DNA of 64,000 nucleotides. Source: Kiritimatiellia bacterium (GTDB taxonomy: Bacteria > Verrucomicrobiota > Kiritimatiellia > RFP12 > UBA1067). Of the stretch, positions 1 through 64,000 are shown piece after piece. Each line of letters begins with the position of its first letter. The first letter of the stretch is position 1. The notes under the pieces were generated by a model. It was not told where the DNA came from. It did not search any database and saw only the letters and a list, made by a program, of their open reading frames with translations. The stretch spans positions 1 to 64,000 of the forward strand of contig JAILJX010000082.1 of the NCBI GenBank assembly GCA_024694365.1, in the 5' to 3' direction. A program made the translations under genes and the position numbers.

Positions 1-1
1 G

Positions 2-301
2 GAGCGCTACAGTGGGATGAGCGAGGAAGAGATACTCGATGAGATGAAGCGCGAAGCGGAATGCGGCGAAGAAGGGGAGTTGGCATGCGAGACCGAGGGC
101 CTCGCGGCCACAAGGGGCCTCACCGCCGGCCAGGCGATAAAGCTGTCGCTGAAAGCGTTCGACAGGGGCGCATACATATCGTTCAGCAGGGATTTCGGAA
201 AGAGGATGCGAAGACTCCTGCCGCGGCGTTTTCCGTCGGAGGGCGACTGGTCTCTGGCGCGCATGCGGATATTCGGCGGAGCGGGGAGGGTCGCGGCGTG
301 A
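2..301 (+). CDS. C-terminal fragment of an unrecognised protein (cut by window edge)
   Basis: The reading frame is open from the first bases of the window to a TGA at 299-301, giving about 99 residues of a C-terminus. Codon use (ATA, AGG, TCG, GGC, GCG) matches the neighbouring real genes, which is why I keep it. The visible part begins with an acidic helix-like stretch (SEEEILDEMKREAE) and then a basic segment (GKRMRRLLPRR) followed by DWSLARMRIFGG near the end. There is no signal peptide or membrane segment in what can be seen. I do not recognise the family and assign no function. The true start lies upstream of the window; an internal ATG at 17 is an alternative start if this were a short gene. 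Confidence 0.5.
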   Translation, partial: ERYSGMSEEEILDEMKREAECGEEGELACETEGLAATRGLTAGQAIKLSLKAFDRGAYISFSRDFGKRMRRLLPRRFPSEGDWSLARMRIFGGAGRVAA

Positions 302-378
302 AACAGGGCGCAGAGACGGCAGAGGGGGAAAGGTTGATTTTGATGGGGACAGTCCCTCCAAAAACACCGATAAGTTGC

Positions 379-384
379 CATAAT
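379..384 (+). promoter_or_regulatory. Possible extended -10 box CATAAT within the 314-bp repeat
   Basis: The sequence TTGCCATAAT resembles the TG-n-TATAAT boxes seen in front of other genes here and is conserved as TTGTCATAAT at 4080-4085 in the second repeat copy. It would drive transcription toward the small Cys-rich ORF. No convincing -35 box is visible. Confidence 0.3.
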
Positions 385-446
385 CGCGACAAATCGGCAT
401 AAAATCGATTTGCGGTTTCCGGGATGGATCGCATGGTCGCTGCTTG

Positions 447-488
447 CGTAAGACTGCGGTCGAAATCGTATAAGACCGTGGTCGAAAT
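447..488 (+). repeat. Two near-tandem 20/22-base units upstream of the small ORF
   Basis: Units at 447-466 and 467-488 share the pattern CGTAAGAC(T/C)G(C/T)GGTCGAAAT. The second repeat copy carries the corresponding pair at about 4148-4189. Roughly two helical turns separate the units, so they could be paired binding sites for a regulator. That role is inference. Confidence 0.55.
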
Positions 489-518
489 TTCCGGCGACCG
501 TGGAGGAAGTTTTCTGCC

Positions 519-680
519 TTGGCGAAAGAAGAATCCCTCAGGGTCCCCGCATATCCCTCCCGTCTAGATTTGTCAGGGAAGGGATGCAAGTTCTACGACC
601 AGGCCTCGCACAGATGCGTCAAAGGAATGGCTGCGGAGACCTCCGCATGCGAGCGCTGCCCGGAGTTCCCGGGTTGGTAG
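519..680 (+). CDS. Small Cys-rich protein (53 aa), TTG start, hypothetical
   Basis: A TTG codon at 519 opens a 53-residue frame ending at TAG 678-680. The peptide contains GKGCKFY, HRCVKGM and ACERCPEFPGW, so four cysteines with a final C-x2-C pair that could bind zinc or iron. A GGAGG sequence lies about 13 bases upstream of the TTG, further than ideal, so the start is uncertain; the frame stays open back to about 474. The same frame recurs in the second repeat copy, where one cysteine and the stop codon are changed. Conservation of the frame with mostly substitutional change suggests it once coded. I know no family for it, and it is too short to identify by eye. Confidence 0.4.
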   Translation: MAKEESLRVPAYPSRLDLSGKGCKFYDQASHRCVKGMAAETSACERCPEFPGW

Positions 681-775
681 GATCCGCGCGATCGACTTGC
701 GCTTTCCGGGATGAACAACCCTGTCGCTGCCGACAGGGCTCCCCGGTTGGGGGATGGTCGAATGACGGGATATGT

Positions 776-783
776 TGTAGAAT
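776..783 (+). promoter_or_regulatory. -10 box TAGAAT, six bases before the CotH-gene start
   Basis: TTGTAGAAT ends at 783 and the ATG begins at 790, with no Shine-Dalgarno between. A transcript starting 6-8 bases after the box would have essentially no leader. The stretch 681-775 upstream holds nothing else that I recognise. Confidence 0.5.
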
Positions 784-789
784 ATCACC

Positions 790-3700
790 ATGAAAATGCG
801 AAAGATTGCTCTGGCAGCCTTGTCTATGGCCGTTTTCCCCGCTTTTGCCGGGCTGGAAATCACGGAGATATGTCCGCGGCCGGAAGAGGCCGATCCGAAC
901 GGAAAGGAATCCGGATGGATAGAGCTTTGCAACAACGGAACGGATTCCGTGGATCTGGGCGACTACGAGCTTCAGCGTTTCAACCTTGGGAAGAAGGCGG
1001 GCGCGGGGGCGTTCGGAAAGCTGCCTTCGTCGGTGCTCGCTCCCGGCGGGCGCGTTGTCGTGTATTCCAGCGAGGAGTACGACAACGCCAAGGACATGGG
1101 GGGCGACGGATTCACGGTCAAGATTTACGATGGCGTCATCGTGCTTCCCTTCAAGGTGAACCCGAAGAAATTTCCGATGGTGAGGCTGCTGAAAGGCGAT
1201 GAAGTGCTGCAGACGGAGCATGTTCCGGTGGATCTCAGGGACGGTTGGTCGTATGCGAAACGCCTTGTCATGCCGAACGCCACGAAGGGATCGGAGAACG
1301 ACGCGACCGGCTCCATCGCGTACGGTCCGAACATCGGCCCTCTGTTCGGCGTCAAGCACAAGCTTTCGGTCTTCGATCCTCTTGCGCGTCCGAAGGAGAA
1401 CGAAGACTATGCCGTATCGATCCCCGTCAATCCGCTGGACGGAACCGCCATCGAGTCCGTGACGCTGAACTTCATCTCCGGCGTTGGAGCTTCCGCGACG
1501 ACAAATTCCATCGCCATGGAGAAAGGCGCCGTCGACAGCAAGGGCGGCGCGGGCCGGTATTGGACGGCGACGGTTCCGGCCGAAGACCTTCCTTCTGCAG
1601 GCGGGCTCCTGAGGCTTTGGACGACGATAACGGAGGAGGGCGGAGCGCAATGGAGAAGCCCAAGCTTTCTCAATCCGGACGATGGTTTCCAATATCTCGG
1701 GACGGTTGTGGAGAGCGCAGAGCTAGACGACGCCAAGCTGCAGACGTTCCACTTCTTCGTGGAGGGCGCGAGCCTGGCGCAGATGGATGTCGATGCCGAC
1801 GACCAGGATCTTTCGCTGGTCCCGCACAACGCCAGGGCGTCCGTTTTCGATTCGCAGACCGGGGCGTACTACGACAACGTGAGAATAGACTTGAGGGGCA
1901 ACACGTCCGGGACTTTCCGCAAGAAGGCGCATGGTCTCAAGTTCGCGAAGTGCCATCCGCTGAAATGCGTGAATCCGATGGACGGCGAAGCGATAGAGGT
2001 GAGAAAGACTTCCTTCACGGCCGAATACTGCGATCCTGCGTACGTGCGCCAGTCCCTTGCGTTCTGGCTGTTCAGGAAGGCCGGGTGCAAGGTTCCGTTC
2101 CACTATCCCGCAAGGCTGAACCTCAACGGGGAGTTCTACCAGCTCGCGTTCCACACGATACGCTTTTCGGACGAGTACATAGAGGACTACTGCAAGCTGG
2201 ATCCCCGGGGGTACGGATACAAGAACTCCGGATGCCTTCACTGGGGCAGATCGTGGACCGACAACTCCGAGATATACAACTGGGTGGCGTGCGAGAAGAA
2301 GACTCCGGACGACGGGGACGAGACAAGCTGGAACGCATACGTCCCTCTGCGCGACTGGGTGAAGTCGTTCAACGCGGGGATGGAGGCCGATGTCGACGAT
2401 CAGCCGGAAATCACGAAGGAAGTCGTCAAGACCTTCGATCTGCCCGCGTGGCTGAATTATCTCGCCGCCGCCAGGATAACGATGGAGACGGACGACACGT
2501 GGGCCAATCTGTCCGTATACGGGGACGTGAACGGAACCGGGACATGGACTCCTCTCGGCTATGACATGAACCAGACTTGGGGACACATCTATTCGACCAT
2601 GTGGAACGGCGCGAAGCCGATGCGGCTCGCGGAGGAGGATGGCTTCAAGGCGCACCCCTTCTTCGGCGGCAGAAGGGTTCTCTGTCATTTCGCGAACGGC
2701 GACAGGTCGCATCCAGGCGGCGAAAACTGGGCCTGCGAAGCGATATGGCAGTCGACGAAATTCCGCCGCATGTACTTGAGGCGCCTGAGGACTCTCATGG
2801 ATACCATGCTCAAGGCCCCCGGAACGGCAAAGAGCGAGACTCCGGTGTGGCGCGAGGCCATGAGGATAAAGAAGGCGACCGAAGCTTGCGCTGCGCTCGA
2901 CTATGCGAAATGGCGCGCGGACAGGGGCAATCTTCCCGAAGGATCGAGCGGAACGTTCTGGCTCGACACCGCCATCTACTGCTGGGACAGGGCCTTGAGC
3001 CACGATGAAGGCTATGACGACCTTTGGGACAACTATATCGTCCCCCGCCGCAGGCATCTCTTCGAGACGCATTCCGCGAACAACGCTTCATGGGAGGCGG
3101 GATACGGCCAGGGCCTCAACGCGGGCATCCCGGAGCCGCAGAGCTCTCTCGCGGTCCTCGCGCCGAAGCTCTCGTTCGTGAAGACGGGCGACGGCGTTCT
3201 TGAGATATCCAACGCGTCGGACGAAGCGGTGGACATGAGCGGATGGAAGCTCTCCGGCGCGGTGGAGTGGACGCTTCCCGGAGGCATGGTCGTGGATGCG
3301 CACGACACCGCGTATGTCGTATCGGACAGAGCCGCATACATAAAGGCGAACGAAGCGCACCTTGCGGACGAACTTGTTGCCGGCAATGCGAAATTCACAT
3401 CCGCCGGGACCGTGTATGTCGTTCCGGCCTCCGTAGGAAATGCGGACGGCACGGTGGAGCTTGGAGACGGGGGCGAAGTATGGTTCAGCGGGTCCGGCCC
3501 GGTGAATGGCGAATGGTCCGCAGGATTGGAGTGTCCGCTGTACGTCGACTCTGAAACTGCGGACGACGGAGTGTTCTTCAGCCTGGATCCGTCGCTTGCG
3601 ACGCGCGGGAAAGGGGTTAGCGTGGAGATGGTCGTCAAGCAGGACACGCTTTTAGATGCGGCGGAGCTGCCTTCGGTGGAGACGATGGGGAATCCCGTGG

Positions 3701-4047
3701 CTGCGGTGGTCCTTGCCTCGGATGGAGACGCATGCGCATTCCATGCGTTTTCGCGAGACGGTTGGACGAAACTCTCTTCCCCGGGGATGTCGCCGGTTCC
3801 GGGCGTCGCGTATGCGCTCAAAGTGGACATCGACTGCGTAAACGGCATGTTCTCGGTGTCCGCGAGAGACGGGTCTGAATGGACTCCTCTTTCCGATGGC
3901 GGAGGCAAGACGTCCTTCCCGACGGTCGGCGGCAGAAGATCATTCGCCAAAGTCGGATTCTGCGGTCGCGGACGCGTCGACAGGCTTGATGGCTACGAAA
4001 CCGCCGCGCCTGAGCGAAAGAAAGGCTTTTTCATCAGGATAAGATAA
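790..4047 (+). CDS. Secreted CotH-kinase-like protein with two lamin-tail domains
   Basis: The 1085-residue product begins with a signal peptide (KIALAALSMAVFPAFA). Residues about 20-140 look like a lamin-tail domain (LEITEICPRP..., SGWIELCNNG). A CotH-type region follows from about residue 360 (RIDLRGNTSGTFRKKAHGLKF is split by the usual CotH RG-x-S-x-x-x-x-K-K pattern) to past residue 590, where GYDMNQTWG matches the CotH YDMD metal-binding signature with N for the second acidic residue. A second lamin-tail domain lies near 793-890 (LEISNASDEAVDMSGWKLSG). The protein ends FFIRIR, like the tails of the giant proteins downstream. CotH proteins are atypical protein kinases or structural surface proteins; the substrate here is unknown. 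It is preceded by a leaderless-type promoter and flanked by 314-bp direct repeats, suggesting it moved or duplicated as a cassette. Confidence 0.8.
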   Translation: MKMRKIALAALSMAVFPAFAGLEITEICPRPEEADPNGKESGWIELCNNGTDSVDLGDYELQRFNLGKKAGAGAFGKLPSSVLAPGGRVVVYSSEEYDNAKDMGGDGFTVKIYDGVIVLPFKVNPKKFPMVRLLKGDEVLQTEHVPVDLRDGWSYAKRLVMPNATKGSENDATGSIAYGPNIGPLFGVKHKLSVFDPLARPKENEDYAVSIPVNPLDGTAIESVTLNFISGVGASATTNSIAMEKGAVDSKGGAGRYWTATVPAEDLPSAGGLLRLWTTITEEGGAQWRSPSFLNPDDGFQYLGTVVESAELDDAKLQTFHFFVEGASLAQMDVDADDQDLSLVPHNARASVFDSQTGAYYDNVRIDLRGNTSGTFRKKAHGLKFAKCHPLKCVNPMDGEAIEVRKTSFTAEYCDPAYVRQSLAFWLFRKAGCKVPFHYPARLNLNGEFYQLAFHTIRFSDEYIEDYCKLDPRGYGYKNSGCLHWGRSWTDNSEIYNWVACEKKTPDDGDETSWNAYVPLRDWVKSFNAGMEADVDDQPEITKEVVKTFDLPAWLNYLAAARITMETDDTWANLSVYGDVNGTGTWTPLGYDMNQTWGHIYSTMWNGAKPMRLAEEDGFKAHPFFGGRRVLCHFANGDRSHPGGENWACEAIWQSTKFRRMYLRRLRTLMDTMLKAPGTAKSETPVWREAMRIKKATEACAALDYAKWRADRGNLPEGSSGTFWLDTAIYCWDRALSHDEGYDDLWDNYIVPRRRHLFETHSANNASWEAGYGQGLNAGIPEPQSSLAVLAPKLSFVKTGDGVLEISNASDEAVDMSGWKLSGAVEWTLPGGMVVDAHDTAYVVSDRAAYIKANEAHLADELVAGNAKFTSAGTVYVVPASVGNADGTVELGDGGEVWFSGSGPVNGEWSAGLECPLYVDSETADDGVFFSLDPSLATRGKGVSVEMVVKQDTLLDAAELPSVETMGNPVAAVVLASDGDACAFHAFSRDGWTKLSSPGMSPVPGVAYALKVDIDCVNGMFSVSARDGSEWTPLSDGGGKTSFPTVGGRRSFAKVGFCGRGRVDRLDGYETAAPERKKGFFIRIR

Positions 4048-4061
4048 GCCGTCTATTCCCC

Positions 4062-4375
4062 AAAACGCCGGTAAGTTGTCATAATTGCCCTAAATCATCA
4101 TAAAATGGACTGGCGGTTTCCAGGATGGATCGCATGGTCGCTGCTTGCGTAAGACTGCGGGCGAAATCGTGTAAGACTGCGGGCGAAATTTCCGGCGACC
4201 GTGGAGGAAGTTTTCTGCCTTGGCGAAGGAAGAGTCCCTCAGGGTCCCCGCATATCCCTCCCGTCTAGATTTGCCAGGGAAGGGATGCAAGTTCTACGGT
4301 TCGGTCTCGGACAGATGCGTCAAAGGAATGGCCGCGGAGCCCTCCGCATGCGAGCGCAGCCCGGAGTTCCCGGGT
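4062..4375 (+). repeat. 314-bp direct repeat, copy 2 (downstream of the CotH gene)
   Basis: Ungapped match to 361-674 at a constant offset of 3701 bases. It starts 14 bases after the CotH-gene stop codon and ends 24 bases before the -35 box of the next gene. It contains the CATAAT box at 4080-4085, the paired 20/22-base units and a decayed copy of the small Cys-rich ORF. Confidence 0.9.
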
Positions 4376-4426
4376 CGCTCGGGTCTGCGAGATTGCCCGT
4401 TGACTTTTCGGCGGGGGATTTGGTAA
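4220..4426 (+). pseudogene. Decayed second copy of the small Cys-rich ORF
   Basis: The frame beginning at TTG 4220 matches the 53-residue ORF of repeat copy 1, but CERC has become CERS and the TGG-TAG ending has been lost. The frame therefore runs on through the next gene's promoter to 4426. Other replacements are D to G, Q to S, H to D and T to P. Loss of the C-x2-C pair plus read-through into promoter sequence argue that this copy is no longer functional. Confidence 0.45.
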
Positions 4427-4429
4427 AAT
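4400..4429 (+). promoter_or_regulatory. Promoter of the first giant protein: TTGACT, 18 bp, TGgTAAAAT
   Basis: A -35 box TTGACT (4400-4405) and an extended -10 TTTGGTAAAAT (TAAAAT at 4424-4429) are separated by 18 bases. The same architecture precedes the genes at 10554, 13577 and 18937. Confidence 0.8.
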
Positions 4430-4435
4430 AGCGAC

Positions 4436-4463
4436 AAGCCCGGGGGGGCGGAAACACAGGCTT
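4436..4463 (+). promoter_or_regulatory. Leader hairpin before the first giant protein
   Basis: AAGCC (4436-4440) pairs with GGCTT (4459-4463) around a G-rich loop. A strong Shine-Dalgarno, GGAGGTAAGT, follows just before the ATG at 4487. The 18937 gene has a similar hairpin and the same GGAGGTAAGT context. Confidence 0.5.
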
Positions 4464-4486
4464 GCAAAGAATATGGAGGTAAGTAT

Positions 4487-7400
4487 ATGAAGAAATGCAT
4501 TGCCGCCGTGGCGGCTGTCGTTGGTATGGCGTTTGCGGCGCAGTCTGCAGATGAAATGCTGTATCATATGTCGTTTGAAACAATCGGCGACGGCGGTGTC
4601 GCCCTGCAGAACGATGACGGGACGCTGACGTCGGTGACGCCGCAGCTCGTCGATTCAGGATACATAAATTACATTACCAGTGCGGGTACTTTTACGCCGA
4701 AGTTCGGCTCGTACTCGTATCGATCCAACGGTGGTACAATCGGAATAATAGATGACACCAACGGACTCGTCTCCGTCGACACTGGCTTTACGATCAGTTT
4801 TTGGTTCTATCCAGAGTCGATTTCCAATTGGCGATCCTTCTTCGGTTTCGGCTTCTTGAATGGGAACAACTATGGTTATGAGAAAAACGGCCAGTCTTCC
4901 TTGCAGATCAACGGCTATGGATACACCAGCGATGGTGAAAAGACTTTGAACCAGGGGATTTCGATCAATGCGTCGGCTTGGAACCATTTTGCTCTCGTTT
5001 GCGAACCCAATGCTTCGTCCGTGAAGATCTACATCAACGGAACAGCGTACGATGTCGCCGAAACATCCGGCATGACCGGTTCGCTCTCGCAGATACTCCT
5101 TACCCGCAGGCGCAACACGACCGGCGCATCCGCCGCGCTTCGCCAGAACAAGCAGACGGTCTGCTACGATGAGTTCGCACTCTACAACTTCGCGATGACA
5201 TCAGAGCAGATAGCCTGGCTTGGAGAGAATGCTGCTTCCGCTGACATAATCGGTACAACTGAAGTGGTTGATTGTGGCTCTGCATACTCCGCTTCGACAG
5301 CCAACGCCTTTTCGACCACATGCGATAAAATCAAGCTCAACTTCGACGCGGGCGCGACCTTCACGATTGATGAGGCACTTACGAGAACGTACAACCTCGT
5401 CTGCGAGGGAAATCTTACCCTCGTGGCGGGCGAGAGCTACACGCCTACCGCGTCAGATTTCGCCTACCTCAAGGTCGCGGGCGTGACGGGGAACCTCATT
5501 CGCTCGTGGGTGACGACTGAATCCAACAGCGGCGTCTACGGCTTCAACTTCAACGCCGCCGGCGCAAGAAACGGGTCTCGCGACGGAACCAGCTGCAACG
5601 AGACTTCCATCGCTCTTGAAATCGGCGATTGGGCATATAATCTGTACTCTCCCTCCGGCTCGACAACCAACTTCTTCAATGACGGGCTCTCGACTCTTAC
5701 TTGGTCCGCGAAGAACGTGTATTCCGAGACCGATGGCTGCTCTGGCTCCTTCATCAAGGGCTACCTCGACGACGGGAACGGAATCACCATCACGATTTCG
5801 CACATTCCGTATGCAAGCTACGATCTCATCATCTACTGTTCGACGGATGACGACACGAAGAGCTTCACGGCGAAGACTGTGAACGGCACCATTTATGCCT
5901 GGGATGATGCCGCGGGCGGGACCGTTGAGACTAACAGCACGACTGCGACTTGGGGTCTCGCTTCGAAGGCGGCAGGAAAGGCTGTCTACGGCGCGAATAC
6001 CTTGAGGGTCAACGGACTTTCCGGTGCTCTTACGCTCAACAGCGTCGTGCAGACGGTTAACGGCAACAACGGCGCGCGCGGCTGCATTTCGGCGATTCAG
6101 ATCATGCCCGCCGGAACTAGCACCGCGCCTACGCTCACTCTCACGGAAGACGCGAACTGGACGACGGCCGCCAACTGGAATACTGCCAACATACCGACAA
6201 GCGGCCCCGTAATCGTCAATGTCACTGGCGATGTTACGCTCACTGTCGACGAGGCGATCGCCCTCGGAACCGTAACAGTCTCGGGAACCGGCTCTTTGAA
6301 GATCGTCTCCGATACTTCCGCAGCCACAATCGAGAATATCACTTCCGAGGTCCCTGTCACGATTTCGGGCTCGAAGATTTCGGCTCCCTCCATCTATGCG
6401 GATGCCACTTGGGAGTGTGCGGTTGACGAAATATCAACGACTTCGTACAACCATCTCTACAAAGGCGGCGCGGGTTCTGTCGCCGACGGCGTCACGAATG
6501 CCGTACAGATCGCTCTCGCGGGAGGCTCCGCCACTCTGACCGGCGAGACGTATTATCTCATGGATGGTTACAACGGGACGCTCTCCACTGTCGTTTTCAC
6601 CAATGCTACGGCTGTCTATACGAACGGACTCAGCCTCGGCAATGCTGCGTATGTAATGGCGGGCGACTCTACGGTGACGCTCGTCCCGAAGACGGGCGAA
6701 AAGCCGCGCGCTCTATATCTCGTCGACGGCGTGAACAACCGCACGGCGACCTTGACTTTGAAGGACTCGGCGAAACTCGTTTCGCAGGGCCTCAACAACG
6801 TCGACTCCAACGCAGGCGCGGTTCTCTTCGGCCACTATAACGGGACTTCCGTCTTCACGATGCAGGATAATGCTTCGTTTTCGACGCTCGGCGAAGTGCT
6901 CGTAAGCAAGACTAGCGGCAACAACACGATCAACATTTCGGGCGGAACGTTCACCGCGCAGGGCATCAAGGTCTCTGCGGGAGCGGGCGGAACGCAGGCG
7001 TTCAACTTCTCCGGCGGAGAGCTTGTCCTTGGCGATATCGGCATTTCGGCCTACGGCAGCTATACGATGCCGGTCAATGTCACGAACTCGCCTACCATCA
7101 AGGCTTTCGCTTCGACAATGCCGTTCACCCAGCCTCTCGCCATTGCGGCGGAATCCGTGCTCAACCTTACAACGACGGCTGCGGCGACCGAAGTCACGAT
7201 GACGGGAGCATTCTCGGGCGATGGCGGAGTTTCCGTCGGCGAGAACATTACCCTTGCGCTCGGAACGGAGAGCCGCCCGCGCATTGCCGCTCTTGCGGGC
7301 AAGCTCAAGATAACGATGAGCGATGACGAACTCTCTGCAGGGAAGATAACGCTCCCGACTTCGCTTGAAGCGGTTCCCGATGCAGCGCTCGTCTCCGTGT

Positions 7401-9094
7401 ACGACGGCGAGTCGGAGGTCTCTGTCGGCGCGATGAGCATAGCGGACGGAACACTCACGATTCCGTTCGAGGTCGCCAACCTCATCACTGTATCCACGAA
7501 GGTGAGCGAACTCGACTCGACGCTTTCGGGAGCAATCACCGTGGCAGGATCTTCGGAAGGCGAGCCTATCGTGTTCGATTTTGACGCGGATCTCCCCGAG
7601 GGCGTGACAGGCGTCGCTTTCCGCGGCACGGTCGTCGTCAAGGGGACGGTTCCGTCGACCGTTACGTTCGCGGCAAACGCGGTCATAATCACTGAAGACG
7701 ATCAGTCTCTCAGCAACGATGATTCCACCGTAACGTTCATCACACGCGGGGGAATGCTTACGCTTTCCGGCAATGCTTTGAAGGTTCAGGCCGATACGAA
7801 CGGTACGTTCAATGTCAACGGCAACCATGCCAAGTTGTATCCGATCGTCCTCAACGGCGGAACGCTCATGAACGCCGGCAGTGAGGTGAACGATACCTAT
7901 AAGATGTTCCCGTATGTATCGCTTATCTCCGATTCGTTCATCGATACGACGAATGAGTTCGGTTGCGTGGCCTCGGGGTATGCTTCGCTCAGTTTCGCGC
8001 TCAACGGCCATAAGCTCACAAAGAAGGGTCCTGGCGTGTATCATATATCGACGGCAACCCTGACCGGCGGCGGAACGCTCGATATTCAGGAGGGGACTCT
8101 CCGTTTCTTCAAGGGCACGACGATTCCCACCGGCACGACGCTTAACCTCATAATTGCTCAGGGCGCGACGCTGCGTACGGACGGAGCGGTGTCCAACAGC
8201 GGAACGATCAACCTGGACAACGAGGGGCTTTGGACGATGTCGCTCGAGAGCAATGCCGCTCCGGCGCTCGGGACAAGGACGGGCAATGGATCCGTCTGGA
8301 TCAAGAACTGCAACAACTGGAGTGCGCCTAACGGCAATGACGATTCCTCAAAGATGAATCTCGGCTACTATGTAGCGGAGGGCGCTACGGCGGTTTCCAC
8401 CGGAAACTCCGGTTGGCTCCCGTTCACGACCAGTGGCACGCGAGACTTCGGCTTCCGTCTCAAGGTCGTTGATGAAGAGGCGACGGCTGGCACGACTGTC
8501 GGCATAACTTTCGCAGACGGCTCGCTCTCGAAGTACAGGTTTGCGGCTCTTGAGGGTGACGGCACTGTTGTCGTCAATACGAAGGCACAGTCCGCCGCGG
8601 CGTACATCTTCTGCGATGCGACGAACTTCACGGGCAACGTGACGGCGCAGAACCGTCCGATTGTATTCGGAACATCCGCGACCTCCTCGACTGAAGGTAC
8701 GATTACGGTCAATGAGGGCGTCGGCGTGACTGTCGCCGCGGGTAAGACCTGGCAGGCTACCGGCACGGTCACGGTGAACGGCGATATCGGAGGCTCGGGT
8801 ACTCTCAAGGGCTCGACTGTTTCGCTCGGGAATGGCATCACGTTCACGTATGACGGCGACCCGATGACGATCACCGGTACGCCTTCCTTCGGCAAGCGGC
8901 TCTATGTGAAGGGCGGTCTCAATCCGAACGACTACCTCTTCATAGTCGACAGCCAGCCAGACACCTTGCCGAAGATCACGCTTGTCGACGAAAACGGCAA
9001 TCCTACCGGTGCGCTTTGGACGAAGTATGTGACCGAGGGTACGACCGGCTATATCCAGGTCTATACGCCCGGCATGAGGATATCGATCAAGTAA
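4487..9094 (+). CDS. Giant secreted LamG / beta-strand-repeat protein (1535 aa)
   Basis: The product has a signal peptide (KKCIAAVAAVVGMAFAAQSA). Residues about 24-240 form a LamG/concanavalin-like domain (FTISFWFYPES..., WNHFALVCEP..., YDEFALYNFAMT). A second module at about 345-545 (KGYLDDGNGITI, YDLIIYC, VNGTIYAWDD, RGCISAIQI) also occurs in the 18937 protein. The remaining two thirds are Ser/Thr/Gly-rich beta-strand repeats of autotransporter-associated type (GGTLDIQEGTL), including a FALNGHKLTKKG unit shared with its paralogues. There is no C-terminal beta-barrel; the end is PGMRISIK, matching the family tail. It has a TTGACT/TAAAAT promoter, a hairpin leader with GGAGGTAAGT, and a strong 3' hairpin. 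It is most likely a surface adhesin or glycan-binding protein; the export route is not evident from the sequence. Confidence 0.75.
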   Translation: MKKCIAAVAAVVGMAFAAQSADEMLYHMSFETIGDGGVALQNDDGTLTSVTPQLVDSGYINYITSAGTFTPKFGSYSYRSNGGTIGIIDDTNGLVSVDTGFTISFWFYPESISNWRSFFGFGFLNGNNYGYEKNGQSSLQINGYGYTSDGEKTLNQGISINASAWNHFALVCEPNASSVKIYINGTAYDVAETSGMTGSLSQILLTRRRNTTGASAALRQNKQTVCYDEFALYNFAMTSEQIAWLGENAASADIIGTTEVVDCGSAYSASTANAFSTTCDKIKLNFDAGATFTIDEALTRTYNLVCEGNLTLVAGESYTPTASDFAYLKVAGVTGNLIRSWVTTESNSGVYGFNFNAAGARNGSRDGTSCNETSIALEIGDWAYNLYSPSGSTTNFFNDGLSTLTWSAKNVYSETDGCSGSFIKGYLDDGNGITITISHIPYASYDLIIYCSTDDDTKSFTAKTVNGTIYAWDDAAGGTVETNSTTATWGLASKAAGKAVYGANTLRVNGLSGALTLNSVVQTVNGNNGARGCISAIQIMPAGTSTAPTLTLTEDANWTTAANWNTANIPTSGPVIVNVTGDVTLTVDEAIALGTVTVSGTGSLKIVSDTSAATIENITSEVPVTISGSKISAPSIYADATWECAVDEISTTSYNHLYKGGAGSVADGVTNAVQIALAGGSATLTGETYYLMDGYNGTLSTVVFTNATAVYTNGLSLGNAAYVMAGDSTVTLVPKTGEKPRALYLVDGVNNRTATLTLKDSAKLVSQGLNNVDSNAGAVLFGHYNGTSVFTMQDNASFSTLGEVLVSKTSGNNTINISGGTFTAQGIKVSAGAGGTQAFNFSGGELVLGDIGISAYGSYTMPVNVTNSPTIKAFASTMPFTQPLAIAAESVLNLTTTAAATEVTMTGAFSGDGGVSVGENITLALGTESRPRIAALAGKLKITMSDDELSAGKITLPTSLEAVPDAALVSVYDGESEVSVGAMSIADGTLTIPFEVANLITVSTKVSELDSTLSGAITVAGSSEGEPIVFDFDADLPEGVTGVAFRGTVVVKGTVPSTVTFAANAVIITEDDQSLSNDDSTVTFITRGGMLTLSGNALKVQADTNGTFNVNGNHAKLYPIVLNGGTLMNAGSEVNDTYKMFPYVSLISDSFIDTTNEFGCVASGYASLSFALNGHKLTKKGPGVYHISTATLTGGGTLDIQEGTLRFFKGTTIPTGTTLNLIIAQGATLRTDGAVSNSGTINLDNEGLWTMSLESNAAPALGTRTGNGSVWIKNCNNWSAPNGNDDSSKMNLGYYVAEGATAVSTGNSGWLPFTTSGTRDFGFRLKVVDEEATAGTTVGITFADGSLSKYRFAALEGDGTVVVNTKAQSAAAYIFCDATNFTGNVTAQNRPIVFGTSATSSTEGTITVNEGVGVTVAAGKTWQATGTVTVNGDIGGSGTLKGSTVSLGNGITFTYDGDPMTITGTPSFGKRLYVKGGLNPNDYLFIVDSQPDTLPKITLVDENGNPTGALWTKYVTEGTTGYIQVYTPGMRISIK

Positions 9095-9100
9095 ATCATC

Positions 9101-9152
9101 TTCCATCAGGGGGAAAACCGGCGGCGCGGCGAAAGTCGCGCCGCTTTGCTTT
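9101..9152 (+). terminator. 3' double hairpin with GAAA tetraloop
   Basis: A weak TTCC/GGAA hairpin (9101-9116) is followed by a ten-pair stem, GCGGCGCGGC at 9121-9130 with GTCGCGCCGC at 9135-9144, closed by GAAA and followed by TTTGCTTT. The same arrangement follows the genes ending at 13424 and 17146. Confidence 0.8.
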
Positions 9153-9181
9153 GCCGAAATTTGGAGAGAGTCCCTCGACCA

Positions 9182-9249
9182 AATCCCGAAAAAACATAAT
9201 AATTCGGGATTGCAATCCAGAAAAATTATAATAATTCGGGATTGCAATC
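9182..9249 (+). repeat. Repeated TTCGGGATT elements upstream of the DUF4143 gene
   Basis: A perfect 22-base direct repeat, reading ATAATAATTCGGGATT then GCAATC, occurs at 9196-9217 and 9228-9249, 32 bases apart. The first copy also forms an inverted repeat with AATCCCGAA at 9182-9190. These three sites lie just upstream of the promoter and start of the ATPase gene, where an autoregulator might bind. The role is inference. Confidence 0.7.
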
Positions 9250-9262
9250 GCGGATCAATTAT

Positions 9263-9268
9263 GCTATC
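9263..9268 (+). promoter_or_regulatory. Possible extended -10 box TATCCT for the DUF4143 ATPase
   Basis: ATGCTATCCT fits a TG-n extended -10 box and is followed by a leader with a GGAG Shine-Dalgarno (9290-9293) before ATG 9302. An overlapping TATACT at 9269-9274 is an alternative box. Confidence 0.4.
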
Positions 9269-9301
9269 CTATACTTGAACTCTCCTGACAGGAGTCTGTA
9301 A

Positions 9302-10444
9302 ATGCATATAAAACGCGATATAGACGCATTTTTAGCGAAACGCATGTTTGGCGGCAAGGCTCTCGTGATATATGGCCCTCGCCAAGCAGGGAAAACTACT
9401 GCCATTGAGACCTATCTCGCGGAAAACTCTCTTGTCGGCGACACGGTCACATTCAACGGCGATGAAGCCGCCGACAGGGAGATGCTGGCCGAGGCTTCCG
9501 CCGAAAAGTTGAAGCTTTTGATGGGTTCCAAGCGGATTCTCTTCATCGACGAAGCGCATAAAGTGCCGGGAATCGGGCTCGTCATGAAGAGGGCGTGGGA
9601 TAAACTCAAGGATGTGCAAGTCGTTGCGTCGGGTTCTTCAAGCGTCGAACTCGCCGATAGGATAGAGGAGCCTATGACGGGCCGCAAGTTCGAGTATACG
9701 CTTATGCCGCTCTCTTTCGCGGAACTTGCCGCAGCCGCTTCGCCCGCGGACGAAATGCGCCAAATCGAGCATAGGCTCGTCTACGGGTCGTATCCTGACG
9801 TCGTTGCCCACCCCGGCGATGAGGTTGAGCGGCTTAGGGCTATAGGGAAGGGGTATCTCTATAAAGACATCCTCTCTTTCGGCGAGATAAAGCGCCCGGA
9901 AGTCCTCGACAAGCTGCTTCGGGCCTTGGCTTTGCAGATAGGTCAGGAGGCGGTCTATTCGGAACTCGCCGAGACGGCGGGGACTGACGCGAAGACGGTC
10001 GCGAGGTATATTGAGGTATTGGAGAAGGCCTACATAGTCCGGAAAGTTCCGAGCTATGCGAAGAACCTTCGGAATGAACTGAAGAAGTCGAAGAAAATCT
10101 ACTTCACCGATTGCGGCATACGAAACTACATCCTCGGGGATTGGCGGACGCTGGAAATGCGCGGGAGCGCGGAAGCGGGCCACATGTGGGAGAGTTACCT
10201 CGTTTCCGAGCGCTTCAAGTGGAGGCTTCTGCACGAACCTGAGACCTGCGACTTTTTCTGGCGAACCGCCCAGCAGCAGGAGGTCGACCTTGTGGAAGAG
10301 GCGTCGGGAGGGCTTCGGGCCTTCGAGTTCAAGTGGAATCCGCGCAAGGGGAGGTCGGCGTTCCCGAAGACATTCCTCTCTGCTTATCCTTCCGCCTCGC
10401 AATGTGTCATAACTCCATCGAATCTGATGGACTTCTTGTATTGA
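9302..10444 (+). CDS. AAA_14/DUF4143 family ATPase
   Basis: A 380-residue P-loop ATPase. The Walker A motif is GPRQAGKT at residues 25-32, and Walker B is ILFIDEAHK near residue 80. The middle carries the AAA_14 features (ASGSSSVEL, EYTLMPLSFAEL). The C-terminal half is the DUF4143 region, with a winged-helix-like part (ELAETAGTDAKTVARYIEVLEKAYIVRKV) and a restriction-nuclease-like end (YFTDCGIRNYILG, QQEVDLVEEASGGLRAFEFKW, resembling a D-x-n-E-x-K core). Family members are common, often mobile and of poorly defined cellular role. Here the gene stands alone between two giant surface-protein genes and is preceded by repeated TTCGGGATT elements, which suggests an acquired, self-regulated unit. 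The length is normal and the start has a GGAG Shine-Dalgarno. Confidence 0.85.
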   Translation: MHIKRDIDAFLAKRMFGGKALVIYGPRQAGKTTAIETYLAENSLVGDTVTFNGDEAADREMLAEASAEKLKLLMGSKRILFIDEAHKVPGIGLVMKRAWDKLKDVQVVASGSSSVELADRIEEPMTGRKFEYTLMPLSFAELAAAASPADEMRQIEHRLVYGSYPDVVAHPGDEVERLRAIGKGYLYKDILSFGEIKRPEVLDKLLRALALQIGQEAVYSELAETAGTDAKTVARYIEVLEKAYIVRKVPSYAKNLRNELKKSKKIYFTDCGIRNYILGDWRTLEMRGSAEAGHMWESYLVSERFKWRLLHEPETCDFFWRTAQQQEVDLVEEASGGLRAFEFKWNPRKGRSAFPKTFLSAYPSASQCVITPSNLMDFLY

Positions 10445-10473
10445 GCGCTCCTATCGAGCGCGGCCCCTCACCC

Positions 10474-10503
10474 TTGACGCGCGGGGAGAGGATTTGGTAC
10501 AAT
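10474..10503 (+). promoter_or_regulatory. Promoter: TTGACG, 18 bp, TGgTACAAT
   Basis: The -35 TTGACG (10474-10479) and extended -10 TTTGGTACAAT (TACAAT at 10498-10503) are 18 bases apart. The leader runs 50 bases to ATG 10554 and ends with a GAAGGAGAAAA Shine-Dalgarno. An imperfect hairpin of AAACTG with CAGGTTT lies in the leader. Confidence 0.8.
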
Positions 10504-10553
10504 ACATCCAAACTGTGGGGGTCCAGGTTTGACACATCGAAGGAGAAAAGCGC

Positions 10554-13424
10554 ATGAACAGTAAATCGTTCCGTTCTTTGACGGTCTCTGCCGTTTCTTT
10601 GGCGGGGGCAATTTTTGGCTTTCCCGCGAAGGCGGCCACTCCAGTAGCGGTTTGGGATCGCGACTTCTCGACGGCTGTCGAGGGCTATACGCTCAACTTG
10701 AACGGTAATACACTCTCAAGCGACAACTCCACCATCACCATAACCCAGGCGTCGCTTGGCGTTGACGTGAACTTCACGACCGCCATGACGAGCGGAATGA
10801 CGATTATCGTCCACTACGGGAACCTCACGACCGGATCAAAGGACAAGATGCTCGCCACGAGCTGCATCGTTTCCGACTACACGAAGGACCGCACAGGCAT
10901 CGACCTCAAGCAGGGCGGCGGACTACAGGGTGCGTTTTACAACAACGGCTGGGCTGACAACGGGAACGTCGCCAATTCCATCGGCTCAAGCGGCTATATG
11001 GCGTTCAAGTACAAGCACGACGTCGGCACGTACATCTACCAAAGCAGCACGGCGGGAGGATTCAACGCCAACAACTGGGGCTCTTCGGGCCTAAAGTCCA
11101 GTTCCGACACGAGCATCTACGGCGTGACGGTGGGCGGCATGCGTTCGGGGTCCCCCAACAACAACTGGTCCGCCGCAACGGACATGACGATCACAGGCAT
11201 CGCCGTGTTCGACAGCGCGCTTTCCGTCGACGAGATGAACTCGTACACCTTCCCGAGCGCGGCTGCGTCTGCCACGATGACAGTCGCGGGCGAGTGCTCC
11301 TGGTCCGACACGACGAAGTGGGACGGCGGAACGGCGGCGACCTCCGGAAACGTCACGCTCAACGTGACGGGTGGCGCGGTGTTGACCGTCGACGCCGACG
11401 TCTCCATCGAGACGGTCACGGTTTCCGGCTCGGGCACGCTGACGATCGTCGCGGGCTCCGGCAACACTGTGACGCTGGCCGCGATCGACGCGGGCGAAAT
11501 CACGGCGCTCAACCTCAAGGACATCAATACGTCCGGAGCAGTCACGATCGCGGAGACGGGAACTGTCACGAACGAGGTCTCGGGCGGCGGAAGCGTCACT
11601 TGCGGCGCGCTCACCTGCGCGGAATCCGTCAAGACGGGCGACGGAACGCTGACATTCGTCGGTCTCTCGACGGCGACGAACTTCCTCGTCTCGGCTGGCA
11701 CTGCGCAGAATTCCAGCAGTGCGCGCAACGACAACAAGGGCACCGGCTACGGCTACTATAAGGGCGGCACGGCGACTGTCGACGAGCTGACCACGATTAC
11801 GGTCGCTTCGGGCGCGACGCTCGACCTCGCGAACACGAGGGGCGTCTGCTACCGCGTCATATCGCAGGGCGGTGCGATCAAGAACAGCGGCAGCGACATA
11901 GATACCAACCAGCGCCAGATGACCACTTTGACGCTAGAGGGCGAAACGACCGTTTCCGGGAATATGTTCGGACTCCTCGGCTCCCAGGCTGCGGCGACGA
12001 CTCTCGCGACCGGCGGAAACACGCTTAACGTCGCCATGAACGGCGGCAAGAGCTTCATTCTCTGCAATACGACAATCACGGGCGGCGGAACGATCAATGT
12101 AACTTCAGGATCGCTTACGCTCAGCGGTACCGTTACATACGATGCAACCGGCGCAACGTCCGGGCAGGCGCTGTTCAGTTTCCCGGAAGGCACGGAAGCG
12201 AGCGCATCCGGCATTTCGTTCACTAATCTTCCGGAGGGGACGTCATATTCCATCCAGGGCAACCAGATACTTCTCATCGATTATGTCGCCAAGATCGGCG
12301 AGAATACATACAAAACGCTGACCGATGCCGTGGCTGCGGCCTCCGGTACGGATGTCATCAACATAGTTGCGACTACGCCCGCCGAGACGCTTGCTCTCAC
12401 GAAGAATGTGACGATTTCCAACTCGACTGACGTGACGATCAACGCGACCATTTCCGGCGATTATGGAATCGTGAAGTACGGCGAGGGGACTCTTACGTTC
12501 GCCACTGCTCCTTCTACATACACAGGAGGATTCACTGTAGCGCAGGGCACGGCTAAGACAGCCTCTTCCGCAGTGAATGTCCATACCGGTTCCGGATTCG
12601 GCAAATATCCTGAAGGTGCCGCCGCCGCAAACCTCTATACGATCACGATCTGCGCTGGCGCGACGCTCGATCTGGCGAACACTGCGGGCGTCTGCTACAG
12701 TATCGTTTCGCAGGGCGGAACGATCACGAACAGCGGAAGCGACATCGGCGACAACGAACGTCAGATGACGACTCTCACTCTTGAGGGCGATACGACGATC
12801 ACTGGCAATACGTTCGGCCTTCTCGGATCTGGATATGCATCCACGACACTCACGTTGAATGGCCATAAGCTTACTGTCAACCTCAACAGCGGAAAGACTT
12901 TCATCCTCTGCAACACAACTATCTCCGGCTCGGGGACGCTGGAAATCGCCTCCGCGACCTGCAGCGCAGTCAGAGACAAGGCCTGCGCCGGTACGGACGA
13001 GGGCTTCACGCTTCAAATCGATTCGGGAGCGACTTTCTCGGTTCCGCAGACCTCCGCCTGCACATTCGCGAACGTCACGAACTCGGGCACGATCAACCTT
13101 TCCGGCGGTTCGTTCACGGTGAACGGGACTTATGCCCCCGCCGCCGCAACGGCCACCATCAACAATCTGACGCTTGCCGCGAATTCGACCCTGGATGTGA
13201 CAGTGGGCGCCGCTGCCGTGACCGCCGCTTTCGCCGGCACATCGCCTATCAATGTGACCGGAACCGGTCTTGTGAATGGATCCGTAATCGTCACCGGTCT
13301 CGAGAATGAACCATCCAGCCTTCCCCGCGTAAAGGTCGGCGGAAAGCAGTACAGGACGGTGTATGACTCTACCGCGAAGACGCTCTCGCTGTCGTTCACG
13401 GCGCTCTCGATTTCCATCCGGTAA
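10554..13424 (+). CDS. Giant secreted beta-strand-repeat protein (956 aa)
   Basis: The signal peptide ends AIFGFPAKA, and the mature start ATPVAVW is nearly identical to that of the next paralogue at 13577. The first 240 residues look like a lectin-type jelly roll. The rest is beta-strand repeats, including GEGTLTFATAPSTYTGGFTV, a good autotransporter-associated repeat match. An internal duplication of about 150 residues is clear: residues about 375-525 and 658-808 share ATLDLANT-x-GVCY, NSGSDI, RQMTTLTLEG and KxFILCNTTI. The C-terminus (SSLPRVKVGGKQYRTVYD, ending SISIR) matches the 13577 protein. There is no barrel domain. A surface adhesin or glycan-binding role is inferred. Promoter, Shine-Dalgarno and 3' hairpin are all of the family type. 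Confidence 0.75.
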   Translation: MNSKSFRSLTVSAVSLAGAIFGFPAKAATPVAVWDRDFSTAVEGYTLNLNGNTLSSDNSTITITQASLGVDVNFTTAMTSGMTIIVHYGNLTTGSKDKMLATSCIVSDYTKDRTGIDLKQGGGLQGAFYNNGWADNGNVANSIGSSGYMAFKYKHDVGTYIYQSSTAGGFNANNWGSSGLKSSSDTSIYGVTVGGMRSGSPNNNWSAATDMTITGIAVFDSALSVDEMNSYTFPSAAASATMTVAGECSWSDTTKWDGGTAATSGNVTLNVTGGAVLTVDADVSIETVTVSGSGTLTIVAGSGNTVTLAAIDAGEITALNLKDINTSGAVTIAETGTVTNEVSGGGSVTCGALTCAESVKTGDGTLTFVGLSTATNFLVSAGTAQNSSSARNDNKGTGYGYYKGGTATVDELTTITVASGATLDLANTRGVCYRVISQGGAIKNSGSDIDTNQRQMTTLTLEGETTVSGNMFGLLGSQAAATTLATGGNTLNVAMNGGKSFILCNTTITGGGTINVTSGSLTLSGTVTYDATGATSGQALFSFPEGTEASASGISFTNLPEGTSYSIQGNQILLIDYVAKIGENTYKTLTDAVAAASGTDVINIVATTPAETLALTKNVTISNSTDVTINATISGDYGIVKYGEGTLTFATAPSTYTGGFTVAQGTAKTASSAVNVHTGSGFGKYPEGAAAANLYTITICAGATLDLANTAGVCYSIVSQGGTITNSGSDIGDNERQMTTLTLEGDTTITGNTFGLLGSGYASTTLTLNGHKLTVNLNSGKTFILCNTTISGSGTLEIASATCSAVRDKACAGTDEGFTLQIDSGATFSVPQTSACTFANVTNSGTINLSGGSFTVNGTYAPAAATATINNLTLAANSTLDVTVGAAAVTAAFAGTSPINVTGTGLVNGSVIVTGLENEPSSLPRVKVGGKQYRTVYDSTAKTLSLSFTALSISIR

Positions 13425-13429
13425 CCATC

Positions 13430-13480
13430 TTTCCATCAGGGGGAAACTGCGGCGCGGCGAAAGCTGCGCCGCTTTGCTTT
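13430..13480 (+). terminator. 3' double hairpin with GAAA tetraloop
   Basis: TTTCC...GGAAA is followed by a ten-pair stem (13449-13458 with 13463-13472) closed by GAAA, then TTTGCTTT. It lies only 5 bases before the -35 box of the next giant gene. Confidence 0.8.
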
Positions 13481-13484
13481 GCCG

Positions 13485-13514
13485 TTGACGCGCTGGGAGG
13501 GGATTTGGTACAAT
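13485..13514 (+). promoter_or_regulatory. Promoter: TTGACG, 18 bp, TGgTACAAT
   Basis: The -35 TTGACG is at 13485-13490 and the extended -10 TTTGGTACAAT has its TACAAT at 13509-13514. Spacing and boxes are identical to those in front of the 10554 gene. Confidence 0.8.
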
Positions 13515-13533
13515 GTGTCTGAACATTCGGGTA

Positions 13534-13557
13534 GAATTTTATCGCGAATTTTATCGC
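13534..13557 (+). repeat. Perfect tandem 12-base repeat in the leader
   Basis: GAATTTTATCGC occurs twice with no gap (13534-13545 and 13546-13557) in the 5' leader, just upstream of the Shine-Dalgarno AGAAGGAG. It could be a duplication scar or a regulatory site. Confidence 0.8.
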
Positions 13558-13576
13558 ATAGAAGGAGAAAAACGAG

Positions 13577-16500
13577 ATGAACAGCAAAACGGTCCGACCT
13601 TTTGTGACGCCCGCCATCGCGGCAGCGGCGGCAATTTTTGGCTTTTCCGCGAAGGCGGCCACTCCGACAGCAGTCTGGGAGGGTACGATAAGCGGAACGA
13701 CAAACGGCTACACGATTGTCGAAGCTACCGATTCGACCCTCGGCTCGACGATAGATTTGACGGCGGCCGACACTCAGAAGGTCTCCGTCCTCATCAAATA
13801 TTCCGGACTGTCGGCTCAGTCTTCCGGCTATTATACGCTCGCTTCAGTGAAAGAAACGAGGGGGTATACGATAGGTGCGCGCAACAGCTCGGTAGGAGGC
13901 CTGTCGTTGACGGGATACTTCGCGGCGAACAGCTTGAACGGATATGCGTTCTCTACGACGCCAACTCTTCCTGCGAGCGGATATTTCCTCTTCACTTACG
14001 CCGATGAGGTTGCAAACAACTCCGGGACGGCAGCATACGCAGGATCCTCCGTAGCCGCCATGACGGGAGGGCTCAACACGAGCCTTCGCTGGACGCATGC
14101 GAGCTACAGGATCACAACCCTCAGCATCGGCGGCCCTGTCGAAGTCAACTCCACGACAAGCGTGAGCGCCTGGCCGGGCGTCACGATCGACGCTGTTGCG
14201 CTTTTCGTCGGCGAGATTCTCACGCCGAGCGACGTGGCCGACTACCAGTTCCCGTCGGAAGTCACTGGCGACGAGTACACTGCGACGGCTGATTCCAACA
14301 TGAATTGGGATGACCTTATCTGGAACAAGACTTTGCCCGCCGATCTTTCGTCCTCCACGGTTCGCGTAACCGTTGAAGACGGCGTTACCTTGACGATGCC
14401 CGACAGCCTTTCCGGTATCGGCAACCTGTACATCACGGGAGGAACGCTCACTTTTGGCAGCACGAGCGCCCTCACGATGGACGGCGGCGCAATCACGAGC
14501 GCGATGACCGTTCCCGCGTCCACGACAGTCGTTCTCGACGGCGCGACGATATCGGGCGCCGTGACGGTGAACGGAACGCTCCAGACCAAGGGCACGACGA
14601 TGCTCTCCTCCTCGAGCAACACGGTGCCCTCGGGCGGAACTCTCGAGGTTGTGAGCGGAACGACGACGTTCAACGCTGCCTCGCAGGGAATTGCCGGCAC
14701 GCTCACGATCGATGCGGGAGCGACTTACGTGAATGCGCTGACTGCTGATGCTCTCACCTACAGCGGCTCGCCTACCGTCAATGTCTACGGCACTCTTTCG
14801 ATGGACACGACGCGCTGGACCGTCGGCAGCGGCACTTACAACTTCTACACGGGGAGCGTCATCAGCGGATCCGGCCAGGGCGACAATGGCGCGCTCGATA
14901 CGATGGACGGCGTCACGCCCACCTACAACTTCCTCAAGTCGGGAACGGCCGAGGGAACAGTCACGCTCAGCGCAGCGCTCAGAATAAGGGACGGCTTGAC
15001 GCTCAATGTCGCCGAAGGCGTGACGGTCGACTGCACGTCGGTCACCAAGGCGTATGGCTACACCGCAAGCGCTCCGGTGACAAAGTCGGGCGCGGGCACG
15101 CTCAAGCTTTCCTCCGGCGCGAACATCCTCGCGCGCAATCCTCTTACGGTGAGCGCCGGAACGCTTGATCTAGCGGGCGGCACGGTCGCTTCGCTTACGA
15201 TGACCGGCACTGCCGCACTCGCGGTTACGAGCGGCTCATACCAGCCGACTTTCTCCTCCTATACGGGAGCGATCACGGTCGCAAGCGGTGCTACGCTTAC
15301 GATGACTTCCGCGGAGCAGGCTGCCGCCGGTTCCATTACGGTAGCGGAGGGCGGAACGCTCAAGATCATCCTTACCGCCGCAGAGCTCGCCAGCGGCTAC
15401 ACGGCCGAGAACGTCACTCTGGACGGCGCCTCCGACAACATCACCTTCCTGGACGAAGGCGGAACCGAGTACTCCGGCAGCGGCAAGACAATCGGCGCTC
15501 AGGGCAACTTCTGGATCGGAGGCGAGAGCGGAACATGGGCCACGGACTCCAACTGGAGTTACGGAACCGCCCCGACATCATCGACTATCGCCTCGATCAC
15601 GAACGCCGCCACGATTACCGTTACGGCTACCGATGTGGCTGGCGCGGTGACGGTCAATGAGGATGTGACGCTCACGGGAGTTTCCGGTTCGACTACCGCT
15701 GCGACGAGCCTCGGACTCGTTACAATCGCCGACGGGAAGACGCTTACTTTCGAAGCGACGGGTGACAGCTATTTCTGGGGCGTCGCGGGCGGAACGCTCG
15801 TCAAGACGGGTTCGGGAACGCTCAATATCGTCAACTCCACATCGACGAGCTATGCCGTCGCCGGAACTACGGTCCAGGTGAACGAAGGTACGCTCTGCAT
15901 CCATAACGCGAACCAGGACTGCTACATGTCCGACCCGACGTTCATCGTCGGCGAGAATGGCACGCTCGACAATCTCGGCTATTTCACGGTGACGGGAACG
16001 CTGACTATCGAGAGCGACTATGAGAAGACTGTTTTCAAGAACAGCGACTATGCCGTGAGCGGCGTCATTACCCATGCGCGCGTGCGCGGGACTCCGACGC
16101 TCGTCAAGAACGGAACGGGAGACGTCACTTTCATGATGGGGACGCAGAACGGTTCCCTCTCGGCCGTCACGGTGAACGGCGGGACGCTCAACATGGGTTC
16201 CAAGCAATCGGCGACCATTTCCGGCGCGGTTACGGGTGAGGGCGTCTTCGGAGTGACGGGGACGGGAGAAGTGATTCTCACGGCTCCCAACCAGTTCGCA
16301 ATCTCCACCGTTTCAGGCACGGGAACGATCGTTTCAAGTACGATTTATCCCGGAAGCGGAACGCTGCTCACTTGCTTCCAGAATTCAACGGATTGGACGG
16401 GTTCGTTCTGCCTGCGGAATATTTCGTCTTCAAAAGGCAACATCAACTTCAACGTCTTTGGAAACACCAATTCCACTGTGATAGTGCAGGGCCTCACAGG

Positions 16501-17146
16501 CCATATCATAAACGGCACCGTCACATGCCTTCCGAAGGTAGTGCTCACAGACTATGGCACGACGGGAGCTCTCACTTTAAGCGATGGCTATTCCGGCTCC
16601 GAGTACATCATCAACGAGCTTTCCGGCACGGGTACGATAACGGACAACACCGGTTCGACGCAGATATTCCGCATTTTGGCATCTTCCAATTATACGGGTT
16701 CCGTATCGCTCACCGGCAAGCGAGTCGTATTCGGAACTGATGCGATCGTCCATGGTTCGGCTCCGAGCTTTACGGTAAGCACGAACGCGACGGCCTATCT
16801 TGCTTCCGGTGCGACATGGACGGGCGGCAACGGCCTATATGTCGCGGGCACGCTCGTGAACAACGGCGGAACGCTTCCTGCGAGCGTAGCTTTCGCCGAC
16901 GGCGCGACGCTCGACTTCGGAACCGCCGGCACGGCGTTGTCGGTCGCCGATAAGACGCTCACGCTCGGCTCTACGCTTACTGTGGTGGGTGACGGCCTCA
17001 AGAATGGATCTGCGATATTCACCGGGCTCACCGCCGAACCCTCGACGCTTCCCCGCGTCACGGTCGGCGACACGACCTACAGAACGGTCTATTCCGATGG
17101 ATCGGTGCTGCTCAAGTTCGTAGGATTCAGCATCTCCATCCAGTAA
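13577..17146 (+). CDS. Giant secreted beta-strand-repeat protein (1189 aa)
   Basis: A paralogue of the preceding giant protein: signal peptide ending AIFGFSAKA and mature start ATPTAVW. Residues about 25-225 form a jelly-roll-like domain. The body is made of short Gly/Thr/Ser-rich strand repeats (GAGTLKLSSG, GSGTLNIVNS, GTGDVTFMMG) typical of autotransporter-associated beta-helices. The C-terminal 60 residues (STLPRVTVGDTTYRTVYSDG ... FSISIQ) closely match the end of the 10554 protein. No translocator barrel is present. N- and C-terminal ends are better conserved between paralogues than the middle, the pattern expected if secretion and anchoring signals are at the ends and the middle diversifies. 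Binding specificity is unknown. Confidence 0.75.
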   Translation: MNSKTVRPFVTPAIAAAAAIFGFSAKAATPTAVWEGTISGTTNGYTIVEATDSTLGSTIDLTAADTQKVSVLIKYSGLSAQSSGYYTLASVKETRGYTIGARNSSVGGLSLTGYFAANSLNGYAFSTTPTLPASGYFLFTYADEVANNSGTAAYAGSSVAAMTGGLNTSLRWTHASYRITTLSIGGPVEVNSTTSVSAWPGVTIDAVALFVGEILTPSDVADYQFPSEVTGDEYTATADSNMNWDDLIWNKTLPADLSSSTVRVTVEDGVTLTMPDSLSGIGNLYITGGTLTFGSTSALTMDGGAITSAMTVPASTTVVLDGATISGAVTVNGTLQTKGTTMLSSSSNTVPSGGTLEVVSGTTTFNAASQGIAGTLTIDAGATYVNALTADALTYSGSPTVNVYGTLSMDTTRWTVGSGTYNFYTGSVISGSGQGDNGALDTMDGVTPTYNFLKSGTAEGTVTLSAALRIRDGLTLNVAEGVTVDCTSVTKAYGYTASAPVTKSGAGTLKLSSGANILARNPLTVSAGTLDLAGGTVASLTMTGTAALAVTSGSYQPTFSSYTGAITVASGATLTMTSAEQAAAGSITVAEGGTLKIILTAAELASGYTAENVTLDGASDNITFLDEGGTEYSGSGKTIGAQGNFWIGGESGTWATDSNWSYGTAPTSSTIASITNAATITVTATDVAGAVTVNEDVTLTGVSGSTTAATSLGLVTIADGKTLTFEATGDSYFWGVAGGTLVKTGSGTLNIVNSTSTSYAVAGTTVQVNEGTLCIHNANQDCYMSDPTFIVGENGTLDNLGYFTVTGTLTIESDYEKTVFKNSDYAVSGVITHARVRGTPTLVKNGTGDVTFMMGTQNGSLSAVTVNGGTLNMGSKQSATISGAVTGEGVFGVTGTGEVILTAPNQFAISTVSGTGTIVSSTIYPGSGTLLTCFQNSTDWTGSFCLRNISSSKGNINFNVFGNTNSTVIVQGLTGHIINGTVTCLPKVVLTDYGTTGALTLSDGYSGSEYIINELSGTGTITDNTGSTQIFRILASSNYTGSVSLTGKRVVFGTDAIVHGSAPSFTVSTNATAYLASGATWTGGNGLYVAGTLVNNGGTLPASVAFADGATLDFGTAGTALSVADKTLTLGSTLTVVGDGLKNGSAIFTGLTAEPSTLPRVTVGDTTYRTVYSDGSVLLKFVGFSISIQ

Positions 17147-17148
17147 CC

Positions 17149-17200
17149 ATTTCCGTCAGGGGGAAACTGCGGCGCGGCGAAAGCTGCGCCGCTTCGCTTT
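17149..17200 (+). terminator. 3' double hairpin with GAAA tetraloop
   Basis: Same element as after 9094 and 13424: TTTCC...GGAAA, then the GCGGCGCGGC stem closed by GAAA (17169-17192) and TTCGCTTT. Confidence 0.8.
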
Positions 17201-17301
17201 GGCGAAAACCGCGCGATGTTCTTCGCGAAATCCGCTTGGCTGCTTGGACCCAATCGTCCATGAACAGCGGGAAAAACGCCCGCGTACACTGAAGATGGTA
17301 T

Positions 17302-17460
17302 ATTAATATTTGGTATCTTAGAATATATCGATTGGAGTAATATCGATTAATATCTGGAAAAATATCTTTAATAGTTGGAATTCTATCATTAATATTTAGC
17401 ATTCTATCTATTAATACCTGTAATTCTAATCATTAATAGATTGAACATCAAATATTAATA
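17302..17460. repeat. AT-rich array of ATTAATA repeats with 21-22-bp period
   Basis: ATTAATA cores (one is TTTAATA) begin at 17302, 17346, 17367, 17388, 17410, 17432 and 17454. Spacings are 44, 21, 21, 22, 22 and 22 bases, so the array keeps two-helical-turn phasing with one degenerate slot near 17324. A longer consensus around the core is about ATTCTATCATTAATATTTGG. This is an AT island in an otherwise GC-rich window and holds no plausible gene. It ends about 60 bases before the start of an HU-like DNA-binding protein gene. Such phased arrays act elsewhere as iterons, partition sites or bent-DNA operators; which applies here is unknown. Confidence 0.85.
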
Positions 17461-17507
17461 GTCAACAAAAAATGATCGGGGACGTATTGCGTTCCGTTCG
17501 TGGATAT

Positions 17508-17515
17508 GTTATACT
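17508..17515 (+). promoter_or_regulatory. Extended -10 box TGtTATACT, six bases before ATG
   Basis: TATACT (17510-17515) is preceded by TG and, 17 bases further upstream, by TTGCGT. The start codon is at 17522, so a leaderless transcript is predicted. Confidence 0.55.
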
Positions 17516-17521
17516 TCTTTC

Positions 17522-18319
17522 ATGGAACGCATAAGAAAGCACTATAACCGTTCGAACATACCTTCTGATGGATTCCCTTACGAACCCATAGCCATAAAGC
17601 CTGGCCTTGGCGGCGGGCCTCGCCATCGTCCTGTTGCGGCGCTATTGGGTAAGAAACCAGGCTCTACCGATGAATTGGCCGCATTTATGGTCGACCGAGG
17701 TTCGCCCTACAGCTTCCATATGATCACTGCGGTCCTGTCAGAGGTGAGCTTGATGATCCCCGAATTCATCCGAGAGAGGAGAAAGGCCGTCAGATTCGGG
17801 AATATGGCCATCGTCAAGCCCTGCATAACCGGATCCACCAAATATGCGGACGATATGCTTGACCCTGCGAAAAACAGGCTAGAGCTCAGGATGACCCCGC
17901 TTCCTTCTTTCCGCCATGCGCTCGACAGGTACACTCCCGTCAATGTGATGGAAACCGTTCCCGAGCTCAAGGGTGTGTTGGATGAGCGTTACCCAACCCA
18001 TAGCGGCATCATCAGTTCGAATTCCGTATGCACTTTCAACGGAAATAACATCTACATAAAGCCATACAAGGCCGGCGAAACGAGTGACGGCGGAAGAATG
18101 TATCTTGAAACGGAGGAAGGGGAGTATGTGGCTGATTTCACCGTCAAGAGCGGCAACGATACTTTCGTTTTTGCGATTCTCGATGAAAGCGTAAAGCTTG
18201 AAGCGCGCCCGTATTTCGTGGTGATACAGACCTACTGCACAAAGGCGAAGGCGGCACTCAAGCCGAATGAACGCCTGCTTTGCACGGCCCGCCTCAAAGT
18301 CGACGGCGCCCCCGCTTGA
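17522..18319 (+). CDS. HU-like DNA-binding domain protein with C-terminal beta domain
   Basis: A 265-residue protein. Residues about 45-130 (STDELAAFMVDRGSPYSFHMITAVLSEV, IPEFIRERRKAVRFGNMAIVKP, ending NRLELRMTP) follow the HU/IHF-like layout of the Bacteroides-type HU proteins often fused to a DUF4469-like domain: paired helices, then a GD/GN-type turn and a strand. The C-terminal half (SVCTFNGNNIYIKPYK, YVADFTVKSGNDTFVFAI) looks all-beta. HU proteins bend and organise DNA. The gene directly follows a 22-bp-phased AT-rich array, so this protein is an obvious candidate to bind it. It has a leaderless-type promoter. The HU assignment rests on pattern and not on a measured alignment. Confidence 0.6.
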   Translation: MERIRKHYNRSNIPSDGFPYEPIAIKPGLGGGPRHRPVAALLGKKPGSTDELAAFMVDRGSPYSFHMITAVLSEVSLMIPEFIRERRKAVRFGNMAIVKPCITGSTKYADDMLDPAKNRLELRMTPLPSFRHALDRYTPVNVMETVPELKGVLDERYPTHSGIISSNSVCTFNGNNIYIKPYKAGETSDGGRMYLETEEGEYVADFTVKSGNDTFVFAILDESVKLEARPYFVVIQTYCTKAKAALKPNERLLCTARLKVDGAPA

Positions 18320-18344
18320 TTCCGCTTTGAGAATTTGATACAAT
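18316..18344 (+). promoter_or_regulatory. Promoter of the HIT gene: TTGATT, 17 bp, TGaTACAAT
   Basis: The -35 TTGATT (18316-18321) overlaps the stop codon of the HU-like gene. The extended -10 TTTGATACAAT has its TACAAT at 18339-18344. Confidence 0.65.
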
Positions 18345-18396
18345 TGTCTTGGTTGAAAAACCTCATACGGATTTATGCAGTGAAAGGGAAAATGCT

Positions 18397-18822
18397 GTGA
18401 AAGACGAAAATTGCGCATATTGCATGGAAGGCGAGCTTGTCGCCAAGTTCGGGATCAAAATCTGCGAGCTGCCCGCGAGCAAGGTGTATCTGTTCAAGGA
18501 GCAGAGCCATAGAGGCCGCGTGATAGTCGCGAGCCGCCATCATGTAAGCGAAATGATCGACCTCCCCGACGGCGACCGCCGCGCATTCATGGACGACGTG
18601 GCCAAAGTCGCCGCCGCGATAAGGAAGCTTTTCGCTCCGAAAAAGATCAATTACGGCGCATATGGCGATACAGGATGCCATCTTCACTTCCACCTCGTTC
18701 CGAAGTACGAGGGCGATTCTTTCGAGTGGGGCGGAGTTTTCGCGATGAATCCAGACAGGACCTACCTCGACGAGGCGGGTTATCGCGGGCTCGTCGACAA
18801 GATCGCCGCAGAGCTCGGCTGA
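18397..18822 (+). CDS. HIT-family nucleotide hydrolase/transferase
   Basis: A histidine-triad protein of about 141 residues. The triad H-x-H-x-H is HLHFH at residues 95-99, followed by LVPKY. An N-terminal CAYCMEG pair and the SRHHVSEMIDLP strand are typical of HIT proteins. Members hydrolyse or transfer purine nucleotides such as AMP-lysine or Ap4A, and act in the cytoplasm. The GTG start at 18397 is chosen because AAAGGGAA precedes it. A TTG at 18349, four bases after the -10 box, would add 16 residues (MVEKPHTDLC...) and cannot be excluded. Translation is independent of the giant-protein genes on either side. Confidence 0.85.
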   Translation: MKDENCAYCMEGELVAKFGIKICELPASKVYLFKEQSHRGRVIVASRHHVSEMIDLPDGDRRAFMDDVAKVAAAIRKLFAPKKINYGAYGDTGCHLHFHLVPKYEGDSFEWGGVFAMNPDRTYLDEAGYRGLVDKIAAELG

Positions 18823-18851
18823 ATGGATTTCGATTTTCTCGCGGCGGACAA

Positions 18852-18881
18852 TTGACGCGCGGGCGTGGAATTTGCTAAAAT
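18852..18881 (+). promoter_or_regulatory. Promoter: TTGACG, 18 bp, TGcTAAAAT
   Basis: The -35 TTGACG (18852-18857) and extended -10 TTTGCTAAAAT (TAAAAT at 18876-18881) are 18 bases apart, as for the other giant-protein genes. Confidence 0.8.
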
Positions 18882-18888
18882 ATTCACA

Positions 18889-18910
18889 AAGCCTGGGGAA
18901 TCGCAGGCTA
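18889..18910 (+). promoter_or_regulatory. Leader hairpin with G-rich loop
   Basis: AGCCTG (18890-18895) pairs perfectly with CAGGCT (18904-18909) around GGGAATCG. The Shine-Dalgarno GGAGGTAAGT follows before ATG 18937. It resembles the leader of the 4487 gene. Confidence 0.6.
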
Positions 18911-18936
18911 GGGTACCATAAGCAGGAGGTAAGTCT

Positions 18937-21900
18937 ATGGCGTTTAAGGCATTGCGTTCGTTCGCAACGGCGACCGTTGCGATTGTTGCGGCGTTGTTCA
19001 CCTTTTCGGCATTTGCCGCGAGGCCATCGAGAACAATCTCGGTGAACTTCGGAGCCAATCACGGAAAGCAGCCCTCCGGTTCCGCCGATTCAGGCTCGCT
19101 CGTGTCGGGAATCCCCTGCTCGGCTTGGATAAATGCTGAGGGTGCTTCAGGGTCGTCTTCGGAAGTGGTCGCGTACGATTCAATGGCCGGCGGCAATGTC
19201 ACGCTTGACGGGACGGCTCTTTCATGGGTCGCCAATACTACTTGGTATACCGGATATTCCACACCCTATCTGAAAGGATACCTCGACGATGGGCAATCTT
19301 CCGGCGAATACGGCTATGCGACGGTTAAACTGACCGGGATTCCGTTCGAATCGTACAACGTCATCGTTTATGCAATCACGGATACGGGGAATCGCCAGTA
19401 TTCGGCCTACAAGGTCAACGGAAAATTCTACAAGTGGGATTCTGCGACGTCAGCTACGGTCGAAGCTTCGTCCTTCACGGATGCATGGGGCGATTCCGAT
19501 ACCCACACCCCCACTTTGGGCGTAAATGCGATATGTGTAGAGAATCAGTCGGGCGATTTGACTCTCGGCGGTTACATCAGGACCGATAGCCTTAAGATAC
19601 GCGGGTGCATCGCCGCAATCCAGGTTGTGGAGAACGAAGATGTCCCATCCGTGGACATAAGCGGGGCGACGACAGTCTCCGCCATCAATTCCCAGATTGC
19701 GGCCTGCATCGAGTCGAACCCGACAGCGAGGAGGGTCGCAGTCAACATTGCCGACGGAGCGTCCATTACGCATGACGCAACGCCATATACCGGCACTGTC
19801 GCAGTGGAGTATGCCTTCGCGGGCGCAGCGACATTGACGCTTTCCGCAGACCAGCTTTCCGCAATCGGGGCAATGGCCCAGGGCGAAGTGTTCGACGCGG
19901 GGGCTGATTTCTTCGGCGACGCATATACCGAGACTTCCGGCGAAATAACGATTTCCAACGCCTCGTCGATTCCCGAGGGATACAAGCTCGCGACGAAGAA
20001 CAATCTCCCCTACGTCTACAAGAAGACGAACTCCATCAGCATCAAGTTCAACCCGGCGAGCGAATACGAGGGTATGATAGCCCCGGGCGACGCAAATGTC
20101 GGCGCGTACAAAATGCCGGGCATCGCGTGGAACCATTCGAAGATATACACTGGCACAGGCGCGCGCACGGCCGAGATATTCCAGGTAAAGGACGGAAACG
20201 GAGAGACTGTTCCCGATACGCTCGTCTATTACTACATGCCTAACATGTACGACGTAAATGGGCGCAACATCAGCGGCCGCAACAAGCAGACCACCGGCAA
20301 CGGCAAGCTCACCTACTCCTATTTCGACGACTCCGTCAGATCGAGCAGGACTCTCCCCACCGCTTTCGAGGAGCATGTATACAACGGAATTCAGCACATC
20401 ATTCCTCGCACTCCGGCGGCCTCCGCCACGGCTACCGCCAATCTCGGCTGGTGCATAGGCGTCACCAACATCCCTTATCAGGTTTTTGACCTGTATGTGT
20501 ATCACGCCTCGGACCAAAGCGGATCCATAACGCTTCTCCCTGTCGCCGTCAAGGCGAATGACGGCGAGTGGAAGTATTTCGCGGGTGACAATGCCGGCTC
20601 TACCGTCGTCTCTACCATCGACTCGACATGGAACGGTGCCCCTTACTGCGACAGCGAAACGATGGTCGAGGGGACCAACTACATCCGCTACCGCATTTCG
20701 CCCGCGACGCTCGGCCTCGCAGAAGGCGAGTCTATCGATGTCGTGTATCTCTCCCATCCGAGCCGTACCACCTATAAGACGGGTCGTCTCGGTCTTGCGG
20801 GAATACAGCTTGTGAAGGTCGCAAGCGACGGATTCTACAAGCGCAACAAGAATTCGGAGTCGACGGCATGGTTCGCGGAGAATTCTTGGCTCACTTCTGC
20901 GGGCGCGGCCGCCACATGGACCAATCCCGAAGAAGGGGATGTCGCTTATGCGACCATCAACGCTTCGGATGTCCCCGAGATCGTTGTCGATCAGGATGTA
21001 ACCGCGACTCTCGTGACTGTGACTTCCAATGGCTCGTTGGAGAATCCCTTCTCCTTTACAGGCGAAGGAACAGTCAACGCCCCTGTCGATTTCACGGGCT
21101 ATACGGGAGTTTTCACCAACCCGACGTTCAAGGTTTCCGGAACGCTCGCTTTTGGCGACAAATCGGGACTTGTATATCACGCGGAAGAAGGCGAGACGCT
21201 CAATGCGCGAAGCTACAATTGCGCGGGAACGGTGACCAAATCCGGCGCGGGAACGGTCTCGCTCGCGAACGGCAGTTCAGCGGGCATCAATATTGAAGGC
21301 GGCACGCTCGAGTACAATATCGCGGCCGACGCGGTGGAGACTGCGAGCGGCGCATTCACGGGATCGGGCAATTTTGTCAAGTCGGGCGCGGGCACTCTCG
21401 TCCTTTCAAACGGAACGCAGCCTGAAAGCGGCTTTACCGTTAACGGAGGAACGCTCCGGCTCAACCGCACGTCCGGGAGCTACTCCTTCTGGGATGCCAC
21501 GGACGGAAGGCCCGTATCGATAGATGCGGGTGGAACGTTCGACATCTGCGGTTCGTCCGGATTCCCTGCAAATGTTGCCTTCATGAGCGAAGGCGCAAGA
21601 TGGGTGAATTCCGGCGCTGAGGTGGGCGAGACCAAGGCCCAGGCCCGCAGCCTTACGCTGTATGCCAACGGCATAGTCGATACCGACTCCAAGTTCGGGC
21701 TCGTAAAGAACGGCTACGGCGAGACATCGCTCGATCTTCAGGGCTTTACGTTGACGAAGACGGGCTCTGGCTCGTTCATTCTCTGCAACACTTCGAGCGA
21801 TAGCCGCGGAAAGATAGTCGTTTCCGAGGGTGCGCTTGAGATTTCGGAGAAGGCCGTGAGCCTTCCTTCCGTTGATTTGGAAATCGCTTCGGGCGCGACC

Positions 21901-24891
21901 AACAATGTTTACAAGACCTTCACCGTCAGCAACATCACCGTCTGCGCCGGTGCCACAATCCAGGGAACGGGCAAACTGATAGTGAACGGCGATTTCACTG
22001 CCGACGGAACTGTCGGAGAGGGTGTGATTTCGCTTCCCTCCAGCATGACTCTCCGAGAAGGCGCCAACTTCACCGTTCTGGGCGGCTCGGCCATTCTCAA
22101 CCTCGGCACGGCGCGCCCCGCTTCGCTCACCTGCGAAGACGGCGCGACGATCCGTTTCACGAAGTCGGTGGGTGACGATGGCGAAATCGACCTCTCGTTC
22201 ATAACTTGCGATGGCACCCCCACGATTGAACTCTACAATGTGGACGGCACCCTCGACGAAACGGTAACGCCCGTCGACAGCAAACTCACTTACGACTTCG
22301 AAGTTTCCGGCGAGGCTTGTCTCTTCGACTATCCGTTCAATGTCGACCCCGCCAATTCCAACAATCTCGTTTCCGTAGGACAGAACAAGACGAAACTCAC
22401 GCGCGATACGACGTGGGGCATCCCCGATGAGGACTCTGCGTTCGATAGCGACGGCAATCTTTACGCGGCTACACTCCCCTATCTCAACAAGGGCGTTCTG
22501 GTGCTCTCATCCGCTTCTGCGTTCTCGGCGGCGGTGTATGCGACTCTTCCGAGCGCCATAGACACGGTCCTGATGAGCTTCGGAACAAGTTTCGAAGGCG
22601 CCGTTACGATAACTTCCGGAGATACGGCCAACACAGTGGACATCATATACACGCCGGCGACTGCGGATGGCGGCACGGCGACCAAGACGAAGTTCGTCAC
22701 TCGCGCCATTCCCAAGGCGTCGAGCACGAAGCATCTCTACATATTCGTTCTCGAAGATGCGAAGAACGAGAGCGGCGACACGGTGACGCGCGTCACGATC
22801 TATATCGACGGAAGCCGTCTTACGAGGTTCCTGACGGCCTCGAAGCTCACTCTTGGCAACGGATTCCAGATGGGTTCCTTGCACGGTGGACTTCGCGATG
22901 GAGAAACAGGGAACGGCATCGCCGTAACCGATCTCCACCGTCTCGCCAAAACCGACTTGGCTCCTGTGATCGGCTCGCTCAGGATGTACGATTTCGCGCT
23001 CGGCCCGAACGCTGTCAAGAAACTCGCCGCCGAATTCCCGTACGTCTCCGAGAATCCGACGGCGGAGCGCACCGTCTCCGATTCGGAGTCTGCGGCATGG
23101 TCGAGCGAAAGCGCGTGGACTTTCACCGGCGTCAAGGATTCCGAGGATCAGCCTGTGACGACGGGTGACGCTCCTCTCGCCGATATGGACGTCACCTTCA
23201 CGGCGGAGACTAACGTCACGGTCGACGTGAACCTCGTCGGCAACACCGTCCAGTACGCCTCGCTGACGCTCAATGGCCCGGGTTCCATCAAGCTGACCGG
23301 TTCTGGCGCAATCCAGCCCGCGACGGCGCTTACGGTCAACACGCTCGTCACCAACGTCTACGGCGCCGCGGATTTGGGCCTCGCGCCTCTCACCATGGGC
23401 GAGAACGGGAAACTGGTCTTCGACTATTCGGCGTATGTGCTGACTGCGGCATTCGGCGCGGGAGAGACGATTCAGCTCACGGGCGAGACGGATGAACTCG
23501 CGGAGGGCAAGATCGAGTTCATCAAGCCGTCGACCTCGTCGAAGTATCATGGCTCGCTCGTTCGCTACGATGCGAATCTCGGAGAGTACATCGCTTTTAT
23601 CGGTCCTGACCATGAGCCTCAGACGGTTTATCTCGCTCCCTGCAACTTCGGAAATTACACCGAGGTTGGACTCGACCAGGAGTTCACCACCAAATCCATT
23701 GCGATGAACGGCGACACGGTCGCCTTCACGGAGGATGGCGAGTACACGATTTCGCGCACCGAGGCGGTCGTAGGGTTTGACCTTAACGGAAAGACCGTGT
23801 CGATTGCATCGAGTACGCTCGATCCCGTGATCATCGCTGGCGACGGTTATCTCACAGGCGGAAATTCGTCCGTCAACATCTCCATCGCGGATGGCGTGAC
23901 CGTAACAGCTGTCGATGGCGCAACGTACGGGGCGGTCAGCGGAGCGGGAACATTGGTGGTTCCCGAAGGCGTCACCGTGCACCTTTCTAATGCGAGCGCG
24001 AACCTCTCCGGAAGCGGCACTATTGCCTATCATGCAGGTACCGTTCCCGAGTCAAAGTCGAAGCTTAAGGCGGAGGCGTGGACCGGAACCGCCCGCTTCA
24101 CGGGCTGCACGTTCGCCGGTGCGAACCCCGGAGAGTACGGCAACGCCAACTCTACAGTCGAGCTTATGGGATGCAGCGGCTATCTTGAGGTGGCGAGCTT
24201 AACGATCGCCCCGGCGATCAAGTTCACCGACGACCCCGATAGCGGCAATCCCGGCTTGAAGATAACCGCCTCCAGCACGAAGACGTACACCTTCAACAAG
24301 ATAACCGGCACGGGAACTTTCCAGCTTCAGCAGGGCGGCGATGGACAAGCCCTCTTCATCATCAAGGACATGTCTGCGTTCGAAGGAGCGATCAAGCTTG
24401 TCGCACCGACGGGAACGGGCTATCAGAATGTCCTCGTAAGCGCTGTAGAGACTTCGCTTCCCTCTGGATTCGGCACGGCGAACGGAAGAATCGTCTTCGC
24501 TTCCGACGCGACGCTTTCGATGAAGGATGGAATGACGCTCACGTCCGTCTCGGGCACATACTTCGCAGGGTCGAGGCTCAATATCGCGGGAGGAAGCATC
24601 GTGGGTGGCTTCGTTCTCGCAGTTCCGGAGACGAGAGATCAGCCCGTCGTGAACTTTGCGACGACTGATTCCGAGCTCTCCGTAGCGGGCGGAAACGCCG
24701 TCTGGCTGATGACCACGGAGACTACCGGCGAGGGAACCGAGGCCACGACTACGGTGACTCACACGATCGGCTCGGGTGCGGATGTGCCGTTCCTCCTGAA
24801 CGGCGCAGAAGCGCCCAAGTACAAGATCAATGTCGGTCCTGCGCGAATCGACATCCGCCCGAAGTACGGATTCTACATCAACCTCCGGTAA
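18937..24891 (+). CDS. Giant secreted multi-domain beta-strand-repeat protein (1984 aa)
   Basis: The largest protein in the window. A signal peptide ends FSAFAARP. Residues about 33-235 (ISVNFGANHG, KGYLDDGQ, YNVIVYAIT, RGCIAAIQVV) and 366-625 (ISIKFNP, IPYQVFDLYVYH, LGLAGIQLV) are two copies of a jelly-roll-like module also found in the 4487 protein. Beta-strand repeats follow, with the family unit DLQGFTLTKTGSGSFILCNT near residue 940. A LamG-like domain spans about 1125-1370 (TLGNGFQMG, IGSLRMYDFALGPNAVKKLA). More strand repeats lead to a tail ending GFYINLR. No barrel or known anchor is present. It is probably a cell-surface glycan-binding or adhesive protein; binding targets are unknown. 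Confidence 0.75.
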   Translation: MAFKALRSFATATVAIVAALFTFSAFAARPSRTISVNFGANHGKQPSGSADSGSLVSGIPCSAWINAEGASGSSSEVVAYDSMAGGNVTLDGTALSWVANTTWYTGYSTPYLKGYLDDGQSSGEYGYATVKLTGIPFESYNVIVYAITDTGNRQYSAYKVNGKFYKWDSATSATVEASSFTDAWGDSDTHTPTLGVNAICVENQSGDLTLGGYIRTDSLKIRGCIAAIQVVENEDVPSVDISGATTVSAINSQIAACIESNPTARRVAVNIADGASITHDATPYTGTVAVEYAFAGAATLTLSADQLSAIGAMAQGEVFDAGADFFGDAYTETSGEITISNASSIPEGYKLATKNNLPYVYKKTNSISIKFNPASEYEGMIAPGDANVGAYKMPGIAWNHSKIYTGTGARTAEIFQVKDGNGETVPDTLVYYYMPNMYDVNGRNISGRNKQTTGNGKLTYSYFDDSVRSSRTLPTAFEEHVYNGIQHIIPRTPAASATATANLGWCIGVTNIPYQVFDLYVYHASDQSGSITLLPVAVKANDGEWKYFAGDNAGSTVVSTIDSTWNGAPYCDSETMVEGTNYIRYRISPATLGLAEGESIDVVYLSHPSRTTYKTGRLGLAGIQLVKVASDGFYKRNKNSESTAWFAENSWLTSAGAAATWTNPEEGDVAYATINASDVPEIVVDQDVTATLVTVTSNGSLENPFSFTGEGTVNAPVDFTGYTGVFTNPTFKVSGTLAFGDKSGLVYHAEEGETLNARSYNCAGTVTKSGAGTVSLANGSSAGINIEGGTLEYNIAADAVETASGAFTGSGNFVKSGAGTLVLSNGTQPESGFTVNGGTLRLNRTSGSYSFWDATDGRPVSIDAGGTFDICGSSGFPANVAFMSEGARWVNSGAEVGETKAQARSLTLYANGIVDTDSKFGLVKNGYGETSLDLQGFTLTKTGSGSFILCNTSSDSRGKIVVSEGALEISEKAVSLPSVDLEIASGATNNVYKTFTVSNITVCAGATIQGTGKLIVNGDFTADGTVGEGVISLPSSMTLREGANFTVLGGSAILNLGTARPASLTCEDGATIRFTKSVGDDGEIDLSFITCDGTPTIELYNVDGTLDETVTPVDSKLTYDFEVSGEACLFDYPFNVDPANSNNLVSVGQNKTKLTRDTTWGIPDEDSAFDSDGNLYAATLPYLNKGVLVLSSASAFSAAVYATLPSAIDTVLMSFGTSFEGAVTITSGDTANTVDIIYTPATADGGTATKTKFVTRAIPKASSTKHLYIFVLEDAKNESGDTVTRVTIYIDGSRLTRFLTASKLTLGNGFQMGSLHGGLRDGETGNGIAVTDLHRLAKTDLAPVIGSLRMYDFALGPNAVKKLAAEFPYVSENPTAERTVSDSESAAWSSESAWTFTGVKDSEDQPVTTGDAPLADMDVTFTAETNVTVDVNLVGNTVQYASLTLNGPGSIKLTGSGAIQPATALTVNTLVTNVYGAADLGLAPLTMGENGKLVFDYSAYVLTAAFGAGETIQLTGETDELAEGKIEFIKPSTSSKYHGSLVRYDANLGEYIAFIGPDHEPQTVYLAPCNFGNYTEVGLDQEFTTKSIAMNGDTVAFTEDGEYTISRTEAVVGFDLNGKTVSIASSTLDPVIIAGDGYLTGGNSSVNISIADGVTVTAVDGATYGAVSGAGTLVVPEGVTVHLSNASANLSGSGTIAYHAGTVPESKSKLKAEAWTGTARFTGCTFAGANPGEYGNANSTVELMGCSGYLEVASLTIAPAIKFTDDPDSGNPGLKITASSTKTYTFNKITGTGTFQLQQGGDGQALFIIKDMSAFEGAIKLVAPTGTGYQNVLVSAVETSLPSGFGTANGRIVFASDATLSMKDGMTLTSVSGTYFAGSRLNIAGGSIVGGFVLAVPETRDQPVVNFATTDSELSVAGGNAVWLMTTETTGEGTEATTTVTHTIGSGADVPFLLNGAEAPKYKINVGPARIDIRPKYGFYINLR

Positions 24892-24912
24892 TTTCTTCCG
24901 GCTAGTGGGCAT

Positions 24913-24942
24913 GCGGCGCGGCAGAAATGCTGCGCCGCTTTG
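24913..24942 (+). terminator. Hairpin with GAAA tetraloop
   Basis: An eleven-pair stem (24913-24923 with 24928-24938, one G-U pair) is closed by GAAA and followed by TTTGCC. It is a variant of the hairpin after the other giant genes, without the preceding TTTCC/GGAAA hairpin. Confidence 0.75.
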
Positions 24943-24993
24943 CCATTGTCCGGTTCTCCGGCAAAGCCGTGGTGGCGGGAGGCGGGAATTTTT

Positions 24994-25001
24994 GGTATAA
25001 T
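24994..25001 (+). promoter_or_regulatory. Extended -10 TTTGGTATAAT, seven bases before ATG
   Basis: TATAAT (24996-25001) is followed by 7 bases and ATG 25009. There is no Shine-Dalgarno and no clear -35, so a leaderless mRNA is predicted. Confidence 0.75.
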
Positions 25002-25008
25002 TGGCGGT

Positions 25009-29549
<4,541 letters not shown>

Positions 29550-29615
29550 CCTCCCCGCGCCTCTGGAGAACATGGTCCGTACCTCCGTTTCCTTCCCCGC
29601 TGGAGGGGAAAATAT

Positions 29616-29623
29616 GGTATAAT
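29616..29623 (+). promoter_or_regulatory. Extended -10 TATGGTATAAT, nine bases before ATG
   Basis: TATAAT at 29618-29623, then 9 bases, then ATG 29633. There is no Shine-Dalgarno and no clear -35 box, so the transcript should have a leader of at most a few bases. Confidence 0.7.
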
Positions 29624-29632
29624 CTTCCCTGC

Positions 29633-30466
29633 ATGCGCAAACTGATTGTCATAGCCGGAAGCGGTTCCTATCCGCGTCTTCTTGTAGAGGGGGCGAAGCG
29701 CGCGGGCGTCGAGAGGGTGGATGTCGTCGCGATCAAGAGTTCGACGGCGAAAGCCACGTGGAAGGCGGCCGACAATGTGCATTGGATCACGCTTGGCGGC
29801 ATTGCCGAGGGCATACGCTGGGTCGGGGAAAACGGCTACGAAGGGGCTATTCTTGCGGGGCAGGTGAACCCTCTCTCCCTGTTCAGGGGCAGGTTCGACG
29901 CCGAGGTAAAGGCCTGGCTTGCGGAGCTGCCAGTGAAGAATGCGCATACCATTTTCGGGAAGCTGAGCGAGAAATTCGCCGCTGCGGGAACGCCTGTTCT
30001 CCCGGCGAGCCTTTACATGGACGATCACATTCCCGGAAATGGCCTGCTTACGCGGCGCGGACTTTCCGCCGCAGAGGAGTCTGACGTTCGCCACGCCATG
30101 CGTGTGGCGCGGGACATAGGCCAGCACGACATCGGCCAGACGGTCATGGTGAAGTCCGGAATGGTGCTCTCGGTGGAGGCTTTCGAAGGGACCAACGCCG
30201 CCATAAAGAGGGGCGGAAAGCTCGGCGGCAAGGGCGGCATCGTATTCAAGGCGGCGCGCGAAGGGCATGACATGCGCTTCGACATACCTGTCGTCGGGCT
30301 CAAGACTTTGAAGGTCATGCGCAGGGCCGGCGCTACTGCGCTCGCGTTTCAGGCGGGGAGGCTTGTGCTTCTCGACCGAGAGGAGGTCATCCGTTTCGCC
30401 GATGCGAACGGCATTGCCATAGTAGGGCTAGACAGCGGACTCCCCGCGGCGCCGCTGCGTCCGTAA
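29633..30466 (+). CDS. lpxI: LpxI, UDP-2,3-diacylglucosamine pyrophosphatase
   Basis: A 277-residue DUF1009-family protein beginning KLIVIAGSGSYPRLL, with AILAGQVNPLSLF, DIGQHDIGQTVMVKSGMVLSVEAFEGT, GGIVFKAA and FDIPVVGLKTLKVM, all characteristic of LpxI. The enzyme cleaves UDP-2,3-diacylglucosamine to lipid X in the cytoplasm, feeding LpxB, whose gene is two places downstream. Species with LpxI generally lack LpxH. The ATG at 29633 is chosen because the -10 box ends at 29623; a longer frame starting at 29546 would span the promoter. Confidence 0.9.
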   Translation: MRKLIVIAGSGSYPRLLVEGAKRAGVERVDVVAIKSSTAKATWKAADNVHWITLGGIAEGIRWVGENGYEGAILAGQVNPLSLFRGRFDAEVKAWLAELPVKNAHTIFGKLSEKFAAAGTPVLPASLYMDDHIPGNGLLTRRGLSAAEESDVRHAMRVARDIGQHDIGQTVMVKSGMVLSVEAFEGTNAAIKRGGKLGGKGGIVFKAAREGHDMRFDIPVVGLKTLKVMRRAGATALAFQAGRLVLLDREEVIRFADANGIAIVGLDSGLPAAPLRP

Positions 30467-30520
30467 TTTCATTTTCCATAACAAACACAACAAAAACTCA
30501 TATATAGGGAGGCAAGTAAG

Positions 30521-31258
30521 ATGAACATAAAGACTCTGTGCGCGGTTGGTTTCACCGCTGCGGCATTTGCGGCGATGGCGAAGACGTCCACGCCCGAGGG
30601 ATGGACCGACGACTACGATGCGGCGCTGAAGCAGGCGGCCGAGGAGAACAAGTACGTCATTGCGGACTTCTCCGGCAGCGACTGGTGCGGATGGTGCAAG
30701 AAGCTCGACAAGGAGGTCTTCGCGAAGAAGGAGTTTCTAGACGGCGCGAAGGAAAAGTACGTCCTTCTCATGATCGACACGCCCAACAATTCTGCTCTTC
30801 TGAGCGAGAAGGCCAAGACGCAGAACCCCGAGCTCGTCAAGAAGTACGACATCCAGGGCTTCCCGTCCGTCCTCATCCTTGACGCGAAGGGCGAAGTCGT
30901 CGCCAGGACGGGCTACAAGAAGGGCGGCCCCGCAAAGTATCTCGAAATGCTGGAGACGACGATCAAGATCGAGACCGATCCTGCATTCGCGGCCGTCATC
31001 AAGCCGATCAAGACCGCCGTCAAGGATGCGCAGAAGGACTTCGAATCCCGCGTGACCGCGGCTCTTCAGGAGGCTACGCGCAAGGCTCTTTCCGAGAACC
31101 TCCCCGCGCTCAAGGGTCTTCTCTCCGAGCTTAGCGCCCAGGAAGTCCCCGAGGAGCTGAAGAGCGCAAAGGAAGACGCCCTCGCGCCTCTCGCCGGAAT
31201 GGTCGATGACATCGCCAACACGATAAAAGAGATGGAGAAGGAGTCCAAGGGAGAGTGA
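30521..31258 (+). CDS. Periplasmic thioredoxin-like protein
   Basis: A 245-residue protein with a signal peptide (TLCAVGFTAAAFAAMA). The thioredoxin fold carries WCGWCKK at residues 55-61, with cysteines 56 and 59 as the redox pair, and the cis-proline segment GFPSVLIL. The C-terminal 100 residues are helical and charged (ALQEATRKALSENLPALKGLL), not usual for a thioredoxin. Exported and DUF255-like thioredoxins help fold or reduce periplasmic proteins. It lies inside the lipid A operon; its TGA overlaps the LpxB GTG start as GTGA. A GGGAGG Shine-Dalgarno precedes the ATG. Confidence 0.8.
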   Translation: MNIKTLCAVGFTAAAFAAMAKTSTPEGWTDDYDAALKQAAEENKYVIADFSGSDWCGWCKKLDKEVFAKKEFLDGAKEKYVLLMIDTPNNSALLSEKAKTQNPELVKKYDIQGFPSVLILDAKGEVVARTGYKKGGPAKYLEMLETTIKIETDPAFAAVIKPIKTAVKDAQKDFESRVTAALQEATRKALSENLPALKGLLSELSAQEVPEELKSAKEDALAPLAGMVDDIANTIKEMEKESKGE

Positions 31259-32340
31259 AGATTCTCCTTCTGGCCGGGGAGGAGTCGGGCCTCATCTACG
31301 CCAAGCGTCTTAAGGCGCTTTGGGAGGGGCACGAGGTCCGCGGATACGGCGACTACGGATTCAAGACGGCAGATCTAGCCGTAATGGGTTTCGCGGCCGT
31401 CGTGAAGCGTCTTCCCTATTTCATCGGCGTCAAGCGCACGATGGAGAGGGCGATCGACGAGTGGAGGCCTGACGTCCTCTGCACGATCGACTACCCCGGC
31501 CTGAACCTCAAGCTTGCGGCTTATGCGAAGTCGCGCGGCGTGAGGACGGTGCATGTGGTCTGCCCCCAGGTCTGGGCCTGGAAGGCGGGCCGCATACCCA
31601 AAATCGAGGCGGCTCTCGACCGCCTCTGCTGTTTCTTTCCGTTCGAGCCGGATCTTTTCAAGCCCGGCTTCGCCGAGTTCGTCGGCCACCCTCTCGCCGA
31701 GTCGTTCGGCGAGAGGACTGTGCGACACGCAATCGAAGGGGAACCCCCCAGAGTTGCGCTTCTTCCCGGAAGCAGAATAGGGGAAATCGCGCGGATTCTT
31801 CCCGTGATGCTGAAGGCGCTGGACCTTCTGCCGCAGGTGCATGTCTCGATTCCGGCCGCGAACGAGACGGCCCTTTCGGCGATAAAAAGCGCGATCGTGG
31901 CGTCCGGACGCAAGGAAGACGCTTTCTTGACCGTGAGCCTCGGCGGGGCGAGAGATATCCTTCTTTCGTCCGACGCCGCCGTTGTCGCAAGCGGAACGGC
32001 GACGCTCGAAGCGGCGCTCGCGCGGTGTCCGACAGTGCTCGTGTACAAGGTGGACGCGTTTCTCGCCTGGTTTGCGCGCAGGGTCATAAAGGGCGTCAAG
32101 CATATAGGGCTTGCGAACATAATATGGGAGAAGTCAGGCGGCGAAGGCGTGGAGCCTATGCCGGAACTTCTCCAGGAGGATTTCACGCCTGCGAAGGTGG
32201 CGGAAGCTCTTCGCGGACGGCTTTGGGATCCCGAATGCCGCGCAAGGACGATCGCGGCGCTGGAGTCGGTTGCAGACCGGCTCGGTACGGGGAAATCGTC
32301 CATATTGAGAATATCCGCCGCCGTTCTGGGCGGCAAATGA
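31255..32340 (+). CDS. lpxB: Lipid-A-disaccharide synthase
   Basis: A 361-residue GT19 enzyme that joins lipid X and UDP-2,3-diacylglucosamine to form the lipid A disaccharide. Visible motifs are LLAGEESGLIYAKRL at the start, IDYPGLNLKLAAYAK, CPQVWAWKAGRIPKI, FEPDLFKPGFAEFVGHPLAE, ALLPGSRIGEIARILPVM and AAVVASGTATLEAAL. The GTG start at 31255 forms a GTGA overlap with the thioredoxin-like gene, so translation is coupled. Lipid A genes LpxI and LpxB sit in one transcription unit here. Confidence 0.93.
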   Translation: MKILLLAGEESGLIYAKRLKALWEGHEVRGYGDYGFKTADLAVMGFAAVVKRLPYFIGVKRTMERAIDEWRPDVLCTIDYPGLNLKLAAYAKSRGVRTVHVVCPQVWAWKAGRIPKIEAALDRLCCFFPFEPDLFKPGFAEFVGHPLAESFGERTVRHAIEGEPPRVALLPGSRIGEIARILPVMLKALDLLPQVHVSIPAANETALSAIKSAIVASGRKEDAFLTVSLGGARDILLSSDAAVVASGTATLEAALARCPTVLVYKVDAFLAWFARRVIKGVKHIGLANIIWEKSGGEGVEPMPELLQEDFTPAKVAEALRGRLWDPECRARTIAALESVADRLGTGKSSILRISAAVLGGK

Positions 32341-32352
32341 CGCAACGTTACG

Positions 32353-33339
32353 ATGTATCCTGACGTACATATTGCACTCGCGATCGCCATGGTTTTGGGC
32401 GGACTCGCCGCATTGGCGTGGTCCAGCGACACTTTCGTGGACGGAGCGGCGACGCTCGCGCGCCTCTTCGGCATATCGCCTTTCGTCGTGGGCATGGTCA
32501 TCATCGGCTTCGGGACGAGCGCGCCGGAACTTTGCGTGAGCGCTCTTTCCAGTTTTGCGGGCCACTCCAACCTTTCCCTCGGCAACGCCTACGGCAGCTG
32601 CATCTTCAACATCGTTGTCATACTCGGCGTGGCGTCGCTGATACGTCCGCTCGCCGTTAAGCCGGGTATCGTATTCATCGGCGCGCCCGCGCTCACGGCA
32701 ATAACTTGCATTTCATACGTTCTTCTGCGGAACGGCGTCTGCGGAAGGTTCGAATCGCTCGTTCTTCTGGGCCTTTTCGCCGTTCTGCTTCCCGTGTACT
32801 GCTGGCTCGACCAGAAGGGGAAGCCGAAGGAAGACTCCCTGGCTCAGCCTTCGCGCGATGGAGGCGCCGGCGCCGCCGCGATCAAGACGCTGGTCGGGCT
32901 TGCGGTCCTTGTGGGCTCTTCACACGTCCTCGTATGGGGCAGCGTGAGCATCGCCCATTCTCTTCATGTAAGCGATCTTCTGATAGGCCTTACGATCATA
33001 GCCGTCGGAACATCCCTCCCCGAGCTCGCGAGCGCCATCGCCTCGGCGAGGCGCGGAGAGACGGAGCTCGTCCTCGGAAACATCATAGGCTCAAATTTCT
33101 TCAACACTCTCGCGGTCGTCGGCCTCGCGGGTACGATATGTCCGATACGGGACTTCTCCAAATGGATTCTGCTGCGCGACCTGCCTCTCATGGCGTTGGC
33201 CTCCTTGTCGATAATCGTGTTCGGCATCAACCTGCGCAAGCCGCGCGAGGAGGGTATGATCGGACGCGTCGCGGGCCTTTTGTGGATTCTTTCTTTCGTG
33301 GCCTATACCGGCCTTATGCTTTACCAGGAGACAAGGTGA
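32353..33339 (+). CDS. Na+/Ca2+ exchanger family membrane protein (YrbG-like)
   Basis: A 328-residue CaCA-family antiporter with about ten hydrophobic segments. The two inverted alpha repeats are clear: GFGTSAPELCVSA ... LGNAYGSCIFNIVVILG, and GTSLPELASAIASARRGETELVLGNIIGSNFFNTL. It exchanges cations across the inner membrane. In E. coli the related yrbG heads the Kdo/Lpt operon; here the gene sits between lpxB and cmk, an interesting echo of the link with LPS genes. It begins 12 bases after the lpxB stop codon and ends in a TGATG overlap with cmk. Confidence 0.88.
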   Translation: MYPDVHIALAIAMVLGGLAALAWSSDTFVDGAATLARLFGISPFVVGMVIIGFGTSAPELCVSALSSFAGHSNLSLGNAYGSCIFNIVVILGVASLIRPLAVKPGIVFIGAPALTAITCISYVLLRNGVCGRFESLVLLGLFAVLLPVYCWLDQKGKPKEDSLAQPSRDGGAGAAAIKTLVGLAVLVGSSHVLVWGSVSIAHSLHVSDLLIGLTIIAVGTSLPELASAIASARRGETELVLGNIIGSNFFNTLAVVGLAGTICPIRDFSKWILLRDLPLMALASLSIIVFGINLRKPREEGMIGRVAGLLWILSFVAYTGLMLYQETR

Positions 33340-34016
33340 TGTCAAACGTCATAGCTATGGACGGCCCCAGCGGGGCGGGAAAATCTTCGGTGTCGCGCAT
33401 AGTCGGATCGAAACTCGGCTATCTGCACGTCGATTCAGGGGCGCTCTACAGGATAATGACCTGGAGATGCCTTGAAGAGGGCGTCGACACGGCAGATTCC
33501 TCCGCGGTGGCGGCTTTCGCGGAGAAAGTCGAGATCGAGTGCGTCCCGGAAGGCGGCCGCATCATGTATCTTGTGGGGGGCGAGGAGCCTGGCGACAGGA
33601 TCCGCACGCCCGAGATCAATGCCCATGCGTCCGAAGTCGCGACCGTGAAAGAGGTCCGCGAGCGCATCACGTCCATACTGCGCGGACTCGTCAGATTCGG
33701 CGATCTAGTCGTAGAGGGGCGCGACATAACGACCGCCGTCTTCCCCGATTCCCCGGCGAGGTTCTACCTTACGGCGTCCGCCGAGGCGCGTGCGCGCCGC
33801 CGCCGCAAGGAGGAGGTCGAGAAGGGCATCGCCAACCAGAGCGAAGAGGCCGTGAAGGCGTCTCTCCTCGCGCGCGATGCGATCGATTCCACGCGCAAGT
33901 ACGCTCCTCTCAGGAAGGCGGACGGCGTCGTGGAGATCGATTCGAGCGATCTCACTCTCGATCAGGTCGTGGAGACGGTGATGGGGGCGCTGCCGGACGG
34001 ATGGAGGAAGGCGTAA
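33339..34016 (+). CDS. cmk: Cytidylate kinase
   Basis: A 225-residue nucleoside monophosphate kinase phosphorylating CMP and dCMP. The P-loop is GPSGAGKS (residues 9-16), followed by HVDSGALYRIMTW, DLVVEGRDITTAVFPDSPARFYLTAS and RRRRKEEVEKG, the usual Cmk sequence. The ATG at 33339 overlaps the TGA of the exchanger gene; the open frame extends far upstream but lacks Cmk similarity there. CTP supply is needed for CMP-Kdo, which fits the LPS setting. Confidence 0.92.
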   Translation: MSNVIAMDGPSGAGKSSVSRIVGSKLGYLHVDSGALYRIMTWRCLEEGVDTADSSAVAAFAEKVEIECVPEGGRIMYLVGGEEPGDRIRTPEINAHASEVATVKEVRERITSILRGLVRFGDLVVEGRDITTAVFPDSPARFYLTASAEARARRRRKEEVEKGIANQSEEAVKASLLARDAIDSTRKYAPLRKADGVVEIDSSDLTLDQVVETVMGALPDGWRKA

Positions 34017-34020
34017 GGCT

Positions 34021-34872
34021 TTGAAGCTGTCCGTGCGAGCCGGAATCTGCGTTCTCGCGCTCTACGCCATCGCCGCGATCTACGGCGAGGTGCAGTACCG
34101 CATCGCGGAATGCCGCGACGAGACGGCGGCGTACAACAAGGTCGATCTCGACGCGAGGTATCTTCCGCCGCTTTCCGTCGCTCCGGACGGAACGCGCTAC
34201 CTTATGGGGACGGACAACCTCGGCAGGAGCGTGGCGGAGAGGCTCGTGCAGGGAACGCGCATAGCGTTTCATGTCGGCATAATGACGTCGCTAATCGCGA
34301 TTCCCCTCGGCGTCGTCCTGGGGCTCCTCGGCGGATATTTCGGCGGGAAGGTTGATTCGCTCGTCGTTTGGCTTTGCGCAACCGTCGCGTCGATGCCGGG
34401 GCTGCTGTTCATACTTGCGATATCTCTCATCGCAGGAAAGGGGCTTCTCGGGATATATCTCGGCATAGGCTTCACGACATGGGTCGGCGTCTGCCGGACG
34501 ATAAGGGCGGAGGTCATGAAGCATGCAGGCATGGCGTACGTGCAGGCGGCGAAGACGCTCGGATATTCGCACGCGAGGATAATGTTCCGCCACATCCTGC
34601 CCAACGTAGCCCACATAATATTGATACAGTTCTCGATACGCTTTCCGTCGGCGGTGTCGACCGAGGTCTTCATTTCCTTCCTGGGCATCGGGGTGCAGGG
34701 CGAGCCGAGCTGGGGGGTTATGATAAACAACGCCAGGCTCAGGCTTTGGCAGGGGGTGTGGTGGGAGATGACCTTTACGACCCTGGCGATATTCGTGCTT
34801 GTGCTTGTCTTCAACCACCTCGCCGACTACCTCCGCGACAGGCTGGATCCCGCCCTCCGCAGCGAACGCTGA
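34021..34872 (+). CDS. OppC/DppC-like ABC transporter permease
   Basis: A 283-residue inner-membrane permease of the dipeptide/oligopeptide class. The N-terminus has one membrane segment, then LMGTDNLGRSVAERLVQGTRIAFHVG, the typical GTD-x-x-GRD-like region with S for D. The EAA loop is EVMKHAGMAYVQAAKTLGYSHARIMFRHILPN, followed by FISFLGIGVQGEPSWGVMI. It starts with TTG four bases after the cmk stop codon, implying translational coupling. No OppB permease, ATPase or binding protein is adjacent, so it is an orphan subunit whose partners must be elsewhere. Confidence 0.85.
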   Translation: MKLSVRAGICVLALYAIAAIYGEVQYRIAECRDETAAYNKVDLDARYLPPLSVAPDGTRYLMGTDNLGRSVAERLVQGTRIAFHVGIMTSLIAIPLGVVLGLLGGYFGGKVDSLVVWLCATVASMPGLLFILAISLIAGKGLLGIYLGIGFTTWVGVCRTIRAEVMKHAGMAYVQAAKTLGYSHARIMFRHILPNVAHIILIQFSIRFPSAVSTEVFISFLGIGVQGEPSWGVMINNARLRLWQGVWWEMTFTTLAIFVLVLVFNHLADYLRDRLDPALRSER

Positions 34873-35042
34873 AGCGTCTGGGCTCCGCCACGGGCAAGCG
34901 GCTTTCCGGCATGCCCCGGGAGTCGGGTGGCGTGCCGGGACCAGTCGCCGTTCTTTCATTTCGACGGTTGGCAAAATGGGCTCGCCTAACGTCTTGCCTT
35001 GCTTTTCGCGAGCCAACCACTGCCGAAGAGGATCGTCGCAAG

Positions 35043-35172
35043 TTGCATTGACATGGCAGGGGGGGCGGTGCATTGGGAGGACTTGCGAAAGTGCATTCGT
35101 GGATTTGCCTTTGTGCATTGGGTGGAGAGAGCAAGGTGCATTAATGCATAACCGCTCTTACATTGAATGCAC
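35043..35172. repeat. Array of GTGCATT repeats spaced 22-25 bp
   Basis: TTGCATTG at 35043 and GTGCATT copies at 35068, 35091, 35113 and 35136 are spaced 25, 23, 22 and 23 bases, all on one strand. A palindrome TGCATTAATGCA follows at 35137-35148, and a reversed copy GAATGCAC at 35165-35172. Two further CCATTGGG motifs lie to 35212. The array occupies the middle of the 542-bp gap between the permease gene and the LRR gene; I see no gene in that gap. The phasing suggests binding sites for a multimeric protein. Confidence 0.75.
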
Positions 35173-35336
35173 AAGTGCGGAACCATTGGGTGCAAAATCG
35201 CGCATCCATTGGGAGCGCCGGCGGTGTCTCTCGGTATGGTCGGGCTTTTCTCTGGTTGGGAGCGGAAATCGCCCTGACTGGGAGCGAGGGATCTCTCGCA
35301 GCAGAGGAACGGCAAAGCGGAAGTGGCGTTCGCCGG

Positions 35337-35366
35337 TTGACTTTACCGGTTGTGAAGTGCTACAAT
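35337..35366 (+). promoter_or_regulatory. Promoter: TTGACT, 18 bp, TGcTACAAT
   Basis: The -35 TTGACT (35337-35342) and extended -10 TGCTACAAT (TACAAT at 35361-35366) are separated by 18 bases. The leader contains a small hairpin, GGCGGA-TTG-TCCGCC (35380-35394), and reaches ATG 35415. Confidence 0.75.
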
Positions 35367-35414
35367 ATTTCTTGCGGAGGGCGGATTGTCCGCCATGCCG
35401 CACGCAAGGCATAA

Positions 35415-36515
35415 ATGATGAAGCTATCGCACACTCTGGCATGGATGATGGTCGCCGCCAACGCATCGGCCGTCACTAACCCTCCATACGAACTTTTCCC
35501 CTATGTCGCGGAAAGCTCCGACGACCCTCCGCTGAACTACATGAAAGTATGCGAGCCCGGGCGCACCGGCGAAAGCGAAGCGACGTATGTGGTGCTCGGC
35601 ATATCCTTCCCCCGCACCTACCAGGCGGTCAACGGATTCGACGGCGACCTCGTCGTGCCGGCGTACATCGACGGACTGCCCGTGCGCAAAATCAACGAGG
35701 CGGCATTCCTCGCCTCCGGCGTGCGCAGCGTCACGCTTCCGCCGACGCTCCGCGAAATCGGTCCGCGCGCTTTCGCAGACTGCTGGAGCCTTACAAACAT
35801 CACCTTCTCCTCCGGCGTCGCGACAGTCGGCGCAGGGGCCTTCTCCAACTGCACGAGCCTTGCATGCCTCGATTTCCCCAAAACACTCTCGCGTCTCGGA
35901 CGAGGCTGCTTCCAGGGATGCGTCTCGCTGAAGGATGTATATTTCCGCGGAAACGCGCCGCGCCTTGACGGGCCGGACTCGTCCGGGAAATCCCATCTCG
36001 GCGAAAGCATCTTCAGGCAGTGGGGATATTACGGCCGCTTCAAGGTGCACATCGACAGGAACACGTACGGATGGGTCGCACCATTCGAGAAGGGCGTTCC
36101 GGAGAAATGGCCGGTGGACTGCGGCTACATGCAGGCTCACGAGACGGTGGCGGAATCGTGGTCCGCATCCTCCGATGGCGCGGCAGATGCGTCCGTCTCC
36201 GCGCAGGGGTCTCCCGCATACGCTCTTTCGAATGTCCCTGCGGACCGTGCGATCGCGTCCGTAACCGTCTCCGGAGACATGTCGCTGGATGCGTTCGTGC
36301 TTGCGGACGGCAAGGTCTACGATTCCGTCCTTTACATAAACAACGTCTCCGCGAGCGAGGCGCGCCTTTCGCTGCCTGCGGGTCATGTCTACAAGACTCT
36401 CAAAGGCTCGGATCCTCTTGCCGTGCCGCCCAAATCGCAGTCGCTTCTCACGGTGACGCGGCTTGCGGAGAATGTATTCCTGGTCTCCAGGGAAGATCTT
36501 TCGTCTTTGGAGTGA
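35415..36515 (+). CDS. Secreted BspA-like leucine-rich-repeat (LRR_5) protein
   Basis: A 366-residue protein with a signal peptide (HTLAWMMVAANASA). Residues about 85-185 carry LRR_5 repeats in the BspA style: KINEAAFLASGVRSVTLPPT, EIGPRAFADCWSLTNITFSSG, TVGAGAFSNCTSLACLDFPK and LGRGCFQGCVSLKDVYF. After that comes VHIDRNTYGW and a beta-rich end. BspA-like proteins are surface proteins that bind host matrix or other cells. It shares the TTGAC-18-TGnTACAAT promoter type with the giant surface-protein genes. The next gene starts 13 bases after its stop codon. ATG 35415 or 35418 could be the start. Confidence 0.8.
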   Translation: MMKLSHTLAWMMVAANASAVTNPPYELFPYVAESSDDPPLNYMKVCEPGRTGESEATYVVLGISFPRTYQAVNGFDGDLVVPAYIDGLPVRKINEAAFLASGVRSVTLPPTLREIGPRAFADCWSLTNITFSSGVATVGAGAFSNCTSLACLDFPKTLSRLGRGCFQGCVSLKDVYFRGNAPRLDGPDSSGKSHLGESIFRQWGYYGRFKVHIDRNTYGWVAPFEKGVPEKWPVDCGYMQAHETVAESWSASSDGAADASVSAQGSPAYALSNVPADRAIASVTVSGDMSLDAFVLADGKVYDSVLYINNVSASEARLSLPAGHVYKTLKGSDPLAVPPKSQSLLTVTRLAENVFLVSREDLSSLE

Positions 36516-36528
36516 CGGGGGCGGATGC

Positions 36529-37515
36529 ATGAGAACGTCCGCCGCAGCCATCTTCGCCATCCTGCTGACGCTTCCGTCAGGCGCCATGCCCGTCGGCCTC
36601 CGCATTGCGGTTCAGGGACGCGCGGCGGCGAGACGCGCGGCTTCGGGCGAAATCGGACCGGAAAGCCCTGAAATAGCGCCTCCGCCGATAATCGCTCCTG
36701 CGCCCGGCGACGATCCTGCGCCCGGCGACGAACCCGCGCTTGACGGTTTCATCGAGCCGGAGGACATCACCGAGCCCTATTCCGCGCCTAAAACCGTGAG
36801 GCTGTACGGAGCCGCGTACGACATGGCGGGAGACGTCGCCGCGGTTGTGGAGCTGAAGCTTGGGCGGCTCAATCCGAAGACCGGGAAGGGTCGCATCTCG
36901 GGATACGTCACCGGACTCGACGGCAGGCGGAGGGCGATCAAGCCGTTCCGTCTTGAAAATGCATGGGGCGACGCGCCGGCCGAGGCGGCACTGGAGGTCA
37001 GAGATTCGTCCGTCGCCATGAGGGTGACGATAGGCGGGACGCGGTTCGCCGGCGATTTCGGCGCACTCCACGTGCAGAGCGCCGATGCCGGCGGAGGATG
37101 GAGCGGCTCCGGCGCGACGTTCGGGGTTGAGTTCGGCGATCTTTCGATGTTCGATGGAGAGGTCGTTTCTTCCCTCTTGCCCGAGGAGGAGCCGCTGCAG
37201 GTGGTCAACGGCAAGTTCAAGGCGGCGAAAGCGGCCCTCATCAGATACGCAAAGGCGCGCGGAGGGGATGAGTATGCGCTGACCGGGGCGGACGATCCGT
37301 CGAGACCGAATCTCTCTGCTTTGCGCATCAGTTTTCTGCCGAAGAAAGGTACGTTCAAGGGATCTTTCAAAATATACGAGCTGCAGACTGTTCGCGGGCG
37401 CAAGAAACTGAAAAAGCACAACGTCAAGTTTTCCGGAATAGTCGCAGGATCCGAAGGCCGCGGAAAGGCGACGCTGAAAAAGCCTGCGGCCGAGTGGCCG
37501 GTGACGATACGGTAG
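36529..37515 (+). CDS. Secreted protein of unknown function with VTIR tail
   Basis: A 328-residue product with a signal peptide (AAAIFAILLTLPSGAMP) followed by a Pro-rich linker (APPPIIAPAPGDDPAPGDEP). Two beta-rich parts follow: residues about 85-140 (VRLYGAAYDMAGDVAAVVELKLG, GRISGYVTGLDGRRR) and a C-terminal module (NLSALRISFLPKKGTFKGSFKIYEL, KKHNVKFSGIVAG, GKATLKKPAAEWPVTIR). The TFKGSFKIY ... GxATLKKP pattern looks like a recurrent secreted module, but I cannot name a family. The end (VTIR) resembles the SISIR-type tails of the giant proteins. It is probably co-transcribed with the LRR gene. No function is assigned. Confidence 0.6.
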   Translation: MRTSAAAIFAILLTLPSGAMPVGLRIAVQGRAAARRAASGEIGPESPEIAPPPIIAPAPGDDPAPGDEPALDGFIEPEDITEPYSAPKTVRLYGAAYDMAGDVAAVVELKLGRLNPKTGKGRISGYVTGLDGRRRAIKPFRLENAWGDAPAEAALEVRDSSVAMRVTIGGTRFAGDFGALHVQSADAGGGWSGSGATFGVEFGDLSMFDGEVVSSLLPEEEPLQVVNGKFKAAKAALIRYAKARGGDEYALTGADDPSRPNLSALRISFLPKKGTFKGSFKIYELQTVRGRKKLKKHNVKFSGIVAGSEGRGKATLKKPAAEWPVTIR

Positions 37516-37604
37516 AGCCGCGCCAGCTCTATTGACTGCGGATATGGAGCTTCCGCGATTTGGCCGATACCCCTTACGGGTAGTGTCGGTTTCGGCGCAA
37601 CTGT

Positions 37605-37612
37605 GGTATAAT
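37605..37612 (+). promoter_or_regulatory. Extended -10 TGTGGTATAAT in an intergenic region
   Basis: TATAAT (37607-37612) preceded by TGTGG, with no protein start nearby. The first ATG downstream is at 37650. Confidence 0.6.
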
Positions 37613-37618
37613 CCATCC

Positions 37619-37788
37619 AAATTGTTTCAAAGTAAAAACACGGTTTGCATGGAAGATACAGTCTGTGTGCCTATTGCAAAATGGTTCGTGCGGCAGGACA
37701 TACCGTCCGGGAAGCCTTGCCGCTCAGAGCCCGCAAGAGTCTCGTTGCCGTCTGAAGCCGAGAAGAACGGTCATGCCGTTCCTTTTCC
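37619..37788 (+). ncRNA. Candidate structured small RNA (about 170 nt)
   Basis: The 401-bp gap between genes has a strong extended -10 box at 37605-37612 and, about 170 bases downstream, a hairpin GAACGG-TCATG-CCGTTC (37765-37781) followed by CTTTTCC that could end transcription. Between them GCGGCA...TGCCGC and GGAC...GTCC stems can nest. I do not recognise a known RNA family. The alternative is a 61-residue ORF from ATG 37650 to 37834 (beginning MEDTVCVPIAKWFV), which lacks a Shine-Dalgarno and has an unusual composition. Confidence 0.35.
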
Positions 37789-37902
37789 GTTCGGTTGGCT
37801 GTTTCTGCTTTCCGCGCTAGACTGCTGCAGGTGACGCACGCAGTCCGGATGCGCACGGCGTCGGCACCATCCGGAAAACCGCCCCCGCGTGAAACAGAAT
37901 TT

Positions 37903-37910
37903 GGTATAAT
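37903..37910 (+). promoter_or_regulatory. Extended -10 TTTGGTATAAT, six bases before ATG
   Basis: TATAAT at 37905-37910, then 6 bases, then ATG 37917. There is no Shine-Dalgarno, predicting a leaderless mRNA. Confidence 0.75.
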
Positions 37911-37916
37911 GTCGCC

Positions 37917-39797
37917 ATGAAAGCCGATGTCAACGATTGCCCGCGCAAGAGGTCCGGTCTTGTGAAGAAGTTTTCGTCCGTCATTTTGCCGGCGCTCGTC
38001 GCGGCCGCTCCCGCATTTGCGGCAGGCGAACCGGCGCCTCTTGTTCTTGCCGAGCGCGGGATTTGTCCGGAATATGCGATCGTAATACCCTCTAACGCGA
38101 GTGCAAGCGTAAGCTACGCCGCCGCGGAGCTGAAGCGGTACGTGCGCAGGCTCACCGATGCGGAACTGCCGATCGTCACCGATGAGGCGGACCTCCCGCC
38201 GAAGGCGATCATTCTGGGCAACACGCGCCACACGGCCGGGATAAGCGGACTTTGCAGGCCTGCTCTCGGAGAGGAGGGCTTTCGCATAACGGCGAGGCCT
38301 CCGCATCTCCTCGTGGAAGGCTCTTCCGTCAGGGGCGTACTGTTCGGAGTGTACGAGCTTCTGGAGCGTTTCGGCGGCGTAGGGTGGTATGCAAGCTGGA
38401 TGACGGACGTCCCCGAACTCGACAGTTTCGCCGTGCCGGGGGATTTCTCCGACTCTCAAAGGCCGGCGTTCGACTATCGCAATCTCTATTTCGGCGATGC
38501 GACCGGAGGCGACTTCGCGGCCCACCTCAGGGTCAACGGCGACAGCAACCATCTTCTGGACCGCCACGGACGCAACAGCCGCCACAGATTCGTCCGAGGA
38601 TTGGGCGCCTGCCACACTTTGCCGTCGCTCATGCCGCACCAGGAGTTTTTCGACACCCATCCCGAATACTTCGCCATGGTCGACGGCAAGCGCATCCCGG
38701 ACGGACAGCTCTGCCTCACCAACCCAGACGTCATCCGGATACTGACGGAGCGCGTGCTCGAGCGCATCGCAGACGACCCCGTCGCGCCGTACTATGGCGT
38801 AAGCTGCGCCGACACCCTGAAGTGGTGCGAATGCCCCCGCTGCGTCGCGGCGTACAATGCAACAGAGTCGCTGTCGGGTCCGCTGATCGCCCTTGTGAAC
38901 CACATCGCGCATGAAGTGGACCTGAAGCATTCGGGCAAGACGATAGAGACGCTCGCATACCGCCATACGCGAAAGCCGCCGAAAAACATCAGGGTGCGGC
39001 CGAACGTGCTGATATGCTTCTGCACTTTCTTCTGCGACTTCAAGGACCCGCTGCGCACGGGCGCTAACGCGATGAGCCGCAGGACGCTGAGCGACCTGGA
39101 AGGGTGGAGCGCGCTCACGGGGAACATCATGGTTTGGGACTACATGGGCAACTACATGCACAACCTCATGCCCCACCCCGACGCTCTTGCGTATCAGGAC
39201 AACCTCCGGCTTTACAGGGATGCGGGGGCGAAGAAGATCATAGACCTCGGCGTAAGCCGCACGTCGGATTTCGCCCCGCTAAAGGCATGGCTTCTTTCGA
39301 AACTTCTCTGGAATCCCGACGAGGATGTCCCGGCGCTGCTCGACAGATTCTTTGCGGGCTATTTCGGCAAGGCAGCTCCGCTCGTCCGCCGGTACTTTGA
39401 CGAACTTTACCTATTGCCGCGAGACACCGAGGCGATGCCGCTCACGTTCTACGAGGACATAGACGAGGGAAATCTGACGGATGAATTCCTTTCCCGTGCG
39501 ATAGCGACGCTTAGCGAGGCCGAGAAGGCGGTGGAGGACGATCCGCCCAGGGCGTCAAACGTACGCCTGGCGAAACTCTCGCCCGTTTTCACGCTCCTTC
39601 TTCGCCGCGCCAGGCTGAATACGCCCGCCCCGGCGGAGGGACCGCTCTCAAACAAGGCGCTACTTGCGTTTTTCAGGCGATCTCTCGAAGAATTCGAGCC
39701 GGTTTCCATTGCCGACAGGTCGATAAACCGAGAGGACGACAAGGCGGCTATATTTTCCCTCGACCGGGCGGAAAGGGAGGGGCTAGTCGGGCGGTGA
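37917..39797 (+). CDS. Secreted DUF4838 glycosidase-like protein
   Basis: A 626-residue protein. After a signal peptide (VILPALVAAAPAFA), residues about 45-150 form an alpha-glucuronidase-type N-terminal domain (AAAELKRYVRRLTDAELPIVTD, ILGNTRHT, GVLFGVYELLERFGGVGWYA). The DUF4838 catalytic-type domain follows, with HTLPSLMPHQEFFDTHPEYFAMVDGKR, LCLTNPDVI, CECPRC and WDYMGNYMHNLMPHPD. Such proteins are common in Lentisphaerae, Verrucomicrobia and Bacteroidetes polysaccharide loci and are presumed glycoside hydrolases; the substrate is not known. The ATG at 37917 fits the promoter position; a GTG at 37962 would give a more usual signal-peptide length. Confidence 0.8.
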   Translation: MKADVNDCPRKRSGLVKKFSSVILPALVAAAPAFAAGEPAPLVLAERGICPEYAIVIPSNASASVSYAAAELKRYVRRLTDAELPIVTDEADLPPKAIILGNTRHTAGISGLCRPALGEEGFRITARPPHLLVEGSSVRGVLFGVYELLERFGGVGWYASWMTDVPELDSFAVPGDFSDSQRPAFDYRNLYFGDATGGDFAAHLRVNGDSNHLLDRHGRNSRHRFVRGLGACHTLPSLMPHQEFFDTHPEYFAMVDGKRIPDGQLCLTNPDVIRILTERVLERIADDPVAPYYGVSCADTLKWCECPRCVAAYNATESLSGPLIALVNHIAHEVDLKHSGKTIETLAYRHTRKPPKNIRVRPNVLICFCTFFCDFKDPLRTGANAMSRRTLSDLEGWSALTGNIMVWDYMGNYMHNLMPHPDALAYQDNLRLYRDAGAKKIIDLGVSRTSDFAPLKAWLLSKLLWNPDEDVPALLDRFFAGYFGKAAPLVRRYFDELYLLPRDTEAMPLTFYEDIDEGNLTDEFLSRAIATLSEAEKAVEDDPPRASNVRLAKLSPVFTLLLRRARLNTPAPAEGPLSNKALLAFFRRSLEEFEPVSIADRSINREDDKAAIFSLDRAEREGLVGR

Positions 39798-39804
39798 TAT
39801 TTTT

Positions 39805-39812
39805 GATATAAT
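39805..39812 (+). promoter_or_regulatory. Extended -10 TTTGATATAAT, nine bases before ATG
   Basis: TATAAT at 39807-39812, then 9 bases to ATG 39822. There is no Shine-Dalgarno. This promoter probably heads the long transcription unit that runs to kdsA. Confidence 0.7.
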
Positions 39813-39821
39813 ACTTGCTTC

Positions 39822-40655
39822 ATGACGAAACCAGCTGTTATTTGCGCCGCACTGTCATTCGCATTCGCTGCGAATGCTGCGTGGTATTGGCCTTTCGGCG
39901 ACGACGAGAAGGAAGAGCCGAGAGTCTCCGAACTGATGGAGCCGGCCGTCGATTTCATCGACCGGGCGACCGATTTCGCCGAGCAGGGGAAGATATCCGA
40001 GGCTGTGGACGCGTACCGCAAAGCCCTGGCGGAGCTTGCTCGCATAGAACTCGAGAATCCCGAGCGCGCAGGCAAGCCGGAGTTCGCTACACTGCGCAAC
40101 AAACGGGCGTACGTGATGACATCCATAGATTCGCTCCTTCTGCAGCAGGCCCACAGCAACGCGAGAGCCGTCTCCGTGACCGACACGACAGAGCTCGAGA
40201 AGAGATGGAAGGCCGAGCAGGCGGAGAGAAAAGCGGCCGAAGAGCGTGCGAAGATGCCGAAAACGTCCTCTGAGAGGTCCACCGTGACGGAAGAGGAGGC
40301 TGATGTGCGCCGTGAGCGAATGGAATCCGCCAGGGATTCCCTGAAGCGGGGGGAGCTGGCGCTTGCGAAGGCGTCGGTGAAATCCCTCCTCGCCGAGAAG
40401 CCGAACGATGCCGCGGCGCTGAATATGAAGGCGATGATAGAGGTCGCCGAGGGAGACGACGCGGCGGCGGAGGAGACGCTGAGGCAGCTGGTGATGTCCA
40501 ATCCCCGCGTCCATTACGGGCACTACAATCTGGCGAGGCTCATCCTGCGCACGCGCGGTGAGAAAGGCATCGAGGCCGCGCGACGCGCATACAGGACCGG
40601 TCGCGACTACTGCAACGGGCCCGTCGACCCCAAACTGGAGGATATGCTGAAATGA
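39822..40655 (+). CDS. Secreted tetratricopeptide-like protein
   Basis: A 277-residue protein with a signal peptide (AVICAALSFAFAANA). An N-terminal helical repeat (AVDFIDRATDFAEQGKISEAVDAYRKALAELARI) is TPR-like. A charged coiled-coil-like linker spans residues about 125-170 (EKRWKAEQAERKAAEERAK), and a second TPR region follows (SLKRGELALAKASVKSLLAEKPNDAAALNMKAMIEVAEGD). TPR proteins mediate protein contacts; the partner is unknown. Its last codons overlap the next gene as ATGA, and the neighbours are LolA-like and AsmA-like envelope genes, so an envelope-assembly role is a reasonable inference. Confidence 0.75.
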   Translation: MTKPAVICAALSFAFAANAAWYWPFGDDEKEEPRVSELMEPAVDFIDRATDFAEQGKISEAVDAYRKALAELARIELENPERAGKPEFATLRNKRAYVMTSIDSLLLQQAHSNARAVSVTDTTELEKRWKAEQAERKAAEERAKMPKTSSERSTVTEEEADVRRERMESARDSLKRGELALAKASVKSLLAEKPNDAAALNMKAMIEVAEGDDAAAEETLRQLVMSNPRVHYGHYNLARLILRTRGEKGIEAARRAYRTGRDYCNGPVDPKLEDMLK

Positions 40656-41266
40656 TTGCGGTTTTGGCGGCGGCGGCGCTGGCGGCGTCCGGTTCGGCGG
40701 TTCGCGAAGAGGCGTTCGCGGAAGATGCGACGCCGAGGGAGATACTTGCGGCCTGCCGGCAGATGGTGCCGGAGGACGTGAAGATAGACGGCCACGTCAA
40801 CAGGCGCAGCCGTCATGGCACGCAGGTCGCGGCGTACACGTATTCGCTCGTCCGCAAGGACGGCTCGACGGAGATATCCTTCAAGGATGCAGACGGGAAG
40901 GACGTGCCGTTCGAAAAGCACGGGCGCCTGCTCGATACGGACATAATGTGGAGCGACCTGGCGATGGATTTCCTCTGGTGGGAAGACGTCTCGTTCGCGG
41001 GAGGCGGGAACGGCGAGGATTCGGTGCACGGGATATCCTGCAGGACGCTCCTGCTCAGGAAGGGCAACCGCGAGTACAAGGCCTGGATCGACAGGCGGAC
41101 GGGGGCGCTGCTGCAGGCGCACGAGCTGAGGGACGGAAGGACCGTCAGGGAGATTTTCTGCACGAGCCTCAAAAAGTTCGGCGAAAGATGGGCGCCGCGG
41201 AATCTCGAGGTCGGGTCGCCCGGCGCCAGATACCGCACGAAAATCGTAATCGAAAACATAGAATAG
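40652..41266 (+). CDS. LolA-like outer-membrane lipoprotein-sorting protein
   Basis: A 204-residue product with a short hydrophobic start (IAVLAAAALAASGSA). The middle has the LolA-like uncleaved beta-clamp pattern: VAAYTYSLVRKDGSTEISFKD, LDTDIMWSDLAMDFLWWEDVSFAG, GISCRTLLLRKGNREYKAWIDRRTGALLQAHEL. The W-D-D-L-S-Y-D-F-like segment and the Y-K-x-x-x-W-I-D strand are typical of the outer-membrane lipoprotein-sorting family found beside many transporter operons. It overlaps the TPR gene by ATGA and precedes an AsmA-like gene. Actual lipoprotein-carrier activity is unproven. Confidence 0.65.
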   Translation: MIAVLAAAALAASGSAVREEAFAEDATPREILAACRQMVPEDVKIDGHVNRRSRHGTQVAAYTYSLVRKDGSTEISFKDADGKDVPFEKHGRLLDTDIMWSDLAMDFLWWEDVSFAGGGNGEDSVHGISCRTLLLRKGNREYKAWIDRRTGALLQAHELRDGRTVREIFCTSLKKFGERWAPRNLEVGSPGARYRTKIVIENIE

Positions 41267-41277
41267 GAGAAAACCAG

Positions 41278-42255
41278 ATGGCAAAAGCCGCAGGAAAGGT
41301 GATAAAGTGGACGCTCATGGCGTTCGCCGTTCTGCTGGGACTCGTCCTGGTGGCGGCGCTCACGATACCGCTTTGGATAGGACCGGTGGTGACGGGCAAG
41401 GCCAACGAGCTCGTTCCGCAGATGACGAAGACGGGATTCCGCATGGAGGATTTCGGATTCAATCCGTATTCGGGCACGATCCATTTCGGCAAGACGGCGC
41501 TGGAGAATCCGGTGGAGTATTTCGACCCCGAGCGCGCGAGGCGCGAAGCGAAGGCGGCTCAGGGCGAAGGGGAGAAGAACATCTTCCAGAGCACGGTCGA
41601 TGCGGTCAACGAAGCGGCCGCGAAGGCGAACGATCTCATATCGTCCAGCTCGACGAACGCCGTGGCGTTCAACTCGATAGACGTGGATTTCGACACGGTC
41701 TCGCTTTTCTCCGACACGATGCGGATAAAGGAGATCGAGATCGACGGACTCTACATCTACGGCAACACGACATTCGCCAACATCCGCGAAATCGTCGCGA
41801 ACGTGACCGAGTACAACAGCAAGGGCAAGGAGACGCCGAAGGCGGAGCCGGAGCCCGGGCGGGAGGAGAAGGCCCAGGAGCCGGCCCCCGCGCCCGAGGG
41901 CGAGGCGAAGAAGGACGAAGGCGGAAAGAAGTATGTCATCGAGAAAATCCGCTTCAAGGGCCTTGAGATCAAGTACGCCGGCGTGTCCATCGGTTTCGAG
42001 GATTTCGAACTTCCTCCGATCGGAACGGACCATCCCGTGGACATCGAGGCGACGCTTGACATAGTCGTCGAGGCGATTTGCGGCAGGGCCGAGAAGAAGT
42101 GCCCGGGCGCCGGCAAGGCTCTTTGGGGCGCATATGCGGGAGGCAAGGGCCTGACGAAGGCTTTTGCGTTCGCGGCCGAGGTCATGGACAAGACCTTCGA
42201 CAAAGCGGGAGAATTGGGCACGAAGTTCAAAGAAGGCGTGACGGACCTGTTTTGA
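41278..42255 (+). CDS. AsmA-like single-pass membrane protein
   Basis: A 325-residue protein with one N-terminal membrane segment (VIKWTLMAFAVLLGLVLVAALTIPLWI) and a large periplasmic part. The strand pattern NELVPQMTKTGFRMEDFGFNPYSGTIHFGKTALENP and FNSIDVDFDTVSLFSDTMRIKEIEIDGLYIYGN resembles AsmA/DUF748 proteins, which form lipid-conducting beta-grooves between membranes. A Pro/Glu/Lys-rich linker (residues about 182-215) splits the domain. It starts with an AGGAGAAAA Shine-Dalgarno 12 bases after the LolA-like gene. The family assignment is by pattern and length is short for AsmA. Confidence 0.5.
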   Translation: MAKAAGKVIKWTLMAFAVLLGLVLVAALTIPLWIGPVVTGKANELVPQMTKTGFRMEDFGFNPYSGTIHFGKTALENPVEYFDPERARREAKAAQGEGEKNIFQSTVDAVNEAAAKANDLISSSSTNAVAFNSIDVDFDTVSLFSDTMRIKEIEIDGLYIYGNTTFANIREIVANVTEYNSKGKETPKAEPEPGREEKAQEPAPAPEGEAKKDEGGKKYVIEKIRFKGLEIKYAGVSIGFEDFELPPIGTDHPVDIEATLDIVVEAICGRAEKKCPGAGKALWGAYAGGKGLTKAFAFAAEVMDKTFDKAGELGTKFKEGVTDLF

Positions 42256-42275
42256 CGGGCAGGCTGAAGCGAACG

Positions 42276-44774
42276 ATGATTTCCAGTCAGAAAACAAAGG
42301 CAAACATGCAAACGAAAGCAACCAAGAAGAAAGACCGCCGCGTGGAACAGTCCGTAGAGGGACTCAAAGAGGATTTCGCGTGGCATCTGCGCTACACCGT
42401 CGCCAAGAGCGAGGAGAGCGCCACGGACCGCGACCACTACACCGCGTTCGCGAACGCGGTGCGCGACCGCATCGTCGAGCGCTGGATCAACACGCAGGAG
42501 GTCTACCATCGCCAGAACACGAGGCGCGTGTATTATTTGAGCCTCGAATTCCTGATGGGCAGGCTGCTCGGGAACAACGTCATAAACCTCAAGGCCGACC
42601 AGCTCTGCCGCGATGCGCTCAAGGACTTCGGCATCGACTGGAACAGCCTCAGGGATTTCGAGGCTGACGCCGGCCTCGGCAACGGGGGCCTGGGGCGTCT
42701 CGCCGCGTGCTATCTCGACTCGATGGCGACGCTGGATCTCGCCGGCATGGGCTACGGCCTCAGGTACGATTACGGAATCTTCCGCCAGAAGATCGTCAAC
42801 GGGAACCAGGTCGAAGAGCCCGACCGCTGGCTCAAGGACGGCTATCCTTGGGAAATGCCGCGTCCGGAGTATGCGCAGACAGTCGGCTTCGGCGGACATG
42901 TCGAGTACGCCTCCATCAAGGGCAGGCAGCAGTGGAGATGGGTCCCGTCCGAGCAGGTCTCGGGCGTCCCCTACGACATTCCGATCGTGGGATACAGGAA
43001 CGCGGTCAACACGCTGCGCCTCTGGAGCGCCAAGGCGACCGACGATTTCGATCTCGCCGACTTCAACAAGGGCGACTACATCAACGCCGTCGAGACGAAA
43101 GTCCTCGCCGAGAATCTCACGAAGGTCCTTTATCCGAACGACAACACGACCGCCGGCAAGGAGCTGAGGCTCCGCCAGCAGTATTTCTTCGTCGCGTGCT
43201 CGCTCAACGACATCCTGCGCCGCTATCAGCAGGACAACAAGGGCTGGGACGCCCTCCCGGACAAGGTGTTCATCCACCTCAACGAGACCCATCCCGCCCT
43301 CGTCATCCCCGAGCTCATGCGAATCCTCATAGACCAGGAGGGGCTTTCCTGGGACAAGGCGTGGGACCTTACGCGCAGGTCGGTCGGCTACACCAACCAC
43401 ACGATTCTCCCCGAGGCTCTCGAAAAGTGGCCCGTCTCCATGATGGAGAGGCTGCTGCCGCGCCATCTGCAGATCGTATACGAGATCAACGGACGCTTCC
43501 TGCAGAAGATATCGTCCATGTTCCCCGGCGACATTAAGCGCCTCCAGAGGATGTCGCTCATCGACGAGAACGGCGAGAGGTACGTCAGGATGGCGAACAT
43601 GTGCCTCGTGACGAGCTCTTCGGTGAACGGCGTCGCCGAGCTTCACACGCAGATCCTGAAGGAGTCGCTCTTCAAGGACTTCTACGACATCATGCCCGAG
43701 AAGTTCCGCAACGTGACGAACGGCATCACGCCGCGCAGATGGCTTCTCAAGGCCAACCCGTCGCTTGCGCAGCTCATCACGGACAAGATCGGAGAGAACT
43801 GGGTCACCCATCTCGACGAGCTCAAGAAGATCGAGAAGTTCGCCTCCGACAAGCAGTTCCTCGAGGCCCTCGCGAAGATCAAGCGCTCGAACAAGGGCGT
43901 CCTCTCCAACTGGGTCGGCAAGAATCTCGGCTTCACGCTCGATCCCGACGCGATCTTCGACGTGCAGGTCAAGAGGCTGCACGAGTACAAGAGGCAGCTG
44001 CTTCTCGTTCTCTACATCATCGTCTTCTACAACAGGCTCGTCAACGATCCCAAGTTCGACCCCGTGCCGAGGAGCTTCATCTTCGCGGCGAAGGCGGCGC
44101 CGGGATACTACATGGCCAAGCTCATCATCCGTCTCATCCACGGCGTCGCGGGAGTCGTCAACTCCAATCCGAAGACGCGCGGAAAGCTCTCCGTCGCGTT
44201 CCTCCCGGATTACCGCGTCTCGCTGGCCGAGAAGATCATGCCCGCGGCGGAGCTCTCCGAGCAGATTTCGCTCGCAGGCATGGAGGCGTCGGGCACCGGC
44301 AACATGAAGTTCATGATGAACGGCGCTCTCACGATCGGAACGTACGACGGCGCCAACGTGGAAATCAACCAGGAGGTCGGCGACGACAACATGTTCCTCT
44401 TCGGCATGCGCACAGAGGACGTCGCGAAGAAGCGTCCGGCGTACGTCTCTAGGGAATACTACAGCAAGGATCCCGAAATCAAGATGGCCCTCGACATGAT
44501 CAGGTCGAACGTCTTTTCGCTCCTGGAGCCGGGGCTGTTCGATCCGATCCTGCGTTCGCTTCTCGACTACAACGACTACTACATGCTTCTCGCGGACCTC
44601 AGGAGCTACATCGAGGCCCAGGACCGCGTCGACAGGACGTACCGCAACGCAAAGAAGTGGAACGCGATGTCTCTCGTGAACATCGCCCGCTCGGGCAGAT
44701 TCTCGTCTGACCGCGCGATTCTCGAGTACGCGAAGGACATCTGGGGCATCAAGCCGGTCGACTTCGGGGCGTGA
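42276..44774 (+). CDS. glgP: Glycogen/starch phosphorylase
   Basis: An 832-residue GT35 enzyme releasing glucose 1-phosphate from alpha-1,4-glucans, of normal family length. Motifs include RRVYYLSLEFLMGRLLGNN, ADAGLGNGGLGRLAACYLDSMA, LNETHPALVIPELMRIL, RNVTNGITPRRWLLKANP, VKRLHEYKRQLL and EASGTGNMKFMMNGALTIGTYDGANVEI, where the Lys of GNMKFMMNG binds pyridoxal phosphate. Starts at ATG 42276 or 42306 are both possible; neither has a strong Shine-Dalgarno. It follows the AsmA-like gene by 20 bases and precedes an aminopeptidase gene, so it appears to be in one transcript with envelope genes. Confidence 0.95.
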   Translation: MISSQKTKANMQTKATKKKDRRVEQSVEGLKEDFAWHLRYTVAKSEESATDRDHYTAFANAVRDRIVERWINTQEVYHRQNTRRVYYLSLEFLMGRLLGNNVINLKADQLCRDALKDFGIDWNSLRDFEADAGLGNGGLGRLAACYLDSMATLDLAGMGYGLRYDYGIFRQKIVNGNQVEEPDRWLKDGYPWEMPRPEYAQTVGFGGHVEYASIKGRQQWRWVPSEQVSGVPYDIPIVGYRNAVNTLRLWSAKATDDFDLADFNKGDYINAVETKVLAENLTKVLYPNDNTTAGKELRLRQQYFFVACSLNDILRRYQQDNKGWDALPDKVFIHLNETHPALVIPELMRILIDQEGLSWDKAWDLTRRSVGYTNHTILPEALEKWPVSMMERLLPRHLQIVYEINGRFLQKISSMFPGDIKRLQRMSLIDENGERYVRMANMCLVTSSSVNGVAELHTQILKESLFKDFYDIMPEKFRNVTNGITPRRWLLKANPSLAQLITDKIGENWVTHLDELKKIEKFASDKQFLEALAKIKRSNKGVLSNWVGKNLGFTLDPDAIFDVQVKRLHEYKRQLLLVLYIIVFYNRLVNDPKFDPVPRSFIFAAKAAPGYYMAKLIIRLIHGVAGVVNSNPKTRGKLSVAFLPDYRVSLAEKIMPAAELSEQISLAGMEASGTGNMKFMMNGALTIGTYDGANVEINQEVGDDNMFLFGMRTEDVAKKRPAYVSREYYSKDPEIKMALDMIRSNVFSLLEPGLFDPILRSLLDYNDYYMLLADLRSYIEAQDRVDRTYRNAKKWNAMSLVNIARSGRFSSDRAILEYAKDIWGIKPVDFGA

Positions 44775-44808
44775 ATCCGGAAAACAGATCAAGGAGGGAA
44801 AAGAAAAA

Positions 44809-46170
44809 ATGAAATTCAAATCCGAGAAAGAGTACTGCAACGAATACATGCGGTATCTCGGGATCGCGAAAACAGCCCGCAGGAGCTATGCCGAGAGCGT
44901 GAGGCTTCTTGAAGCGAGAGGCTTCAGGGACATCTCTTCGTTCAAGGCGCTGAAAGCGGGCGACAAGGTCTACCGCGGCTATCTCGGCCGCACGGTCATG
45001 GCCGCGGTGATCGGCAAAAAGAGCATCGCGACGCACGGACTCAAGGTCGTCGGCGGACACACCGACGCGCCCAGGCTCGACCTCAAGCCCAGGCCGCTCT
45101 ACGGCAAGGACGGGTACATGTACCTCGACTGCCACATGTACGGCGGCATAAAGAAGTACCAGTGGCTCGTCAGGCCCCTGGCGCTCTACGGCACGGTCGT
45201 GCGCAAGGACGGCGTCAAGGTCGAGATCGAGGTGGGCGACAAGCCCGGCGATCCCGTCTTCATGATCTCCGACATCCTTCCCCATCTCGGAAAGGACCAG
45301 GCGAAGAAGACCCGCGACGAATTCTATCCCGCAGAGGACCTCGATGTCGTATGCTGGACCACGTACGCGAAGCCCAAGAAGGGCGACGACGCCGACGCCG
45401 AGCCCAAGGCCGACAGGAACGGGCTCGTAGAATACCTCAAGAAGACGTACGGAATCGACGAAAAGGATCTCCTTTCCGCCGAGCTCGAGATCGTCCCCGC
45501 CGGAATGCCCCAGGAATGCGGATTCGACCGTGCGCTCATCGCCGGCTACGGCCATGACGACCGCGTGTGCTCCTTCGCGGGGCTGCAGGCGCTCATCGAC
45601 GCGGCGGACGACGTTCCGGACGTCACGGCGTCCATCCTCATGTGCGACAAGGAGGAGATCGGGTCCGTCGGCGCGACGGGAATGCAGAGCTCCTTCTTCG
45701 AGAACACGGTCGCCGAGCTTATCGAGCGCCAGGAGAAGAACGCGAGGGACATAATGGTCCGCCGCGCGCTCGAGAAGTCCTCCATGCTTTCCGCCGACGT
45801 CACCGCGGCCGACGATCCCCACTTTGCGGATCTCGGTTCGACCGGCAACGGCGCGAGGTTCCACAGGGGGCCGGCTGCCTCCAAGTACACGGGAGGCGCC
45901 TCGAAGAGCGGATCGAGCGATTGTGAACCCGAATTCATCGCCAGGATCAGGAAGATCATGGACGATGCCGACGTTTCCTGGCAGATGGCCGAGCTCGGCA
46001 AAGCCGAGAAGGGCGGCGGCGGAACGATCGCACAGTACATGTCCCGCTTCGGGATGGCGGTTCTCGACATGGGGACTCCTCTCTGGAACATGCATGCGCC
46101 GTGCGAGCTGGCGTCCAAATTCGACTGCTGGCAGACATACAAGGCATACTCGGCGTATCTGAGGAGCTGA
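44809..46170 (+). CDS. M18 family aspartyl aminopeptidase
   Basis: A 453-residue zinc aminopeptidase of family M18. Metal- and substrate-binding motifs are VVGGHTDAPRLDLKPRP, IAGYGHDDRVCSFAGL, MCDKEEIGSVGATGMQS and the late DMGTPLWNMHAPCELASKFD. It would trim N-terminal acidic or neutral residues from peptides in the cytoplasm. An AAGGAGGGAAAAG Shine-Dalgarno precedes ATG 44809. It lies 34 bases after glgP and one base before the next gene's GTG start. Confidence 0.9.
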   Translation: MKFKSEKEYCNEYMRYLGIAKTARRSYAESVRLLEARGFRDISSFKALKAGDKVYRGYLGRTVMAAVIGKKSIATHGLKVVGGHTDAPRLDLKPRPLYGKDGYMYLDCHMYGGIKKYQWLVRPLALYGTVVRKDGVKVEIEVGDKPGDPVFMISDILPHLGKDQAKKTRDEFYPAEDLDVVCWTTYAKPKKGDDADAEPKADRNGLVEYLKKTYGIDEKDLLSAELEIVPAGMPQECGFDRALIAGYGHDDRVCSFAGLQALIDAADDVPDVTASILMCDKEEIGSVGATGMQSSFFENTVAELIERQEKNARDIMVRRALEKSSMLSADVTAADDPHFADLGSTGNGARFHRGPAASKYTGGASKSGSSDCEPEFIARIRKIMDDADVSWQMAELGKAEKGGGGTIAQYMSRFGMAVLDMGTPLWNMHAPCELASKFDCWQTYKAYSAYLRS

Positions 46171-46171
46171 T

Positions 46172-47407
46172 GTGTCCGGGGCTGGTTGCGACACGCCTTT
46201 GAAGGCGCTCGTACTCGGCTACGGAATCCGCGGCCGCACGTATGCGGCATACGCGGCCAGGCATCCGCGGGAATTCGAGCTTGCGGGTCTTGCAGACCCT
46301 GCGGCGGAATTTCCCGCGGATTCGCCGTATCCGCGCTTCCGGACATGGGAGGAGGCTCTTGCGGCCGATACCGGCGCGGAGGCTGCGATCATCGCCCTTC
46401 CCGACCGCCTTCATCTGCCCGCTGCGGAGGCCGCGCTTGCGAAAGGGATGCACGTGCTTCTGGAGAAGCCTCTGGGCTGCACGTGGGATGAGTGCGAAAA
46501 GATACGCGCGGCGAGAGCCAGGGCGGGGAAGATGGTTCTTGCGGGATACGTGCTCAGGTATTCCCCGTATTACAGGGAGCTAAGGGAAATCGTCGCTTCG
46601 GGAGAGATAGGCGAGCTCACGAGCGTGCATCATCTTGCGGCGATTTCGTACGGCAAGGCGTCCCATGCCTTCTGCCGCGGAAACTGGTCCGTGGAGTCTG
46701 AAGGCACGGGCATGCTCGTGAACAAGTGTTCGCACGACTTCGATTTGATAGAGTGGTGGACGAAGGGGCGGCGCTGCAGGAAGATCTCGAGTTTCGGATC
46801 GCTGATGCACTGGCGTCCGCAGGAGCGTCCGCAAGGCGCCGCGGAACGTTGCGAGGACTGTCCGGCGCAGGTCCGCGCGGGGTGTCCGTTCGACGCGAGA
46901 CGGCTCTATTGCGAGAGGGAGGATTTGAGATACCACTTCGCCGACATGTCCGACGCGGCGATGGATAAGGTGGTGAAGGAGTCGCGGTACGGACGCTGCG
47001 TGTACGCCGGAGGGAACGACTCTGTCGACCACCAGACCGTTCTCATGGATTTCGACGGAGGGCTTACGATAATCCTCGAGATGGAAAGCTACTCCAAGGA
47101 GCGGCGCAGGGTGTCGCATTTCTTCGGGACCCGGGGGGAAATCGTGGCCGACGAGAAGACGATCGAGGTCAAGCCGTTCCTCGGCGGAGACAGAACCGTA
47201 TATCCCGACACGGCCGGCGCCCACGGAGGAGGCGACGCGGGCATCATGGCGCAGTTTGCGTTCCTTGCGAGGAAAGCGTCTAAGGAGAGATACGCAAGCA
47301 TTCTGGATGGCGCGCTGGAGTCGCACAGGCTGGCGTTTCTGGCCGAGGAGTCGAGGAAAACGGGGAAGACGGTGGATTGCCTTGCGGCCGGGGGGAGAAA
47401 TGGCTGA
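46172..47407 (+). CDS. Gfo/Idh/MocA family oxidoreductase with Cys cluster
   Basis: A 411-residue NAD(P)-dependent oxidoreductase. The N-terminal Rossmann motif is VLGYGIRGRTYAAYAAR, and the catalytic EKP is in HVLLEKPLGC. The C-terminal domain carries GYVLRYSPYYRELREIV, RGNWSVESEGTG, KCSHDFDLIEWW and a cysteine-rich insert, ERCEDCPAQVRAGC. These features recur in the paralogue at 53874. Family members oxidise or reduce sugars and sugar derivatives; the substrate is unknown. The GTG start (46172) follows the aminopeptidase stop by one base. The gene overlaps the next ORF by 8 bases (ATGGCTGA). Confidence 0.87.
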   Translation: MSGAGCDTPLKALVLGYGIRGRTYAAYAARHPREFELAGLADPAAEFPADSPYPRFRTWEEALAADTGAEAAIIALPDRLHLPAAEAALAKGMHVLLEKPLGCTWDECEKIRAARARAGKMVLAGYVLRYSPYYRELREIVASGEIGELTSVHHLAAISYGKASHAFCRGNWSVESEGTGMLVNKCSHDFDLIEWWTKGRRCRKISSFGSLMHWRPQERPQGAAERCEDCPAQVRAGCPFDARRLYCEREDLRYHFADMSDAAMDKVVKESRYGRCVYAGGNDSVDHQTVLMDFDGGLTIILEMESYSKERRRVSHFFGTRGEIVADEKTIEVKPFLGGDRTVYPDTAGAHGGGDAGIMAQFAFLARKASKERYASILDGALESHRLAFLAEESRKTGKTVDCLAAGGRNG

Positions 47408-48338
47408 GGCGGCCATAAAGTCCGTCCTCAAGTTCGTCGCCGCGGCAGCGGTCGCGGGGATGTCCGCAGGATGCATCCGTTTTTTCGAAGAAGAAGGCAG
47501 CGGCGCGGTGGTGGTTCTGCTTGACGGTTCGGACCGCGCGCGCGAAAAGGCCGCCGCGCTCATGGCTGCGGACGGATTGGACGCCAGGAGTTTCGAGGTG
47601 TCGTACTACACCGACGGCGCGAGGCTTTTGGACTGTGCGGAAGGGCGTCACGTTGTCGCGGCGGTCGCCGCCGTGCCGCCGGGGAAGAGAGGGCCTTTTG
47701 CGATCGAGGCGGTCCGGCGCGGAATGAAGGTGCTCTCCGAAGCTCCGCTCGCAGGCACGCTTAAGGAGCTTGGCGACCTGGAGAGCGCTGCGAAAGAAAG
47801 CAAGGTGGAGGTGCGCTCTGGTTCGCCTGGCGGACGCAGCGCCGTCTTCGCGGCGAATCTGGATTTGCTGGAGTCCGGGGCTCTGGGGCGCATAACGGAG
47901 GTTGTGGTTTGCGCGAAAGGATCGGTCCTGGAGGACGGTCCGCGCCTGCTCGCCTTGCCTTTCGCGGCGCTGAAGCCGGGCCACATAATGGAGATCAGGC
48001 GCGGAGAGTCGCTCGAGCTCGTGTATCGCGGGCTCAAGATAGTCTGGCGCGCTGCCGGGGACGGCGAAGAGGAGAGGACGGTCTTCATCGGCTCCCGCAG
48101 ACGATCGGAGGTGCGCTGCAGCGGCGCGCCGGAGGGTGCGGAAGACGCATTCCGCATATCCGAGACCGTTCTCGCAGCCGAGGTCGCGCTGAAAGTATGC
48201 GAGCCGGGCGAATCGATAAAGTGGTTTCATTCAAGGCGCCAGTTCGACAGGGCTGACGCGAACAGGCTTGTCAAACCGCGCGCCGGAGGGTCCGGCGGCG
48301 GAGGCGAAACCGGCATGGCGGAAGGAGAGACATCATGA
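47400..48338 (+). CDS. Degenerate oxidoreductase-like lipoprotein (pseudoenzyme)
   Basis: A 312-residue product. The N-terminus is hydrophobic with a possible lipobox (AGMSAGC, cysteine 25), implying membrane anchoring. The rest follows the Gfo/Idh/MocA plan: VVAAVAAVPPGKRGPFAIEAVRRGMKVLSEAPLAGTLKEL matches the region around the catalytic EKP, but the Lys is Ala (EAP), and the glycine-rich dinucleotide motif is replaced by AVVVLLDGSDRA. LLESGALGRITEVVV continues the resemblance. I infer a catalytically inactive, membrane-attached relative of the upstream oxidoreductase, translationally coupled to it. It overlaps kdsA by ATGA. Its role is unknown. Confidence 0.55.
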   Translation: MAEAAIKSVLKFVAAAAVAGMSAGCIRFFEEEGSGAVVVLLDGSDRAREKAAALMAADGLDARSFEVSYYTDGARLLDCAEGRHVVAAVAAVPPGKRGPFAIEAVRRGMKVLSEAPLAGTLKELGDLESAAKESKVEVRSGSPGGRSAVFAANLDLLESGALGRITEVVVCAKGSVLEDGPRLLALPFAALKPGHIMEIRRGESLELVYRGLKIVWRAAGDGEEERTVFIGSRRRSEVRCSGAPEGAEDAFRISETVLAAEVALKVCEPGESIKWFHSRRQFDRADANRLVKPRAGGSGGGGETGMAEGETS

Positions 48339-49156
48339 AGAAGGTGGAAGTCGACAAAGGCGTGAAGTTCGGCGGCGGCGGGCTCGTGTTCATAGCTGGC
48401 CCCTGCGTCATAGAGTCGCGCGCGATGGCGATAGATCTCGCAAAGCGCCTTTCGGCGCTGGCGAAGAAGCTGGGCGTGGCGTACATATTCAAGGCCAGCT
48501 TCGACAAGGCCAACAGGACGAGCGTCGATTCGTTCCGCGGTCCGGGAATAGACAAGGGGCTTGAGATACTTGCGGAGATACGGCAGAGCGTGGGCGTTCC
48601 CGTGCTTACCGACGTACACGAGCCCTGGCAGTGCGCCCGCGCCGCGGAGGTTTGCGATGTATTGCAGATTCCGGCGTTTCTTGCGCGCCAGACGGACCTC
48701 GTCGTCGCCGCCGGCGAGACCGGTGCCGTCGTGAACGTCAAGAAGGGCCAGTTCATGGCGCCGGAGGATATGGCTCAAGTCGCAAGAAAGATCGAGTCCA
48801 CGGGCAACAGGAGAATCGTCCTGTGCGAGCGAGGCTCGTCTTTCGGCTACCGCAATCTCGTCGCCGACATGCGTTCGCTCCTGATCATGCGCGAACTCGG
48901 ATATCCCGTGGTGATGGATGCGACCCACTCCGTGCAGCGCCCCGGCGGACTCGGCACCGGCTCTGGAGGCGACGGGAAGTACGCCCCGGCCCTTGCGCGG
49001 GCGGCTGTCGCGACGGGTGTCGACGGCGTGTTCATGGAAACCCACATGAACCCCAAAGTCGCGAAGAGCGACGCGGCGAATGCGATAAAGTTTTCGGAGG
49101 TTGAGAAACTCTGGAGAAAGCTGATCGCCATAGACGCGGTGGTGAAGGGAAAGTGA
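48335..49156 (+). CDS. kdsA: 3-deoxy-8-phosphooctulonate synthase (KDO-8-P synthase)
   Basis: A 273-residue enzyme condensing arabinose 5-phosphate and phosphoenolpyruvate to KDO 8-phosphate for LPS inner core. Motifs are VFIAGPCVIESRAMAIDLA, IFKASFDKANRTSVDSFRGPG, VLTDVHEPWQ, DVLQIPAFLARQTDL, NVKKGQFMAPEDM, CERGSSFGYRNLVADMR, MDATHSVQRPGG and VDGVFMETHMNP. It ends the long operon that begins at 39822 and starts within an ATGA overlap with the lipoprotein gene. Confidence 0.95.
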   Translation: MKKVEVDKGVKFGGGGLVFIAGPCVIESRAMAIDLAKRLSALAKKLGVAYIFKASFDKANRTSVDSFRGPGIDKGLEILAEIRQSVGVPVLTDVHEPWQCARAAEVCDVLQIPAFLARQTDLVVAAGETGAVVNVKKGQFMAPEDMAQVARKIESTGNRRIVLCERGSSFGYRNLVADMRSLLIMRELGYPVVMDATHSVQRPGGLGTGSGGDGKYAPALARAAVATGVDGVFMETHMNPKVAKSDAANAIKFSEVEKLWRKLIAIDAVVKGK

Positions 49157-49166
49157 ATTTGACCCA

Positions 49167-49195
49167 TTGACTTGGGTCCCGCAAAATAGTATACT
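49167..49195 (+). promoter_or_regulatory. tRNA-Pro promoter with -35 inside an inverted repeat
   Basis: The -35 TTGACT (49167-49172) and -10 TATACT (49190-49195) are 17 bases apart. The -35 lies exactly between GACCCA (49161-49166) and TGGGTC (49173-49178), a perfect inverted repeat. This could be an operator or the tail hairpin of kdsA. Confidence 0.7.
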
Positions 49196-49229
49196 ATTCA
49201 ATGTTTTCTTTTCGGAAAACAAGTTTCGT

Positions 49230-49306
49230 CGGAGCGTAGCGCAGTCTGGTAGCGCGTTTGGTTCGGGACCAAAAGGCCGAGGGTTCAAATCCCTCCGCTC
49301 CGACCA
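49230..49306 (+). tRNA. tRNA-Pro (anticodon CGG)
   Basis: A 77-base cloverleaf. The acceptor stem CGGAGCG (49230-49236) pairs with CGCTCCG (49296-49302), followed by A and an encoded CCA. The anticodon stem TTTGG/CCAAA holds the loop TTCGGGA with anticodon CGG. The T arm has GGTTCAAATCC. argG starts 29 bases after the CCA with no terminator between. Confidence 0.95.
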
Positions 49307-49335
49307 TTTCTATTTCAGAAAGGACAACCTGACAG

Positions 49336-50568
49336 ATGAAACTTGAAGACCTCAAGGGCAAGACGGCCGGCGTGTGCGTATCCGGCGGGCTCGATTCCAA
49401 GACGATATGCTGCGTTCTGCTTGACGCCGGAGTCAAGGTGAAGGCGTTCAGCGCGAACGTCGGCCAGCCCGACGAGAAAGACATCAACGACATCAAGAAG
49501 AAGATGGCGCCTACGGGTGTCGAGACCACGATCGTGGACGTGACGGCCGAGATGGCGGACATCTGCTTCGAGACGGTGAAGTGCCAGGCGATGTACGACG
49601 GCGGATACTGGAATTCCACCGGCATCGCGCGCGCAGTCACGGTGCAGAAGCTTCTCCCCGCCATGAAGAAAGCGGGCTGCACGGTGCTGGTGCACGGCGC
49701 TACGGGCCGCGGCAACGACCAGATGCGTTTCGAGCGCTACACCAATGTCATGGATCCAAAATTCGGCGTCTACGCGCCCTGGCGCGACGAGGAGCTGCTA
49801 AAGAAGTTCCCGGGCCGCACGCAGATGGTGGAGTTCCTCGCAAAGCGCGGCATCACGGCGTTCGCCGGAACGAAGAAGAAATATTCCACCGACGCGAACC
49901 TTGCGGGCCTCTCGCACGAGGCGGAGGATCTCGAGTCGATGGAGACGTCGATGAGAATCGTCAAGCCCACCATGGGCGTATGGCCCGACAAGGCCCCCAA
50001 CAAGGTCGAGAAGGTCGTCCTATCGTTCGTCAAGGGCCGCTGCGTCGCCGTCAACGGCAAGAAGATGACGCCTTACGAAGTCATGCTCGAGCTTAACAGG
50101 ACGGGCGGCAGGAACGGTATCGGCATGAAGCATGCGCTCGAGAACCGCATCATCGGCACGAAGAGCCGCGGAGTCTACGAAGCGCCCGGCATGGAAGTCC
50201 TTTCGTGGGGCCTCAAATACATCTACGAGGGAATAATGGACCGCCGCTCGACGAAGCTGTTCAACGAGCTTTCCAAACTCGTGAGCGACCAGATCTACGA
50301 CGGCCGCTGGTTCGATCCCGCGACGGCGGCGGCTCGCGCGGCGATACAGGTCTGGGCCGACAAGGCGACTGCGGAGGTGACGCTCGGGCTCTACAAGGGC
50401 AACATCTTCTTCGAGTCTCTCAAGGGGCTCAAGGCGACGATATACAACGAGGCCGACAGTTCGATGGAGGCGTCGGACGGGCTCAATCCGCACAGCTCCC
50501 AGGGATTCGCCGAAATCCAGTCGGTCGAGGCGAAGATGCTGGCCAAGTCGGGGCAGATCAAGGCATAA
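49336..50568 (+). CDS. argG: Argininosuccinate synthase
   Basis: A 410-residue enzyme joining citrulline and aspartate with ATP in arginine synthesis. The ATP-binding loop is VSGGLDSKT, with SK where most have TS. Sequence such as NVGQPDEKDINDIKKKMAPTG, GRGNDQMRFERY, STDANLAGLSHEAEDLE, TGGRNGIGMKHALENRIIGTKSRGVYEAPGM fits the E. coli-type branch. The Shine-Dalgarno is AAAGGA. The gene lies just behind tRNA-Pro, whose transcript may continue into it, and its TAA overlaps the grpE ATG as TAATG. Confidence 0.93.
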   Translation: MKLEDLKGKTAGVCVSGGLDSKTICCVLLDAGVKVKAFSANVGQPDEKDINDIKKKMAPTGVETTIVDVTAEMADICFETVKCQAMYDGGYWNSTGIARAVTVQKLLPAMKKAGCTVLVHGATGRGNDQMRFERYTNVMDPKFGVYAPWRDEELLKKFPGRTQMVEFLAKRGITAFAGTKKKYSTDANLAGLSHEAEDLESMETSMRIVKPTMGVWPDKAPNKVEKVVLSFVKGRCVAVNGKKMTPYEVMLELNRTGGRNGIGMKHALENRIIGTKSRGVYEAPGMEVLSWGLKYIYEGIMDRRSTKLFNELSKLVSDQIYDGRWFDPATAAARAAIQVWADKATAEVTLGLYKGNIFFESLKGLKATIYNEADSSMEASDGLNPHSSQGFAEIQSVEAKMLAKSGQIKA

Positions 50569-51200
50569 TGAGATTTTGGCGCAAGAGAAAAAGCATGGCA
50601 GAAGAAAAGAATGACAAAGAGGCGGAGACGCCCGAAGAGACGGCTGCGGAGGGGCAGCCTGCTCCGCAGGAAGAGGCTGCGCCTGAAGAAGGCGCTGCCG
50701 GGGAGTGCGCAGAGGAATCGGCCGAGCCGGCGGCGGAGACGCCTGCCGAGCCGGACTGGAAAGACCAGTATGCGCGCGTTCTCGCCGATTTCGACAATTT
50801 CAAAAAGCGCACCGCCCGCGACCGCGAAGACACATACCGCTATGCGGAGGCTGAAATCCTCAAGGATGTGCTGCCTGTCGTGGACAATCTCGCACTTGCG
50901 CTCGCCAACGCGAAAGATCCCGGGGACGAGTTTGTCAAGGGCGTGCAACTCGTTTACGACACGTTCCTCGCGATGCTCAAGGATCACGGCGCGGAGCCTT
51001 TCGATTCGGTCGGCGAAGCGCTCGACACGGAGAGGATGGAGGCCATAGCGCATCTCCCGTCGGCCGATGTCGAGGAGGGGAAGGTTTCGATAGAATCAAA
51101 GCGCGGATGGATGCTGAAAGGCAAGGTTCTGAGGGCGGCGCAGGTCGTCGTGTCCGCGGGCAGGCCCGGCGGTGCGGAAGAGCCGGCGAAAGAAGGCTGA
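50568..51200 (+). CDS. grpE: GrpE nucleotide-exchange factor
   Basis: A 210-residue cochaperone that releases ADP from DnaK. After a basic start and an acidic Glu/Ala/Pro-rich region (residues about 10-60), the coiled coil and core follow: YARVLADFDNFKKRTARDREDTYRYAEAEILKDVLPVVDNLALAL, KGVQLVYDTFLAMLKDHG and LPSADVEEGKVSIESKRGWMLKGKVLRAAQVVVS. The ATG at 50568 overlaps the argG stop codon; ATG 50595 is an alternative. No CIRCE-type heat-shock operator is visible upstream. dnaJ follows directly; dnaK is not in the window. Confidence 0.93.
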   Translation: MRFWRKRKSMAEEKNDKEAETPEETAAEGQPAPQEEAAPEEGAAGECAEESAEPAAETPAEPDWKDQYARVLADFDNFKKRTARDREDTYRYAEAEILKDVLPVVDNLALALANAKDPGDEFVKGVQLVYDTFLAMLKDHGAEPFDSVGEALDTERMEAIAHLPSADVEEGKVSIESKRGWMLKGKVLRAAQVVVSAGRPGGAEEPAKEG

Positions 51201-51201
51201 G

Positions 51202-52389
51202 ATGGCTGAAAAGCGCGACTATTACGAGGTTCTGGGGGTCTCTAAGACTGCGACGGCGGACGAGATAAAGTCTGCCTACCGCAAGCTTGCGATGAAGTAC
51301 CATCCCGACCGCAATCCGGGAGACAAGGCGGCCGAGGAGAAATTCAAGGAGGCCGCGGAGGCCTACGACGTCCTTCACGATCCCGGCAAGCGTCAGCGTT
51401 ACGACCAGTTCGGCCACGCCGGAATGGGCGGAGGCGCCGGCTTCGGGGGCGGCGGCATGAACATGGAGGACATATTCTCCATGTTCGGCGACATTTTCGG
51501 CGGACGCGGCGGCGGCGGAGGCGGCGGTTTCGGTGGCTTCGAGCAGTTCTTCGGCGGCGGCGGACGCAGGCAGAGGAACGATCCGAACGGTCCGCAGCGC
51601 GGCGAAGACATGACTTTCCGTCTGGACATCGAATTCGACGAGGCGATTTTCGGGAGCGAGAGGACAATCGACATAACGCTTCCCTCGGAATGCCCGGAAT
51701 GCCACGGAACGGGGGCCGCCGCAGGCTCAAGACGCGTGACTTGCCACACGTGCAACGGACGCGGACAGGTCATCGGCGGAGGCGGTTTCTTCCAGGTCCG
51801 CCAGACCTGCCCTACGTGCGGCGGCGAGGGCTCTGTGGTCGAAAGACCTTGCCGCGCGTGCCGCGGAACTGGGCATGTTTCCACGCCGCGCAAGATAAAG
51901 CTCAACATCCCGGCGGGAATCGACGACGGTTCCCGCCTGAGACTCGCCGGCAAGGGTGGCGGCGGCGTGAGAGGCGGAGAGAACGGGGATCTCTACGTCC
52001 TCATCGGAATACGCGAGAGCGACATTTTCGACCGTGACGGGCAGGAGCTTGGGGTCGACATACCCGTTTCGCCTGTCTTGGCGGCTCTTGGCGGCACCGT
52101 GGAGGTCCCGACTCCGGACGGCGCGGCTACGTTGAAGATACCGGCCGGAACGCCGAACGGCAAGCTGTTCCGCCTCAGGGGGAAGGGCGTCCCGTCGCTT
52201 CGCGGAGGCTCTCCCGGCGATCTTACCGCGCGCGTCGTGTTTGAGGTCCCGGATCGGCTTGACAGGCGCCAGCGCGAGGCGCTGGAGGACTTCCAGCGAT
52301 TGGCGACCGAGAAGAATTTCCCCGAGGCCCAGCGTTTCGCGCAGAAGGCGCGCGTATTCTACTCGCACAAGGAGAAGTTGGGCAAGTAG
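51202..52389 (+). CDS. dnaJ: Chaperone DnaJ
   Basis: A 395-residue class I J-protein that stimulates DnaK. The J domain (residues about 5-72) has HPD at 34-36. A Gly/Phe-rich region follows, with DIFGGRGG runs. The zinc domain has four C-x2-C-x-G-x-G repeats: CPECHGTG, CHTCNGRG, CPTCGGEG and CRACRGTG. The C-terminal substrate-binding domains complete normal length. It starts 1 base after the grpE stop codon. A tRNA-Leu gene begins 15 bases after its own stop. Confidence 0.96.
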   Translation: MAEKRDYYEVLGVSKTATADEIKSAYRKLAMKYHPDRNPGDKAAEEKFKEAAEAYDVLHDPGKRQRYDQFGHAGMGGGAGFGGGGMNMEDIFSMFGDIFGGRGGGGGGGFGGFEQFFGGGGRRQRNDPNGPQRGEDMTFRLDIEFDEAIFGSERTIDITLPSECPECHGTGAAAGSRRVTCHTCNGRGQVIGGGGFFQVRQTCPTCGGEGSVVERPCRACRGTGHVSTPRKIKLNIPAGIDDGSRLRLAGKGGGGVRGGENGDLYVLIGIRESDIFDRDGQELGVDIPVSPVLAALGGTVEVPTPDGAATLKIPAGTPNGKLFRLRGKGVPSLRGGSPGDLTARVVFEVPDRLDRRQREALEDFQRLATEKNFPEAQRFAQKARVFYSHKEKLGK

Positions 52390-52404
52390 GTTGGTTTTTC
52401 CGCC

Positions 52405-52486
52405 GCGCCCGTGGTGGAATGGCAGACACGGTGGATTTAGGTTCCACTGCTTCGGCATGGGGGTTCGAGTCCCTCCGGGCGCACCA
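52405..52486 (+). tRNA. tRNA-Leu (anticodon TAG)
   Basis: An 82-base class II tRNA with a long variable arm. Acceptor GCGCCCG (52405-52411) pairs with CGGGCGC (52476-52482), then A and an encoded CCA to 52486. The anticodon stem GTGGA/TCCAC holds TTTAGGT with anticodon TAG. No separate promoter is evident, so it is probably processed from the dnaJ transcript. Confidence 0.95.
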
Positions 52487-52500
52487 ACTCCGGAATTTTT

Positions 52501-52508
52501 GGTATAAT
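52501..52508 (+). promoter_or_regulatory. Extended -10 TTTGGTATAAT, six bases before ATG
   Basis: TATAAT at 52503-52508 lies only 16 bases after the tRNA-Leu CCA end. ATG 52515 follows after 6 bases without a Shine-Dalgarno. Any -35 element would fall inside the tRNA gene. Confidence 0.75.
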
Positions 52509-52514
52509 ATGCGC

Positions 52515-53390
52515 ATGAAAATTTCCGGTACTATCACGGCGATGATCACTCCGTTCGACAAGGTCGGCGAAGTTGACTACGGCCGTTTGAGGGCGATCGT
52601 CGATGGACAGGTCGCGGGTGGAGTCGAGGGCATATGCGCTGTAGGGACCAGCGGCGAGTCCCCGACCCTGACGCACGAAGAGCATCACAGGGTGATCGAA
52701 AAGACCATCGAGTTCGCCGGAGGAAAGGTTCTGGTGGTCGCCGGGACGGGGGCGAATTCCACCGCCGAGGCCGTATCGCTCACAAAGGCCGCCATTTCTA
52801 TGGGCGGCGCGGACGCGTCGCTGCAGGTGACGCCGTACTACAACAAGCCCAATCCCGAGGGGCTCTACCGCCATTTCATGACAGTCGCCGACCTTGGCCT
52901 TCCTGTGATACTGTACAATGTACCCGGAAGGGCGGGCAAGGAGATACCCGTGGATGTGGTCGCGCGCCTTGCGAAGCATCCGAACGTCGTCGCGATCAAG
53001 GAGGCGGCGGGTTCCGTCGAGAGGGTTAGCGCGATAAGGCGCCTGGCCCCGGACTTTACGGTCCTGTCGGGCGACGATTCCTTGACGGTGCCCATGATTT
53101 CCGTCGGGGCGTCGGGCGTCATATCCGTCGCCTCGAACGTGATCCCCCGGGAGATGGGCGACATGGTGAGGGCGGCGCTCGCGGGAGACTTCAAAACCGC
53201 GCGTGCGATGCACGAGAAATGGTACCCTCTCTTCCATGACCTTTTCATCGACACCAATCCTGTGATGGTCAAGGAGGCGCTTGCGCTCATGGGCAGGATC
53301 GAGCGCGCGTTCCGCCTGCCTCTCTGCGAGACGACGGATGCGAACCTTGCGAAGATCCGTGCGACGCTGGTGTCGCTTGGCCTCCTGTGA
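52515..53390 (+). CDS. dapA: 4-hydroxy-tetrahydrodipicolinate synthase
   Basis: A 291-residue enzyme condensing pyruvate and aspartate semialdehyde for lysine and diaminopimelate. The Schiff-base lysine is Lys162 in VVAIKEAAG. Other motifs are AVGTSGESPTLTHEEHH, VTPYYNKPNPEGLYRHF, LPVILYNVPGRAG and VLSGDDSLTVPMISVGASGVISVASN. ATG 52515 best fits the promoter; an in-frame ATG at 52509 directly abuts the -10 box and is less likely. ispF follows after 13 bases. Confidence 0.94.
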   Translation: MKISGTITAMITPFDKVGEVDYGRLRAIVDGQVAGGVEGICAVGTSGESPTLTHEEHHRVIEKTIEFAGGKVLVVAGTGANSTAEAVSLTKAAISMGGADASLQVTPYYNKPNPEGLYRHFMTVADLGLPVILYNVPGRAGKEIPVDVVARLAKHPNVVAIKEAAGSVERVSAIRRLAPDFTVLSGDDSLTVPMISVGASGVISVASNVIPREMGDMVRAALAGDFKTARAMHEKWYPLFHDLFIDTNPVMVKEALALMGRIERAFRLPLCETTDANLAKIRATLVSLGLL

Positions 53391-53403
53391 CGGAGGGTTC
53401 GCG

Positions 53404-53877
53404 ATGCGCATAGGTCTGGGCTACGATTCGCACGTCTTTTCGGACGATCCGGAGCGTCCGCTGGTCCTCGCCGGCGTCACTATACCCGGCTCGCCGGGGC
53501 TTGCGGCGCATTCCGACGGAGACGCCGTCATACATGCGGTCATAGACGCCCTCTTCGGGGCTGCGGCTCTGGGAGACATCGGCTCGCACTTTCCGGACAC
53601 GGATGAGCGATGGAAGGGCGCCGATTCGGCCGAGCTTCTCGCCTCGGCGATGGACGATGTGCGCGATGCGGGGCATGAGCTGGAGAACGTCGACATAACC
53701 GTAATATGCGAAAAGCCGAAGCTGAGACCCCACGTCCAGGCGATGCGCGAGAGCCTTGCGGACATAATGGGCGTCGACGTGTCGCAGATTTCCGTAAAAG
53801 GAAAGACGAATGAAAAGATGGACGACGTGGGCGCGGGACGGGGAATCGCCGTGCATGCCGCCGTTCTCGTGGAGTGA
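53404..53877 (+). CDS. ispF: 2-C-methyl-D-erythritol 2,4-cyclodiphosphate synthase
   Basis: A 157-residue enzyme of the MEP isoprenoid pathway. Metal-binding and signature residues appear in GLGYDSHVF (D-x-H), AHSDGDAVIHAVIDALFGAAALGDIGSHFPDTD and VKGKTNEKMDDVGAGRGIAVHA. Full length. It lies between dapA and an oxidoreductase gene, whose GTG start overlaps its TGA (GTGA). Confidence 0.95.
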   Translation: MRIGLGYDSHVFSDDPERPLVLAGVTIPGSPGLAAHSDGDAVIHAVIDALFGAAALGDIGSHFPDTDERWKGADSAELLASAMDDVRDAGHELENVDITVICEKPKLRPHVQAMRESLADIMGVDVSQISVKGKTNEKMDDVGAGRGIAVHAAVLVE

Positions 53878-55190
53878 AAATGGACATCGAAAAAACATTC
53901 GCTCTTCTCAATGAGACGGAGCCGCTCAAGATTTCCACAAGCCGCGAAATTACAGTCGCGGTCATGGGCGCAGGTTCGCGCGGAAACGAATACCCGGAAT
54001 ACGGCAAACTCTTTCCCGGGACTCTCAGAGTGGTCGCCGTGTCGGACATACTCAAGTCGCGCCGCGAGGCGATGGCCGAGAAGTGGAGCATACCCGCAGA
54101 CCGCGTATTCGGCGACTACCGCGAAATGCTGGAGGCCGGCAGGGGCGGCAAGCTCGCCGACATCCTTCTCATCGCGCTTCCCGACGATCTGCATTACGAG
54201 CCCGCCATGGAGGCGATGCGCCAGGGATACGACATACTTCTGGAAAAGCCGATGGCGCAGAGCGAAAAGGAATGCCGCGATCTCGCCCGGCGCCAGCGCG
54301 AGACGGGCGTGATGGTCGCCGTTGGGCATGTTCTCAGGTATTCGCCGTATTTCAGGGCGCTCAAGAAGGCGATCGATTCCGGGCTTGTAGGCGAGCTCGT
54401 GAACATCCAGCATCAGGAGCCTGTCATGTACGCGCACATGGCCCATTCGTTTGTGCGCGGGAACTGGCACGACGGCAAGGCCACGACGCCGATGATAGTC
54501 GCGAAAAGCTGCCACGATCTGGATATTCTCAAATGGCTGGCGGGAAGGCGGTGCGTACGGGTGTCGGCCGAGGGCGGGATCGCGCTCTTCCGCGCGGACA
54601 AGGCCCCTGCGGGGGCTCCCGAAAGATGCACGGACGGCTGTCCGCACGAGAAGGATTGTCCGTACTCGGCGATAGACATCTACGAAAGGAAGCGCTGGTT
54701 CCTCTATGTCTTCGACCTGAAGAGGGATTGCCCTGCGGAGGAGATACTCGAGCGGCTGCGCACGACGGATTACGGGCGCTGCGCATACAGGATGGACAAC
54801 GATCAGCCCGATCACATCGTCGTCACGCTGCTTTTCGAGGGAGGCGTCACGGCGAGCTTCTCGCTCGATGCATTCACTCCATGGGGCGGAAGGCGCACGC
54901 GGGTGATGGGTACCGAGGGGTACATCGAAGGCGACGGCAAGACGTTCACTCTGCACAGGTTCCGCACGGGCGAGGCGCGCGAATGGAGCTATGCGCCCCC
55001 CGAAGGAGGGAACTACAGGGACAGCGGACACGCCGGCGGCGATCTTGCGCTCATCCGGGATTTCCTCCGAGCCGTGGACACGCGGGATTTCTCCCTGCTT
55101 TCATCCAGCATCGAGGCGAGCGTCGAAAGCCATGTCATGGGCTTTGCGTGCGAAAGAAGCCGGCTGTCCGGAACGAAGGAGGATGTGTGA
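53874..55190 (+). CDS. Gfo/Idh/MocA family oxidoreductase with Cys cluster
   Basis: A 438-residue NAD(P)-dependent oxidoreductase and close paralogue of the gene at 46172. The Rossmann motif is VAVMGAGSRGNEYPEYG and the catalytic EKP is in ILLEKPMAQ. GHVLRYSPYFRALKKAID, RGNWHD, SCHDLDILKWLAG and the cysteine insert ERCTDGCPHEKDCPYSA line up with the paralogue. About 30 residues precede the Rossmann fold. The substrate is unknown, probably a sugar or cyclitol derivative. GTG 53874 overlaps the ispF stop; ATG 53880 is an alternative. The next gene starts 17 bases after its stop. Confidence 0.88.
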   Translation: MKMDIEKTFALLNETEPLKISTSREITVAVMGAGSRGNEYPEYGKLFPGTLRVVAVSDILKSRREAMAEKWSIPADRVFGDYREMLEAGRGGKLADILLIALPDDLHYEPAMEAMRQGYDILLEKPMAQSEKECRDLARRQRETGVMVAVGHVLRYSPYFRALKKAIDSGLVGELVNIQHQEPVMYAHMAHSFVRGNWHDGKATTPMIVAKSCHDLDILKWLAGRRCVRVSAEGGIALFRADKAPAGAPERCTDGCPHEKDCPYSAIDIYERKRWFLYVFDLKRDCPAEEILERLRTTDYGRCAYRMDNDQPDHIVVTLLFEGGVTASFSLDAFTPWGGRRTRVMGTEGYIEGDGKTFTLHRFRTGEAREWSYAPPEGGNYRDSGHAGGDLALIRDFLRAVDTRDFSLLSSSIEASVESHVMGFACERSRLSGTKEDV

Positions 55191-55207
55191 CGCAGGAGGA
55201 GCCCGGA

Positions 55208-55708
55208 ATGGAAGCTCCGGCGCCCAGGAGATGGTGCGTGCTGCACGTCAAGCCGCGCACCGAGAAGAAGATGGCCGCGTTTCTGCGCCATGACAGGCTT
55301 TGGCACCATCTGCCGCTGGTCGTGAAGGTGAAGAAGGTGCAGCGCAGAAAGGTCCGCACCGAGCTTCCGCTTTTCCCCGGATACGTTTTCGCGAAACTGA
55401 ATCCGTCGGACAGGATTGCGATGCTCAAGACGAATCTTGTGGTGCACACCATGTCCGTGGCCGATCCGCGCGCTCTGATACACGAGCTCAGGCAGATCGA
55501 GCATGCAGGGAGAGGCGATGCCGCGGATATCCGCAGGGCGCCGGTTTTCCGCGAGGGTGACCATGTCAGAATAGTCTACGGACCGATGCGCGGCACCGAA
55601 GGATATCTCAAGCGCGATCACGGGGGGGCGAAAATCGTGCTCAACGTCATGATGCTGAACCAGGCCGTTGAGATTTCGGTGGATCCGGGGGACTGCGAAA
55701 AGATTTGA
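55208..55708 (+). CDS. NusG/RfaH-like specialised transcription factor
   Basis: A 166-residue NusG paralogue. The NGN domain (residues about 6-95: WCVLHVKPRTEKKMAAFL, ELPLFPGYVFAKLNPSDR) is followed by a linker and a KOW motif (VFREGDHVRIVYGPMRGTEGYL). Proteins of this type ride on RNA polymerase and promote elongation of particular, often polysaccharide or LPS, operons. The LPGYVF-like segment and position next to the lpt operon suggest an RfaH-like role. ATG 55208 is chosen for the AGGAGG eight bases before it; a GTG at 55187 overlapping the previous stop is possible. Confidence 0.8.
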   Translation: MEAPAPRRWCVLHVKPRTEKKMAAFLRHDRLWHHLPLVVKVKKVQRRKVRTELPLFPGYVFAKLNPSDRIAMLKTNLVVHTMSVADPRALIHELRQIEHAGRGDAADIRRAPVFREGDHVRIVYGPMRGTEGYLKRDHGGAKIVLNVMMLNQAVEISVDPGDCEKI

Positions 55709-55766
55709 ATCCGCGCCGGCGATTGAAAGAACTTGCATTTGAACCGCCAAATCCGTTGGATATTTT

Positions 55767-55774
55767 GATATAAT
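55767..55774 (+). promoter_or_regulatory. Extended -10 TTTGATATAAT, seven bases before ATG
   Basis: TATAAT at 55769-55774, then 7 bases to ATG 55782; no Shine-Dalgarno. This heads the lpt-hpf-pts operon. Confidence 0.75.
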
Positions 55775-55781
55775 ATGCGGC

Positions 55782-56318
55782 ATGAGGAAAGTCGCAAAAG
55801 AACTTGTGCCGCTCTTTCTGCTCCTGTGCGGAATCACAGGACAGGCTGCGCTTCCTGCGACCGTGGAGGCGGTCGCGGCCGATGAACGCCTCGAAGGGTG
55901 GGCGCGCGACGAGGAGCGGCTGCGGAAAGCGTATTCCGACAGCCTCGGCGCGATCGACGCCCCCGCCCACGGGATCGTGGTCCCGGTCGAAGCCTATCCG
56001 GACGGCTCGGCCAAGATTTCCGCTACGGCGGGGAAGGCGCAGTTCTTCAGCGACAGCGGGCTTGTATGGTGCGGAGACGTGACGGTCAGGGAGTTTGAGC
56101 GCGACGGGTCGGTGAAGGCCGCGTTCAAGGCTGACGGCTGCATCGTCGACCGCAAGACGCGGAGCGGATGGCTGGAGGGGAGGGCTCGCGGAGAGATGGA
56201 TGGAACCGTCATCTCCGGGGTCGGCATATATGTATCGTTTCCCGATGAATACGTGAGAGTCTCCTCAGATGTCGAGATAGTGTCCGAGAAATTCAAATTC
56301 GAAGGGGTGAAACTGTGA
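55782..56318 (+). CDS. LptC-like LPS-export protein
   Basis: A 178-residue protein with an N-terminal hydrophobic segment (LVPLFLLLCGITGQAAL) and beta-rich remainder (GKAQFFSDSGLVWCGDVTVREFERDGSVKAAFKADGCIVDRK). Position immediately before lptA and lptB, and the jelly-roll strand pattern, identify it as LptC-like: it would carry LPS from the LptB2FG transporter to LptA. Direct sequence similarity is weak by eye, as is usual for LptC. Its TGA overlaps the lptA GTG start. Promoter is leaderless-type. Confidence 0.6.
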   Translation: MRKVAKELVPLFLLLCGITGQAALPATVEAVAADERLEGWARDEERLRKAYSDSLGAIDAPAHGIVVPVEAYPDGSAKISATAGKAQFFSDSGLVWCGDVTVREFERDGSVKAAFKADGCIVDRKTRSGWLEGRARGEMDGTVISGVGIYVSFPDEYVRVSSDVEIVSEKFKFEGVKL

Positions 56319-56860
56319 AAAAGCTCATGTCGATGCTTCTAGCGGCCGTCGCGGTCGCGTCTGTCGCCGATTCCGCGTCCGAGTTCGCCTTTCCGTCCGC
56401 AAAGGACGGCAAGGACGGGCCGCGCACGGTCAAGGTGACGAGCGAAAGGGCGAGTTATCTGAGGAAGGACGGGGTCATCGCGTTCGCCGGCAACGTGAAG
56501 GTCGACGACATCGAATTCAAGATGCATGCGGACGAGGTGTTTCTTTTCCTTCAGGGGACGAACGATCTCAGGCGCGTCGTGGCGATAGGCAATGTCGCGG
56601 TCACGAACGGCCTCAGATGCGGTTCGTGCGCGAAGGCGACGTACAACAGGGAGCTCGCGAAGGTCGTCATGCACGGCGATGCGGAGAAAGGGATCGCGGC
56701 GAGGCTGGAGGACAACGGCAAGCACAGGAGTTCCGTGGAGGGGCGCAAGATAACTTTCTGGATCGACACCGAGCAGGTCGAGGTCGAGCAGTCCACGGTG
56801 ACGGTAGATGCGGGCGGCGCGGGCGGAGCGGACGGGCTCAAAAAACTGATGGAGAAGTGA
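56315..56860 (+). CDS. lptA: LptA-like periplasmic LPS bridge protein
   Basis: A 181-residue OstA/LptA-domain protein with a signal peptide (LMSMLLAAVAVASVADSA). The domain shows VKVTSERASYLRKDGVIAFAGNVKVDDIEFKMHADEVFLFL, VVAIGNVAVTNG and ATYNRELAKVVMHGDAEKGI, the typical repeated strand pattern around GNV and A-x-Y. It would polymerise as a periplasmic bridge carrying LPS. GTG start in a GTGA overlap with the LptC-like gene; lptB follows after 7 bases. Confidence 0.8.
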   Translation: MKKLMSMLLAAVAVASVADSASEFAFPSAKDGKDGPRTVKVTSERASYLRKDGVIAFAGNVKVDDIEFKMHADEVFLFLQGTNDLRRVVAIGNVAVTNGLRCGSCAKATYNRELAKVVMHGDAEKGIAARLEDNGKHRSSVEGRKITFWIDTEQVEVEQSTVTVDAGGAGGADGLKKLMEK

Positions 56861-56867
56861 TTTCAAG

Positions 56868-57671
56868 ATGGATGACGATATAGTATCGAAGGCGATGGAT
56901 GCGATGGCCGCCGAGAATGCGGCCACGGCGCCGAAGCGCGATTTCGACGGACCCGACCTCCAGGCGACCGGACTGGTGAAGATATACGGCGACAGGAGCG
57001 TGGTGAACGGGATGGATTTCGCGTGCGCCTGCGGGGAGATAGTCGGTTTGCTGGGGCCGAACGGCGCCGGCAAGACCACCACGTTCTATATGGTCGTCGG
57101 GCTGGTCCGGCCGGACGGAGGGAAGGTCGTTTTCCGCGGCGAAGACGTGACCGATCTGCCCGTCTACCTGCGCGCGCGCAAGGGAATCGGGTATCTCGCG
57201 CAGGAGGCGAGCGTTTTCCGCAAGCTTTCCGTCTGGGAAAACGTCATGGCGATCCTGGAGACGCTCCCCATCGGGAGGCGCGAGCGCAAGGCGCGGGCGG
57301 AGGAGCTGCTCTCTCCGTTCGATCTGATGAAGGTCGCAAAGCAGCCCGCATACACTCTCTCGGGCGGCGAACGCCGCAAACTGGAGATCGCCAGGGCTCT
57401 CGTGCGAAACCCTGCGATACTGATGCTTGACGAACCGTTTGCAGGCGTCGACCCGCTGTCGGTGAACGAGATACAGGAGATAGTCCGCAAGCTGGCCAAG
57501 AAGGGGCTTGGAATCATCATAACGGACCACAATGTGCGCGAGACGCTTTCCGTCGTCGATCGCGCCTACATGGTCTACAACGGGCAGCTTTTGAAGGAGG
57601 GCACGTCGTCGGTGCTCGTGCAGGACGAAGAGGTCCGCAGGCGCTATCTGGGCGACGGGTTCAGGCTTTGA
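56868..57671 (+). CDS. lptB: LPS-export ABC ATPase LptB
   Basis: A 267-residue ATPase. Walker A is GPNGAGKTT, the Q-loop region is IGYLAQEASVFRKLSVWENVMAIL, the signature is LSGGERRKLEIARAL, Walker B is ILMLDEPFAGVDP and the switch His is in IITDHNVRETL, all classic LptB sequence. An N-terminal extension of about 30 residues precedes the domain. It energises LPS extraction with LptF and LptG, which are not in the window. hpf follows after 43 bases, as in proteobacterial lptB clusters but without rpoN. Confidence 0.95.
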   Translation: MDDDIVSKAMDAMAAENAATAPKRDFDGPDLQATGLVKIYGDRSVVNGMDFACACGEIVGLLGPNGAGKTTTFYMVVGLVRPDGGKVVFRGEDVTDLPVYLRARKGIGYLAQEASVFRKLSVWENVMAILETLPIGRRERKARAEELLSPFDLMKVAKQPAYTLSGGERRKLEIARALVRNPAILMLDEPFAGVDPLSVNEIQEIVRKLAKKGLGIIITDHNVRETLSVVDRAYMVYNGQLLKEGTSSVLVQDEEVRRRYLGDGFRL

Positions 57672-57714
57672 TTCACAACGGCACAACGCCAACACAGAAG
57701 AAAGGAGTACGGCA

Positions 57715-58050
57715 ATGAGCATAGAAGTCACAATGAGACACAGCGACGTCAGGATCGAGGCGCTGAAGGAATATGCGGAGTCGCGCATGCAGAAGCTTCA
57801 GGAGAAATTCCCCAAGGTCACTTCGATAAACATCGTCATCGACATTGACGTCAAAAAGCACATGTATATGGCCGAAGTCGTGGCGAACCGCCTCGGCGAG
57901 ACGGCGGTCGGCGCGAAAGAATTCTCCGAGAGCGCAAAGAGCGTGATCGACACGGCCGCCGCGAGAGCCGAGCGTCAGCTTCTCAGGATGCGCGTAAAGG
58001 CCCGCAAGGGAACCGTCCGCAAGCAGCGCGAGGCGTCGCCCAAGAACTGA
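57715..58050 (+). CDS. hpf: Ribosome hibernation promoting factor (short HPF/RaiA type)
   Basis: A 111-residue protein with the beta-alpha-beta-beta-beta-alpha HPF fold: EVTMRHSDVRIEALKEYAESRMQKLQEKFPKVTSINIVIDID, KHMYMAEVVANR and SAKSVIDTAAARAERQLLRMRVKAR. It lacks the C-terminal dimerisation domain of long HPF. It binds ribosomes in slow growth to silence or dimerise them. A GAAAGGAG Shine-Dalgarno precedes ATG 57715; hprK follows after 14 bases. Confidence 0.9.
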   Translation: MSIEVTMRHSDVRIEALKEYAESRMQKLQEKFPKVTSINIVIDIDVKKHMYMAEVVANRLGETAVGAKEFSESAKSVIDTAAARAERQLLRMRVKARKGTVRKQREASPKN

Positions 58051-58064
58051 AAGGAGACGATTCC

Positions 58065-59075
58065 GTGGAGGAGCTGCCGACGAGCAAAGCCGTGAAGGGC
58101 GTGCCGGTTACCGTGACCGACTTCATCGAAGCCGGTGCGGAGCGGCTTGGCCTCAGGCTGCTCGCCGGCGCTTCGCGGGCCGGCAAGGTGATACGCGAGC
58201 CCGTGGTCAACCGCTGCGGATTGGCGCTTACGGGGTTCTTCGAGAACTTCGCCGCCTCGCGCGTGCAGATCGTCGGCAACGCGGAAGCCGCCTACTTGAG
58301 GTCGCTTTCCGAGCTTGAACGCGAGAAGCGTTTCCGCGCTCTCGCGCGCCGGCGCGCATGGCTGTTCGTTTTCACGGCGGGGCGCGTGCCCGGCGACAGG
58401 CTGCTGCGGCTTGCCGAGGAGATCGGCGCCGTGGTCCTGGCCACGGATGTTCCGACGCGGATTTTCGGGAGGATCGCCACTTTCATCCTGGAGACGCTCG
58501 CGGCTCCGCGCACGTCTCTTTACGGCACCATGGTGGAGGTCGGCGGTCTCGGAGTCCTGTTTGAAGGCGATCCGGGCCTCGGAAAGAGCGAGACGGCCCT
58601 CGGCCTCATCAAGCGCGGGGCGTCGCTGGTCGCCGACGATTTGACGTGCATCCGCAAAGACGTCGCCTCCAACCTTCTGTTCGGGAGCGCGAGCGAGGCG
58701 ACGGCCGGCTACATGGAAATCCGCGGAATCGGCATACTTGACGTAGCCGGCGTTTTTGGCGTAAACGCCATACGCGGCGAGAAGCGCCTTGGCCTCGTCA
58801 TAACGTTCAGGAAGCTGGACGAGATACGCGGAGAGGTCGACCGCATAGGCCAGACGCGACGCACCCGCAAAATACTCGGGGTGGATGTCCCGAACATCAT
58901 AATCCCCGTCTCGGAGGGCCGCGATCTCGTCAATCTTGTCGAGACTGCGGCCCAGCAGCAGAAACTCGTCGCCGCCGGGTACGATCCGGTGGCGGTGCTG
59001 TCGGCGCGGTTGAAACGCCGCGCCGTCAAACCGCATTCAGAGAAGATACGAAAGGGCAGAACGCATGGCAGATAA
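58065..59075 (+). CDS. hprK: HPr kinase/phosphorylase
   Basis: A 336-residue protein that phosphorylates or dephosphorylates a serine of HPr. The N-terminal domain is followed by the P-loop GDPGLGKS (residues 168-175) with Pro in place of the common Ser, then ETALGLIKRGASLVADD, GYMEIRGIGILDVAGVFGVNAIRGEKRLGLVITF and the C-terminal signature IIIPVSEGRDLVNLVETAAQ. The position of the conserved His 15 residues before the P-loop (HG in Lactobacillus) is Tyr153 (LYGT), which may alter activity. GTG start with AAGGAG. It overlaps ptsH by 11 bases. Confidence 0.92.
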   Translation: MEELPTSKAVKGVPVTVTDFIEAGAERLGLRLLAGASRAGKVIREPVVNRCGLALTGFFENFAASRVQIVGNAEAAYLRSLSELEREKRFRALARRRAWLFVFTAGRVPGDRLLRLAEEIGAVVLATDVPTRIFGRIATFILETLAAPRTSLYGTMVEVGGLGVLFEGDPGLGKSETALGLIKRGASLVADDLTCIRKDVASNLLFGSASEATAGYMEIRGIGILDVAGVFGVNAIRGEKRLGLVITFRKLDEIRGEVDRIGQTRRTRKILGVDVPNIIIPVSEGRDLVNLVETAAQQQKLVAAGYDPVAVLSARLKRRAVKPHSEKIRKGRTHGR

Positions 59076-59349
59076 GATTACCCGGGAGTTCACGCTCCTC
59101 AACAAGTACGGAATGCATGTCAGGCCCGCCGGGCTTTTTGCGAAGACGGCGAGTCGGTATGACGCGGAAGTCGTCGTCGACAAGGACGGAAACACCGTTT
59201 CCGGAAAGTCGATCATGGCTTTGATGACGCTCGAGGCGACATGCGGCACGGTTCTTAAAGTGACCGCGTCGGGCCCTCAGGCGAACGAGGTGCTAGACGA
59301 TCTCGCGGCCTTGATCGAGCGCAAGTTCGACATTCCGGATGAACAGTAA
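59065..59349 (+). CDS. ptsH: HPr phosphocarrier protein
   Basis: A 94-residue HPr. The EI phosphorylation site is His18 in GMHVRPAG, and the regulatory serine for HPr kinase is Ser48 in SGKSIMALMTL. Both sites are present, so the protein can act in phosphotransfer and in regulation. It overlaps hprK by 11 bases upstream and ptsI by 11 bases downstream. No sugar-specific EII genes are in the window. Confidence 0.95.
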   Translation: MADKITREFTLLNKYGMHVRPAGLFAKTASRYDAEVVVDKDGNTVSGKSIMALMTLEATCGTVLKVTASGPQANEVLDDLAALIERKFDIPDEQ

Positions 59350-61126
59350 AACCCCGACCACGATCGCGGGACTGCCGACTGCGCGCGGGTACGCGTCCGG
59401 TCCTGTGTTCATATACCGTGGAGGCGGGCAGATCCCGATTCCCGAGTATGTGATCGGCCCCGGACAGGAGACGTCCGAGCTTATGCGCCTTCACAGGGCC
59501 GTCGGCGACGTAAGACGGGACCTCGAGGGGTTGATATCGGTTTTGAAGGAGCGTTCCGGCAAGGAGGACGTGCGCGTCTTCGAATGCCATCTGATGCTCC
59601 TCGAGGACCCTACGCTAAACCGCGAGGCGTCGTCGCACATCACCGAAGGGCGCGTCAATGCCGAATCTGCCGTGCGCCGGACGATAGACGGCGCCAGGGC
59701 CCAGTTCGCGCGCATGAACGACGCCTACTTCCGCGAGCGGGTCAGGGACATAGACGACGTCGAAAGGCGCCTGCTCAAGGCGCTTACAGGCTACGACCGC
59801 AATCCTGCGGCGGAGCTGAAGGTCCCCTCGATAATCGTGGCGGACGACCTTACGCCGTCCGAGACGGTGCAGCTTCCGAGAGATCTCGTTCTCGGATTCG
59901 CCACCAACGGCGGGTCGACGACGAGCCATGTGGCTCTTTTGGCGCGCGCGCTGGCGCTGCCCGCGGTCTGCGGGCTCGGGGATGTGACGTCGCGTGTCGA
60001 ACCGGGGGAGTTCGTTCTCCTGGACGGCACGAACGGCGCGATAACCGTCAACCCCGACGAAGCGATGCGCCGCGAGTTCGAGGCTTTGGTGAGCCGTCAG
60101 CGCGCAATCGCCGCGGAGGTCGCCACAGGCGGCCTTCCTGCCGGTACGCTCAAGGACGGCGGAGAGGTTCTCGTATACGCCAACGTCCATCCCGGAATTC
60201 CGCTTGCCGCGGTGACCGAGTACGGTGCGCGGGGGATAGGACTTTACCGCAGCGAATATCTTTGGCTGGACCGCGAGACGGAGCCTTCCGAAGACGAACA
60301 GTTCGAAGCCTACAAGCGGGCCGTCATATACGCCGGCAAGATCCGCGAAGGCGCGTCGGCCTGCATCAGAGCCCTGGACATCGGAGGCGACAAGCTCGTA
60401 AGGGGCATATCTTCGAAGGAGGCGAATCCTTTTCTCGGCAACAGGTCGATCCGCTACCTTCTCTCCCACCGCGATGTCATGCGCCGCCAGCTCAGGGCGA
60501 TAATGCGCGCGTCGGCGTTCGGCAAGGTGAAGCTCATGTATCCGATGGTTTCGTGCATCGAGGAGATACGCGAGTGCGCAAAGATGCTGGAGTCCGTAAA
60601 GCGGGATTTGAGCGCAGAGGACATACCGTACGGCAAGGATGTGCGCGTCGGCGTCATGATAGAGGTGCCTTCCGCGGCGCTGAATGCGGACGCGTTCGCG
60701 CGCGAGGTTGATTTCTTTTCCATCGGGACGAACGATCTTGTGCAGTATACGATGGCGGCTGACCGCGGCAACGATGCTGTCGCCCATCTGTACCAGCCGT
60801 TCAACCCTGCGATACTGAGGCTCATAAAAGAGACCGTCGCCGCCGCAAAGCGGCACGGGATACAGGTCAGCGTGTGCGGCGAGTCCGCGGCGGATCCGAT
60901 CGTGGGCGTCTATTGGGCGTCGTTGGGCGTTGACGTTCTGTCTATGAGTTCGACATACATACCCGTCATAGCCAAGGTCCTCGCCAGTCTTACGCGGCAC
61001 GATCTTGACGAGTATGCGCAGGTTCCCGAGTCCATGCCGCCTGGTTCTACGGCGCAGGAGATATTCAACGCCTGCCAGGCGTGGATGATAGCCCGGCTTC
61101 CCGGACTCCAGGATGTTTTCCTGTGA
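59339..61126 (+). CDS. ptsI: PTS enzyme I
   Basis: A 595-residue phosphoenolpyruvate-protein phosphotransferase that phosphorylates HPr. The active-site His197 lies in NGGSTTSHVALLARAL. The PEP-binding domain has GARGIGLYRSEYLWLDRE, ALDIGGDKLVRG, NPFLGNRSIRYLLSH, YPMVSCIEEI, GVMIEVPSAALNAD, FFSIGTNDLVQYTMAADRGN and the C-terminal active cysteine region VSVCGESAADP. The family's normal length is reached. It starts inside ptsH and its TGA forms GTGA with the next gene. Confidence 0.96.
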   Translation: MNSKTPTTIAGLPTARGYASGPVFIYRGGGQIPIPEYVIGPGQETSELMRLHRAVGDVRRDLEGLISVLKERSGKEDVRVFECHLMLLEDPTLNREASSHITEGRVNAESAVRRTIDGARAQFARMNDAYFRERVRDIDDVERRLLKALTGYDRNPAAELKVPSIIVADDLTPSETVQLPRDLVLGFATNGGSTTSHVALLARALALPAVCGLGDVTSRVEPGEFVLLDGTNGAITVNPDEAMRREFEALVSRQRAIAAEVATGGLPAGTLKDGGEVLVYANVHPGIPLAAVTEYGARGIGLYRSEYLWLDRETEPSEDEQFEAYKRAVIYAGKIREGASACIRALDIGGDKLVRGISSKEANPFLGNRSIRYLLSHRDVMRRQLRAIMRASAFGKVKLMYPMVSCIEEIRECAKMLESVKRDLSAEDIPYGKDVRVGVMIEVPSAALNADAFAREVDFFSIGTNDLVQYTMAADRGNDAVAHLYQPFNPAILRLIKETVAAAKRHGIQVSVCGESAADPIVGVYWASLGVDVLSMSSTYIPVIAKVLASLTRHDLDEYAQVPESMPPGSTAQEIFNACQAWMIARLPGLQDVFL

Positions 61127-62022
61127 TAGAGGTCCCCGAGATATCCGTTGAGCGCATCGCGGTCGCTGCCGGATCGATCGTCGCGGACAACGCATCGCTC
61201 GGTGTCGATCACAAGACTATCGAGGCCACGGGCTTCCCGAAGCGGCGGATGGCGGCGGATGGCGAGAGTCTTGAAAGCCTTTTTCTCAAGGCTGCGGCCG
61301 ACCTGCCGCAATGCGAATTCGGCCGGATAGGCGCAGTCGTGGTCGCGACGTTCTCCGCCCCGGACAGATTCCCCTCCCTCGCGGTGCGCCTTGCGTCCGC
61401 CCTCGGAGTCCCCCCTTGCGTTCCGGCGATAGACCTTCAGGCCGCATGCAGCGCTTATCCGTATGCCATATATGCGGCGGGGCGCCTTGCGGTCGACACC
61501 GGACGCAAGGTTCTTCTCTTCGACGGGGATCTGCAAAGCGCCCTGACCGATCCCGCCGACATGTCCACGGCGCCGCTTTTTTCCGATGCCGCCACCGTAT
61601 CTGTCGTCTCTTCCGATCCTTCGTCTCCGCGCCGTTCGTTTTTCTCTTTTCTTTCCAGAGCGTCCGGCGCGCTCTCTTGCCCCGCGGGAGGGCCCGTGCG
61701 GATGGACGGGTTCGGGGTCTTCTCTTTCGTCGCCGCCGAGGTCTCTCCGTTTCTTTCGGATTTTCTTCAAAACGTCCGCATGCGCGATTCGCGCACCATT
61801 GACGTTTTCGCCCCCCATCAAGCCAATATGTACATGGTCCGCAGGCTGGCTAAGTCTCTCGGCCTTTCCGGATGCCTTGCGGCCGGGGGGGAGGTTTATG
61901 CGAACACCGGGTCGTGTTCCATACCTTTGTCGCTTGCCCATTCCGGGCTGAAGGGACGGGCTCTTCTTGCGGGCTTCGGGGCGGGCCTCTCGGCGGCGGC
62001 GGCGACGGTCGAGATATTATGA
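61123..62022 (+). CDS. FabH-like 3-oxoacyl-ACP synthase III
   Basis: A 299-residue thiolase-fold protein. The KAS III triad is complete: Cys109 in DLQAACSAYPYAIYAA, His232 in APHQANMYMVRRL and Asn261 in VYANTGSCSIPLSLA. Chain-initiating or beta-ketoacyl condensation with acyl-CoA and malonyl-ACP is expected. It is not next to other fatty-acid genes but sits after ptsI and before a glycosyltransferase, so it may make a specialised acyl group and not be the housekeeping FabH. GTG start in a GTGA overlap; ATGA overlap with the next gene. Confidence 0.85.
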   Translation: MIEVPEISVERIAVAAGSIVADNASLGVDHKTIEATGFPKRRMAADGESLESLFLKAAADLPQCEFGRIGAVVVATFSAPDRFPSLAVRLASALGVPPCVPAIDLQAACSAYPYAIYAAGRLAVDTGRKVLLFDGDLQSALTDPADMSTAPLFSDAATVSVVSSDPSSPRRSFFSFLSRASGALSCPAGGPVRMDGFGVFSFVAAEVSPFLSDFLQNVRMRDSRTIDVFAPHQANMYMVRRLAKSLGLSGCLAAGGEVYANTGSCSIPLSLAHSGLKGRALLAGFGAGLSAAAATVEIL

Positions 62023-62894
62023 GCGCCTTGCCCAGAGTCAGCGTCGTCGTGCCTTGCAGGAATGCCGGAATGTGGCTTTCTGGTTTTGCCGCCGACATGA
62101 GGGCGCAGACATACCGCGGGTGGTGGGAGGCGGTTTTCGTGGACGACGGCGACGGCGGCACGGACTATTCCGTGCTTGAAGATCCACGCTTCCGTCTCGT
62201 GCGAAGACCCCATGGGGGCGTGAGCGCGGCCCGCAACACCGGCATCGACGCTGCGCAGGGCGACCTGCTTCTTTTCGCCGACCCCGATGACTCGATTCTT
62301 CCGGGATGGATGGAAAATCTTGTCGCTGCGGCGGATGGGGTCGATTTGGCGTGGGGCGGCTTCATAATGCGCGAGAACGGAACCGATTCCCGGTTTTCTC
62401 CTCCGGATCCGGGCGCCGAATACAGAGGGGCTGCTGTCAAAAGCCGCGTGTGGAGAGCCGTGTTCGGCTACAGGCTGAGGGATGTTTTCCGCTATCGCAC
62501 GCGCGAGCGGATGTGGAAAGGGTGCGGACGCGAGTTCGGGACCGTATGGTGCAGGGCCTTCAGGCGGTCTGCGGTCGGGGATCTTCGCTTCGACGAGTCG
62601 CTTTCGCTCAATGAAGACGCGATGTTTCTTGCCGCTTTTGCCCTGCGGGCGGAATCCATGCGAATAGTCGACTGTGCGGACTACGTTTACGCGATACGGC
62701 CCGGCGGCGCGTCGGCGATCGAGAGCGGAATGCGCAAGACGGCAAACAAGTTCGCGTTGCGCGATGCGCGATTGCGGCTCGATCCGGGCAAGGATTTCTG
62801 GAGGGGCTCTTTTCTGCTGAGCGCGGCGGAGGTCTGCCGGGAAGACGGACCCGCCGCCGCGTGGAGATATCTCACCGGGAAGCCTTCGCGGTGA
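62019..62894 (+). CDS. Family 2 glycosyltransferase
   Basis: A 291-residue GT-A fold enzyme. The N-terminus is VSVVVPCRNAGMWLSGF, then WEAVFVDDGDGGTDYS, HGGVSAARNTGIDAAQGDLLLFADPDDSILPGW, where DPDD is the metal/nucleotide-sugar-binding DxD site. The C-terminal part carries FDESLSLNEDAMFLAAFAL, with the ED catalytic-base motif. There are no membrane segments. It likely adds a sugar to an envelope polysaccharide or LPS. The ATGA overlap couples it to the FabH-like gene; it ends the operon. Confidence 0.87.
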   Translation: MSALPRVSVVVPCRNAGMWLSGFAADMRAQTYRGWWEAVFVDDGDGGTDYSVLEDPRFRLVRRPHGGVSAARNTGIDAAQGDLLLFADPDDSILPGWMENLVAAADGVDLAWGGFIMRENGTDSRFSPPDPGAEYRGAAVKSRVWRAVFGYRLRDVFRYRTRERMWKGCGREFGTVWCRAFRRSAVGDLRFDESLSLNEDAMFLAAFALRAESMRIVDCADYVYAIRPGGASAIESGMRKTANKFALRDARLRLDPGKDFWRGSFLLSAAEVCREDGPAAAWRYLTGKPSR

Positions 62895-62931
62895 AAGGCG
62901 GTTTCCGTTCTCCGCAACCATGCGCAAATAT

Positions 62932-62939
62932 GGTATAAT
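62932..62939 (+). promoter_or_regulatory. Extended -10 TATGGTATAAT for fucO
   Basis: TATAAT at 62934-62939, followed by a leader of about 25 bases with an AAAGGAG Shine-Dalgarno before ATG 62971. This gene shares the extended -10 box but is not leaderless. Confidence 0.75.
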
Positions 62940-62970
62940 ATCTTCAATCACCAACAACAAAGGAGATAAA

Positions 62971-64000
62971 ATGGTCAATCGCATCATCCTGAACGAAACC
63001 TCCTACCATGGCGCCGGAGCCGTGGCGGCTATCACGGACGAACTCGCCGCCCGCGGTCTCAAGAAACCGATCGTCTTCTCCGATCCAGATCTCATAAAGT
63101 TCGGCGTCACCAAAAAGGTGACGGATATTCTCGACAAGGCAAAGGTGCAGTACGCGGTTTATTCCGACATCAAGCCCAACCCCACGATCGAGAACGTGAA
63201 GAACGGCGTCAAGGCGTTCAGGAAGGCGAAGGCCGATTCGATCATCGCGATCGGCGGCGGCTCTTCGATGGACACCGCAAAGGCCGTCGGAATCATCGCC
63301 GCCAACCCTTCGTTCGCCGATGTGCGATCGCTCGAAGGCGTGGCGCCGACGAAGAAGCCGTCCAAGCCCATCCTCGCCGTGCCTACGACCGCAGGCACCG
63401 CGGCCGAGGTGACGATCAACTACGTGATCACCGATGTCGAAAAGAAGAGAAAGTTCGTCTGTGTCGACCCGCACGATATTCCGGTCGTCGCGTTCGTCGA
63501 CCCGGAGATGATGTCCACCATGCCGAAGGGCCTTACGGCTTTCACGGGAATGGACGCGCTCACGCACGCGATCGAGGGATTCATCACCAAGGCTGCATGC
63601 CCGATGACGGACATGATGCATCTTGAAGCGATACGTCTGATCAGCTCGTCGCTGCGCGACGCCGTGGCCAACAAACCGAAGGGACGCGAGGGGATGGCTC
63701 TCGGTCAGTACATCGCCGGAATGGGCTTTTCCAACGTAGGCCTCGGAGTGGACCATTCCATGGCGCATGGTCTTTCCGCCCTCTACGACATGCCCCACGG
63801 CAAGGCATGTGCGATTCTTCTGCCGACGGCGATGAAATTCAACGCCCCCAAGACAGGGGACAAGTATCGTGCGATCGCCGCGGCGATGGGCGTGAAAGGC
63901 GTCGACAAGATGACCCTGACCCAGGCGCGCGAAGCCGCGATCAAGGCCGTGGAAAAGCTTTCCAAGGATGTCGGCATCCCCGCCAACCTCAAGGGCGTGC
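62971..64000 (+). CDS. fucO: Lactaldehyde reductase FucO-like, partial (runs off the window)
   Basis: The first 343 residues of a type III iron-dependent alcohol dehydrogenase. Similarity to E. coli FucO is strong: RIILNETSYHGAGAV, PNPTIENVKNGV, IAIGGGSSMDTAKA, FADVRSLEG, PTTAGTAAEVTINYVITD, KKRKFVCVDPHDIPVVAFVD, ALGQYIAGMGFSNVGLG and MAHGLSALYDMPHGKA. Metal-binding Asp and His residues of the D-x-x-x-H and H-x-x-x-H type motifs are present. It reduces L-lactaldehyde from fucose or rhamnose to propanediol. The C-terminal 40 or so residues lie beyond the window. Context: fucosidase at 25009. Confidence 0.9.
   Translation, partial: MVNRIILNETSYHGAGAVAAITDELAARGLKKPIVFSDPDLIKFGVTKKVTDILDKAKVQYAVYSDIKPNPTIENVKNGVKAFRKAKADSIIAIGGGSSMDTAKAVGIIAANPSFADVRSLEGVAPTKKPSKPILAVPTTAGTAAEVTINYVITDVEKKRKFVCVDPHDIPVVAFVDPEMMSTMPKGLTAFTGMDALTHAIEGFITKAACPMTDMMHLEAIRLISSSLRDAVANKPKGREGMALGQYIAGMGFSNVGLGVDHSMAHGLSALYDMPHGKACAILLPTAMKFNAPKTGDKYRAIAAAMGVKGVDKMTLTQAREAAIKAVEKLSKDVGIPANLKGV

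Follow-up and report, generated by a model that had tools for sequence, protein, structure and literature searches.

The 314-bp direct repeat flanking a CotH gene in the genome of a rumen-type Kiritimatiellia bacterium is, with a probability of about 80%, a long member of a modular, non-coding, intergenic repeat family that is restricted to the species and occurs at nine loci. The bracketing of CotH would then merely reflect that the spacers on both sides of the gene are intergenic. The repeat lies in the window, that is, the whole stretch of 64,000 nucleotides that was analysed, which represents contig C116 of a 2.46-Mb genome in 129 contigs.

A direct repeat around the CotH gene

Segments 361-674 (copy 1) and 4062-4375 (copy 2) form an ungapped direct repeat at a constant offset of 3,701, as a sequence-only reading of the window had described, with 284 of 314 positions identical (~90%). 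The 30 differences comprise 19 transitions and 11 transversions (K2P 0.103), the longest exact runs shared by the two copies are 44, 39 and 38 bp, and outside ~358-685 the similarity drops to background. A chance origin is excluded, because the genome search recovered copy 2 at E=7e-122. The upstream reading frame finishes 60 bases ahead of copy 1, which itself ends 115 bases short of the CotH ATG (790). Copy 2 begins 15 bases past the CotH stop (4045-4047), and its end precedes the ATG of the next giant gene by 111 bases. That the copies stand just before and just after a single gene is therefore correct, but the bracket is not limited to that gene, as a third, degenerate fragment of the repeat (691-730; 78% over 40 nt) lies within it as well. 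Inside the bracket, neither terminal inverted repeats nor, by Pfam, a transposase domain was found, the two features by which an insertion sequence or composite transposon would be recognized, in agreement with the earlier view that the unit is not an insertion sequence.

Table 1. Features of the repeat region (positions in the window) and the nine loci of the repeat family (contig coordinates)
Feature	Position	Strand	Remark
GGGGACAGTCCC palindrome-like motif abutting left end of copy 1	345..356	+	also abuts the contig C96 copy
Copy 1, left module	361..448	+	dispersed, 7 loci
Copy 1, two tandem 22-bp units GTRTAAGACYGYGGNCGAAATY	447..490	+	
Copy 1, right module CCGGCGACCGTGGAGGAAGTTTTCTGCCTTGGCG	491..525	+	also on contigs C122, C61 and C26
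53-codon frame in copy 1	519..680	+	stretch private to the two window copies; probably not a gene
Degenerate third left-module piece, between copy 1 and CotH	691..730	+	
CotH kinase-like secreted protein gene with lamin-tail domains	790..4047	+	1085 aa
Copy 2, left module	4062..4149	+	
Copy 2, two tandem 22-bp units	4148..4191	+	
Copy 2, right module	4192..4226	+	
Copy 2, tail	4227..4375	+	otherwise only in copy 1
Sigma-70-like promoter before the 4487-9094 gene	4400..4429	+	outside the repeat
Giant secreted protein gene after copy 2	4487..9094	+	
Locus 1 (copy 1)	C116:361		
Locus 2 (copy 2)	C116:4062		
Locus 3	C116 end and C122 end		joined by an exact 141-bp overlap
Locus 4	C61:14737-15026	-	
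Locus 5	end of C96		
Locus 6	C58:44031		
Locus 7	C26:911-1009		
Locus 8	C73:14993-15091		
Locus 9	C47:2297		

A modular repeat family at nine loci

The unit gave 16 DNA matches in its own genome, which reduce to nine loci (Table 1); the inventory was drawn from sequence searches of one genome, the only one available for the species. The dispersed part is the first ~165 bases of the unit, and bases ~170-314 are found only in the two window copies. The modules are arranged as a left module of ~88 bp, zero to four tandem 22-bp units (GTRTAAGACYGYGGNCGAAATY), a right module (CCGGCGACCGYGGAGGAAGTT) and a variable tail, with individual loci devoid of one or more modules. The number of 22-bp units across loci is 2, 2, 4, 4+1, 1, 4, 2, 0 and 0, the extra single unit being at C61, and the copies on C73 and C47 have a common right-hand tail that differs from those of the others. 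At up to two mismatches the 22-bp unit occurs at 16 places in the genome (0 for the reversed control), and a profile of the left module identified seven strong loci, of which one is divided over the ends of two contigs.

Outside this genome, the left-module profile reached a best E of 0.008 per genome over 144 relatives, its weak matches being about as many as expected by chance. At the DNA level the unit found no match in 57 relatives (34 of them of the same genus) or in the plasmids and phages searched, and no exact 18-mer of it was found in the viral contigs searched. Because of this absence of matches, the family may be young or very fast-evolving.

Since bases ~170-314 are private to them, the two window copies are best taken as products of a local duplication, or of gene conversion, of the long form. 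One copy would have been made from the other, which would explain the extra tail that they share, and the two would since have diverged by ~10%; the order and direction of this duplication are conjectural. Exchange within the family was probed at the informative sites of copy 1 alone, with copy 2 (2) and the copy at the end of C116 (3) as the parents compared. The sites read 333333333222322222222222223332, so that copy 1 agrees with the C116-end copy over its first 30-40 bases and with copy 2 over the remainder (permutation P value ~5e-5, or about 1 in 20,000 random orders). Copy 1 is thus a recombinant, and the copies seem to exchange sequence. This mosaic supports gene conversion within the repeat family, whose copies would undergo exchange by homologous recombination and also gain or lose 22-bp units.

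An adjoining motif and the possible mobility of the family

A palindrome-like motif, GGGGACWGTCCC, lies directly against copy 1 and the C96 copy at their left ends, and the genome carries one Y1_Tnp/RAYT-like gene. Together with the intergenic, dispersed and species-specific distribution of the family, this is what would be seen if the unit were a non-autonomous mobile element (MITE or REP/REPIN-like) served by a transposase in trans, an account that concerns the spread of the repeat and is partly compatible with its being a modular intergenic family. It is nevertheless unlikely, as no terminal inverted repeats or target-site duplication were seen and the modules have no common ends. Moreover, some of the roughly dozen genomic occurrences of the motif (the reversed control had 0) lie inside coding sequence, and GGGGACWGTC, the only motif sought there, was absent from the 2.1 kb surrounding the Y1_Tnp gene. 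Frames beside the C122 and C58 copies that had been suspected to be transposase remnants had no Pfam match and are not claimed as such.

The motif GGGGACTGTCCC, of which the genome has about a dozen occurrences against 0 for the reversed control, is found four times in ~510 bases at G000:C21:9275-9788 (L108), in or beside what looks by eye like a dihydropteroate synthase coding sequence. On C96 (L119/L120, near 85729-86005), an inverted pair, GATAATGTGGCAAAGTCTGGGATG, is flanked by two GGGGACTGTCCC motifs spaced 265 bases apart, an arrangement that resembles a small palindromic element next to a repeat copy. Another intergenic repeat family, with CATTGGGTGCA and TGCATTAATGCA words, is present near several copies (L058 6100-6300 and L059 2300-2500). 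In addition, two nearly identical frames (L054:14419-14814 and L058:6611-6889; ending ...FATVWIGRLLKRQVLAEHLAYLNKRLNEVPQFGAYAITSGLK...) lie beside repeat copies; they found no match in Pfam and are possibly a decayed mobile gene.

Gene neighbours and a possible regulatory role

The copies occupy intergenic or almost intergenic positions throughout, with the one on C58 overlapping the last 12 bases of a MATE frame. Neighbours identified by Pfam include AA_kinase (preceding an aminotransferase-like frame, the pair being argB-argD by appearance), PFOR (pyruvate:ferredoxin oxidoreductase), Rex-like, MatE, ParA and guanylate kinase (gmk), and a further neighbour, on C26, encodes a secreted protein of 2103 aa that matches metallopeptidase and GH16 domains weakly. 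Three of the nine copies are located ~110-130 bp before secreted-protein genes, namely CotH, the 4487-9094 gene and the giant on C26; the earlier observation of copies placed ahead of surface-protein genes is thereby borne out and extended to a third, outside the window. Every copy also seems to be co-directional with its nearest upstream gene, a tentative pattern in that several such genes are only reading frames. Both features count against the main reading, the shared direction being unexplained by plain clutter, as does the complete absence of indels over 314 bases at 10% divergence, which could hint at constraint.

A regulatory role of the repeat is possible. In its favour are the three copies ahead of secreted-protein genes, the exact two-helical-turn pitch of the 22-bp units and their near-palindromic, GACC-GT-GGTC-like core. 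A function of the unit as regulatory leader (operator array or cis-RNA) ahead of surface-protein genes is nonetheless improbable: the other copies adjoin housekeeping genes of unrelated kinds, often at a long distance from a start, and the promoter-like site visible before the giant gene sits outside the repeat. The two copies are predicted to fold differently as RNA (z of -2.2 and +0.4), no compensatory changes were found in the left module, and no conserved fold was seen for the whole unit or for the left module. A 6-bp GGTCGC/GCGACC match between the outer modules exists in three copies only, and Rfam had no match for the unit (only tRNA elsewhere). A more elaborate version, in which the 22-bp units are protein-binding sites of a lineage-specific regulator, the repeat spreads this operator before secreted-protein genes, and recombination between copies alters unit number so as to tune or reshuffle surface-protein expression, would be a long shot.

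The CotH gene is not a supported cassette

The sequence-only reading had proposed that homologous recombination between the copies would excise the CotH gene as a circle or amplify it. In favour of such RecA-type recombination sites are the direct orientation and 314-bp length of the copies, exact runs of 38-44 bp that would permit crossing-over in principle, the mosaic of copy 1, by which copies do recombine, and the different neighbourhood of CotH in a sister species. However, a divergence of 10% is expected to suppress crossing-over through mismatch repair, and most sibling copies bracket nothing. The part of the proposal that stands is sequence exchange within the repeat; excision of the gene, possible in principle, is unsupported, and the mosaic does not show it.

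The gene itself gives no sign of recent amplification. CotH (PF08757, E=3.6e-23, plus LTD (lamin-tail) domains, by Pfam) has paralogs in its own genome that are only 46-51% identical, so the near-identical extra copies expected of an amplified cassette were not found there. Its full-length ortholog in the related species G008 (76% identity) lies between other genes and lacks flanking direct repeats; CotH is thus independent of the repeats, and the genes around it are not conserved. The sequence-only reading had also suggested a search for loci with a single unit and no CotH gene, and none was found between the same neighbours in the relatives searched: the genes upstream of copy 1 and downstream of copy 2 returned weak or partial homologs only, with no shared neighbourhood seen. 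At another locus of the family, PFOR and Rex are not kept as a gene pair in relatives. That reading had further allowed that a unit recurring without relation to any gene would be a dispersed repeat, and this is what the genome holds, the nine loci being mostly beside unrelated housekeeping genes. Excision or amplification of a CotH cassette is accordingly highly doubtful; the flanking of CotH is more in keeping with ordinary genome clutter than with a cassette that moves or has been amplified, and the repeat presumably has no CotH-related function. A false lead is thereby removed.

Least probable of all is that the repeat is the duplication of a gene for a small cysteine-containing protein, the 53-codon frame, which is preceded by a GGAGG motif before its TTG and is open in both copies but has lost its stop and one cysteine in copy 2, exhibits no clear constraint in any frame (pS 0.11 versus pN 0.07), and has no homolog in 57 relatives and no Pfam match.

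Comparison with known intergenic repeats

As a modular intergenic family, the repeat resembles in its architecture the BOX elements of Streptococcus pneumoniae (PMC3049150), which likewise consist of a left module, variable tandem middle units and a right module, and are intergenic, dispersed and limited to one species or its close relatives. The A-B(n)-C order with variable n is present here with n from 0 to 4, some loci being without the left or right module. In contrast to BOX, the middle unit here is of 22 bp, only nine loci were found, no RNA fold joining the left and right modules is supported, and the host belongs to another phylum.

STAR and REP/BIME are looser analogues than BOX. The STAR elements of Staphylococcus aureus (PMC3532100) are also species-restricted intergenic direct repeats with a recurring spacer sequence and varying unit number, yet their units are of 14 bp, GC-rich and at least 40 bp apart, whereas the 22-mers here are contiguous and have flanking modules. 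REP/BIME sequences with RAYT transposases (PMC2817692) are likewise extragenic, mosaic and species-specific, and the palindrome-like motif abutting some copies and the single Y1_Tnp gene recall them. They are, however, high-copy short palindromes, whereas the main unit here is not a palindrome and copy number is low (nine loci, and about a dozen places for GGGGACWGTCCC); nor was a pair of inverted REPs seen around the transposase gene, GGGGACWGTC being the only motif sought in its 2.1-kb stretch.

A small literature search found no earlier reports of such repeats in Kiritimatiellae, and a BOX-like modular intergenic family is here described in an uncultured lineage of this group. Contigs C116, C122 and C96 end in copies, so these repeats break contigs and matter for assembly, and the variation in unit number could serve strain typing.

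Large secreted proteins of the region

CotH domains are also duplicated within one protein, since a 2983-aa frame (L085; G000:C105:1406-7972) harbours two CotH-like regions that are 46-51% identical to the window CotH. The five large secreted proteins of the window end alike, in GFFIRIR, GMRISIK, ALSISIR, GFSISIQ and GFYINLR (4027-4047, 9074-9094, 13404-13424, 17126-17146 and 24871-24891, respectively), and the two non-secreted neighbours checked are without such a C-terminal tail. In G008, the CotH ortholog ends in KFLIRLR and its upstream neighbour in GFYVRIR. This short tail could be a C-terminal sorting signal or beta-signal of Kiritimatiellae surface proteins.
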